From Paracoccaceae bacterium (GTDB lineage Bacteria; Pseudomonadota; Alphaproteobacteria; Rhodobacterales; Rhodobacteraceae), in NCBI GenBank assembly GCA_019911965.1, contig JAIOJF010000054.1, forward strand, positions 1 through 45,612: a DNA stretch of 45,612 nt. The letters are read 5' to 3'. The first letter of the stretch is position 1, and each line of letters starts with the position of its first letter. The translations under genes were made by a program, and so were the position numbers. Below, in pieces: positions 1 through 45,612 of the stretch. The notes under the pieces are model-generated. The model made no database searches, had not been told where the DNA came from, and was given only the letters and a program-made list of their open reading frames with translations.

Positions 1-83
1 TTGGCCGGGCCATAGGTGGAATTGGAACAGCCGGTCATGGCCAGGGCACAGCCTGCCAGCAGGATCAGTTTATGCATCATCAT
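1..83 (-). CDS. Lipoprotein, N-terminal fragment cut by window edge
   Basis: Only the first 27 codons are in the window. Three ATG codons stand in a row, and a GGGAGAG ribosome binding site lies just upstream of the first one at 83. The peptide has a short hydrophobic stretch (KLILLAGCALAMTGC) ending in a lipobox-like AMTGC, so it should be a lipid-anchored envelope protein with Cys as residue 1 of the mature form. An earlier Cys (LAGC) is a second possible lipobox. It lies downstream of lpdA on the same strand. Nothing can be said about its function. Confidence 0.6.
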   Translation of the reverse strand, partial: MMMHKLILLAGCALAMTGCSNSTYGPA

Positions 84-176
84 CTCTCCCGGGCGACATC
101 TCGTCGCGTCATCTGTGACGCTATGATGCCTGGGCGCAGGAAATTGGATGCAGGGATCGTGTACCCGGCCGTCCCG

Positions 177-1571
177 TCAGATATGCAGCGCCTTGCCATA
201 GGCGTCGAGGACGCTCTCATGCATCATTTCCGACAGGGTCGGGTGCGGGAAGACGGTGTGCATCAGCTCGGCCTCGGTGGTCTCCAGCTGCCGCGCGATA
301 GCATAGCCCTGGATCAGTTCGGTCACTTCGGCGCCCACCATATGCGCCCCCAGCAATTCGCCGGTCTTCGCGTCAAACACGGTTTTGACCAGCCCCTCAG
401 GCTCGCCCAGCGCAATCGCCTTGCCGTTGCCGATGAAGGGGAAGCGGCCCACCTTTACATCAAAGCCCAGCTCCTTTGCCTTCGCCTCGGTATAGCCGAC
501 CGAGGCCACCTGCGGATGGCAATAGGTGCAGCCGGCAATCGCCTCGGGGCGTACGGGATGCGGATGAAGGCCGGCGATCTGTTCCGCCACCGCCACGCCT
601 TCATGGCTTGCCTTATGCGCCAGCCAGGGGGCACCGGCGATATCGCCAATGGCGTAAACGCCCTCGACCCCGGTGCGGCAATATTCATCGACCGCCACAT
701 GCGTGCGATCGGTTTTCACACCGATCCCCTCAAGGTTCAACCCTTCGACATTGCCGACAATCCCGACCGCCGAAATCACGGTATCGAACTCAAGGGTTTC
801 CACCTTGCCGGCCTTTTCGATATGCGCGATCACCTTGCCCTTGCCGCGATCCAGCTTGGTCACCGTCGATTTCTCGCGGATCTTCATGCCCTGCTTTTCA
901 AACTGCTTTTTGGCGAATTTCGAGATTTCCGCATCCTCGACCGGCAGTACCCGGTCCATCACCTCGACCACCGTGGTATCCGCACCCAGCGTGTTGAAGA
1001 AGCTGGCAAATTCGATGCCGATAGCACCCGATCCTATCACCAGCAGTCTTTTCGGCATGCGCTTGGGCACCAGCGCGTGGCGGTAGGTCCAGACCAGATC
1101 GCCATCCGCCTCCAGCCCCGGCAATTCGCGCGCCCGCGCCCCGGTTGCCGCCACGATGGATTTGGCCGTCAGGGTTTCCTCGCCCTTGGCAGTCTTGACG
1201 GTAAGGGTCGATTTGTCCTTGAACGTGGCCTCGCCCATCACCACGGTGACCTTGTTCTTCTTCATCAGATGACCGATGCCGCCGGACAATTGCGCCGCCA
1301 CCCCACGCGAGCGTTTGACCACCGCCTCCAGATCAAAGCCGATGCTGCCCGCCTTCAGGCCGAAATCACCGGCACGCTCCATCAGGTGAAAGACTTCCGC
1401 CGAGCGCAGCAGCGCCTTGGTCGGGATGCAGCCCCAGTTCAGGCAGATGCCGCCCAGGTTTTCCCGCTCGACCACGGCCACCTTCAGGCCCAGTTGCGCG
1501 CCCCGGATTGCCGCGACATAGCCACCGGGACCAGCCCCGATCACGATCATGTCAAAGTTTTGCGTCGTCAT
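177..1571 (-). CDS. lpdA: Dihydrolipoyl dehydrogenase (E3)
   Basis: This 464-residue flavoprotein reoxidises dihydrolipoamide in the 2-oxoglutarate, pyruvate or branched-chain dehydrogenase complexes, passing electrons to NAD+ in the cytoplasm. It shows the FAD fold motif GAGPGG near residue 12, the redox-active disulfide GGICLNWGC (Cys43 and Cys48), a second GSGAIG nucleotide-binding motif near residue 180, and the C-terminal HPTLSE active-site His/Glu pair (about 443/448). The length is typical of the family. The ATG at 1571 follows a GGAGGG site about 8 bases upstream. Its E1 and E2 partners are not in the window, so which complex it serves cannot be told from here. Confidence 0.95.
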   Translation of the reverse strand: MTTQNFDMIVIGAGPGGYVAAIRGAQLGLKVAVVERENLGGICLNWGCIPTKALLRSAEVFHLMERAGDFGLKAGSIGFDLEAVVKRSRGVAAQLSGGIGHLMKKNKVTVVMGEATFKDKSTLTVKTAKGEETLTAKSIVAATGARARELPGLEADGDLVWTYRHALVPKRMPKRLLVIGSGAIGIEFASFFNTLGADTTVVEVMDRVLPVEDAEISKFAKKQFEKQGMKIREKSTVTKLDRGKGKVIAHIEKAGKVETLEFDTVISAVGIVGNVEGLNLEGIGVKTDRTHVAVDEYCRTGVEGVYAIGDIAGAPWLAHKASHEGVAVAEQIAGLHPHPVRPEAIAGCTYCHPQVASVGYTEAKAKELGFDVKVGRFPFIGNGKAIALGEPEGLVKTVFDAKTGELLGAHMVGAEVTELIQGYAIARQLETTEAELMHTVFPHPTLSEMMHESVLDAYGKALHI

Positions 1572-1699
1572 GCCCTGCCCTCCGGATGGAAATTAGTTTG
1601 CCATTAAACCAATTTCCGCGCCCATGCAAATATCACCGCCTTGCGCAATAATGCTGCGCACGGAGCAGTGTTCACGGCGATATTGGCATGAATCATCCC

Positions 1700-1732
1700 C
1701 CGGCGGCAATTGATTGCCGCAATTGCCACCGG
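1700..1732. other. Strong hairpin between DUF924 gene and lpdA
   Basis: Two 13-base arms (1700-1712 and 1720-1732) pair with a single G-U or A-C type exception, depending on strand, around a 7-base loop. The core GGCAATTG / CAATTGCC is perfect. No T-run follows on either strand, so it is not a standard intrinsic terminator. It lies downstream of the DUF924 stop and upstream of lpdA on the minus strand, so it may stabilise or separate the two transcripts. Confidence 0.5.
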
Positions 1733-1758
1733 CGGGTCCGGGAATACCCTTCGCCGAA

Positions 1759-2334
1759 TCAGCCGGCGCGCAATTCCTGGATCGTGCTGGCATAGCCACC
1801 GGATGCCAGATAGGCGACTTCCTGGTTGGTCGGTGTACGCTCCAGCGCATCGTTGCGATAGGGGAAACGCCCGAAGCGGCGGATCACCTCGCGGTGGACC
1901 TTGGCATGCAGCAGGTTTTCCGCTCCGGTTTTCGGCATCCTGAGCATCATCAGCCGCACGCAGCGTTCCTGGTCCGTCAGGCTTTCGGAATGCATCAGCG
2001 GCAGATAGAAGAATTGCCGCTGCGGTTCGTCGGTCTTCATGTCGAAGCCCTGTCCGATGGCCTTCTTGGCGACGCAGACCGCCTTGCGGTCGGTCTCGAA
2101 CGCGCGGCCGGTGCCACGGAACATGTTGCGCGGAAACTGATCCAGCAGGATGATCAAAGCCAGCGACCGCACGGGATCGCAAATCCAGTCGTTATAGGTT
2201 CCGGCACGGGCCTGTTCCCAGGCCTCGCCAAACCTCTCCTGGATCATCGCATCCAGCTCTTCCGATCCGTTGTACCAGCCCGCCGGACCAACCTCGTCCA
2301 GCCAGAATTTGATGATCTCTGCTGCGTCAGCCAT
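1759..2334 (-). CDS. DUF924 family protein
   Basis: The 191-residue product matches the DUF924 family as remembered, a small all-helical cytoplasmic protein of unknown function resembling tetratricopeptide-like folds. Visible family features are the N-terminal IIKFWLDE, the central ILLDQFPRNMFRGTG segment, and later FFYLPLMHSE and the RFGRFPYRN motif. The length is normal. The ATG at 2334 follows GAAGGG at a short distance. It lies between the MFS permease gene and lpdA on the same strand, with a strong hairpin downstream. No biochemical role is known, and the context does not supply one. Confidence 0.85.
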   Translation of the reverse strand: MADAAEIIKFWLDEVGPAGWYNGSEELDAMIQERFGEAWEQARAGTYNDWICDPVRSLALIILLDQFPRNMFRGTGRAFETDRKAVCVAKKAIGQGFDMKTDEPQRQFFYLPLMHSESLTDQERCVRLMMLRMPKTGAENLLHAKVHREVIRRFGRFPYRNDALERTPTNQEVAYLASGGYASTIQELRAG

Positions 2335-2424
2335 CGCACCCTTCGCTCCGTCCCACTTACGCTTTTCCTTTTTGCGTTACATTCAAGCTTTGGAAATCAA
2401 TTGGACCTTTTCAAGGCAAGAAGA

Positions 2425-3702
2425 TTACCTTTCTGGGTTTCCCTCGCCAGTGTTGCCATCTTCCTCCATCGCCATTTCGATCGCCACTTCCTGCGCCATC
2501 TCCACCGCCACCGGCGAAGCGGTGGGTGCGACCGGCGCGTAATGGGTTGTGTATTCGACTGCGACGGTCGGCCGGCGGGTCATCCGGTAGAAGGCATAAG
2601 CCGTTGAAACTGCCATCAGAATTCCCAGATAGCCGAAAAACGCGAAAGGCCCCCATTGCGCCATCATCCAGCCCAGCACCACCGGCCCGGCAATCGCACC
2701 AATGCCGTTGACGAAGATCAGCCCGCCCGATGCTGCGGCCATATCCTCGAAATCCAGAAAGTCGTTGGTATAGGCGATATACAGGGAATATAGCGGGTTC
2801 GATATGCCGCCGATGATGAAGGCCAGAACTAGCAGCCACAGGAAATTGCCGGGAACCAGGACCCCCAGCAGCATCGCCACCGCGCCGAACAGGTTCAGCC
2901 CGGCGATCAGCTGGCGGCGGTCCATCCGGTCGGAAAACCAGCCGATCGGGTATTGGCAGACCATGCCGCCGACATAGATCGAGGCGACGAAGATCGAGAT
3001 GTCACGCACGCTCAGGCCCGCCTGCGCCCCGAACACCGCCGACATGCCGAACAGCGCCGAAAACACCGAGCCCAGCAGGAATGCGCCGACAAAGCCCAAG
3101 GGCGAGGTCTTGAACAAACGCCTGAGCGTCATCGTCTTGGTGGTCTGGAACACTGGCGCCGGATTGGCGCTGAGCAGGATCGGCGCGAACGACACCGACA
3201 CCAGCACCGAGGCGATGATGAACAGGTTGTAGCCGCCGGGATCGGCGACGTTCAGCAGCCCCTGCGCGGTGACAATGCCGATCATCTGCACGATCAGGTA
3301 TAACGACATGGTCTTGCCGCGCGTCTCGTTGGTGGCGGAATCGTTCAGCCAGCTTTCAGCCACCACGTAGACGCCGGAAAAGCAGAAGCCGATCACCACC
3401 CGCTCGACCGTCCACAATATCGGATGCGGCACCGCTGCATACAGCACCAGAACCGCCGAGATGAACGAGGCCAGCGCCGCGAAGACCCGGACATGCCCTA
3501 CCCGGCGGATCATCTCGGGCGCCAGCCGCGAGCCGCCCAGGAACCCCACGAAATAGGCCGACATGATGATCGACATCCAGGTGGTCGAGAATCCCTCGGA
3601 GGTGCCGCGCACGCCCAGCAACGTGCCTTGCAGGCCGTTGCCCAGCATCAACAGCATCATGCCCAGCAAAAGCGGCCATGTGTTTCGTGCGACAGCCAGC
3701 AT
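2425..3702 (-). CDS. MFS permease, YcaD-like
   Basis: This is an inner-membrane major facilitator superfamily transporter of 425 residues with about 12 hydrophobic segments. The first half holds a sugar/drug-porter-like GGSRLAPEMIRRVGHVRVF loop and the AESWLNDSAT segment typical of the YcaD-like branch. The central loop carries SDRMDRRQL. After the last helix there is an acidic, Glu/Met/Ala-rich tail of about 50 residues, probably cytoplasmic. The ATG at 3702 follows AAAGGATAGGCCA. It sits downstream of queA with a 31-base gap, so co-transcription is likely. The substrate is unknown. Confidence 0.85.
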   Translation of the reverse strand: MLAVARNTWPLLLGMMLLMLGNGLQGTLLGVRGTSEGFSTTWMSIIMSAYFVGFLGGSRLAPEMIRRVGHVRVFAALASFISAVLVLYAAVPHPILWTVERVVIGFCFSGVYVVAESWLNDSATNETRGKTMSLYLIVQMIGIVTAQGLLNVADPGGYNLFIIASVLVSVSFAPILLSANPAPVFQTTKTMTLRRLFKTSPLGFVGAFLLGSVFSALFGMSAVFGAQAGLSVRDISIFVASIYVGGMVCQYPIGWFSDRMDRRQLIAGLNLFGAVAMLLGVLVPGNFLWLLVLAFIIGGISNPLYSLYIAYTNDFLDFEDMAAASGGLIFVNGIGAIAGPVVLGWMMAQWGPFAFFGYLGILMAVSTAYAFYRMTRRPTVAVEYTTHYAPVAPTASPVAVEMAQEVAIEMAMEEDGNTGEGNPER

Positions 3703-3733
3703 TGGCCTATCCTTTATGTGTTCTCAGCCCGGC

Positions 3734-4855
3734 CTAACCGGTTGACGGGCCGGGATCATGCCCCGAAACGACAGGCTCAGCCGCCTTGCGCGACGCTCTA
3801 GCCGATTCCGGCAGCAACAGCGAGGCATCTCCGTAGGAAAAGAAACGATAGCGGCGGGAAACCGCGTGCGCATAGATCGCGTCGATCCGGGCCTTGCCCA
3901 TCAGGGCCGCGACCAGCATCAGCAGGGTCGATTTCGGCAGGTGGAAGTTCGTCATCAGCCCGTCGGTCACGCGAAATTGATAACCCGGGCGGATGAAAAT
4001 GTCGGTCTCGCCGCGGAACGGACGCACCACGCCATCATCGCCCGCCGCGCTTTCGATCAGCCTGAGGGCGGTGGTGCCGACCGGGATCACCCGCCCGCCT
4101 GCGGCGCGCGTGCGGTTGATCGCCTCGGCGGCCTCGGGCGTCACCTCGCCCCATTCGGCATGCATCCGGTGCTGGCTGACATCATCCACCTTGACCGGCA
4201 GGAAGGTGCCCGCGCCGACATGCAGCGTGACATGGCTGAAGGCCACCCCCCTAGCGGCCAGCCGCGCCAGCAGATCGGCATCGAAATGCAGCGATGCCGT
4301 CGGGGCTGCCACCGCGCCTCTGCTCCGGGCAAAGACGGTCTGGTAATCGGTCTTGTCGCGGGCATCGACCGGGCGAAGGGCAGCGATGTAGGGCGGCAGC
4401 GGCATGTTGCCCACCGCCTCCAGCGCGGCATCAAATTCAGCGCCTTGCAGATCGAAGCCCAGCACCACCTCGCCGTCCGGCTTGCCCAATACACGCGCCT
4501 CCAGCCCCCGGCCGAAGTCGATCACATCATTGATCTGCAACTTGCGCCCCGGTTTCGCCAGCGCCCGCCAGCCGCCATCCGGCAAGGGTGCCAGCAGCGT
4601 GATTTCGACGCGCGCCGCAACCGCGCCCTGCCCGGTCTGGCGGTGCCGGATACCGTCCAGCCGTCCGGGAATCACCTTTGTGTCGTTCAGGATCAGCCGG
4701 TCACCCGGGCCAAGCAGATCCGGCAAGTCGCGCACATGCAGATCACGGATCGCATCGCCCTCAGCCACCAGCAGCCGCGAGGCCGATCGCGGGCTGGCCG
4801 GGCGGGTGGCGATCAGCCCTTCGGGCAGGTGGAAATCAAACTCCGACAATCTCAT
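3734..4855 (-). CDS. queA: tRNA preQ1(34) S-adenosylmethionine ribosyltransferase-isomerase
   Basis: QueA transfers the ribosyl part of S-adenosylmethionine to 7-aminomethyl-7-deazaguanine in the anticodon, making epoxyqueuosine. The 373-residue product begins [20 protein letters not shown] and contains [43 protein letters not shown] and [13 protein letters not shown], all hallmarks of the family. The last 25 or so residues after the YGDASLLL motif form an extra Ala/Ser/Pro-rich tail. The start overlaps the stop of the upstream AsmA-like gene by four bases (ATGA), so translation is probably coupled. The queuosine pathway partner tgt is not in the window. Confidence 0.95.
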
Positions 4856-7800
4856 TCCGGGCGCTCCGGCACTGGCTGGCGGAACATTTCGCGGAACATG
4901 CCGGGGGTCAGGATCGACAGGGGATTGACCCCGACCTTTGGCTCGTCGGCATCGCCTTTCAGCGTATAGGTGAAGCCGAACAGCCCTTCACCCTTCTGCT
5001 TGCCGAACAGTTTGCCGAACAGCTTGGTCTGTTCCAGTACCCCGTTCAGGATGTAGATCGGTGTGATTACGCCCTGCATGTCCATCTGGCCGGTGGTGAA
5101 GCCGTAAACTCCATCCATCGTCAGTCCCAGCGCCGGGCCAACCGCGCTGGAGCGGTGCAATTTCACACCCTCCGGCAACAGGCGGAAGCGGGCGTCGATA
5201 TCGGTGAATGAAATACCTTCGCCGCCCAATTGCTCCAGCAGGCCGACAACGCTGATCGCCGCCAGAAGATCGGCCAGCGCGTTGGCGTTCTTCACCCTGG
5301 TGTCCTTGATCGTCAGCGACCCTTCATATTCGCCGCGCACGCCGCCCGGCACCAGCACCATATCCAGATGCCCGCCATTGGCCGAGGCGAACAGCCCCGC
5401 CGAGCGCATCACCTCGCCGGCCTGTTTGGAACTGAGGCGCACCGCCGTGCCGCCCTTGTCCGGGGCCAGCGCACCGACGATCCGCGCGCCGCCATTGATC
5501 CGGCCGGAGAAGCCACCGGATACACCGCCCCTGGTTGTCAACTCGCCTTCTACCCCGGTCAGGGCAATGCCGCTGGACACGATCAGCCGGTCCAGTTTCA
5601 CCGCAATCCGGTTGCCTGCCTCGCCGTTGCCGGGGCCACTGGAGAACCGGCTGGCGCGGAAATCCACCTCGCCGCCGCCAATGTCGAAATTCGCCTGACC
5701 GTCCGGGCCGATGCGGATATCCACCGGCGTTACCATCCAGCCGCCGATATCGACCTGCGAGAATCGCGCAACATCCAGCGTGCCATCGCTTTTCAGCGTG
5801 ATCTTGCCTTCCGCTTTCAGCCCGCGCGTTGTCAGGCTGATCGCGTCAATCGCCGCGGGTGATCCGAAGCTGCCGCTGATCGCCAGCCGCCCGGTCTCGT
5901 TCTTAGGCTTGGAAAACCCGACCTGCTCCAGCGACAGCGCCAGACGGTTCAGATCGGATAACAGCGTGAAGGAAGGGCGCTTGCCGCGCTCGAAGGCGAT
6001 GTCGATATGTCCGCTTCCCTTTCCGTCAACGCTGCCTTCGGGAAGGATGATGTTGAATTCATCCAGCAGGGCTTGCGATATTTCGATATTGCCGTCGATA
6101 CGGCTCTTGCCCTTGGCCTCAAGGCCGAAATCCTGCCGCCAGAGGCCGTTGGCCGGAACCGATCCGATCCTTGCCGCGCCCGATACCGTCAGGCCGGTTG
6201 GATCGACGAACACCGCCATTTCCTCGGCCGTCAGCAGCCTGCCCTTGACGAGCATGTCCGAGCGGGCGTTGCGCACGACGCCTTTCAGGGTGAAATTCAC
6301 CTCGTTCAACTCAACCTTCGGTGCCAGCGGCAGGCTGATCCGGCCCGCTACCTCGCCGTGGCCCGAAGCGATGTCCGGGCCGAGACCGGCCTTGGACAGA
6401 AACCGGAACGGCTCCTGGTCCAGAAGCGTCAGGAAGGAATGCAGCGGGCCTTTTGCCTTCAGGTCAATATCTGCCGGGGCAAAGCGGACCCTGATATCGG
6501 GAATGGTGAAGTGGCTGCCGGCGGCGTCGATCACGCCGCCACCCGGTGCGGTGATCTGGCCCTGTTCGATTGCGATGGTCAGGGACTGGTCGGTCAGCAC
6601 ACCATAGCCGATGCCGTTTTCGATCGGCGGCATGGTCTTCATGAACCGCACCGCGGCCCCGGCCACGTCGAAATTGACGCTGAGGCGCGGCGGTTCGCCC
6701 GGCGCGGTTCGGAAGGCTCCGCGAATGTTCTCCAGCCGCCCGTCCAGGATATTGGTTGCCAGCCATCTGCGGGTATTCTGCTTCAGGGTCAGCGGCCAGA
6801 AATTCAGCAGGTTCCCCGTACTGACGGATTTCACCGCCAGGTCCAGCGCATTGGTCCAACCCTCCGCGCCGGCCGCCAGCCGCCCTTTCAGCACGTAACT
6901 TGTCTCGGCATCGACCAGCACCATCTGGCCGATATCGACGATCAGCGGCGCGGTCTGCACCCGCATGTCGAGCGCCCCGACGGAAAATTCGAGCGGCTGG
7001 CCGAACATGCCTTCGGGGCTGATCAGCACCTTGGTGAATTTCAACTGCGCGATCACCGCGCCGATGGTGCGGTCGATCCGGTCGCCGATATAGGCATGGC
7101 CCTCGGCAATGATATGCGCGGCATCGGTGCGCAGCGCGATCTGGTTGAAGGTGAATTTTTCCAGCCTGTCGTCATAGCTCAGATAGGCCTTCGCCCCGGA
7201 AAACCGCACCGGGTCCGAGGCCTGCGTGGCGGCGATCACGCCCGCACCGATATCCAGCACACCGTTCATCTGCCCGAACCGCCCGTCGCCGGTCACCTCC
7301 ATCGTGACTGACCCGGCAATCGGTGCATCCAGCAGCCGCAGCCAGTCGAACGCCGCGATCTGATCGGCCAGATCGTTGGTCCGAAGCCCGGTGAACTGGC
7401 TGGAGAACACCGATACCTGCTGGCCCTTCGGCTTTTTCCATCCAAACGAGGCGGTGGATGGATCGTCGTCTTCCTGGCTTTCCAGCGCAAATGTGACGTT
7501 TGCCGCCAACTGCGCCGGATTGTTCTCGATCACCAGCCCGCCATCCTGGAAAGTCCAGCTTCGCCCGGATACATCATCGCGCAGAAACACGCTCATCGAC
7601 GTGCTTTCAACCACATGCAGGCGGGCCAGGAAATCCTGCGCAAAGATGTTTTCAACGGCGGCGATGATCTCGGCATAGCTGCGGTTCTGCTGGATTTCCG
7701 CGCCGCCACCCTCGACCCCGACGCGGATATCGAACGAGCCGTCCGGTTCGCGTGTCAGATTCAAGTGTGCGCGGTGCAGCCTGAGCGACAAAGGTTGCAG

Positions 7801-8298
7801 GCGGCCGCTCAGAAGGCCGGAACCTGCGATCTCGATCTCGACCTCGGGCAGGGTTGCCCGGATGCGACCGTCGGGATCCAGCAATTGAACATCATCCAGC
7901 ATCGCCAGCGCTGTGAAGCCGCCGGAAAAGGCCGAAATCCGGATATTTCCGATCTTCACGCTGGCATTGCTGATCGACTGGTTCAACCGCTTTTCAAAGC
8001 GTTCGCGGGCCCAGTCGGGTGCGCGGGTTTCCATTGCCAGCAACAGCATCAGCCCTGACAAAGCCAGTGCCAGCAGCACCGCGCTCAGCAAGGTTGCACG
8101 CGCCGCACGCCTCCGCCGCCGCCTCCGGCGGATCTTCTTGTCGACCGGTCTGTCGATTTCCGTCACCTGGCCTGCCCCTGGTCCACCGGCCTTGCAGCCC
8201 GGCACCGTCATTCCGCATTTGCCGGACAATAGCAACTCTTGCCGGGTTTCGCACAGGTCTGTCGAAAACCGGACAAGCGATGCGCCAATTCCCGCCAA
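4852..8298 (-). CDS. Large AsmA-like / DUF3971 envelope protein (YhdP/TamB-type)
   Basis: The product is up to 1,148 residues. A basic stretch ([15 protein letters not shown]) is followed by one transmembrane helix (about residues 68-90), then a very long beta-rich region, as in AsmA-like proteins such as YhdP. In other bacteria these anchor in the inner membrane and bridge the periplasm for phospholipid movement. The last part contains the AsmA-type [16 protein letters not shown] segment. The start is uncertain: the ATG at 8298 gives the longest form, but a GTG just before [10 protein letters not shown] (around 8160) follows an AGGGGCAGG sequence and would leave the basic/TM start intact. 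The stop overlaps queA by four bases. Confidence 0.8.
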
Positions 8299-8368
8299 CG
8301 CCCAGGCAAAACCGGCGACATTATGGCGGATAAGCGCCGATGCTACATGAATAAACCCGGAAAAACCC

Positions 8369-8389
8369 TTGAAACGGAACCAGTTTCAA
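8369..8389. promoter_or_regulatory. Perfect 7-bp dyad in divergent intergenic region
   Basis: TTGAAAC and GTTTCAA face each other across 7 bases in the 247-base gap between the divergent AsmA-like and M23 peptidase genes. It could be an operator or a small hairpin in either leader. No convincing -35/-10 pair was found next to it, so the regulatory reading is only an inference. Confidence 0.35.
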
Positions 8390-8545
8390 CATTCCTGCGT
8401 CAATGTTTCCAGTATCGTGACAATGCCGGATCGACCATATCAAAAGAGTTGAATTGAATTGTTCGATTGACTAGAAAACTTCGGTGCCGTCCCGGTTGCC
8501 CTCGCGGGCTTGCCGGAACTGCCGTTCAAGCGGAAGGAAAGATCA

Positions 8546-9886
8546 TTGCAGGCAAGCCTTAAACGTCGACTGCATGTCATGGCTGAACGCACCTTTCCGG
8601 AGCAGCGGCTTTACCTGAGGTCGGACCGTTCCACCCGCTACCTGCGACTGACCCCGGCTCGTCAACTGGCTATCATTGCCGGTGGTGGCGCGTTGTTCCT
8701 GTGGGCGATCTTCGTTACCGCCGCTTTGATGGTGAACATGTTCAGCGCCGGATCGGCCTCGCAGCAGGCGGCAATGCGCCAGCAGGATTACGAAGCCCGG
8801 CTGGAAAGCCTGTCAGCCGAGCGTGACAAGCGGGCGATGGAAACCCAGACCGCGCAGGAACGTTTCTATATCGCCCTGGATCAGATTTCCGCTCAACAGA
8901 CCGCGCTTCTGGCTTCCGAGGACCGGCGCAAGGAACTGGAAACCGGGATCGAGGTAATTCAGCGTACATTGCGCAAGGTAATGAAGGAACGCGACCGCGC
9001 TGCCATCCAGTCAGACAAGCTGCTGGCGGAATTGCAGGCGGCGACCGGCAACGTGTCCACCCAGGCCGGCGAGGCGGAAGAAATCGAGGTGACGCTGGAT
9101 TACCTTAATTCGGCACTGGACCAGACGGTAGATCAGCGCGACCGCATGGTCAGCGAAACCGAAAAGATGGAACGCAAGGTCGCCGATCTGAAGCATGACG
9201 CGAAATTGCAGGAAGAACGCAACCAGCGCATCTTCTCGCGGCTGGAAGAGGCGGTAGCGGTGTCGATCAGCCCGCTGGAACGCCTGTTTGAAGGCGTCGG
9301 CCTGTCCACCGACAAATTGCTGGACGATGTGAAGGCCGGTTATTCCGGCATGGGCGGGCCGCTGACACCGCTGGCCGTGTCCACCAAGGGCGAGCCGGAA
9401 GACCCGACCTCGTATCGCGCCAACCAGATCCTGGCCGATATGGACAAGATCAACATGCTCAGGATCGCTGCCGAGCGTGTGCCGCTGGCCATCCCGGTAA
9501 AGTCCTCGTTCCGTTTCACCAGCGGCTATGGCTGGCGTCGCCACCCGACCGCCGGAACCATGCGGATGCATGACGGCACCGATTTCGCCGCCGGTGTCGG
9601 CACCCCGATCTATGCCACCGGCGACGGCGTTGTCACCTTTGCCGGCTGGGCCGGCGGTTATGGCCGCGTGATCAAGATCCGGCACGCGATGGGCTTCGAA
9701 ACCCGCTACGCGCATTTGGCGAAATTCCGCGTACAGAAGGGGCAAAGGGTCTCGCGTGGGGATCGAATCGGTGATATGGGAAGCTCTGGCCGCAGCACCG
9801 GCTCGCATCTGCACTACGAGGTGCGCCTTGGCGGTAAATCGGTCAACCCAATGAAATTCATCAAGGCAGGCAGAGATGTTTTCTAA
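8546..9886 (+). CDS. M23 (LytM-type) peptidoglycan peptidase with coiled coil
   Basis: This is a membrane-anchored periplasmic protein of the M23 zinc endopeptidase family, which cuts peptide cross-links in peptidoglycan. A basic N-terminus precedes one transmembrane helix, then comes a long coiled coil rich in Glu, Lys, Gln and Arg, then the LytM domain in the last 120 residues. Zinc-ligand motifs are HDGTDFA and the C-terminal HLHYEV. I chose the TTG at 8546 because AAGGAAAG lies just upstream; a TTG at 8510 has no good site. The next gene, a bactofilin, overlaps it by 11 bases; bactofilin plus M23 peptidase is a known cell-shape pair in other bacteria. Confidence 0.9.
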   Translation: MQASLKRRLHVMAERTFPEQRLYLRSDRSTRYLRLTPARQLAIIAGGGALFLWAIFVTAALMVNMFSAGSASQQAAMRQQDYEARLESLSAERDKRAMETQTAQERFYIALDQISAQQTALLASEDRRKELETGIEVIQRTLRKVMKERDRAAIQSDKLLAELQAATGNVSTQAGEAEEIEVTLDYLNSALDQTVDQRDRMVSETEKMERKVADLKHDAKLQEERNQRIFSRLEEAVAVSISPLERLFEGVGLSTDKLLDDVKAGYSGMGGPLTPLAVSTKGEPEDPTSYRANQILADMDKINMLRIAAERVPLAIPVKSSFRFTSGYGWRRHPTAGTMRMHDGTDFAAGVGTPIYATGDGVVTFAGWAGGYGRVIKIRHAMGFETRYAHLAKFRVQKGQRVSRGDRIGDMGSSGRSTGSHLHYEVRLGGKSVNPMKFIKAGRDVF

Positions 9887-10436
9887 GAGCAAGATCAACG
9901 ATCCGACACCGAAACCGACGAAATCCGATGAGCGCCCCGCTATTGGCGGCGCTGCGGCGTCGGCTGGTGGCGGCTCGCCGCTGGCTGACAGACCCGCCAC
10001 GCCCGTAGCCCCAAAGCCGAAACCGGCCCCGTCGACGCTGAGTTCCGACCTTGTGATCAGCGGCAATCTGAAGACCACCGGCGATCTGCAGATCGAAGGC
10101 ATGGTAGACGGCGATATCCGCGCCCATCTGCTGACGGTTGGCGAAGGTGCCACCGTTAAGGGCGAGATCGTCGCCGATGACGTCGTGGTCAACGGCCGCG
10201 TCGTCGGTCGGGTGCGCGGCCTGAAGGTGCGCCTGACCTCGACCGCGCGGGTTGAAGGCGACATCATCCACAAGACCATCGCCATCGAAAGCGGTGCGCA
10301 TTTTGAAGGCTCCGTACAACGCCAGGACGATCCGCTGAATGCCGGGGCCAAGGCGATGCCCAAGCCTGCAGCCAGTGCCGCGCCTGCCCCCCGTCCGGAA
10401 CCCCCCGCACGGCGCAGCGAGTCGAAAGACCAGTAA
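9876..10436 (+). CDS. Bactofilin (polymer-forming cytoskeletal protein)
   Basis: The 186-residue product has the bactofilin layout: a Pro/Lys-rich disordered head (to about residue 48), a central beta-helical core beginning SDLVISGNLKTTGDLQIEG with repeated VDGDI, VKGEIVADDV and VNGRVVGRV turns, and a Pro/Ala-rich tail. Bactofilins polymerise without nucleotide and place cell-wall enzymes at the membrane. The ATG lies inside the last codons of the M23 peptidase gene (11-base overlap), which points to coupled translation and a joint role in cell shape. A clean intrinsic terminator follows 31 bases after the stop. Confidence 0.93.
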   Translation: MFSKSKINDPTPKPTKSDERPAIGGAAASAGGGSPLADRPATPVAPKPKPAPSTLSSDLVISGNLKTTGDLQIEGMVDGDIRAHLLTVGEGATVKGEIVADDVVVNGRVVGRVRGLKVRLTSTARVEGDIIHKTIAIESGAHFEGSVQRQDDPLNAGAKAMPKPAASAAPAPRPEPPARRSESKDQ

Positions 10437-10466
10437 ACCGGCCAACGCAAACCGGATGACCCAGCC

Positions 10467-10492
10467 AAAGGCCCCCTTCGCGGGGCCTTTTT
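10467..10492 (+). terminator. Intrinsic terminator after bactofilin
   Basis: AAAGGCCCC (10467-10475) pairs perfectly with GGGGCCTTT (10482-10490) around a 6-base loop, and the stem runs into a T-run. It should end the M23 peptidase-bactofilin transcript. The reverse strand has an A-run before the stem, so it may also stop minus-strand transcription. Confidence 0.85.
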
Positions 10493-10598
10493 CGTTCAGG
10501 GCCGCCGCCGACTTGTCGCAATGCGGATGACCTTGCCGCGCTGATCCCTGCACGAACCCCACTGGACCCGCCCGCAAACCGCGTCTAGCATCGCCGTC

Positions 10599-11546
10599 AT
10601 GCTTCGCTTCGCCGCCTCCAGACTGATCTCGCTATCGCTCAGCCTGCTGGCGGCGTCGGTGGTGATTTTCGCGGTGATCGAGGTGATCCCCGGCGATCCC
10701 GCCGCCTTCATGCTCGGGCTGAACGCGCAGGAAGACACGGTCGCGGCGCTGCGCGAACAACTTGGGCTGGAAGGCTCGGTGATCAACCGCTATTTCGGCT
10801 GGGTCGGCGGCATGCTGACGGGCGATTTCGGCACCTCCTACACCTACCGCGTGCCGGTGGCCGATCTGATCCTGGCGCGCATGTGGATCAGCCTGCCGCT
10901 GGCGCTTTACGCGCTGATCCTGTCCACCCTGATCGCCTTTCCGGTCGGCCTGATTGCCGCGGCGCGGCGTGGGCGTCCCGCCGATATGGGCATCATGGGG
11001 GTCACACAGCTTGGCATCGCGGTGCCGAACTTCTGGTTCGCGATGATCCTGGTGGTGATCTTCGCCATCAAGCTGCGCTGGTTTTCCGCCGGCGGGTTTC
11101 CCGGCTGGGATAACGGGTTCTGGCTGGGCCTGAAATCGCTGACCCTGCCGGCCATCGCGCTGGCGCTGCCGCAGGCCTCGATCCTGGCGCGGGTGATGCG
11201 CTCGTCCGTGCTGGACACGCTGGATCAGGATTACATCCGCACCGCCCGCGCCAAGGGTCTGAACCGGTCTCAGGCGATCTGGCGGCACGGTTTGCGCAAC
11301 GCCATGATCCCGGTCCTGACGATCATTGGCATGCAGTTTTCCTTCCTGCTGGCCGGTGCGATCATCATCGAGAACGTGTTCTTCCTGCCCGGCCTCGGGC
11401 GGCTGATCTTCCAGGGCATCACCCAGCGCGATCTGATCGTGGTGGAAAGCGGCGTGATGCTGCTGGTCTTCGCGGTGATCACCGTCACCTTTCTGGTCGA
11501 TCTGGCCTATGCCGCCGTCGATCCAAGGCTGAGGCGACGCGGATGA
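10599..11546 (+). CDS. ABC transporter permease, DppB/OppB type
   Basis: This inner-membrane permease of 315 residues has about six transmembrane helices and is one half of a peptide/nickel/opine-type importer channel. It starts MLRFAASRLISL, with the family's IPGDPAAFMLG motif after the first helix. The EAA loop that docks on the ATPase is seen as DYIRTARAKGLNRSQAIWRH. The start has no strong ribosome binding site. The stop overlaps the next permease gene (ATGA). The substrate cannot be deduced: family members import di- and oligopeptides, opines or metals, and no binding protein gene is present. Confidence 0.9.
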   Translation: MLRFAASRLISLSLSLLAASVVIFAVIEVIPGDPAAFMLGLNAQEDTVAALREQLGLEGSVINRYFGWVGGMLTGDFGTSYTYRVPVADLILARMWISLPLALYALILSTLIAFPVGLIAAARRGRPADMGIMGVTQLGIAVPNFWFAMILVVIFAIKLRWFSAGGFPGWDNGFWLGLKSLTLPAIALALPQASILARVMRSSVLDTLDQDYIRTARAKGLNRSQAIWRHGLRNAMIPVLTIIGMQFSFLLAGAIIIENVFFLPGLGRLIFQGITQRDLIVVESGVMLLVFAVITVTFLVDLAYAAVDPRLRRRG

Positions 11547-12364
11547 AGTGGCCGAAAACCCTGATCCTGGGCGGGCTGATCTTCGCCACCTTCCTGGGCG
11601 CGGCGCTGCTGTCGCTGGTCTGGACGCCCTATCCGGTGGATACGCTGGCCATCGCCGCCAAGCTGAAGCCCCCGACTTCCACCTTCTGGTTCGGCACCGA
11701 CCATTTCGGCCGCGACATCTTCTCGATGATCATGGTCGGCGCGCGCACCTCGATCGCGGTTGCCATCGTCGCGGTCGGCATCGGCATCACGCTCGGCGTG
11801 CCGCTGGGCCTGGCCGCCGCCGCCAATCGTGGCGGATGGCTAGACGAGGTGATCATGCGCGGCAACGATCTGATTTTCGCCTTTCCGTCACTGGTGATCG
11901 CCATCCTGATCACGGCTGTCTTTGGCCCCTCCGCCTTGAACGCGATCATCGCCATCGGCATCTTCAACATACCCGTCTTCGCCCGCGTCTCGCGCGGCGG
12001 TGCTCTCAGCCTCTGGACGCTGGATTACATTCTGGCGGCACGGGTCGCCGGCAAGGGGCGCTTGCGGATTTCAACCGAACATATCCTGCCCAACATCGCA
12101 AACCTGCTGATTGTGCAGGGCACGATCCAGTTCTCGCTTGGCATCATCGCCGAGGCGGCCTTGTCCTATGTCGGCCTCGGTGCGCAGCCGCCGACGCCAA
12201 GCTGGGGGCGGATGCTGGCCGACAGCCAGACGATGATTTCCTTCGCGCCGCATCTGGCACTGTTTCCGGGCTTTGCCATCGTGCTGACGGTGCTGGGGCT
12301 GAACCTGATGGGCGACGGCTTGCGCGACATCCTCGATCCGCGCATCCGGAGGGCGCGGGGATGA
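11543..12364 (+). CDS. ABC transporter permease, DppC/OppC type
   Basis: This is the partner permease of 273 residues. It carries the characteristic FGTDHFGRDIFSMIMVGAR segment after the first helix and the EAA loop DYILAARVAGKGRLRISTEH. Its ATG overlaps the stop of the upstream permease by four bases, and its own stop overlaps the ATPase start by four bases. The three genes therefore form one translationally coupled unit. A long open frame in a second register over this gene is only a shadow that happens to run into the ATPase frame. Confidence 0.9.
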   Translation: MKWPKTLILGGLIFATFLGAALLSLVWTPYPVDTLAIAAKLKPPTSTFWFGTDHFGRDIFSMIMVGARTSIAVAIVAVGIGITLGVPLGLAAAANRGGWLDEVIMRGNDLIFAFPSLVIAILITAVFGPSALNAIIAIGIFNIPVFARVSRGGALSLWTLDYILAARVAGKGRLRISTEHILPNIANLLIVQGTIQFSLGIIAEAALSYVGLGAQPPTPSWGRMLADSQTMISFAPHLALFPGFAIVLTVLGLNLMGDGLRDILDPRIRRARG

Positions 12365-13938
12365 GCCTGATTTCCGTCAGCCACCTGTCGATGGCGATCC
12401 ACTCGCTGGCGATCCTGAAGGACCTGACCTTCGCTATCGAACCCGGCAAGGTGTTCGGTGTCGTCGGCGAAAGCGGCTCGGGCAAGTCGATGACGGCACT
12501 GGCGCTGATGGGCCTGCTGCCGGGCGGGGCGCGGACCAGCGGCAGCGCGATGCTGGGCGATACCGATCTGTTGAGCGCACCCGAGGACCGCATGTGCCGC
12601 ATTCGCGGCAACCAGATCGGCATGATCTTTCAGGAACCGATGACCGCGCTGAACCCGGTGCAGACAATCGGGCGGCAGGTTGCCGAAACGCTGGTGATCC
12701 ACGGTGCGGCGAACCGGGCCGAGGCGATGACGCTCGCCCGCGAGAAACTGGACCGCGTCGGCCTGCCCGCCGATCGCTTCCCGCTGGACAAATACCCGCA
12801 TGAATTATCCGGCGGCCAGCGACAGCGCGTCTGCATCGCGCTGGCCATCGCGCTGCGCCCGAAACTGCTGATCGCGGATGAACCGACCACCGCGCTGGAT
12901 GTCACCACCCAGGCGCAGATCCTCGATTTGCTGAAATCGCTGGTCGCCGAGGATGGCATGGCGCTGATGCTGATCACCCATGATTTAGCGGTGGTCAGCG
13001 ATATTGCCGATCAGGTGGCGGTGATGAAGTCCGGCGAAATCGTCGAACAGGGCAATACCGACGAGGTTTTCCGCGCCATGCGCCACCCCTATACCAGGGC
13101 GCTGTTCGCGGCATCCGCGCATATCCCCGACCGCCAGGCAAGGGCAAGGGATGAGCCGATCCTTGAGGTACAGAACGCGGTGCGCCGCTATGCCCTGCCG
13201 CGCCGCAGATTGCTTGGCCCGGCCCCGACATTCACCGCCGTCAACGATGTGTCATTCACGCTGCATATGGGCGAAAACCTCGGCCTTGTCGGCGAAAGCG
13301 GCTGCGGGAAATCCACCCTGACGCGGGCGATCCTGGGGCTTGAACCGCTGCAATCGGGCCAGATCAGGCTGTTCGGCGAACCAGTCGCGCCGGGCATGGC
13401 GAACGCGCTGCGTTCCGGCGTGCAGGTAGTGTTTCAGGATCCTTACGGCAGCTTCAATCCCCGCTGGAAGGTGGCGCAACTGGTCGCAGAACCGTTCTAT
13501 CTGATGCAAGCGCGCCCCGCCGACTGGCGCGACCGGGTGGCCGAGGCGCTGGTTTCCGTCGGCATGACCGCGCCCGACATGGACAAGTATATCCACGAGT
13601 TTTCCGGCGGCCAGCGCCAGCGCATTGCCATCGCCCGCGCCCTGATCCTGCGCCCCGACCTGATCGTGCTGGACGAGGCGGTGTCGGCGCTCGATGTCTC
13701 GATCCGCGCGCAGATCCTCGATCTGCTGGCCGACCTGTCGCACCGGCTGAACCTCAGCTACCTGTTCATCAGCCACGACCTGTCCGTGGTGCGCGCGATC
13801 ACCGACCGTGTGCTGGTGATGCAGGCCGGTGAAATCGTCGAAAGCGGGCGCACCGAGGAGGTGTTCACCAATCCCGCGCATCCCTATACCCGCGCCCTGA
13901 TCGACGCGACGCCAAAACTGCCGGACCGCCGGGTCTGA
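12361..13938 (+). CDS. Fused double ABC ATPase, DppD-DppF type
   Basis: The 525-residue protein contains two complete nucleotide-binding domains that are separate subunits in many Dpp/Opp systems. Domain 1 has Walker A GESGSGKS (residue 36), signature LSGGQRQR (about 150) and Walker B LLIADEPTTALD. Domain 2 has Walker A GESGCGKS (about 311), signature FSGGQRQR (about 413) and Walker B LIVLDEAVSALD. All catalytic motifs look intact in both. The ATG at 12361 overlaps the upstream permease stop. No substrate-binding protein gene lies in the operon, so the system must borrow one from elsewhere. Confidence 0.92.
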   Translation: MSLISVSHLSMAIHSLAILKDLTFAIEPGKVFGVVGESGSGKSMTALALMGLLPGGARTSGSAMLGDTDLLSAPEDRMCRIRGNQIGMIFQEPMTALNPVQTIGRQVAETLVIHGAANRAEAMTLAREKLDRVGLPADRFPLDKYPHELSGGQRQRVCIALAIALRPKLLIADEPTTALDVTTQAQILDLLKSLVAEDGMALMLITHDLAVVSDIADQVAVMKSGEIVEQGNTDEVFRAMRHPYTRALFAASAHIPDRQARARDEPILEVQNAVRRYALPRRRLLGPAPTFTAVNDVSFTLHMGENLGLVGESGCGKSTLTRAILGLEPLQSGQIRLFGEPVAPGMANALRSGVQVVFQDPYGSFNPRWKVAQLVAEPFYLMQARPADWRDRVAEALVSVGMTAPDMDKYIHEFSGGQRQRIAIARALILRPDLIVLDEAVSALDVSIRAQILDLLADLSHRLNLSYLFISHDLSVVRAITDRVLVMQAGEIVESGRTEEVFTNPAHPYTRALIDATPKLPDRRV

Positions 13939-13960
13939 GCGAACGACAAGGACCAAGCCC

Positions 13961-15415
13961 ATGCCCCTTTCCGCCCTCTGGTATCCGACCGACAAGTGTT
14001 TCATCGACGGTGCGTGGCAGACCCCGGCCAGTGGCGCGACGCTGCCGCTGGAAAACCCCTCGACCGGCCAGATCATCGGCCAGATCGCGCGCGGCAATGC
14101 AGATGATATCGACGCCGCGGTCAGCGCCGCGCAAGCCGCCCGGCTTGGCGAATGGGGCCGGATGCCGGCGTTCGAGCGTGGCCGGATGCTGGCGCATATG
14201 GGGCGGATCGTGCTGGCGCATGTGGACGCGCTGGCGGAAATCGAGGCCGCCGATGTCGGCAAACCCCTGAAACAGGCCCGCGCCGATGCCGTGGCGCTGG
14301 CGCGGTATCTGGAATATTACGGCGGCGCGGCGGACAAGGTGATGGGCGAAACCATCCCCTATCTCGATGGCTACACCGTCTATACCCTGCGCGAACCGCA
14401 CGGCGTGACCGCCCATATCGTGCCCTGGAACTACCCGATGCAGATCATTGGCCGCTCGGTCGGCGCGGCGCTGGCGATGGGCAATGCCTGCGTGCTGAAA
14501 CCAGCCGAGGAAGCCTGCCTGACCGCACTGGCCTTCGCCGCCATCGCCGATGAGGCGGGCGTGCCGAAAGGCGTGATCAATGTCGTGCCCGGCCTTGGCC
14601 ATGAGGCCGGTGCGGCGCTGAGCAGCCACGCGCGCATCAACCACATTTCCTTCACCGGCTCGGTGCCGGTTGGCACGCTGATCCAGAAGGCCGCCGCCGA
14701 CAACGTGGTGCCGGTGACGCTGGAACTGGGTGGCAAATCCCCGCAACTGGTATTCGACGATGCCGATCTTGAGGCGGCCCTGCCGTTCCTTGTCAATGCC
14801 GGTATCCAGAATGCCGGTCAGACCTGCTCGGCCTCATCGCGCCTGATCGTGCATCGCAGGATCCACGATCAATTGCTGGAACGCCTCGCCGCGCGCTACC
14901 GCGCCCTGCGGGTCGGCCCGGCAATGGCCGATCTCGATATCGGGCCGCTGATTTCCGGTACTCAGAAGGGCATCGTCGCGGGGTTTCTTGCCGCAGGGGG
15001 CGATCTGGAAATCGCTGCAAGGGGTGAAATCGCCGCCGACACGCCTGCAAGCGGCCATTACATCGCCCCAACCCTGCTGGCCGGTGTTCCGCACGATCAC
15101 CTGCTGGCGCGCGACGAGATTTTCGGCCCCGTTCAGGTGGTGATCCCGTTCGAGAGCGAAGACGAAGCCATCGCCATCGCCAATTCCACCGATTTCGGAC
15201 TGGTCGCCTCGGTCTGGACCCGCGATGGCGGTCGCCAGATGCGCGCGGCAAAAGCGATCCGCGCCGGTCAGGTCTTCCTCAACAATTACGGGGCCGGTGG
15301 CGGCGTGGAATTGCCCTTCGGCGGCATCGGCAAGTCGGGCCACGGCCGCGAAAAGGGGTTCGAGGCGCTCTACGGCTTTTCCACCCTGAAAACCGTTGCG
15401 GCCTTCCACGGCTGA
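13961..15415 (+). CDS. NAD(P)-dependent aldehyde dehydrogenase
   Basis: This 484-residue cytoplasmic enzyme oxidises an aldehyde to the acid. It has the oxyanion Asn in PWNYP (residue 157), the general-base Glu255 in LELGGKS, and the catalytic Cys289 in NAGQTCSASSR; the C-terminal half carries the EIFGPVQ motif. The sequence resembles the betaine/gamma-aminobutyraldehyde branch, but the substrate is not certain. It starts 22 bases after the ABC ATPase stop, in the same direction, so it is probably co-transcribed with the importer and may act on what that importer brings in. The gene ends 44 bases from the convergent cytidylate kinase fusion. Confidence 0.9.
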   Translation: MPLSALWYPTDKCFIDGAWQTPASGATLPLENPSTGQIIGQIARGNADDIDAAVSAAQAARLGEWGRMPAFERGRMLAHMGRIVLAHVDALAEIEAADVGKPLKQARADAVALARYLEYYGGAADKVMGETIPYLDGYTVYTLREPHGVTAHIVPWNYPMQIIGRSVGAALAMGNACVLKPAEEACLTALAFAAIADEAGVPKGVINVVPGLGHEAGAALSSHARINHISFTGSVPVGTLIQKAAADNVVPVTLELGGKSPQLVFDDADLEAALPFLVNAGIQNAGQTCSASSRLIVHRRIHDQLLERLAARYRALRVGPAMADLDIGPLISGTQKGIVAGFLAAGGDLEIAARGEIAADTPASGHYIAPTLLAGVPHDHLLARDEIFGPVQVVIPFESEDEAIAIANSTDFGLVASVWTRDGGRQMRAAKAIRAGQVFLNNYGAGGGVELPFGGIGKSGHGREKGFEALYGFSTLKTVAAFHG

Positions 15416-15459
15416 CCTAACTTATTCCTGGATTTCACCCGCCGGAGGCCGCCAGCTTG

Positions 15460-16626
15460 TCAGCCGCGTCGTGCCAGCGCTTCGGCCACCAGAGCTGCCG
15501 CCGCCGCCACCGCCTCCTTGATGCTCAAGCTGGAGGTGTCGATCACCACCGCATCTTCCGCCGCAACCAAAGGCGCTTCGGCACGGTTGCGGTCGCGAGC
15601 ATCGCGGGCTTCGACATCTGCCAGCACCTCGTCCAAAGTGATATCCACGCCGCTGGCCTGCAATTCTGCATGCCGTCGCGCGGCCCGCACTTCGGGCGTG
15701 GCGGTGATGAACAATTTGATCTCGGCATCCGGGCAGATCACCGTGCCGATATCGCGCCCGTCCAGCACCGCACCGCCATCGCGCCGCGCGAATTTGCGCT
15801 GAAACTCGATCAGGGTGGCGCGCACGCCTTCATGCACCGCCACCTCCGACGCCGCCGCCGAAGCTTCGGGGCTGCGCAGATCATCCCGCGTCAGATCGCC
15901 GGGCTCCAGCGCCCGCGCCTCGGCTTCGGCGGTGGCGGCATCGGTGCCACCCGCCGCCAATGCCCTCACCCCGACGGCGCGGTACAACAGCCCGGTATCG
16001 AGATAGGCAAAGCGGAATTCCTTGGCAAGAACGCGCGATATTGTCCCCTTGCCCGCCGCCGCCGGGCCATCAATCGCCACCGTGAACTGCACCGCCGGTG
16101 CCGCCCCGAACAGCCGCCAGATCGCCCGGGCGATCAGCAGCACGATCAGAACGGTGATCGCGGCATCGAAGAAGAAGAATTTCAGCACGGTGAACCGGCT
16201 GGCACCCGCCACCAGTTCCGCCGAAAGCGTATCCGCCTGTGAGGTCAGCATCCGCACGATGGCGGCGTTTTCCAGATAGTCGAACAGCGCATAGCCAGCC
16301 GCGATCAGCGCCGCCCCCAGCCGCAGGATCAAGGGCCGCTCGCACAGCAGCCACCAGCAGCCAATCCCCAGCACCAGTGCCAGCATCGCCGGAAACACCG
16401 TATCGAGCCACATTGCGGGGCCAAGGTAGAACGCCGCCCCCTCCGGCGTCAGCGCGGCCAGAAATTCCTTTGCCTCGGCATGGGAATAGCCCAGCATGAA
16501 GTAATCGAACGCCGCGCCGCCGGAAGACAGGTCGGCGATCTTCGGGCCGACCCACAGGACCAATGCGCCGTACACCGCCAGGGTTGCCGCCACCAGCAAC
16601 CAATATAGCTTCCACCCCAGACTCAA
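15460..16626 (-). CDS. cmk: Four-helix membrane domain fused to cytidylate kinase
   Basis: A single open frame encodes an N-terminal membrane domain (residues 1-175, four hydrophobic helices) and a complete cytidylate kinase (about 179-388) with P-loop [21 protein letters not shown] and [15 protein letters not shown]. The kinase makes CDP from CMP; with four helices its active domain should face the cytoplasm. No stop codon separates the two parts. The TTG at 16626 is chosen because TTGA overlaps the upstream gene's stop and GAAGGG lies upstream; a longer in-frame start would lie inside the neighbour. A GTG at 16092, just before the kinase, could give a soluble form, but its ribosome site is weak. 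The membrane domain is a paralogue of the upstream gene's product. Confidence 0.85.
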
Positions 16627-17165
16627 CTCGTCAGCCCTTCGTTGCGGTTGCGTCGCCGGAACCTTAGCAGCAGAAGAACCAGAAAGAAAACCATTGCCAG
16701 CGTTGTCGCGCCGGACTTCAGCAGCGTCCATCGGCTTGCCGCCGTCACCATGTCGGCGGTAAGACCGGCAGGTCCGGCCTCCAGCATCGCCACGACCGCT
16801 TGGTTTTCCAAGTAATCCGCCACCGCGCCGATTATTGCCGCCGCCGCGATCGCTCGCGCCAGCCAGCGCCGCCGGTCCGGCCCGGCCAGCCCGTAGCCGC
16901 CCAGCGCCAGCACCATCGCCAGCATCGCCGGATAGGCACTATCCAGCCGGTGCTGAGCGCCCAGGTAGAAGGCTTGGCCTTCTTCGCTGAGCGCCGCCAG
17001 GAATGCCTCTGCCTCGGCAAAGGTATAGCCGCCCGGTCGCATGTCGAACGCCACCTGCCCACCCGCCGCCGCCGCGACCTGCGGCAGCGACCACAACACC
17101 ATTACGCCATAAAGCACCAGCGTTGCCGCCACCAAAGTCCAATACAACGCTCGCACAAAGCGCAT
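16623..17165 (-). CDS. Four-helix membrane protein, paralogue of the cmk-fused domain
   Basis: This 180-residue protein has four hydrophobic segments and no recognised family. It shares with the neighbouring fusion the pattern [33 protein letters not shown] and DYLEN-A, so the two arose by tandem duplication. The ATG at 17165 lies 4 bases beyond the aroA stop, with GAAGG just upstream inside the end of aroA. Its stop overlaps the TTG of the fusion. The C-terminus is basic (RFRRRNRN). The order aroA - membrane protein - membrane/cmk implies one transcript. Function unknown. Confidence 0.75.
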
Positions 17166-17169
17166 GTCG

Positions 17170-18522
17170 TTAACCTTCGTCGCGGCTGATCGTTGCACCA
17201 AGGCCCGCCATCAGGCCCTCAAAACCCGGAAACGAGGTTGCCACCGGCCCACCATCGTCCAGCGATACCGGTCGTTTCGATGCCATGCCGAGGCACAGGA
17301 ACGACATCGCGATCCGGTGATCCAGACGGGTTTCGCAGGTTGCCCCGCCCGGCACGCCGCCCGGCCCCATGCCGTGCACGATCAGGGTATCGGCATCCTC
17401 CTCCACCCGCACGCCCAGCGCCTCAAGCCCGCGCGCCATCGCGTCGATCCGGTCGCTTTCCTTGACCCGCAATTCCTTGACGCCGCGCATGATCGTGGTG
17501 CCTTCGGCGAAGGCGGCCACCACCGACAGGATCGGATATTCGTCGATCATCGAGGCGGCGCGCTCCGGCGGCACCTCGATCCCGCGCAGCGTTGGAGAGA
17601 ACCGCACACGCAGATCAGCCACCGGTTCGCCGCCTTCCTCGCGCGGGTTCTCGAAAACCAGATCGGCCCCCATCTCGCGCAGGGTGTCAAACAGCCCGGC
17701 CCGCGTGGGATTGAGGCCGATATTCGGCACCAGCACGTCCGAGCCTTCAACGATCAGCGCCGCCGCCACCGGGAATGCCGCCGAGGACGGATCGCGCGGC
17801 ACCGCGATGGCCTGCGGGCGCAGTTCGGGCTGGCCACGCAGCGTGATTACCCGGCCTTCGGGCGTGATCTCGGTAAAGATGCTGGCACCGAAACCGGCCA
17901 GCATGCGTTCCGTATGGTCGCGCGTTGCCTCGGCCTCGATCAGCACGGTTTCGCCGGGTGCGTTCAGTCCGGCCAGCAGCACAGCCGATTTCACCTGCGC
18001 CGACGGCACCGGCGAGACATAGCGCACCGGCACCGGATCAGCCGCCCCGACAATGGTCAGCGGCAGACGCCCGCCCCTGCGGCCATAGGCGCGCGCACCG
18101 AACAGCGCCAGGGGATCGGTGATCCGCCCCATCGGGCGCGACCTGAGGCTGGCATCGCCGCTGAACGTGGCGGTGATCGGCGTTGTCGCCATCGCCCCCA
18201 TGATCAGGCGCACACCGGTGCCGGCATTGCCGCAATCAATCACGTTGTCCGGCTCGCAAAAACCACCGACGCCGACGCCCCTGATCCGCCATTCGCCATC
18301 GCCAACGCGCTCGACCGTCGCGCCGAAGGCCCGCATCGCGGCGGCGGTATCCAGCACGTCCTGACCCTCCAGCAGGCCGGAAATCCGCGTCTCGCCCACG
18401 CTGAGGGCACCGAGGATCAGCGAGCGGTGCGAGATCGACTTGTCGCCGGGCACCTCGGCCACGCCGTTCAGGGGGCCGCTGGCGCGGGCGGTCATGGGGA
18501 TGGGGGTGGCGTGGCCTGACAT
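17170..18522 (-). CDS. aroA: 3-phosphoshikimate 1-carboxyvinyltransferase (EPSP synthase, class II)
   Basis: AroA joins phosphoenolpyruvate to shikimate-3-phosphate, the sixth step of the shikimate pathway to aromatic amino acids. The 450-residue product is of the CP4-like class [59 protein letters not shown] and ELRVKESDR are all present. At the glyphosate-determining site it reads GNAGTG, with Gly where the Agrobacterium CP4 enzyme has Ala100, so insensitivity should not be assumed. The gene heads a unit with the membrane protein and the cmk fusion, matching the aroA-cmk neighbourhood common in Rhodobacterales. Confidence 0.95.
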
Positions 18523-18592
18523 GGGCTATCCGATCAAAAACGCTGTGCTGTCTGTCTATAACGAAAGCGGATTCCAACCGCTACCGGGCAAT

Positions 18593-19312
18593 TCAGACCC
18601 GCCGGAAGGTCAGGTAATGCGGTGTGCGGCCCTCGCGCAGCGCCTTTTGCTCGTAGCGCGTCGAATGCCAGTCGTCCCAGGGCTTGCGCCAGTCGTCCGG
18701 GCCGTCCGCCAGCCAGTCAAAACCTGCATGCGCCTGCATCTGTTCCAGGGTCTGGCGCACGTAATCGCCGATATCGGTCGCCACCCGCAGGATCGCGCCG
18801 GGCCGCATCACCCGCGCCAGAGGGTCGAGGAATTCCGGCGTCACGAAGCGGCGGCGATGGTGGCGTTTCTTCGGCCAGGGATCGGGGTATAACAGGAAAG
18901 CGCGGTTGATCGAGGCGTCCGGCAGCACGTCGAACAGATCGCGCACATCGTCGGGATGCACCGCAAGATTATCGACGCCAGCCGCCCTGATCTTGCCCAG
19001 CAGCATGGCGACACCGTTGATGAACGGCTCGCAGCCGATGATGCCGATATCGGGATTGGCCGCGGCCATATGGACCATATGTTCGCCAGCGCCAAAGCCG
19101 ATTTCCAGCCAGACCTCGCGTTTGGTGGCGAACAGCGCGGCGGGATCAATCGGCCTGCGATCAGGATTGGCAACCCAGTCCACGCCGGGAATGGCCAGCG
19201 CCGCAAGGTCGGTATCGAGGAAATCGCGCTGGGTATCGCGCAGCGTCTTGCCGTAGCGGCGGCCATAGAAATTGCGCCAGGGCGCGCCCGAGGGGTGTTT
19301 GTCGCGGCTCAT
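18593..19312 (-). CDS. trmB: tRNA (guanine-N7-)-methyltransferase
   Basis: TrmB makes m7G46 in the variable loop of tRNA using S-adenosylmethionine. The 239-residue protein carries the family motifs WLEIGFGAGEH (SAM site), CEPFINGVA, NLAVHPDDVRDL and LYPDPWPKKRHHRRR with the catalytic Asp and the tRNA-binding basic run, then ATDIGDYV. The start MSRDKHPSGA is 8 bases after the GST stop, so it is read with that gene and probably with metK upstream, which supplies its cofactor, although a terminator stands between metK and GST. The metK-trmB neighbourhood is common in alphaproteobacteria. Confidence 0.95.
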   Translation of the reverse strand: MSRDKHPSGAPWRNFYGRRYGKTLRDTQRDFLDTDLAALAIPGVDWVANPDRRPIDPAALFATKREVWLEIGFGAGEHMVHMAAANPDIGIIGCEPFINGVAMLLGKIRAAGVDNLAVHPDDVRDLFDVLPDASINRAFLLYPDPWPKKRHHRRRFVTPEFLDPLARVMRPGAILRVATDIGDYVRQTLEQMQAHAGFDWLADGPDDWRKPWDDWHSTRYEQKALREGRTPHYLTFRRV

Positions 19313-19320
19313 CGCTTGAC

Positions 19321-19950
19321 TCAGAGCGCCGCCGAGGGCCGCGCCTTGATCGCGTCAAACCAGGCACGGGTGGCGGTGTTGGCCTCGGGGATGCGGGCCT
19401 TGATGACGCGGGCGAAATCGACAAATACAAAGGCTGTGATATCGGCCAGCGAGAAGGTGTCACCGGCGATGTAGCGGCTTTCGCCCAGCCGCGCCTCCAG
19501 CAGATCGAAGAACGCCGCCACCCGCACCTTGCCGCGTTCGGCCAGATCCGGGATCTGGGGAAAATTGATCGTGCCGGGGATGGCGCGGTCCTTCATATGC
19601 GGATTCTCGTTGCGCAGCACTTCGGCAATCGGCAGCCCGCCGTGATATTCCACAATCGCGTTCCACATCGCCACGGCACCTTTTTCGGACGGCGAGGTTC
19701 CCAGCAGCGGAGGCTCGGGAAAGGCGGCTTCCAGATAGGCGGCGATGCCGAGGTTCTCCGCCAGCACGTCGCCTTCATCGGTTACCAGCACCGGCAGGGT
19801 TGCACGCGGATTGATCGCCAGAAAGTCGGCCCCCAATTGTTCGCCCCTGGCAATGGACACATCGCGGGTCTCGATGGTCAGGCCCTTTTCGGCGATGAAC
19901 ATGCGGGCGCGGCGCGGGTTCGGGGCGGTGGCGCAATCGTAAAAGATCAT
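19321..19950 (-). CDS. Glutathione S-transferase family protein
   Basis: The 209-residue product has the GST layout: an N-terminal thioredoxin-like domain starting MIFYDCATAPNPRRARMFIAEKG, with the cis-Pro in NPRATLPVLV and a GDVLAENLGIAAYLE glutathione-binding segment, then an all-helical domain with SLADITAFVFVDF. The ATG at 19950 is preceded by GGAGAG at 9 bases; an in-frame extension to 20064 has no comparable site. The first domain has a Cys at residue 6 near the usual catalytic position. It lies between metK and trmB, separated from metK by a terminator. The specific substrate is unknown. Confidence 0.88.
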   Translation of the reverse strand: MIFYDCATAPNPRRARMFIAEKGLTIETRDVSIARGEQLGADFLAINPRATLPVLVTDEGDVLAENLGIAAYLEAAFPEPPLLGTSPSEKGAVAMWNAIVEYHGGLPIAEVLRNENPHMKDRAIPGTINFPQIPDLAERGKVRVAAFFDLLEARLGESRYIAGDTFSLADITAFVFVDFARVIKARIPEANTATRAWFDAIKARPSAAL

Positions 19951-20031
19951 GGTGATTGTCTCTCCGTTTCGGCGAACCACCCATACGCCGGATCGCCCCT
20001 GACGGTCCAGAGCGCAAGGCGGCCTCACAAA

Positions 20032-20060
20032 GCAAAACCCCGCCCGGTTTGGGCGGGGCT
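20032..20060 (-). terminator. Intrinsic terminator after metK
   Basis: CCCCGCCC and GGGCGGGG form a perfect 8-bp stem around a 5-base loop, followed on the minus strand by TTTTGCTTT. It lies 27 bases after the metK stop and should end or attenuate the riboswitch-controlled transcript before the GST and trmB genes. Confidence 0.88.
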
Positions 20061-20086
20061 GCACATTTCTGCGAAACCGGAATGCC

Positions 20087-21253
20087 TCAGATCGCCGCTT
20101 TCAATTCGGCCACCAGATCGGTGCGCTCCCAGGAAAAGCCGCCATCGGCTTCGTGGGCACGACCGAAATGGCCGTAAGCCGCGGTGCGCTGGTAGATCGG
20201 CGCATTCAGCGACAGATGCTCGCGGATGCCGCGCGGTGTCAGGTTCATCACCTCGGCCACTGCCTTTTCGATCTTCGCGGGGTCGATATTGCCAGTGTCG
20301 TGCGTATCGACATAGATCGACAAAGGCTTGGCGACGCCAATCGCGTAGGCCAATTGCAGGGTGCAACGATCCGCCAGCCCGGCGGCAACGATGTTCTTGG
20401 CGAGGTAGCGCGCCGCATAAGCCGCCGAGCGGTCAACCTTGGTCGGGTCCTTGCCGGAAAACGCGCCGCCGCCATGCGGTGCCGCGCCGCCATAGGTATC
20501 GACGATGATCTTGCGCCCGGTCAGCCCGGCATCGCCGTCGGGGCCACCGATGACGAATTTGCCCGTCGGGTTGACGTGCCATTCGGTCGCCTTGGTGATC
20601 CAGCCTTCCGGCAGGATTTCGCGGATATACGGCTCGACCACCGCGCGGACATCGGCAGAGGACATGGTTTCGTCCAGATGCTGCGTCGACAGCACGATCG
20701 AGGCCGCCTCGACCGGCTTGCCATCGACATAGCGCAGGGTAAGCTGCGATTTTGCGTCCGGGCCAAGCTTCGGCTCGGCACCCGATTTCCGCACTTCGGC
20801 CAGCCGCTTCAGGATGGCGTGGGAATAGTGGATCGGGGCCGGCATCAGTTCCGGGGTTTCGCGCACCGCATAGCCGAACATGATGCCCTGATCGCCGGCA
20901 CCTTCATCCTTGTTGCCCGCCGCATCGACGCCTTGCGCGATATCGGCGGATTGCTCGTGCAGGTAATTGTGGACGTTCAGGGTTTCCCAGTGAAAGCCGC
21001 GCTGGGTATAGCCGATATCCCTGATGCAGTCGCGGACGATCTGTTCGACACTGTCGATCACCTTTTGCGGGCCGCGCACCTCGCCGCCGACAACGACACG
21101 ATCGGTCGTGGCGAAAGTCTCGCAGGCGACACGGGCATAGGGGTCTTCGCGCAGGAAAGCGTCGAGGATGGCATCCGACACCCGGTCGCAGACCTTGTCG
21201 GGATGGCCCTCGGACACGGATTCCGAGGTGAACAGGTAATTTGGTCGGGACAT
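20087..21253 (-). CDS. metK: S-adenosylmethionine synthetase
   Basis: MetK makes S-adenosylmethionine from methionine and ATP. The 388-residue product starts [20 protein letters not shown] and has the conserved [12 protein letters not shown] and [19 protein letters not shown] motifs. The start at 21253 is favoured over an in-frame ATG at 21265, because that upstream ATG lies inside the GGAGCA segment that serves both as ribosome binding site and as the 3' strand of a SAM/SAH riboswitch. Control should be translational: ligand-bound RNA hides the GGAG. An intrinsic terminator follows the gene. Confidence 0.96.
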
Positions 21254-21302
21254 CAGGTGCTCCATTCAAGATAACGCCGCCACGTCAGGAAGCCGTTGTG
21301 GC
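21251..21302 (-). ncRNA. SAM/SAH riboswitch in the metK leader
   Basis: On the minus strand a 5-bp stem (GCCAC at 21302-21298 with GTGGC at 21283-21279) closes a loop containing AACGGCTTCCTGAC. It is followed after a short linker by ATGGAGCA at 21265-21258. GGAGC can pair with GCTTCC of the loop to form the pseudoknot, and GGAG is also the ribosome binding site of metK, whose ATG is at 21253. Loop and 3' segment match the SAM/SAH class as I remember it; that class is known from Rhodobacterales upstream of metK. Binding of SAM or SAH should block translation. Confidence 0.9.
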
Positions 21303-21316
21303 AGCAGGTCCGGCCC

Positions 21317-21345
21317 GTGGTAAGGTGGAGCCGGAACCGGGTCAA
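21317..21345 (-). promoter_or_regulatory. Candidate promoter of the metK riboswitch transcript
   Basis: TTGACC (21345-21340) and TACCAC (21322-21317) are separated by 17 bases. The predicted transcription start, near 21310, is about 8 bases before the first stem of the riboswitch. The -10 match is weak (3 of 6), so the call rests on the good -35, the spacing and the fit to the RNA start. It begins at the lnt stop codon. Confidence 0.45.
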
Positions 21346-22860
21346 TCAGTATTTTCGCCGCCGCCCGATGACCGGCGAAACGAGGCCGATCAGCATCAGC
21401 GCCAGCACCGGCAGATCGCCGCTGCGGTGATAGGGCGTCGGCGCCGTACGCCCCGGCAGAACCGCGTCCAGAAACCCGGCCTCGCCCAGCGGCAGCGCAT
21501 CCGTCACCCGGCCCCGCGTGTCGATCACCGCCGAGATGCCGGTATTGGCAACCCGGACCAGCGGCAGCCCCTGCTCGACCGCCCTTGCCCGCGCCTGCGC
21601 CAGATGCTGTTGTGGCCCGGCCAGCGTGCCGAACCAGGCGTCGTTGGTGATCTGCAACAGCCAGTCCGGGCGCGGCGTGGCATAGGCGGACATGCCTGGA
21701 AAAATTGCCTCATAGCAGATCAGCGGCAGCGCCTTGCCCGCCGGGCCGAGATCAATCAGCTTCGGGCCGGGACCGGCGGAAAAGCCGCCGCCTTCCTCCG
21801 CCGCCAGCCCGTGCAGGCCGAGGCGCGACAGCAAGCCGCCGAACGGGATATATTCACCGAACGGCACCAGATGCGCCTTGTCGTAGACCGCCTGCGATTG
21901 GCCATCCGGGCCAAGCACCGCCAGCGAATTGTAGATGCGGCCCCTCTCCAGACGACGGGCACCGATGATCACCATGCCACCAGCCGCCGCCGCGCTGATC
22001 CGGGCCTGCAGATCCGGTTCGTGATCCAGCCACCAGGGCACCGCCGCCTCGGGCCAGATCACGAGATCGGGGCGGATTGCGGCGGGGGCCACCGTCATCT
22101 CCATTTGCCGGCGCAGGAAGATCGGGATGAAGTCCGGGTCCCATTTCTGGTGCTGTGGCGCGTTTGGCTGGATCAGCCGCAGCGTGATCGCCTGCGAGGG
22201 TGCGGGCACAGGCTGACCAAGGCGATAGCTGCCACCGGCCCAGAGGATCGCCAGCAGCACGGATGCCGCGACAAGCCCGGCCATGCGCCGCCGCAAGGCC
22301 AGAGGCAGCGCCGCCAGCGCCAGCGTCAGCAGGGTCAGCCCATGCGGGCCAAGGACAGCGGCGGCCTGCATCACCGGCGTATCAACCCAGCCATAGGCCA
22401 GCATGTTCCACGGAAAGCCGGTGAAGAGATGCGCCCTCAGATACTCCGCCAGTCCAAGCGCCGCCACCAGCGCCACCAGCCGCCCGATACGCCCCCGCGC
22501 GATGCCGGCGGCCAGCGCGAAGGCTGCGGCCCAGAACAGCGCCAGACCACCGGCCATCAGGATCAGCGCGAAAGGGGCCATCCAGCCGTGGCGGGGTGCG
22601 TCCACCAGGAACGGTTCGACAATCCAGAACAGGGTGGAGGCAAAAAACGCCGTGCCGATCAGCCAGCCGAATTTCGCGGCGCGGCGCGTCGTTGTGGCCT
22701 GCAAAAAGAGGTGCAGCGCCAGCACAAGAAAGCCAAGCGCGATCAGCGGTTGCGCCAGCGGCGCCTGGCCGGTGCCGATCCCCGCTCCGGCCACCAGCGC
22801 CAGGACAACGCCGCGCCAGCCGGTATAGCCCGCCCGGCGCTGGCCCGGCGCAGTATCCAT
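21346..22860 (-). CDS. lnt: Apolipoprotein N-acyltransferase
   Basis: Lnt adds the third acyl chain to the N-terminal Cys of lipoproteins in the inner membrane. The 504-residue protein has about six N-terminal hydrophobic helices including FTGFPWNMLAYGW, then a periplasmic nitrilase-like domain. The catalytic triad can be placed at Glu in IWPEAAVPW, Lys in YDKAHLVPFGEY, and Cys in PLICYEAIFPG. WLLQITNDAWFG is also family-specific. The start codon follows the corC stop directly, with no gap. The corC-lnt-metK order is typical of alphaproteobacteria. Confidence 0.95.
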   Translation of the reverse strand: MDTAPGQRRAGYTGWRGVVLALVAGAGIGTGQAPLAQPLIALGFLVLALHLFLQATTTRRAAKFGWLIGTAFFASTLFWIVEPFLVDAPRHGWMAPFALILMAGGLALFWAAAFALAAGIARGRIGRLVALVAALGLAEYLRAHLFTGFPWNMLAYGWVDTPVMQAAAVLGPHGLTLLTLALAALPLALRRRMAGLVAASVLLAILWAGGSYRLGQPVPAPSQAITLRLIQPNAPQHQKWDPDFIPIFLRRQMEMTVAPAAIRPDLVIWPEAAVPWWLDHEPDLQARISAAAAGGMVIIGARRLERGRIYNSLAVLGPDGQSQAVYDKAHLVPFGEYIPFGGLLSRLGLHGLAAEEGGGFSAGPGPKLIDLGPAGKALPLICYEAIFPGMSAYATPRPDWLLQITNDAWFGTLAGPQQHLAQARARAVEQGLPLVRVANTGISAVIDTRGRVTDALPLGEAGFLDAVLPGRTAPTPYHRSGDLPVLALMLIGLVSPVIGRRRKY

Positions 22861-23751
22861 TCAGCTTGCCAGAAGTTGCGGCAGCACGACGCGCAGGCGC
22901 TTGATCCGGCGGGGATCGGCGTCCAGCACCTCGAATTCCACACCGCTGGCATGGCGGATCACCTCGCCGCGCGCCGGTACACGGCCGGTCAGCATGAAGA
23001 CCAGCCCGCCCAGGGTATCGAACTCGTCCTCATCCTCTGCCGCGATCAGCCGCACGCCGGTTTCATGCTCGAACCCGGTCAGCGAAGCCCGCGCCTGACA
23101 CAGATAGATGCCCGGCTTTTCCTCGACCCAGGCGGCTTCCTCGTCGATGTCGTGTTCATCTTCGATCTCGCCGACCACCTGTTCGATCAGGTCCTCGATC
23201 GTCACCAGCCCGTCAACGCCGCCATATTCGTCGATCACCAGTGCCATATGGATGCGGTCGGTCTGCATCTTCTGCAACAACACCCCGATCGGCATCGAGG
23301 GCGGCGCGAACAGAAGCGGGCGCAGCATGGATTTCAGGTCCAGTTCGGCGTCGTCGCAGGCAAAGCCGTGTTTCAGCGCCAGATCCTTCATGTGTACAAA
23401 GCCCAGCGGGCTGTCCAGCGTATCGCTGTAGACCGGCAGCCGCGTCAGGCCGTTATCCCGGAAGGTCTGGACCAGCGCATTCAGCTCGATCTCGACCGGC
23501 ACCGAAACGATCTCGACCCTTGGCACCGCCACATCCTCGACCTTGACGCGGTTGAGATTGCCGAGGCCAACCGGCAGGGGAACGGCATTGCCATTGCGGT
23601 CGCGCCGCTTGTCCCGGCCATTGCCAAAACCGGCATAGCCATTGCCCTTGCCGAACAGGCGTTCGATGAAACCCGGTTTCTGACTGTCGTCGTCGTCCGG
23701 GTCCGACGCGCCATCGGCGGCATCGCTAGGTAAGCTTGGGGTGTCGGTCAT
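22861..23751 (-). CDS. corC: CBS-domain protein of the CorC/TlyC family
   Basis: The 296-residue cytoplasmic protein has a pair of CBS domains, with the segments LPVYSDTLDSPLGFVHMKDL and VIDEYGGVDGLVTIEDLIEQ, followed by a CorC_HlyC transporter-associated domain with EDEDEFDTLGGLVFMLTGRVP. There is no membrane-spanning DUF21 part, so it is the short CorC/TlyC type. The family has been linked to magnesium/cobalt efflux, but the molecular role is unsettled. The ATG at 23751 follows GGAG. It lies between ybeY and lnt on the same strand; this location next to ybeY and lnt is widely conserved. Confidence 0.92.
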   Translation of the reverse strand: MTDTPSLPSDAADGASDPDDDDSQKPGFIERLFGKGNGYAGFGNGRDKRRDRNGNAVPLPVGLGNLNRVKVEDVAVPRVEIVSVPVEIELNALVQTFRDNGLTRLPVYSDTLDSPLGFVHMKDLALKHGFACDDAELDLKSMLRPLLFAPPSMPIGVLLQKMQTDRIHMALVIDEYGGVDGLVTIEDLIEQVVGEIEDEHDIDEEAAWVEEKPGIYLCQARASLTGFEHETGVRLIAAEDEDEFDTLGGLVFMLTGRVPARGEVIRHASGVEFEVLDADPRRIKRLRVVLPQLLAS

Positions 23752-23790
23752 GTCTCCTGTCCGATATGCGCCCGGTCCTGCCGGGCTGGT

Positions 23791-24289
23791 TCAATATGGG
23801 TTCGCGATACCGAGTTTTGCAAGTATTGCAACCTCAAGCGCTTCCATCCTTGTCGCATCTTTGTCGCGGACGTGATCATATCCCAACAGATGCAGGCAAC
23901 CATGCACCAGCAGATGGCTGACATGATCGCCAAAGGCAATGCCCGCCGCCTCGGCCTCCACGCGGCAGGTGCCATAGGCGATGGCGATATCGCCGAGGCT
24001 TTCGGCGAAGGGGCCATCCGGGCGGGGCGGCGGCATTGGGGTGCCGCCATCGGTATCCGGGGCGAGGTCCTCCACCGGCCAGGACAACACGTTGGTTGCC
24101 GCTGGCTTGTCGCGAAACTCGCGGTTCAGATCGGCAATGCGCGCGTCATCGCAGGCCAGCAGCGCAATCTCGTAGCCATCCGACGCAATCCCGGCACCTG
24201 CCATTGCGGCGCGGAAGGATTGTTCGGCCAGTTGGCCGAGGTCCAGTACCTGCCAGCTTTCATCCTCGATCACCAGATCCGCCAGCGGT

Positions 24290-24297
<8 letters not shown>
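23791..24297 (-). CDS. ybeY: Endoribonuclease YbeY
   Basis: YbeY is a zinc-dependent RNase used in 16S rRNA 3'-end maturation and ribosome quality control. The 168-residue product has the three-histidine motif HGCLHLLGYDH near the C-terminus and the earlier REFRDKPAATNVLSWP segment. I place the start at the ATG at 24297, which overlaps the 3' end of phoH by 8 bases, as is usual for this gene pair; the open frame continues further upstream but only as a shadow of phoH. The loop between the two motifs is Pro/Gly-rich (GGTPMPPPRPDG), longer than in many homologues. Confidence 0.94.
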
Positions 24298-25312
<1,015 letters not shown>

Positions 25313-25410
25313 GAAGGGCTCCGTTATTCAAGGGCGATGGGGTCACGCTGCCGCATGGCGGCGGCATGGGCAAGGGGGATAACGCCGGATTTACCGGGCG
25401 GATGAACGCA

Positions 25411-25441
25411 AGCGGACCGCAGGATGCCCCTGCGGTCCGCT
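25411..25441. other. 13-bp perfect hairpin between phoH and lipoprotein gene
   Basis: AGCGGACCGCAGG (25411-25423) and CCTGCGGTCCGCT (25429-25441) pair perfectly around the 5-base loop ATGCC. It lies 22 bases after the stop of the minus-strand lipoprotein gene. No T-run follows on either strand, so it is either a Rho-type or 3'-end-protecting hairpin rather than a classical terminator. Confidence 0.6.
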
Positions 25442-25463
25442 GCGATACTGCTGTCCAATGGCA

Positions 25464-25751
25464 TCAGATTGGGTCCGGCACCCAGTTCTTGAACTGGCCG
25501 ACCGTGGTGCCCGGCGCGCCGATGCCCGAGCAGACCGGCTTGCCATAGCGATCCAGCCGCTGCGACAGGTAGCCCTCGGCGCCGTCGTCGATGATCCAGT
25601 GATCGCAGCCATGCGGGTCGATCCAGATACCGGCCTGCAACTGGCTGAGATGGTGGCTGTCGATGCCCAGATCGACAGTCTTGTCATATTTCTCGCAGGC
25701 CGACAGGGCGAGCGCCGATGCAATTGCTGCGATTGCGAATACGGGTTTCAT
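25464..25751 (-). CDS. Small lipoprotein with two-cysteine GxWxDP-GC-HW domain
   Basis: This 95-residue protein has a signal peptide ending in the lipobox ALSAC (Cys19), so it is predicted to be a lipid-anchored periplasmic or outer-membrane protein. Residues 41-74 read GIWIDPHGCDHWIIDDG, then AEGY, and later GKPVC. The same pattern, nearly residue for residue, precedes the OmpA domain in the neighbouring upstream gene. I do not recognise the domain. It starts 15 bases after the OmpA-type gene, so the pair is one operon. Its position between phoH and miaB interrupts the usual neighbourhood. Confidence 0.8.
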   Translation of the reverse strand: MKPVFAIAAIASALALSACEKYDKTVDLGIDSHHLSQLQAGIWIDPHGCDHWIIDDGAEGYLSQRLDRYGKPVCSGIGAPGTTVGQFKNWVPDPI

Positions 25752-25766
25752 GGTCGCGCTCTCCGA

Positions 25767-26333
25767 TTACCTGACACAGATGACTTCGACGCGCCGGTTG
25801 CGCTGCTTGCCATAGGCGGTGGCATTGGTGGCAATCGGCTGGCGTTCGCCAAAGCCGCGCACCCCGGCCACCCGTGCACCGACGCTCTGGGCGATCTGCG
25901 CCACCGCATTGGCGCGGCGCATCGACAGGCCCATATTGTAGGCGTCCGACGCATCGCTGTCGGTATGGCCGTAGATGATATAGGCGCTGGCACCGGCGCT
26001 GCGGAAGAACGCCGCCAGACGCTCGCGATTGGCGGGGTTGATGTAATGCTTGTCCACCGCGAATAACTGGTCGGAACTTTCCACCAGGCAGGCATTGACC
26101 CGCCGACAGACCGGGATACCGTCGCGGGTGACGTTCGGCGTCATGTAGCCTTCCCACCCGTCATCCATCACCCAGTGTTCGCAGCCGTCGGGATCGACCC
26201 AGACGCCGGGAACGTAACGTTGCGAATGGTCGGCTTTATGGCCAGCAGATGCGCCGGGTGCGAAAATCATTGCCGAAAGAAACGCCAGAGCCGTGGCCCG
26301 GAGGGCGGTCGGAAAACGTGAAAACACTGTCAT
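25767..26333 (-). CDS. OmpA-family protein with N-terminal GxWxDP-GC-HW domain
   Basis: The 188-residue protein has a signal peptide (cleavage near ASA-G, residue 30), then a small domain (43-76) reading GVWVDPDGCEHWVMDDG with EGY and GIPVC, and a C-terminal OmpA/MotB domain (about 88-188) with YGHTDSDASDAYNMGLSMRR and GKQRNRRVEV, which binds peptidoglycan. Of the two starts, ATG 26333 lies very close to AGGA; a GTG two codons later would have ideal spacing. The lipoprotein gene downstream repeats the small domain. Together they suggest an envelope complex between outer membrane and wall; the role is unknown. Confidence 0.88.
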   Translation of the reverse strand: MTVFSRFPTALRATALAFLSAMIFAPGASAGHKADHSQRYVPGVWVDPDGCEHWVMDDGWEGYMTPNVTRDGIPVCRRVNACLVESSDQLFAVDKHYINPANRERLAAFFRSAGASAYIIYGHTDSDASDAYNMGLSMRRANAVAQIAQSVGARVAGVRGFGERQPIATNATAYGKQRNRRVEVICVR

Positions 26334-26416
26334 CGTCCTTTGCCTATACTTCTGCTGCCGGGAAGAACTGGTTGCCCCCAGCCGCTCTGCCTCCACCCAG
26401 ACCGATTATTGGCGAA

Positions 26417-26444
26417 ACTCTAGCAAATCTGCCGCACATGTGAA
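26417..26444 (-). promoter_or_regulatory. Candidate promoter of the OmpA/lipoprotein operon
   Basis: TTCACA (26444-26439) and TAGAGT (26422-26417) are 16 bases apart on the minus strand, about 85 bases upstream of the OmpA-family start. These match the sigma-70 consensus at 5 and 4 of 6 positions. The 240-base gap to miaB shows no other clear signal. Confidence 0.35.
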
Positions 26445-26573
26445 GGGGAATTTCCGCGAATTATCCACAGGAGGCGAAACAATCCGCCGATGCCGGTGGC
26501 TTTGTGCCGGCATTCCCCGGTTTTCAGGCGCAAATTCGCGATTGGCGCAAAAATGCCACATGCCGGACATGCT

Positions 26574-27893
26574 TCAGACCAGCACGCCCGCCAGCGAATT
26601 CGGGGCCGATTCCGTGATTCTGACCGGCAGAATCCTACCAATACTGGAGACATCGCAGATCGCATGCACAGCATGTAGGTATTCAGACTTGCCGACAAGC
26701 TGACCTTCGCGGCGGCCCGCGCGCTCGAACAGAACCTGCACCACCCGCCCCACCATCGCATCCTGCGCGGCGCGTTGCTGGACCCCCAGAAGTGCCTGCA
26801 ACCGGGCCAGACGGTCGGACTTATCCACATCCGGCACCGGGTCCTTGCCCGCTGCCGGAGTACCCGGGCGGGGGGAATATTTGAAGCTGTAGGCCTGGCC
26901 GTAGACAACCTCGTCGACCAGCGCCATCGTGTCGGCGAAATCGGCCTCGGTCTCGCCGGGAAAGCCGACGATGAAGTCGCCCGACAGCATCAGATCGGGC
27001 CGCGCGGCGCGGATGCGTTCGATCAGCCGGATATAGCTTTCGGCGGTATGCTTGCGGTTCATCGCCGCCAGGATACGATCCGAGCCTGATTGCACCGGCA
27101 GGTGCAGATAGGGCATCAGCCTGGCCTCGGACCCGATCGCTTCGATCAGATCGTCCGCCATGTCGCCGGGATGCGAGGTGGTGAATCGGATACGCTCCAG
27201 CCCGTCCACCCGCGCCAGTTCGCGGATCAGCCGCGCCAGCGACCAGTCGCCATCCGGCCCGGCCCCGTGATAGGCGTTGACGTTCTGGCCCAGCAGCGTG
27301 ATCTCGACCACGCCGCGTTCCACCAGATCTCGTGCTTCGGCCAGGATACGGGATGCGGGGCGGGAAACCTCGGCACCGCGGGTATAGGGCACCACGCAGA
27401 AGGCGCAGAACTTGTCGCAGCCTTCCTGCACGGTCAGGAAGGCTGCCGGAGCGCGGCGCATCTTCGGTCCGCGCGGCAAATGGTCAAACTTGTCCTCGGC
27501 GGGAAATTCGGTGTCGATCACGCGGTCTCCGGCGGCGGCGCGGCGTGCCATCTCGGGCAGGCGGTGATAGGCCTGCGGGCCGACCACCAGATCAACCGCG
27601 GGCTGGCGGCGCATGATCTCATTGCCCTCAGCTTGCGCCACGCAACCGGCCACGCCGATCCTGAGATCGGGGTTGTCCAGCTTCAGCGCCTTCAGCCGTC
27701 CCAGTTCGGAATAGACCTTCTCCGCCGCCTTTTCGCGGATATGGCAGGTGTTCAGCAGGATCATGTCGGCCTCTTCGGCGCGATCCGTCGCGTCATAGCC
27801 CGACGCCCCCAGCGCCGCCGCCATGCGCTAGCTGTCATAGACATTCATCTGGCAGCCATAGGTCTTGACGAACAATTTCTTGGCATCGGCCAT
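26574..27893 (-). pseudogene. miaB: miaB interrupted by an in-frame amber codon at position 22
   Basis: MiaB is the radical-SAM methylthiotransferase that turns i6A37 into ms2i6A37 in tRNAs reading UNN codons. The frame starts at 27893 (MADAKKLFVKTYGCQMNVYDS), then has TAG at 27830-27828 exactly where homologues have Glu (DSERM), then continues intact to 26574. A GAG-to-TAG change explains it. The rest keeps Cys50 (NTCHIR), Cys84 (AGCVAQ), the radical-SAM [10 protein letters not shown] and a C-terminal TRAM-like region. Restart at the ATG at 27824 would lose Cys14, a ligand of the auxiliary iron-sulfur cluster, so that product should be inactive. A sequencing error or suppression is possible; no other lesion is seen. 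Confidence 0.85.
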
Positions 27894-28036
27894 TGGTTCA
27901 CCTGATTTTCATGTTCGCAGCGCTGAAGTCGGGCCGTTCCTACACAAAGCCCGGGCGCGGCGCAATCGGCCTGCCCTTGCAAAGACGGCGCTTTCGCAGC
28001 ATCATCGCCGAAAAAAGAACCCGAGGTCGCCCGAGC

Positions 28037-28897
28037 ATGCGCTACCCATCTCTGACCGATTTTCTGGACAAGGGAAAGGCCGCCCTTCGCCCCGGCCCCG
28101 CCGGCATCCTGCTGATGGAGGATCTGAGCGAAACCAATTCCACCATCCGCCATCACCTCAGGCTGGGCCTGCGCAACCTGATCGTGCTGGGGCCAACGGC
28201 GCTGGAAATCTCGCCCGAGCTTGAGGATGATATCCACTTCGTCACCCATGACACCACCGCGCGCAAGGCCACGTCGAAAAGCGTCAATGCTTTGATTCCG
28301 ATGCTGGACGGGCGCTGGGTCTATTACGGCTACAACGCGGAATACCTGTTCTATCCGTTCTGCGAAGCCCGCAGCGTCGGCGAAATGACCACCTTCGCCA
28401 GCGAGGAACGCCGCGACACAATCCTGACCTATGTAATCGACCTATATGCCGATGAACTGGCGCAGCATCCCGATGGCGTGTCGCTGGGCGGCGCGCATCT
28501 GGATCGCTCAGGCTATTATGCCGATGCCCGCAGCGATGGCGACAAGGTGCTGGACCGGCAGTTGAACATGCATGGCGGCCTGCGCTGGCGGTTCGAGGAA
28601 CATATCGCCACCGATCGCCGCCGGATCGACCGGGTCGGCCTGTTCCGGGCGCAAAAGGGCGTGACGCTGCGCGACGATCACACTTTCGACGATCCCGAAT
28701 ACAACACCTATTCCTGTCCCTGGCACCACAACCTGACCGCCGCGATCTGTTCGTTCCGCGCCGCCAAGTCGCTGAAATCAAATCCCGGCTCGGCGGATGC
28801 CATCGACACGTTCAAATGGCACAATTCAACGAAATTCGCCTGGCATTCGCGGCAATTGCTGGATCTGGGCCTGATGGAGCCGGGCCAGTGGTTCTGA
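28037..28897 (+). CDS. Conserved protein of unknown function (Rhodobacterales type)
   Basis: The 286-residue product has no signal peptide or membrane helix and looks cytoplasmic. Distinctive segments are WVYYGYNAEYLFYPFCE, LTYVIDLYADEL, HLDRSGYYADAR, GGLRWRFEEHI, YNTYSCPWHHNLTAAICSFR and a C-terminus WHSRQLLDLGLMEPGQWF. I recall very similar proteins in Rhodobacterales, sometimes labelled glycosyltransferase family 2, but I see no clear supporting motif for that. The ATG at 28037 is chosen because the conserved sequence begins there; the open frame runs back to 27893. It is divergent from miaB and convergent with irr. Confidence 0.7.
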   Translation: MRYPSLTDFLDKGKAALRPGPAGILLMEDLSETNSTIRHHLRLGLRNLIVLGPTALEISPELEDDIHFVTHDTTARKATSKSVNALIPMLDGRWVYYGYNAEYLFYPFCEARSVGEMTTFASEERRDTILTYVIDLYADELAQHPDGVSLGGAHLDRSGYYADARSDGDKVLDRQLNMHGGLRWRFEEHIATDRRRIDRVGLFRAQKGVTLRDDHTFDDPEYNTYSCPWHHNLTAAICSFRAAKSLKSNPGSADAIDTFKWHNSTKFAWHSRQLLDLGLMEPGQWF

Positions 28898-28925
28898 GCC
28901 GGACCGCCTTGGATATTCTGCGGGT

Positions 28926-29339
28926 CTAGCCTTTGCGCCGCATCCGGATCACCACGTCGACCTTGGTAATCTCCATGCCCTCGGGCAAAGGTGGCAGGCT
29001 TTCAAAGCGCAATTCGCTTTTCGGCGCATCGGTCAGATCGCCGGTTTCTTCCCAGTAGTAATGCGGATGGTCATCGACGCGGGTATCGAAATACGAGGTA
29101 TTGCCGTCCATCGCGATCTCGGTCATCAGCCCGGCGGCACTGAAGGCGCGAAGTGTGTTGTAGACCGTTGCCAGCGATACCTGATCGCCGCTTTCCCGTG
29201 CACAGGCATGCAGGCTTTCCGCCGTGACATGGCGGTCCTGACCGTCGCCGACCAGGTGCCGCGCCAGCGCCAGCCGCTGACGTGTGGGCCTGAGGCCCGC
29301 GCCCTGCAGCCAGTGCGCACCTTTCTCGGTTGGGGTCAT
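28926..29339 (-). CDS. irr: Fur-family iron response regulator Irr
   Basis: This 137-residue DNA-binding regulator controls iron and haem genes in alphaproteobacteria. The winged-helix part reads GLRPTRQRLALARHL and VSLATVYNTLRAFSAAGL; the metal/dimer part has SYFDTRVDDHPHYYWEE. The C-terminus, ending DVVIRMRRKG, is typical of Irr and lacks the Cys pairs of Fur. No N-terminal Cys-Pro haem motif, as in Bradyrhizobium Irr, is present, which is usual for this order. It is divergent from fabA, and irr next to fabA is a common arrangement in Rhodobacterales. The ATG at 29339 has only a weak ribosome site; an in-frame extension to 29453 lacks support. Confidence 0.9.
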   Translation of the reverse strand: MTPTEKGAHWLQGAGLRPTRQRLALARHLVGDGQDRHVTAESLHACARESGDQVSLATVYNTLRAFSAAGLMTEIAMDGNTSYFDTRVDDHPHYYWEETGDLTDAPKSELRFESLPPLPEGMEITKVDVVIRMRRKG

Positions 29340-29519
29340 GACGCGTTGCGATCCCGTCTGGTCCTGTCGGGGGCGATTATCGCGGCTTTTCACGACGGAT
29401 TCAACGCCATTTGCCAGGGACCGCCCCCAGCATCCCGGTCTGGCCACTTGCAACGGCTTGGCGCGGGGTGATAGGAGGGTCCGGACCAGATTTCAGACGA
29501 TTATCGGAGCGCTGCCTGC

Positions 29520-30029
29520 ATGTCTCAATACCCATCCAGCTTTGACCGGGAAGGGCTGCTGAAATGCGCCCGAGGTGAACTTTTCGGGCCGGGCAATGCC
29601 CAGCTTCCAACCCCGCCGATGCTGATGATGGATCGGGTAACCGACATTTCCGGCGATCGCGGCGAACATGGCAAGGGCCATGTGGTGGCCGAGTTCGACA
29701 TCAACCCCGACCTCTGGTTCTTTGACTGCCATTTCCCCGGCAATCCGATCATGCCCGGCTGCCTGGGCCTGGATGGCCTGTGGCAATTGACCGGCTTCAA
29801 TCTGGGCTGGCGCGGCTGGCAGGGGCGCGGCTATGCTCTGGGCGCGGGCGAGGTCAAGCTGACCGGCATGGTCCGCCCGGACCGCAAGTTGCTGACCTAT
29901 TACGTCGATTTCACCAAGGCGATCCAGACCCGCCGCCTGACCATGGGCGTCGCCAACGGACGGGTCGAGGCCGATGGCGAAGTCATCTATCTGGTCAAGG
30001 ACATGAAAGTCGCGTTGTCAGCAAGCTGA
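29520..30029 (+). CDS. fabA: 3-hydroxydecanoyl-[ACP] dehydratase/isomerase
   Basis: FabA dehydrates 3-hydroxydecanoyl-ACP and isomerises the trans-2 to the cis-3 double bond, the entry to unsaturated fatty acids. The 169-residue product shows the hot-dog fold motif [20 protein letters not shown] with catalytic His71 and Asp85. The ATG at 29520 follows GGAGCG. It heads the fabA-fabB-fabI cluster, with 25 and 4 base gaps. The 180-base gap to the divergent irr probably contains both promoters; I could not assign boxes with confidence. Confidence 0.96.
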
Positions 30030-30054
30030 CACGCCGAAGCCAAGGAGAGCGCCC

Positions 30055-31281
30055 ATGCGTCGCGTCGTCATTACCGGGATCGGGATCATCTCGTCCATCG
30101 GCAACAACGCCGAAGAAGTCACGCAATCGCTGAAGGACGGGCGATCCGGCATCATCGCCTCGCCCGACATGGCCGAACACGGCTTTCGCAGCCAGATCCA
30201 CGGCGCGCCGCAGATCGACGTGACCGAACATATCGACAAGCGCAACATGCGCTTCATGGGACCGGGGGCGGCCTATAATTTCCTGGCGATGGAACAGGCG
30301 ATTGCCGATTCCGGGCTTGAGGACAAGGATGTCTCGAACGAACGCACCGGGCTGGTCATGGGCTCGGGCGGGCCGTCCACCTCGAACTTTTTCAACGCGC
30401 ATCAGATCGTGATCGAAAAGGGCGCGCCCAAACGGATGGGTCCGTTCATGGTGACGCGCTGCATGTCGTCGACCAATTCGGCCTGCCTTGCGACGCCGTT
30501 CAAGATCAAGGGCGTGAATTATTCGATCACCTCGGCCTGCTCCACCAGCGCCCATTGCATCGGCAACGGGGTCGAGCAGATCCAGATGGGCAAGCAGGAT
30601 ATCGTGTTTGCCGGTGGCGGCGAGGAACTGGACTGGACGCTGTCCTGCCTGTTCGACGCGATGGGCGCGATGTCGTCGAAATACAACGCCACCCCGGACA
30701 AGGCCAGCCGCGCCTTTGACGCCAATCGCGACGGCTTTGTCATTGCCGGCGGTGGCGGCGTGGTGGTGCTGGAAGACCTCGATCACGCGCTGGCGCGCGG
30801 TGCGAAAATCTATGCCGAGGTTACCGGCTACGGGGCCACGTCGGATGGCTATGACATGGTTGCCCCCTCCGGCGAGGGCGGCGAACGCTCGATGCGGCTG
30901 GCGGTTTCGACACTGGGCGAGCGCAAGGTGAGCTATATCAACGCGCATGGCACCTCCACCCCGGCGGGCGACGTGACCGAGGTTGAGGCGGTGCGCCGGG
31001 TGTTCGGCGATGGCTCCACGCCGCCGATCTCGTCCACCAAATCGCTGACCGGCCACAGCCTGGGCGCGACCGGCGTGCAGGAGGCGATCTATTCCCTGCT
31101 GATGATGCAAAACGGCTTCATCACCGCCTCGGTCAATGTCGAAACCCTGGACCCGGCGCTGAAACCGGCCGAGATCGTGACGACACGGCGCGACAACGTG
31201 GAATTCGACACCGTCCTTTCCAACAGCTTCGGCTTCGGCGGCACCAATGCGACGCTGGCCATGAGCAAGTATCAGGGGTAA
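30055..31281 (+). CDS. fabB: 3-oxoacyl-[ACP] synthase I
   Basis: FabB condenses malonyl-ACP with cis-3-decenoyl-ACP and later intermediates, so it works directly after FabA in unsaturated fatty acid synthesis. The 408-residue thiolase-fold enzyme has nucleophile Cys162 in [11 protein letters not shown] and the catalytic histidines in [11 protein letters not shown] and TGHSLGATG. The C-terminal [10 protein letters not shown] loop is present. Start and length are typical. A GGAG site (AAGGAGAGCGCCC) precedes the ATG. Confidence 0.96.
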
Positions 31282-31285
31282 GCCG

Positions 31286-32074
31286 ATGGCGGATCTGATG
31301 AAAGGCAAGCGCGGCCTGATCATGGGGGTCGCCAATGACAAGTCCATCGCCTGGGGCATCGCCCGCGCGATGGCTGCCGAGGGCGCGGAACTGGCCTTCA
31401 CCTATCAGGGCGAGGCCTTCGGCAAGCGGCTGGCCCCGCTGGCGGAAAGCATCGGCTCCACCATCCTTGTCGATGCTGATGTGACCGACGACGCCTCGCT
31501 CGACCTGGCGTTTTCCACGCTGGAACGCGAATGGGGCAGCCTCGATTTCCTGGTCCATGCCATCGCCTATTCAGACAAGACCGAACTGACCGGGCGCTTC
31601 ATCAATACCAGCCGCGCCAATTTCAAGAATTCGCTGGATATCTCGTGCTATTCTTTGATCGAGGTCGCCCGCCGCGCCCGGCCATTGATGGCAAATGGCG
31701 GCACCATCCTGACCATGACCTATCAGGGATCGAACCGGGTAACGCCCTATTACAACGTGATGGGCGTCGCCAAGGCGGCGCTGGAAAGCGCGGTGCGGTA
31801 TCTGGCCAATGATCTCGGCCCGGAAGGCATCCGCGTCAACGCGATCAGCCCGGGGCCGATGCGCACGCTGGCCGGTGCAGCGATTGGCGGGGCGCGCAAG
31901 ACCTATCGCGCAACCCAGGAAAACGCCCCCATGCGCGCCAATGCAACGCTGGAGGCGGTGGGCGGCACGGCGGTTTACCTCGCCTCGGATTACGGCGCCT
32001 GCACCACCGGCGAGATCGTGCGGGTCGATGGCGGCTATCACGTTCTGGGAATGGCGCAGCCCGAAAACCTCTGA
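31286..32074 (+). CDS. fabI: Enoyl-[ACP] reductase (NADH)
   Basis: FabI reduces trans-2-enoyl-ACP in the last step of each elongation cycle. The 262-residue short-chain dehydrogenase-like protein starts with GLIMGVANDKSIAWGIARAM, the nucleotide-binding motif of FabI, and has the YYNVMGVAKAALE segment with the Tyr-x6-Lys catalytic pair, and ends RVDGGYHVLGM. It follows fabB by 4 bases. FabI is the usual target of triclosan-type inhibitors, and no duplicate enzyme is seen here. Confidence 0.95.
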   Translation: MADLMKGKRGLIMGVANDKSIAWGIARAMAAEGAELAFTYQGEAFGKRLAPLAESIGSTILVDADVTDDASLDLAFSTLEREWGSLDFLVHAIAYSDKTELTGRFINTSRANFKNSLDISCYSLIEVARRARPLMANGGTILTMTYQGSNRVTPYYNVMGVAKAALESAVRYLANDLGPEGIRVNAISPGPMRTLAGAAIGGARKTYRATQENAPMRANATLEAVGGTAVYLASDYGACTTGEIVRVDGGYHVLGMAQPENL

Positions 32075-32090
32075 TCCGGCGGAGGATTCG

Positions 32091-32849
32091 GTGGCGGCGA
32101 AATACGACCATATCGGCCAGGGCTATGCCATGCGTCGCCGCCCCGATCCGCGCATCGCGGCCCGTATCGCAGCCGCGCTTGGACCGGCGGAAACCGTGCT
32201 GAATGTCGGGGCCGGGGCGGGATCGTATGAGCCATTGAATGCCCGGGTTACGGCGGTCGAGCCATCGCCTGAAATGATCGCCCAGCGTCCGCAATCCGAC
32301 GCGGTGGTCATTCAGGCCAGTGCCGAAGCCCTGCCCTTCACCGACAAGTCCTTCGATGCGGCAATGGCGGTGCTGACGGTGCATCACTGGCAAGATCAGG
32401 CGCAGGGCCTGCGCGAGATGCGCCGGGTAACGCGCGGGCCGGTGGTGATCCTGACCTATGATCCGGGATTCCACGATTTCTGGCTGACGGATTATCTGCC
32501 GGAACTGATCGCGCTGGACGATCGCCAGATGCCGGACCTTGCGGAATATGCAAGATGGCTTGGCCCGGTCGAGGTGACACCGGTGCCGATCCCGCATGAT
32601 TGCTCGGACGGCTTTCTCTGCGCCAACTGGCGGCGGCCGGCGGCCTATCTTGACGCACAGGTGCGCGCCGGAAGCTCTTCGTTCTGGGCTATTGGCGACA
32701 TTTCCGCCGCCCTGCAAAAGCTGCAACGCGATCTGGACAGCGGGGCCTGGGCGCGCAGATACGGCCATCTGCTGGGCATGGACGAATGCGATTGCGGCTA
32801 TCGGCTGATCCGCTCGCACCCGCATTCCCGGCCTTTCGCCGTAATGTGA
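32091..32849 (+). CDS. Class I SAM-dependent methyltransferase
   Basis: The 252-residue protein has motif I VLNVGAGAGSYEP, a downstream acidic VEPSPEMIAQRP, and the ALPFTDKSFDAAMAVLTVHH region of UbiE/Methyltransf_11-like enzymes. The start is GTG at 32091, 5 bases after GGAGG and 16 bases after the fabI stop; the open frame extends upstream but only as a shadow of fabI. The substrate is unknown. Its tight spacing suggests co-transcription with fabI, though not necessarily a lipid role. The C-terminus contains a Cys pair (DECDCGYR). Confidence 0.85.
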   Translation: MAAKYDHIGQGYAMRRRPDPRIAARIAAALGPAETVLNVGAGAGSYEPLNARVTAVEPSPEMIAQRPQSDAVVIQASAEALPFTDKSFDAAMAVLTVHHWQDQAQGLREMRRVTRGPVVILTYDPGFHDFWLTDYLPELIALDDRQMPDLAEYARWLGPVEVTPVPIPHDCSDGFLCANWRRPAAYLDAQVRAGSSSFWAIGDISAALQKLQRDLDSGAWARRYGHLLGMDECDCGYRLIRSHPHSRPFAVM

Positions 32850-32884
32850 TTTGTGCAAGTCTCGAACGGCAAAAAGGAATCCCC

Positions 32885-33574
32885 ATGCCCATCACCACAT
32901 GCGTCTTCGATGCCTACGGCACCTTGTTCGATGTCACCGCCGCCGCCCGGCAAGCCGCCGCCGAACCGGGCCGCGAGGCCCTGGCCGCGACATGGCAAAA
33001 GCTCGCCAATGACTGGCGGCTGAAACAGTTGCAATACACCTGGCTGCGCGCCCTGGCCGATGCCCATACCGATTTCTGGGAGGTCACGCAAAACGGCCTC
33101 GACTACGCGCTGGAGGCAAATGGCCTCGACGGCGACACGGAATTACGCGAACGCCTGCTGGCGCTGTATTGGGAGCTGGCGGCCTATCCGGAGGTTCCGG
33201 CGATGCTGGCCGCGCTGAAGGCGCAAGGGATGAATAACGCGATCCTGTCCAACGGCTCGCCAGCCATGCTGGATGGCGCGGTGCAATCTGCCGGTATCGG
33301 CGAAGTACTGGACGCGGTGCTGAGCGTGCAGGATGTCGGCATCTTCAAGCCGCATGCAACCGTCTACGATCTGGTCGCCAAACGCTTTGGCACAACGCCC
33401 GATCAGGTGCTGTTCGTTTCGTCCAATTGCTGGGATGCCTGCGCGGCGGCCGGGCGCGGGTTCCGCGTGGCCTGGGTCAACCGCAGCGCCGAGCCGATGG
33501 ACCGCCTGCCGTGGCAACCCGATATCGTGCTGGACGACCTGACCACCATCCCCGCATTCGCAAAAGGTGCCTGA
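32885..33574 (+). CDS. Haloacid dehalogenase, type II (HAD superfamily)
   Basis: This 229-residue cytoplasmic hydrolase has the HAD nucleophile Asp9 in VFDAYGTLFD, motif II ILSNGSP, Lys in VGIFKPHATVYDL, and the SSNCWDACAA motif of type II haloacid dehalogenases. It could release halide from L-2-haloacids, although many such annotated proteins act on phosphates. The ATG at 32885 follows AAGGA at good spacing. The stop overlaps the next start by one base (TGATG). Confidence 0.88.
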   Translation: MPITTCVFDAYGTLFDVTAAARQAAAEPGREALAATWQKLANDWRLKQLQYTWLRALADAHTDFWEVTQNGLDYALEANGLDGDTELRERLLALYWELAAYPEVPAMLAALKAQGMNNAILSNGSPAMLDGAVQSAGIGEVLDAVLSVQDVGIFKPHATVYDLVAKRFGTTPDQVLFVSSNCWDACAAAGRGFRVAWVNRSAEPMDRLPWQPDIVLDDLTTIPAFAKGA

Positions 33575-34398
33575 TGCCACATTTCAAGACCTCCGACGGG
33601 CTGAACCTGCATTATTGGGACGACGGCAGCGGCACGCCTGTCCTGTGCCTGCCGGGCCTGACCCGCAGCGGCCACGATTTCGATGAAATGGCACCGCATC
33701 TGTCCGGCATCCGCCTGATCCGGCTGGATTCCAGGGGACGCGGCAGATCCGACTGGGACCCCGAGCCGCTGAACTACACCGTTCCGATCGAGGCTCGCGA
33801 TGCGCTGCAATTGCTGGATCATCTGGGACTGGACAAGGTGGGCGTCATCGGCACGTCGCGCGGCGGCATGCTGGCGATGCTGATCGCGGCGATGGCCAAA
33901 AACCGGCTGTCGGGCGTGCTGTTGAACGATGTCGGGCCGGTGCTGGACAAGGCCGACCTGAAGGTGATCGTTGATTCCGTAGGTCGCAATCCGCCTTACA
34001 AGGATTACGAGGACGCCGAAAAGCGCTATCCGAACGACTGGCCCGGCTTTCCCGGTGTTCCGGCGGAACGCTGGCAGGTGGAGGTTCGCCGCCTCTGGCA
34101 GGAAACCCCGGACGGTCTGGCAATCCGCTATGATCCCGGGCTGAAAATCGCCACCGAGGCGGTGTTCAACGGTCCCGAGGCCGATCTCTGGCCGCTGTTC
34201 GACGCGATGGCGGGCCTGCCGCTGGCGCTGCTTCGCGGTGCCAATTCGCGCCTGCTGACGCCGGAAACAGTTGGCGAAATGCGCCGCCGCCGCCCCGACA
34301 TGCTGTTCGCCAACGTGCCGGACCGCGCCCATATCCCGTTCCTCGACGAGGCCGAAAGCCTCGACATCATCCGCCGTTGGATCGGCTTGCTGGGATGA
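33574..34398 (+). CDS. Alpha/beta hydrolase
   Basis: The 274-residue product has the alpha/beta hydrolase fold with nucleophile Ser95 in GTSRGG, an oxyanion-type LPGLTRSG loop, and the catalytic His in VPDRAHIPFLDE. No signal peptide is seen, so it is cytoplasmic. The ATG overlaps the dehalogenase stop by one base, and its own stop overlaps the dehydratase start by four bases, so the three are coupled. The natural ester or amide substrate is unknown. Confidence 0.88.
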   Translation: MPHFKTSDGLNLHYWDDGSGTPVLCLPGLTRSGHDFDEMAPHLSGIRLIRLDSRGRGRSDWDPEPLNYTVPIEARDALQLLDHLGLDKVGVIGTSRGGMLAMLIAAMAKNRLSGVLLNDVGPVLDKADLKVIVDSVGRNPPYKDYEDAEKRYPNDWPGFPGVPAERWQVEVRRLWQETPDGLAIRYDPGLKIATEAVFNGPEADLWPLFDAMAGLPLALLRGANSRLLTPETVGEMRRRRPDMLFANVPDRAHIPFLDEAESLDIIRRWIGLLG

Positions 34399-35369
34399 GC
34401 GATTTCGCCATGATCCGCGCCGCCGCCGAGCGTGCGCGCGGCCATGTGCGGCGCACACCGCTCCTGTCCTCGCCCTTCCTCGATCAGATCGCGGGGCGGC
34501 GCGTCTTCGTCAAGGCGGAATGCCTGCAACATACCGGCAGCTTCAAGTTTCGCGGCGGCTGGTCCGCCCTGTCCGGCCTGCCAGCCACAACCCGGCAAAA
34601 GGGCGTGATCGCGTTTTCCTCGGGCAATCACGCACAGGGTGTGGCGCTGGCGGCGAAACTGCACGGCACAGCTTCGGTCATCATTATGCCCTCGGACGCG
34701 CCCGCCCTGAAGATCGCCAATACAAGCGCCTTGGGGGCCGAGGTGATCCTCTATGATCGCAACGCCGAGGACCGCGACGCCATCGGTGCCCGCCTGTCCG
34801 CGGAACGCGGCCTGACACTGATCAAACCGTTCGACGAACCGCTGGTGATCGCGGGCCAGGGCACGACGGGGCTTGAAATCGCTGAACAGGCGGCCAGCGA
34901 AGGCATCGAGGCCGCGCAGGTGCTGGTGCCCTGCGGCGGCGGCGGCCTGACGGCCGGGATCGCGCTGGCGCTGGCGGAAACCGCCCCCGGCATGGTCGTG
35001 CGCCCCTGCGAGCCGGAAGGCTTCGACGACGCGATCCGCTCGCTGCAATCCGGGCGGATCGAGCGCAACGCAGCGCAATCCGGCTCGATCTGCGATGCCA
35101 TCGTCACGCCGTCACCGGGCAATCTGACTTTCCCGATCATGCAGCGCCTGTGCCAGCCCGGCCTCGCGGTCAGCGACGACGATTGCCTGAAAGCAATGGC
35201 ATTGGCATTCCTGCGCCTGAAAATCGTTCTGGAACCCGGCGGCGCGGTGGCGCTGGCGGCGGCGCTGTTTCACGGCCAGAGCCTGCCGGAAGGCGATCTG
35301 ATCGCAATTGCCTCTGGCGGCAATGTCGATGCGGACATGTTCGCTCGGGCGCTGAGCAGCCTGGACTGA
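34395..35369 (+). CDS. Threonine/serine dehydratase-like PLP enzyme
   Basis: The 324-residue fold-type II pyridoxal-phosphate enzyme has the Schiff-base Lys51 in TGSFKFRGG, the SSGNHAQGVALAA substrate loop and the phosphate-binding CGGGGL. There is no C-terminal ACT regulatory domain, so it is of the short catabolic threonine dehydratase / serine racemase type. The start ATG at 34395 overlaps the hydrolase stop by four bases. It ends 62 bases before the convergent YodC-like gene. Confidence 0.9.
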   Translation: MSDFAMIRAAAERARGHVRRTPLLSSPFLDQIAGRRVFVKAECLQHTGSFKFRGGWSALSGLPATTRQKGVIAFSSGNHAQGVALAAKLHGTASVIIMPSDAPALKIANTSALGAEVILYDRNAEDRDAIGARLSAERGLTLIKPFDEPLVIAGQGTTGLEIAEQAASEGIEAAQVLVPCGGGGLTAGIALALAETAPGMVVRPCEPEGFDDAIRSLQSGRIERNAAQSGSICDAIVTPSPGNLTFPIMQRLCQPGLAVSDDDCLKAMALAFLRLKIVLEPGGAVALAAALFHGQSLPEGDLIAIASGGNVDADMFARALSSLD

Positions 35370-35393
35370 CCGCAACTTGATCGCGTCAGCGAC

Positions 35394-35420
35394 GGTGCCG
35401 GGCGGGAGCGCTCCGGCACC
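35394..35420. terminator. Hairpin between convergent genes
   Basis: GGTGCCGG (35394-35401) and CCGGCACC (35413-35420) pair perfectly around 11 bases, between the convergent dehydratase and YodC-like genes. Neither side has a T-run, so bidirectional termination is only inferred from the position. Confidence 0.45.
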
Positions 35421-35431
35421 GCGCGCAAACC

Positions 35432-35737
35432 TCAATCCTTGCGGAAATATTTCTTCTCGCGCGGCTTGCCGTCCCATCCGGGCTTGCCGCGCGGCTTGTC
35501 GTCGGCGCGCGCGCCGCCACCTTCGCGATCGCCGCGATAGGGCTTGCCCTTGCCCGCACCGCGATCATCCTCGCGGAATTCCCACTTCTTCAGCAGCACC
35601 GTGTTGAAGCTGTCGCGCCCGATCTGGCCTTCGTGACACCAGACGCAGGACACGGCATCGCCATCCACCGCCTCGACCCCCATGCGCATCGACCCGGCGG
35701 TCAGCACGACGATATCCCCGATTGCGAAGTCAGCCAT
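35432..35737 (-). CDS. YodC-like DUF2158 protein with basic Gly-rich tail
   Basis: The first 60 residues (MADFAIGDIVVLTAGSMRMG, then VSCVWCHEGQIGRDSFNTVLL) match the small DUF2158/YodC family. The last 40 residues are a low-complexity tail dense in Arg, Lys, Gly and Asp, resembling an RNA-binding tail. The ATG at 35737 is preceded by AAGGAACGG; an in-frame start at 35758 has no good site. Length 101 residues. It is downstream of trpB with an 85-base gap. Function unknown. Confidence 0.8.
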   Translation of the reverse strand: MADFAIGDIVVLTAGSMRMGVEAVDGDAVSCVWCHEGQIGRDSFNTVLLKKWEFREDDRGAGKGKPYRGDREGGGARADDKPRGKPGWDGKPREKKYFRKD

Positions 35738-35822
35738 GATTGCCGTTCCTTTTGCCAAGCGTTGCAGGAGGCCGCGTATAGTGTGATCGCGGCACCAAGG
35801 AAAGCCCTATTCGCAATCGCGA

Positions 35823-37061
35823 TCAGACAGCCTTGCCCATGTCGAAATCGAGCGCCTTTGCGACGGTGAAAATGTCCTTGTCGCCGCGCCCGCACATGTT
35901 CATCACGATGATATGGTCTTTTGGCAGGTCCGGCGCGATCTTCATCACATGCGCCAGCGCATGGCTTGGCTCCAGCGCCGGAATGATACCCTCGGTGGTG
36001 CAGCAAAGCTGGAACGCCGCCAGCGCTTCGGCATCGGTGATCGAGACATATTCGGCGCGTCCGACATCATGCAGCCAGGAATGTTCCGGCCCGATACCGG
36101 GATAATCGAGGCCCGCCGAGATCGAGAAACCTTCCTGGATCTGCCCGTCATCGTCCTGCAACAGATAGGTGCGGTTGCCATGCAGCACCCCGGGCCGCCC
36201 GCCGGTCAGCGAGGCGCAATGCTCCATCCTGGCGTTCACACCCTTGCCGCCGGCCTCGACCCCGATGATCCGCACCTCCTTGTCATCGAGGAAGGGAAAG
36301 AACAGCCCCATCGCGTTTGACCCGCCTCCGATAGCGGCGATCAGCGTGTCGGGCAGACGGCCCTCGCCTTCCTGCTCGGCCAGTTGCCAGCGTACTTCCT
36401 TGCCGATGATCGACTGGAAATCGCGCACCATCGCCGGATAGGGGTGCGGCCCGGCCACCGTGCCGATGCAGTAAAAGGTATTGTCGACATAGGTCACCCA
36501 GTCGCGCAGCGCATCGTTCATCGCGTCCTTCAGCGTGCCGCGCCCCGAGGTCACCGGCACCACCTTGGCCCCAAGCAGGCGCATGCGGAACACGTTCGGG
36601 GCCTGGCGTTCGACATCATGGGCACCCATATAGACCACGCATTCCAGCCCGAAGCGGGCGCAGACGGTGGCGGTGGCGACGCCATGCTGGCCGGCCCCGG
36701 TTTCGGCGATGATGCGGGTCTTGCCCATGCGGCGCGCCAGCAGGATCTGGCCCAGTACGTTGTTGATCTTGTGCGCGCCGGTATGGTTCAACTCGTCACG
36801 CTTCATGTAGATTTTCGCGCCGCCCAGTTCGCGGCTCAGACGCTCGGCATGATAAAGCGGCGATGGGCGGCCGACGTAATGCTGCCACAGCCAGTCCATC
36901 TCGGCCCAGAAGTCCGGGTCGGTCTTGGCTTTCTCGTATTCCGCCTCAAGATCGAGGATCAGCGGCATCAGGGTTTCGGACACGAACCGCCCGCCGAAAT
37001 CGCCGAACCGGCCGCGCTCGTCCGGGCCGGCCATGAAGGAATTGAAAAGCTCGTTGGCCAT
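35823..37061 (-). CDS. trpB: Tryptophan synthase beta chain
   Basis: TrpB joins indole and serine to make tryptophan, with PLP. The 412-residue product has the PLP Lys98 in [10 protein letters not shown], the [12 protein letters not shown] motif and the GGGSNAMG phosphate-binding loop. The start [10 protein letters not shown] at 37061 fits the family length and has AAGG about 10 bases upstream; a longer frame to 37205 overlaps the space before the antiporter gene and is not needed. trpF lies 2 kb upstream on the same strand, separated by an antiporter gene, and trpA is absent from the window. Confidence 0.95.
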
Positions 37062-37141
37062 GTCGCTTACACCTTGTTTGCTGCCGGAACCATGTATCGG
37101 GATATCGTCAGGCGGTAAAGACATGCCCGCGCCTTTCGCGA

Positions 37142-39019
37142 TCATCCATCGCCCGCCTCCGCAGCGTCCCCGGCGGCGATCCGGCCTTTCAACTGCTGCT
37201 CCCAATCGGCCATCAATTCCTTCACCTTGTCGACATAGGGCTGGTTGTCGGCGATCGGAATGTCGATATCGTACAACTCGGCCAGCTCGACCATCGTGGC
37301 GCGGTCCATATCCTCGAACTCGGCCGCGATCCGGGTCGCCCTGGCGGCAGGCACGCCCAGCGCCTGGATGGCCGAGCGCCCCATCCGAACCGAAGCGTCA
37401 TAAGTTTCGCGGATGATGTCACGGCAACCGATCGACCACAGATCATAGACATGGTCGCGATCCACCGCCCGCGCCGTCACATGCAGGTTCGGATAGGTTT
37501 TCAGCGCGTAGCGCACCAGCCCGGTGATGCTTTCCTTGTCGTCAATCGCCACCACCAGCAGGCTGGCCTCGGCGATCCCGGCGGCGTGCAACAGGTCGGG
37601 GCGCGTGGCATCGCCGTAATAGACATGCAGGCCGAATTTCCTGAGCATATCCAGTTGCGCGGAGGAGAAATCAATCACCGTGGTCTCGTAGCCGGCGGTG
37701 CGCAGCATCCGGTTGACGATACCGCCCACCCGCCCGTGCCCGGCGATGATGATCCTGCCCTTCGGGGCAATGGCATCCGCCTCACGGTCCTGATCCTGCG
37801 CGTATTTCGGCGCGATCAACCGGTCAAACAGGATGAAAAGGGCGGGCGTCAGCAGCATTGACATCGCCACCACCAGCAGCAACTGATCCGCCACCGAAGC
37901 CGGGATCACGCCGCTGGTGACGGTGAAGGACAACAGCACGAAGCCGAACTCGCCCGCCTGTGCCAGCCCCAGCGCGAACAGCCATCTATCCGCGCCCTGC
38001 AGCTTGAACAGCCAGCCGATCACCAAAAGCACCGCCGCCTTCAGCGCGATCAGCCCCAGCGTCATGGCGATGATACTGCCGATATTGTCGAACAGCAGGG
38101 CAAAGTTGATGCCCGCCCCGACAGTCATGAAGAACAGGCCCAGAAGCAGGCCCTTGAACGGGTCGATATCGCTTTCCAATTCGTGGCGGTATTCGCTGTT
38201 GGCCAGCACCACCCCGGCCAGAAAGGTGCCGAGCGCCGGTGACAGGCCCACCAGCGACATCAATAGCGCGATGCCGACAACCAGCATCAGCGCGGTGGCG
38301 GTGAACAATTCGCGCAGCCGTGCGCCCGAGATGAAGCGGAAGACCGGGCGCGTCAGGTAAGACCCGCCCAGCACCACCAAGCCAATCGCCGCCACGGTTA
38401 CCAGCGCCGTCTGCCAGCCGTTCAGCCCCGCCACAAGGCTGAGCGCTGCGCCATGCCCGCCCTCGTTGCCATGACCGGCCACCACCTGAACGCCGTGCAG
38501 CAAATCCGGGTTCGCCAGCAGCGGGATCAGCGCCAGCATTGGGATAACGGCGATATCCTGAAACAGCAGCACCGAGAATCCGGCCTGCCCGCCATCGCTT
38601 TTCATCAGGCCCTTTTCATTCAGCGTCTGCAGCACGATGGCGGTGGATGACAGCGCCAGCACCAGCCCGATTGCCAGGCTGACCGTCATCGGCTGGCCCA
38701 GCGCCATCGCCACCAGCATCACCGCCCCCGCACTGCCCGCCACCTGCAAACCGCCCAGCCCCAGCAGGCGGTTGCGCATCTGCCACAGGAGTTTCGGCTC
38801 CAGCTCCATGCCGACCAGAAACAGCATCATCACCACGCCGAATTCGGCGAAATGCTGGATCGACACGACATCGACATGCAGCAGCGCCAGCAGCGGGCTG
38901 ATCAGGATACCGGCGATCAGATATCCCAGCACCGAGCCCAGGCCGAAACGTGCGGCAATCGGCACCGACACGACACCGGCACATAGAAAGATGAAGGCAA
39001 GCAGCAGGAAATCAGTCAT
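37142..39019 (-). CDS. Kef-type K+/H+ antiporter (CPA2) with RCK domain
   Basis: The 625-residue inner-membrane protein has about 12 transmembrane helices of the Na+/H+ exchanger fold (first half ending near residue 385) with [13 protein letters not shown] and [19 protein letters not shown], typical of KefB/KefC/YbaL. Its C-terminal cytoplasmic part holds an NAD-binding TrkA-N/RCK domain, starting [13 protein letters not shown] (about residue 415) with [11 protein letters not shown] glutathione-gated KefC would need a KefF/KefG partner gene; none is adjacent. It interrupts the trpF-trpB pairing that is common in this order. Confidence 0.92.
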
Positions 39020-39103
39020 GGAAATGGCCCCGGTTCAGTGCTGGATTTGCCACCCTAGGCGTTTTGGACAAGATGCGCCACCTTGCCCGGAAATCCGGGC
39101 CTG

Positions 39104-39760
39104 TCAGGCGACAGGCGGCTTGCCCGCCTCGGCGGAGGCCGCGAGGAAGGCCGCGATCAGGGCCTCGTCCTTCACGCCCGGGCGGGATTCGACGCCTGAG
39201 GATACATCGACCTGCCGCGCCCCTGTCAGGCGGACCGCTTCGGCCAGGTTCTCCGGATCAAGCCCACCGGCCAGCATCCACGGCACCGCCCAGCGCCGCC
39301 CGGCGATCAAAGGCCAGTCAAAGGCCAGACCATTGCCGCCGGGCAGATCGGCACCTTTCGGCGGGCGGGCATCGACCAGCAACTGATCGGCTACCTCGGC
39401 GTATGTATCCAGCGCGGGAAGGTCCGCCGCCTCGGCCACGCCGACCGCCTTCATCACCGGCAGGCCGTAGCGGGCGCGGATTTCGGCTACCCGGCCGGGG
39501 CTTTCGCGCCCGTGCAATTGCAGCATGTCGACCGGCAGGCGGGCCGTCAGATCATCCAGCGCCGCATTGTCGGCATCGACCGTCAGCGCCACCTTGCATA
39601 TCCCGTCGGGCACCTCCAGCATCAGGGGGCGGGCCTGATCCAGAGACAGATTGCGCGGGGATTTCGGGAAGAACACGAACCCCAGATACCGCGCCCCACC
39701 CTGCGCTGCGGCGCGGATATGGGCGGCCTTGGTCAGGCCGCAGATCTTGACGCTGATCAT
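39104..39760 (-). CDS. trpF: Phosphoribosylanthranilate isomerase
   Basis: TrpF performs the third step of tryptophan synthesis, an Amadori rearrangement. The 218-residue TIM barrel begins [11 protein letters not shown] (catalytic Cys7), with [20 protein letters not shown] and the C-terminal phosphate loop [15 protein letters not shown], with the general acid Asp. Start and length are typical. It is 15 bases downstream of lapA and on one strand with ihfB and rpsA. Confidence 0.95.
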
Positions 39761-39775
39761 GTGGCTTTCCCGTGG

Positions 39776-40117
39776 CTATTCCAGCAGGGCGAGAACGTCG
39801 TCCTTGCCCTCGCCGCTTTTCTCGCGGAGGCCCTTGACCTCGCGTTCCAGCCGGTTCAACTCGCGCTTGCGTTGTGCGCTTTCGGCGCGCTGGCGGTGCT
39901 CGCGGAAATATTCCCAGACAAAGCCGATCAGAAGGCCAGCTACGATACCGCCAAAGATCACCACGAACAGCGGCAGCGACCAGTCGTTGCGTACCGGCAG
40001 GAAGGTTGCGAATTCATCCGGCACGATCCGCAGATCGACCGGGCCACGATTGGCCAGTGCCACGACGACAAGTGCCAGCCCGACCACGGCCAGAAACAGA
40101 TAACGGATGAATCGCAT
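39776..40117 (-). CDS. lapA: LapA-domain (DUF1049) membrane protein
   Basis: The 113-residue protein has two transmembrane helices (about residues 5-25 and 48-70) and a charged, Arg/Glu-rich cytoplasmic coiled coil (FREHRQRAESAQRKREL), the layout of the LapA/DUF1049 family. In enteric bacteria LapA works with LapB in control of lipopolysaccharide synthesis; no lapB is here. The ATG at 40117 follows GAGGGTTTG; a TTG directly in front is an alternative. It sits between ihfB and trpF, as is usual in Rhodobacterales. Confidence 0.85.
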   Translation of the reverse strand: MRFIRYLFLAVVGLALVVVALANRGPVDLRIVPDEFATFLPVRNDWSLPLFVVIFGGIVAGLLIGFVWEYFREHRQRAESAQRKRELNRLEREVKGLREKSGEGKDDVLALLE

Positions 40118-40164
40118 CAAACCCTCGCTATGCCCGATCTGCGCCCCGGTCTTCGCCTTGCCGG

Positions 40165-40446
40165 TCAGCCGCCGTTCAGGCGGTCGCGCAGCAGCTTGCC
40201 GGTCTTGAAGAACGGCACATGCTTTTCTTCAACCGCGACCGATTCGCCGGTGCGCGGGTTGCGGCCGGTTCTGGCGTCGCGCTGTTTCACCGAAAACGCG
40301 CCGAAGCCGCGCAGTTCCACCCTGTTGCCGTTGGCCATCGCCTCGATGATCTCGTCAAAAACGGTTGCGACGATACGTTCGACATCACGTTGATAAAGAT
40401 GCGGATTCTCGTCGGCGATTTTCTGAACGAGTTCAGAACGGATCAT
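40165..40446 (-). CDS. ihfB: Integration host factor subunit beta
   Basis: IhfB pairs with IhfA to bind and bend DNA at specific sites. The 93-residue HU-fold protein begins [12 protein letters not shown] and has the DNA-binding arm [22 protein letters not shown], ending with the [14 protein letters not shown] segment typical of the beta subunit. The ATG at 40446 follows GGGAGGGATGATCC. It lies downstream of rpsA, as in most alphaproteobacteria, but a terminator and about 300 bases of leader separate the two, so it probably has its own promoter. Confidence 0.95.
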
Positions 40447-40738
40447 GGATCATCCCTCCCAAATGGGTGCGGTGCATTCTGGGCACCCGGCGTTTTTTTG
40501 TTTTCTGGCGGGCATACTTGCATGAATTACGGCCTCAGGGAATAGACAAGGCCGTCGCACCGGCCGTTTAATCGACCCTAACATGCTGTTTGCCGGACGG
40601 ATTTTCCTTTGCGCCTGTCGCTGGTTCGCGAATCCCGTGCCGCGCAGCAGGAATCGGCACGGCGTCATTGCCGGGGAACGCCCGCTGATTCGTGGCGGCA
40701 TTAGGCAGGAATCACAGACACGAACCACGCCCCGGATA
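40447..40738 (-). other. Intergenic leader of ihfB
   Basis: This 292-base stretch between ihfB and the rpsA terminator holds no gene that I can support. It contains a perfect 7-bp dyad (ACGGCCT at 40529-40535, AGGCCGT at 40549-40555, 13 bases apart) and, on the minus strand, an A-rich tract (AGAAAACAAAAAAACG) near 40485-40500. A -35/-10 pair for ihfB could not be assigned with confidence. Confidence 0.4.
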
Positions 40739-40740
40739 CG

Positions 40741-40767
40741 AAAAACGGCCCCGGATCGGGGCCGTCT
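40741..40767 (-). terminator. Intrinsic terminator after rpsA
   Basis: On the minus strand ACGGCCCCG and CGGGGCCGT form a perfect 9-bp stem with a 3-base loop, followed by TTTTT. It lies about 29 bases after the rpsA stop, so it ends or reduces read-through from rpsA into ihfB. Confidence 0.9.
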
Positions 40768-40795
40768 TCCAGTTTTCACCCAAGTGCAGACAGGC

Positions 40796-42481
40796 TTATT
40801 TGCCGTCCTGACCTTTCAGCGCCGCGCCCAGGATATCGCCCAGCGACGCCCCGGAATCGGACGAACCGTATTGTTCCACGGCTTCCTTTTCCTCGGCAAT
40901 CTCGCGGGCCTTGATCGACAGGCCAAGGCGGCGCGAAGATTTGTCGATATTGGTCACGCGGGCATCGACATGATCGCCGACCGAGAAACGCTCGGGGCGC
41001 TGTTCGGAACGATCGCGGCTGAGGTCCGAGCGGCGGATGAAGGCTTTCATGCCGTCATATTCCACTTCGATGCCGCCATCCTCGATCTTGGTCACGGTCA
41101 CGGTGACAACCGCACCGCGCTTCACGCCCGAGGTCGCGTCGGCGAACTTGTCGCCTTCCAGCGCCTTGATCGACAGCGAAATCCGTTCCTTGTCGGTATC
41201 GACGTCAGTCACCACCGCCTTGACGATATCGCCCTTGCGGTAATCTTCCATCGCTTCCTCGCCGGACCGGTTCCAGTCCAGGTCGCTCAGGTGGACCATG
41301 CCGTCGATATCGCCGTCGAGGCCGACAAACAGGCCAAACTCGGTGATATTCTTGACTTCGCCCTCGACCACGGTGCCGGTCGGGTACTTGGCCTGGAAGG
41401 TCTCCCACGGATTGCCCTGGGTCTGTTTCAAACCCAGCGAAACCCGGCGCTTGGCGCTGTCGATTTCCAAGATCATCACCTCAACCTCCTGCGAGGTGGA
41501 AACGATCTTGCCCGGATGGACGTTTTTCTTGGTCCAGGACATTTCCGAAACGTGCACCAGGCCTTCGACGCCCGGCTCCAGTTCGACAAATGCGCCGTAA
41601 TCGGTGATGTTGGTCACCCGACCGGTATGCACGCTTTCCAGCGGGAACTTGCCTTCGACCAGGTTCCACGGATCTTCCTGAAGCTGCTTCATGCCCAGGC
41701 TGATGCGGTGGGTGTCCTTGTTGATCTTGACGATCTGCACCTTGATGGTTTCGCCGATATTCAGGATTTCCGACGGGTGGTTGACCCGGCGCCAGGCCAT
41801 ATCGGTGACATGCAGCAGGCCGTCGACACCGCCGAGATCGACGAACGCGCCGTATTCGGTGATGTTCTTGACCACGCCGTCAACAGTGTCGCCCTCGTTC
41901 AGCTTGCCGACAATCTCGGCGCGCTGTTCGGCACGGCTTTCTTCCAGGATGGCGCGGCGGGAGACAACGATATTGCCCCGGCGGCGGTCCATCTTCAGGA
42001 TCTGGAACGGCTGCGGCATGCCCATCAGCGGGCCGGCATCGCGCACCGGGCGCACATCAACCTGGCTGCCCGGCAGGAACGCCACGGCACCGCCCAGGTC
42101 GACGGTGAAGCCACCCTTGACGCGGCCGAAAATCGCGCCTTCGACGCGCTCTTCCTTCTCGGCGGCTTTTTCCAGGCGGTCCCATGCCTCTTCGCGGCGG
42201 GCCTTGTCGCGGCTGACCACGGCTTCGCCGCGGGCATTCTCGACACGCTCCAGATAGACCTCGACGGTATCGCCGACGGCGATTTCCGCGGCCTGACCGG
42301 GGGCGGCAAATTCTTTCAGATCGACGCGGCCTTCCATCTTGTAGCCGATATCGACGATGGCCTGACCGGCTTCGATCGCCAGTACGGTGCCTTTGACAAC
42401 AGAGCCCTCTTCGGGGGTCTCCAGTTCGAAGCTCTCGCTCAGGAGGGCTTCAAATTCTTCCATAGTTGCAGTTGCGGACAT
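40796..42481 (-). CDS. rpsA: 30S ribosomal protein S1
   Basis: S1 binds mRNA leaders on the ribosome to aid initiation. The 561-residue product carries six S1 (OB-fold) repeats; clear repeat cores are GGVDGLLHVTDMAWRR, PGVEGLVHVSEMSWTKK and GDIDGMVHLSDLDWNR. The start at 42481 gives MSATATMEEFEALL and has a purine-rich AAAAGGAAACAG upstream; the in-frame extension to 42502 starts inside this site. It has a good promoter at 42675-42647, a leader of about 160 bases with a hairpin, and a terminator downstream. In relatives cmk lies directly upstream of rpsA, whereas here cmk is 24 kb away. Confidence 0.97.
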   Translation of the reverse strand: MSATATMEEFEALLSESFELETPEEGSVVKGTVLAIEAGQAIVDIGYKMEGRVDLKEFAAPGQAAEIAVGDTVEVYLERVENARGEAVVSRDKARREEAWDRLEKAAEKEERVEGAIFGRVKGGFTVDLGGAVAFLPGSQVDVRPVRDAGPLMGMPQPFQILKMDRRRGNIVVSRRAILEESRAEQRAEIVGKLNEGDTVDGVVKNITEYGAFVDLGGVDGLLHVTDMAWRRVNHPSEILNIGETIKVQIVKINKDTHRISLGMKQLQEDPWNLVEGKFPLESVHTGRVTNITDYGAFVELEPGVEGLVHVSEMSWTKKNVHPGKIVSTSQEVEVMILEIDSAKRRVSLGLKQTQGNPWETFQAKYPTGTVVEGEVKNITEFGLFVGLDGDIDGMVHLSDLDWNRSGEEAMEDYRKGDIVKAVVTDVDTDKERISLSIKALEGDKFADATSGVKRGAVVTVTVTKIEDGGIEVEYDGMKAFIRRSDLSRDRSEQRPERFSVGDHVDARVTNIDKSSRRLGLSIKAREIAEEKEAVEQYGSSDSGASLGDILGAALKGQDGK

Positions 42482-42562
42482 GTATTTCTGTTTCCTTTTC
42501 AAGTCTTTGCGGGCCAGGTGGTTGTCTCCACCGGTCTTTCAGATATTGGCGTTTGAAGCAGC

Positions 42563-42604
42563 GGGAAGAACCAAATAGGGCCGGATGTAATTCCGACCCT
42601 GCCC
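42563..42604 (-). other. Hairpin in the rpsA leader
   Basis: Within the 160-base rpsA leader, GGGTCGGA and TCCGGCCC pair over 8 bp (one G-U) around the loop ATTACA on the minus strand (about 42577-42598). S1 often controls its own mRNA in other bacteria, so this could be a feedback site; the sequence itself shows only the hairpin. Confidence 0.35.
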
Positions 42605-42646
42605 GTTTCTTGTTGTTGTTTGACCACCGCTCCGGCGACAGCGGCG

Positions 42647-42675
42647 TCTATAGAGAAAATCCCGCGCCATCGCAA
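42647..42675 (-). promoter_or_regulatory. Sigma-70 promoter of rpsA
   Basis: TTGCGA (42675-42670) and TATAGA (42652-42647) are separated by exactly 17 bases on the minus strand, matching the consensus at 4 and 5 of 6 positions. Transcription should start near 42640, giving a leader of about 160 bases. Confidence 0.7.
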
Positions 42676-42685
42676 GCGGATATGG

Positions 42686-42870
42686 CGGATGCGAAGAATC
42701 CTTGATTTTTGCATCCGGCATGCTAAAGGCCGCGACAGGCACGGGCGATGGCGTCGCCCGGTATGCAGCATCATACCTGCCTGCGGGACGATCCCGCATT
42801 CTGTCCTGTACGCCCGGATGTTTGCTCCGGGCGTTTCCATGACAGGACCCCGGAAATGACCGGAGGTCGC
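42686..42870 (+). promoter_or_regulatory. Hairpin-rich leader and dyad upstream of creatinase
   Basis: The plus strand holds a dyad (CGGATGC 42686-42692, GCATCCG 42711-42717) and then consecutive perfect hairpins: CGGGCGA/TCGCCCG (42742-42760), GTATG/CATAC (42761-42776), TGCGGGA/TCCCGCA with loop CGA (42782-42798), and ACGCCCGGA/TCCGGGCGT (42810-42834). The last is enclosed by GTCCTGT (42803-42809) pairing with ACAGGAC (42842-42848). A small CCGG/CCGG hairpin (42850-42863) then abuts the GGAGG ribosome site. This looks like a folded RNA leader that could control creatinase expression. I could not match it to a known riboswitch class. A weak TTGATT (42702) may be part of a promoter. Confidence 0.5.
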
Positions 42871-44091
42871 ATGATGAACAAACAAGTTTCCAAACGTCCC
42901 GAATTTGCGCCGTTCCCCAACGGCACCAAGGCCGTTCTGCCCTTCGCCCAGAGCGAATACGATTCCCGCATCGCCGGCCTGCGCGCCATCTTGTCCGAGA
43001 ACGGGCTGGGCGCGGCGGTGCTGACCTCGATGCACAACATCGCCTATTATTCGGGCTTCCTTTATTGCTCGTTCGGGCGGCCCTATGCGCTGGTGGTCAC
43101 GGCGGACAAGGCCGTCACGATTTCCGCCGGGATTGATGGCGGCCAGCCCGGGCGGCGGTCGGCTTGCGACAACCTGGTCTATACCGACTGGCAGCGCGAC
43201 AATTTCTGGCGCGCGGTCGCCTCGGTCACCGGCAAGGGCGCGGCCATCGGCTATGAGGGCGATCACCTCAACCTCGTGCAGATGCAGCGGCTGACCTCGT
43301 TCCTGTCCCCTGCCCGTAGCGCCGATATTGCCAATGCGACGATGCAGCAGCGGATGATGAAATCGCCCGCCGAAATCGCGCTGATCCGCGAAGGCGCTCG
43401 GGTGGCCGATCTGGGCGGCTATGCGATCCGCGAGGCGATTGCCGAGGGCGCGCGCGAGATCGACGTGGCGATGGCCGGGCGCGACGCGATGGAACTGGAG
43501 ATTGCACGCGCTTTCCCCGACAGCGAAATCCGCGATAGCTGGGTCTGGTTCCAGTCGGGCCTCAATACCGATGGCGCGCATAACCCGGTCACCGCGCGGC
43601 GGCTGGAAATGGGCGATATCCTGTCGCTGAACACCTTCCCGATGATTTCCGGCTATTACACGGCGCTGGAGCGCACGCTGTTTCTGGGCGAGCCGGATAC
43701 TGCATCGCTGGCAATCTGGCAAGCCAATGTCGAAGCGCATGAACTGGGCCTGAGCCTGATCCGCCCGGGTGCCACCTGTTCCGGCATCACCCACGAGATC
43801 AACGCGTTCTTTGAATCCAGGGGCCTGCTGCATTTCCGGTCCTTCGGCTACGGCCATTCCTTCGGAGTGCTCAGCCATTATTACGGGCGCGAGGCCGGGC
43901 TGGAACTGCGCGAGGATGTCGATACCGTGCTGGAGCCGGGGCATGTCGTTTCGATGGAACCGATGCTGACCCTGCCCGAAGGCATGCCGGGGGCCGGTGG
44001 CTACCGCGAGCACGATATCCTGATCGTGACCGACACCGGGTCCGAGAACATCACCGGCTTTCCCTACGGCCCCGATCACAACGTGATCTGA
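42871..44091 (+). CDS. Creatinase (creatine amidinohydrolase)
   Basis: Creatinase splits creatine into sarcosine and urea. The 406-residue product is of the M24 'pita-bread' fold and follows the Pseudomonas creatinase closely: YYSGFLYCSFGRPYALVVTA, IDGGQPGRR, VYTDWQRDNFW, SGLNTDGAHNPVT, YTALERTLFLGEPD, FGYGHSFGVLSHYYGREAG (catalytic His) and GAGGYREHDILIV. The GGAGG site is 4 bases before ATG 42871 and 7 before ATG 42874, so either start is possible. It stands alone, behind the structured leader and before the FNR-like gene. Sarcosine oxidase or urease genes are not in the window. Confidence 0.92.
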   Translation: MMNKQVSKRPEFAPFPNGTKAVLPFAQSEYDSRIAGLRAILSENGLGAAVLTSMHNIAYYSGFLYCSFGRPYALVVTADKAVTISAGIDGGQPGRRSACDNLVYTDWQRDNFWRAVASVTGKGAAIGYEGDHLNLVQMQRLTSFLSPARSADIANATMQQRMMKSPAEIALIREGARVADLGGYAIREAIAEGAREIDVAMAGRDAMELEIARAFPDSEIRDSWVWFQSGLNTDGAHNPVTARRLEMGDILSLNTFPMISGYYTALERTLFLGEPDTASLAIWQANVEAHELGLSLIRPGATCSGITHEINAFFESRGLLHFRSFGYGHSFGVLSHYYGREAGLELREDVDTVLEPGHVVSMEPMLTLPEGMPGAGGYREHDILIVTDTGSENITGFPYGPDHNVI

Positions 44092-44107
44092 ACCGATACG
44101 ATCGGCG

Positions 44108-44138
44108 ACGCCGCTCCGGTCATGATCCGGCGCGGCGT
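44108..44138 (+). terminator. Hairpin after creatinase
   Basis: ACGCCGC-T-CCGG (44108-44119) pairs with CCGG-C-GCGGCGT (44127-44138) with one mismatch and a 7-base loop, 17 bases after the creatinase stop. No clear T-run follows. It probably marks the 3' end of the creatinase message. Confidence 0.5.
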
Positions 44139-44205
44139 TGCGGGCTATGCAAATGCGAAATCTCCGGCGGTTTCCGCAAGGTGTTGCATCGAATCCCCTG
44201 TCTGC

Positions 44206-44247
44206 TTGACTTGTCACAAGGCGGAAAACACCTGAATACTTTATAAT
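44206..44247 (+). promoter_or_regulatory. FNR-type site and -10 box of the FNR-like gene
   Basis: TTGACTTGTCACAA (44206-44219) has the FNR/CRP core TTG-N8-CAA, extended to CTTG...CAAG. A perfect TATAAT lies at 44242-44247. If transcription starts 7 bases after it (44254), the site is centred at -41.5, the classical position for FNR/CRP-type activation. There is no -35 box at the proper distance from TATAAT, which fits an activator-dependent promoter. The leader would be 30 bases. Confidence 0.65.
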
Positions 44248-44283
44248 ATGCGCAAGTTGTCCAGGATAGAGAAAGGGATTTGC

Positions 44284-45099
44284 ATGACCGTTTCCACCAG
44301 TGACGAATACCGCAAACTGATTACTCCCGGCTCCTGTGTCGCCTGTCATTCGCACCTGTGCCAGTTGCTGCCGGCGGACCGGCGCGATGCCGCCCAGGGC
44401 CTGCTTGAACTGAACCGTGGCAGCCGCCTTGAGGCGGTCGAGGGCGGCGGCTTTCCCAGGCTCTGGAACATCGTGCGCGGCGTGGCGGCAATTACCACCT
44501 TGTTGGCGGATGGCCGCCGCCAGGTGATCGGGCTGCATTATCCCGGCGATACCGTCTGGGCGCCTGAACCGGTCGGCGGCACCATCGCATGGCTGGAGGC
44601 GCAGACCGATTGCTGGATTTGCCAGATCGACACATCTGCCGCCAGTCACGCGGCGAGCGCAAACGAAGCCTTGCAGGCGCGGTTGTTCACACTTGTGCAG
44701 CGCCAGCTTGAAGAGCAGGCGGCCCGTATCGTCACGCTTGGCCGCCTGGACGGATACGAGCGGCTTTGCCTTTACCTGGGCGAGTTGGCCAGCCGGATCG
44801 GTCGGCCGATGGGGCGCGAAATCCTGATCTCGCTGCCGATGTCGCGGGCTGATATCGGCGATTACCTCGGGCTGAACGCGGAAACCGTCAGCCGCATTCT
44901 GGCGCGTATCCGCAAGGATGGGCTGGTGAAGTTCGTCTCGCCGACGCAGATGATCATTCCCGACCTGGCGAGGCTGGAAAAGGCGGTGCCGATTGCCACG
45001 CCGGGCCAGCGGCAGGCGGCACGGCTGCGAAACACCGCAACTTCGGGCGGGGCCAGGCTGGCGACAAACGGCCCGGCCCGGGCGGGCGGCGCATCCTGA
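44284..45099 (+). CDS. FNR-like Crp/Fnr family regulator, probable oxygen sensor
   Basis: The 271-residue cytoplasmic regulator has a cyclic-nucleotide-binding-like sensor domain and a C-terminal winged helix-turn-helix with MSRADIGDYLGLNAETVSR (residues 187-204). The Glu-x2-Ser-Arg recognition residues match FNR. N-terminal cysteines 18, 21 and 26 (SCVACHSHLC) and Cys113 (CWICQID), which aligns with FNR Cys122, could hold an oxygen-labile iron-sulfur cluster; spacing Cys21-Cys26 is one shorter than in E. coli FNR. The ATG at 44284 follows AAAGGGA. Its promoter has an FNR-type site. From residue 241 the tail is inside the terminal inverted repeat, so the last 30 residues need confirmation. 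Confidence 0.88.
   Translation: MTVSTSDEYRKLITPGSCVACHSHLCQLLPADRRDAAQGLLELNRGSRLEAVEGGGFPRLWNIVRGVAAITTLLADGRRQVIGLHYPGDTVWAPEPVGGTIAWLEAQTDCWICQIDTSAASHAASANEALQARLFTLVQRQLEEQAARIVTLGRLDGYERLCLYLGELASRIGRPMGREILISLPMSRADIGDYLGLNAETVSRILARIRKDGLVKFVSPTQMIIPDLARLEKAVPIATPGQRQAARLRNTATSGGARLATNGPARAGGAS
45004..45085 (+). repeat. Inverted repeat, left arm (82 bp, perfect)
   Basis: These 82 bases, coding for residues 241-267 of the FNR-like protein, recur as an exact reverse complement at 45531-45612, the very end of the window. The spacer is 445 bases. Since the right arm runs to the edge, the repeat could be longer. Confidence 0.95.
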
Positions 45100-45108
45100 C
45101 GGCCGGGT

Positions 45109-45612
45109 TCAGTAGAAGCTCTGCGGATCTATATCGACCGTCAGCCGCAGATTGCCTGGCAGGCGGAACTGCGCGATCCACTCGGCAAGCGCGGCCTGAA
45201 GCGGTGCGCCCTTGGCTGCCTTCACCAGCAGGCGGACCCGGTGGCGGCCCCGGATGCGGGCGATCGGGGCCGGGGCCGGGCCATAGACCTGCGCGTTAAT
45301 GCGGCTGAGCGGTGCGATCCGTCGTGCCATCGCATTGGCAAGGTCAAACACCTGCGCCACATCCGGCGAGGACAGCACGATCCCGGCCAGCCGCCCGAAT
45401 GGTGGCACGCCTGCGGCCTGGCGTTCCGCCGCCTCGGCTTTCCAGAAGCCTTCGTCATCACCCGATACGATGGCGCGGATCACCGGATGGTCGGGCTGAT
45501 GCGTCTGCAACAAGGCCAGACCGCGCCGCTCCGCCCGGGCCGGGCCGTTTGTCGCCAGCCTGGCCCCGCCCGAAGTTGCGGTGTTTCGCAGCCGTGCCGC
45601 CTGCCGCTGGCC
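45109..45612 (-). CDS. priA: Primosomal protein N' (PriA), C-terminal fragment, disrupted at window edge
   Basis: PriA is the helicase that restarts stalled replication forks. Only its C-terminal part is present: GLALLQTHQPDHPVIRAI, then AAGVPPFGRLAGIVL, VYGPAPAPIARIRGRHRVR and the end DIDPQSFY. Real PriA sequence can be followed back to about 45530. Before that, homologues read roughly QVAGRAGRAER, but the window reads TNGPARAER, identical to the tail of the FNR-like protein. The upstream 82 bases are thus foreign to priA, an inverted copy of the neighbouring gene. The stop lies 9 bases from the convergent FNR-like stop. Confidence 0.8.
   Translation of the reverse strand, partial: GQRQAARLRNTATSGGARLATNGPARAERRGLALLQTHQPDHPVIRAIVSGDDEGFWKAEAAERQAAGVPPFGRLAGIVLSSPDVAQVFDLANAMARRIAPLSRINAQVYGPAPAPIARIRGRHRVRLLVKAAKGAPLQAALAEWIAQFRLPGNLRLTVDIDPQSFY
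45531..45612 (-). repeat. Inverted repeat, right arm at window end
   Basis: This is the exact reverse complement of 45004-45085. It replaces the expected priA sequence. The junction lies in a GC-rich GCCCGGGCGG stretch that priA may share by chance. A fold-back chimera or assembly artefact at a contig end is the likely reason. Confidence 0.95.

What the first reader, a model, noticed from the sequence alone, without database searches (positions are those of the whole stretch)
15460..17165. Cytidylate kinase fused to a four-helix membrane domain, beside a tandem paralogue of that domain
Seen: one uninterrupted minus-strand frame joins a membrane domain to a full-length cytidylate kinase, and the gene just upstream encodes a free copy of the same domain; the two genes overlap as TTGA. 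Known: cytidylate kinase (Cmk) is normally a soluble protein of about 210-230 residues. Inference: the fusion would tether CDP supply to the membrane, possibly near CDP-diacylglycerol or lipid synthesis, and the free paralogue could pair with the fused one. An internal GTG at 16092 could also yield soluble kinase, giving two forms from one gene. I know of no description of this architecture.
Basis: partly seen in the sequence, partly recalled or inferred. Interest (0 to 1): 0.75.

Follow-up and report, generated by a model that had tools for sequence, protein, structure and literature searches.

The report
Membrane-anchored CMP kinase from gene fusion
In this bacterium the only CMP kinase gene found, for a normally soluble nucleotide-recycling enzyme, reads in one frame with a small four-helix membrane protein that in its close relatives is a separate gene, so the enzyme is probably fixed to the inner face of the cell membrane.

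Summary
Minus strand 16626..15460 is one open frame of 388 codons joining a four-helix membrane domain (memB) to a complete (d)CMP kinase. A free relative (memA, 17165..16623) lies upstream and overlaps as TTGA. It is the only PF02224 match in the genome. In 9 of 9 other held genomes of the genus the membrane match and cmk are separate. Among 394 family genomes only the window gives a stop-free match over both domains, in a list the tool cut. The membrane family has no convincing Pfam, NCBIfam or PDB match. It was detected in 86 of 295 family genomes; of the 85 others, 65 have a copy beside aroA and/or cmk, and in 40 of 50 loci it ends within 20 nt of, or overlaps, the cmk start. So a neighbour became fused in one known lineage. 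memA and memB are not a recent duplication (AU p 0.004). GTG 16092 sits at the canonical Cmk start, so a soluble form may also exist. Charge pattern and model suggest a cytoplasmic kinase on the membrane. No reads could be checked; any advantage is inferred.

The parts
16623..17165 (-). memA: free four-helix membrane protein, 180 aa, with T-x-x-K-S
   Evidence: 48% to memB over residues 7-168; ASRWTLLKS; AlphaFold2 mean pLDDT 78.7
15460..16626 (-). memB-Cmk fusion frame, 388 aa, TTG start; the only PF02224 match of the genome
16110..16626 (-). memB membrane domain, about residues 1-172, with T-x-x-K-F
   Evidence: row of alignment A1; profile E 5.2e-65
15460..16092 (-). Cmk domain from the internal GTG (residues 179-388)
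   Evidence: PF02224 183-380; E. coli Cmk 1cke at E 3e-37
16042..16068 (-). Cmk P-loop GPAAAGKGT (residues 187-195)
   Evidence: Sequence
16090..16092 (-). GTG at the canonical Cmk start position; possible internal start
   Evidence: -6.3 kcal/mol, equalled or beaten by 15% of 325 internal codons
16101..16107 (-). possible Shine-Dalgarno GGGGCGG before GTG 16092
   Evidence: weak
16635..16640 (-). possible Shine-Dalgarno GAAGGG before TTG 16626
   Evidence: -5.0 kcal/mol; 33% of internal codons do as well
16623..16626 (-). TTGA overlap of memA stop and memB-cmk start
17170..18522 (-). aroA (EPSP synthase); ends 4 nt before the memA start
   Evidence: PF00275 at 327.4 bits

Best explanation
A fusion, so far seen in one lineage, has joined the housekeeping enzyme (d)CMP kinase to its upstream neighbour, a four-helix inner-membrane protein of an unnamed family. 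Shown by sequence: one frame, a complete kinase domain, a membrane domain with the family's conserved residues, no second PF02224 match in the genome, separate genes in the 9 other genus genomes. Inferred from topology: both ends of the membrane domain face the cytoplasm, so the kinase is held at the inner face of the membrane by a tether of about 8 residues. Inferred: a second, soluble form may start at GTG 16092. Inferred and least certain: anchoring places Cmk where CMP is released by phospholipid and LPS synthesis, or makes permanent an association with the membrane protein that in relatives is only a close neighbour.
For: One PF02224 match in the own genome. One stop-free frame with coding-type third-position GC through the joint. 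Kinase above both cut-offs and aligned to E. coli Cmk. memB, itself a row of alignment A1, shares the 15 columns invariant in it, the start residue included. Basic residues in the N-term, loop 2 and C-tail, acidic ones in loops 1 and 3: N-in/C-in. In the fusion model the last membrane helix ends at 173 and kinase strand 1 begins at 182. Neighbourhood: beside aroA and/or cmk in 65 of 85 genomes; overlap or gap of 20 nt or less before cmk in 40 of 50 loci, 12 of them a 4-nt overlap. In 5 of those 50 loci both genes are already in the same frame, with one or more stops and 12-108 nt between them.
Against: No relative shares the fusion: 0 of 9 in the genus and none other in the listed rows for 394 family genomes, so conservation cannot vouch for function. 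The membrane gene was not detected in 209 of 295 family genomes, so Cmk works without it there. A sequencing error at the joint is not excluded. Internal initiation could make soluble Cmk the main product. In the fusion model the membrane half is at pLDDT about 40-65, the kinase mostly 81-95 with dips to 57-65. The cytidylate-kinase-like family PF13189 was not searched in the genome. No experiment bears on location.
Confidence: 0.6

Rival explanations
1. Chance fusion of two close neighbours, nearly neutral. The kinase tolerates an N-terminal extension, and the tether has no metabolic purpose.
For: The genes are tightly packed in relatives (40 of 50 loci within 20 nt or overlapping) and in 5 of 50 already in one frame, so few mutations are needed. 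Seen in 1 of 10 genus genomes. Most family genomes lack a detectable membrane gene.
Against: Both halves keep conserved residues. Nothing here measures fitness either way.
Confidence: 0.45
2. Mainly soluble Cmk by internal initiation at GTG 16092; the full-length fusion is a minor product, or serves mainly to make memB. One gene gives two forms.
For: GTG lies exactly at the canonical start. Its duplex energy (-6.3) lies within the range of candidate cmk starts found by pattern in relatives (-2.5 to -12.0).
Against: 15% of 325 internal start-like codons score as well. A GTG there may simply be Val.
Confidence: 0.3
3. A sequencing or assembly error has removed a stop or shifted the frame at the joint; the real genome has separate memB and cmk genes as in relatives.
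For: 9 of 9 genus relatives have separate genes. A one-base shift near the joint would end memB at a stop about 7 codons into cmk (frame 2, codon 184); one substitution at TGG 170 would also give a stop.
Against: The overlap so made, about 22 nt, would be longer than any of the 50 relatives' (4 nt at most to the canonical start). Homology to G007 is ungapped through the last helix and third-position GC is 0.92 across the joint, leaving about 10 codons for an error.
Confidence: 0.1

Closest known systems
(d)CMP kinase, Cmk (PF02224, TIGR00017)
   Same: Full kinase domain with P-loop, above both curated cut-offs; near aroA as in relatives.
   Different: Carries a 178-residue four-helix membrane part in front.
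AroA-Cmk bifunctional protein (NCBIfam NF008816)
   Same: Cmk fused in frame behind an upstream neighbour of the aroA-cmk group.
   Different: There the partner is AroA; here aroA is separate and the partner is the membrane protein. Score 153.8 against a cut-off of 943.
PanC-Cmk (NF010004) and Cmk-Der (NF007071) bifunctional proteins
   Same: Other Cmk fusions curated by NCBI.
   Different: Partners are other enzymes (soluble, recalled); scores 156.9 and 137.7 against cut-offs of 524 and 953.
Unnamed four-helix membrane family between aroA and cmk
   Same: memA and memB are members (profile E 4.1e-69 and 5.2e-65, both rows of the profile).
   Different: In the loci whose sequence I read, the other copies are not joined to cmk.

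Membership tests
(d)CMP kinase (PF02224 / TIGR00017) | Score above curated cut-off | tested here: met
   185.1 vs 26 bits; 170 vs 135.55 bits
(d)CMP kinase (PF02224 / TIGR00017) | P-loop and substrate-binding region aligned to solved E. coli Cmk | tested here: met
   1cke, E 3e-37, residues 179-384, covering [32 protein letters not shown]; roles of single residues recalled
(d)CMP kinase (PF02224 / TIGR00017) | Phosphorylates CMP/dCMP | not testable with these tools
   Needs an assay
Four-helix membrane family (this report) | Invariant columns of alignment A1 and profile match | tested here: met
   partly by construction, since memA and memB are rows of A1. Independent: 48% identity between the two and BLAST matches of memB to genus relatives
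Known families as home for the membrane domain | Match to a Pfam or NCBIfam family, or a PDB chain or fold | tested here: not met
   Best of 15 members: Pfam E 0.056, NCBIfam E 0.012, each in 1 member; 0 PDB chains at E 5; Foldseek best E 0.72
AroA-Cmk bifunctional (NF008816) | Curated score cut-off over AroA and Cmk | tested here: not met
   153.8 vs 943 bits, Cmk part only
Membrane-anchored enzyme | Inserted in the membrane with the kinase in the cytoplasm | tested here: inconclusive
   Helices and charge pattern agree; no experiment

The most novel reading that the evidence does not exclude
The fusion is a 'Rosetta stone': in this bacterial family Cmk can work with an undescribed four-helix membrane protein, of which two kinds (T-x-x-K-S and T-x-x-K-[FYW]) may pair, as a membrane-side module that returns the CMP set free by phospholipid and LPS synthesis to CDP. 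The four tandem pairs seen in the aroA-cmk gap each hold one of each kind.
Probability: 0.2. Interest if true: 0.65.

Novelty: new variant of a known kind. Interest (0 to 1): 0.42.

Why it matters
Cmk is known as a soluble enzyme (recalled), and this would be a membrane-anchored form serving as the only copy found in the cell. It also points to an unnamed membrane family that, where present, mostly sits beside aroA and cmk. That makes a direct test possible: does CMP recycling happen at the membrane where CMP is made?

Tried and rejected
Recent tandem duplication of memA: rejected by tree and AU test. Other membrane-Cmk fusions: 38 further loci, most chosen for long open frames from the listed rows and a few others, not all genomes; 37 had no hydrophobic stretch before cmk and 1 (L144, whose frame runs on from what looks like AroA) had a single one. 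The tails of the long frames read like out-of-frame sequence or AroA; I did not check each against aroA. G018 looked joined from an 'open frame 419'; its sequence shows two stops between the genes. Known fold for the membrane domain: none found. Two clean subfamilies: the K-[FYW] rows do not form one clade in the tree. Papers: listings only (11 listed of 11; 14 of 15; 2 of 2; 15 of 28; 7 of 7; 6 of 6; 12 of 1,483); no listed title or abstract start names a membrane-Cmk fusion. Of PMC1173090 I saw 12 of 19 passages found by term. Alignment A2 placed memA badly and was not used. Searches found jobs unfinished; collected.

Full report
What is there. The window is the whole of contig C34 of a draft genome of 3.67 Mb in 60 contigs, 99.4% complete, 1.7% contamination. 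On the minus strand the order is aroA (18522..17170), memA (17165..16623), memB-cmk (16626..15460); a convergent aldehyde dehydrogenase gene follows on the plus strand. The memA stop and the memB start share TTGA. The 388-codon frame has no internal stop. Its C-terminal part is a full (d)CMP kinase, and the genome holds no other PF02224 match; the related family PF13189 was not searched. Its N-terminal part resembles memA (48% over memA residues 7-168). The membrane domain has no convincing Pfam or NCBIfam family: the best of 15 members reach E 0.056 and 0.012.

Is it real? Third-position GC is 0.92 for codons 159-184, against 0.73 and 0.46. Homology to the gene of G007 is ungapped through the last helix, and Cmk homology starts at residue 179. 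About 10 codons remain in which one error could have made the fusion. TGG at residue 170 is one substitution from a stop. A one-base shift would end memB about 7 codons into cmk, an overlap of about 22 nt, longer than the 4 nt that is the most among 50 relatives. No reads were available.

Relatives. In 9 of 9 other genus genomes the membrane match and the cmk match are separate; in G008 they lie on two contigs, and in G009 the contig begins at the membrane gene. In 394 family genomes (the window's included) searched with the fusion protein, 387 had a match. In the listed rows, which the tool cut, only the window gives one stop-free stretch over both domains; G095 and G105 give one stretch with a TGA inside. 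Their sequences show separate genes in one frame, 12 and 51 nt apart.

The membrane family. A profile of 15 members finds 86 of 295 family genomes, 12 of 385 class genomes and 30 of 398 phylum genomes, the window's counted each time. So it was not detected in 209 of 295 family genomes. For the 85 other genomes I read the surroundings: 65 have a copy within 300 nt downstream of aroA or 200 nt upstream of cmk, 41 have one copy next to both, 20 have neither. In 50 loci with a copy close to cmk the gap from its stop to the canonical cmk start is 20 nt or less, or an overlap, in 40; a 4-nt overlap occurs in 12. That spacing suggests translational coupling (inference). A published survey, of which I saw 12 passages, calls the alpha-proteobacterial order aroF > cmk > rpsA quite uniform (its aroF being, by my reading, EPSP synthase); those passages do not mention this insertion (PMC1173090).

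History of the two copies. In a tree of 53 members memB joins the G007 gene (100/99) and memA joins G003, G004 and G006 (96/94). Forcing memA and memB together costs 48.6 log units, AU p 0.0036. In the aroA+cmk tree of 18 genomes, 8 of them of the genus, G007 is sister to G003, not to the window's genome (96/95). So two older forms are present, with losses or transfers since (inference). At the last invariant K, memA reads K-S and memB K-F; across the 53 rows it is K-S/A/T or K-F/Y/W. Three of the 85 other genomes have two copies in the aroA-cmk gap, G122, G132 and G236, and they too hold one of each kind. Against reading much into this: I noticed it after seeing the rows, the K-[FYW] rows do not form one clade, and four mixed pairs of four would arise by chance about once in 16 if the kinds were equally common.

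Structure and topology. AlphaFold2 on memA with memB, two sequences only, gives four long helices and two short ones between the first two, mean pLDDT 78.7, pTM 0.66. Foldseek found no PDB match under E 0.7. Basic residues lie at the N-term, loop 2 and C-tail, acidic ones in loops 1 and 3; by the positive-inside rule (recalled) both ends face the cytoplasm. In the fusion model the last membrane helix ends at 173 and kinase strand 1 starts at 182; the kinase is mostly at pLDDT 81-95 with dips to 57-65, the membrane part about 40-65.

Two products? GTG 16092 aligns with the start codon of relatives' cmk. Its pairing of -6.3 kcal/mol lies within the range of candidate cmk starts found by pattern in relatives (-2.5 to -12.0), but 15% of 325 internal in-frame start-like codons do as well. 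A soluble form is possible, not shown.

How it works, most likely. A membrane-held, cytoplasm-facing Cmk: the architecture is shown by sequence, the location inferred. A benefit might be recovery of CMP released at the membrane by CDP-alcohol phosphatidyltransferases and by CMP-Kdo use (recalled biochemistry; inference); a neutral fusion is about as likely. Novelty: Cmk fusions with AroA, PanC and Der are catalogued. A membrane-Cmk fusion did not show in the listings, which cover open-licence papers only and of which one search listed 15 of 28 and 12 of 1,483.

Noticed in passing
window 40796-42502 (-): rpsA (six S1 domains) lies in the same contig about 22 kb from aroA and 25 kb from cmk, so the cmk-rpsA neighbourhood is broken here; a convergent aldehyde dehydrogenase gene follows cmk instead.
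   Followed up: partly
L084 2594-3019 (+); L036 2379-2780 (-); L039 2991-3395 (+): A GFA-family gene (PF04828) sits between aroA and cmk in some relatives, beside the membrane gene (G012, G024) or in its place (L084).
   Followed up: partly
L088, L089, L090 and window 16110-17165: The four tandem pairs of the membrane family seen in the aroA-cmk gap each hold one K-S kind and one K-[FYW] kind, in either order.
   Followed up: partly
L034 1037-2376 (+): The aroA match of G018 is split over two frames, as if frameshifted; it may be a sequencing error.
   Followed up: no
L100, L104, L105, L040, L042: Further copies of the membrane family lie away from aroA and cmk in several genomes; their neighbours were not identified.
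   Followed up: no
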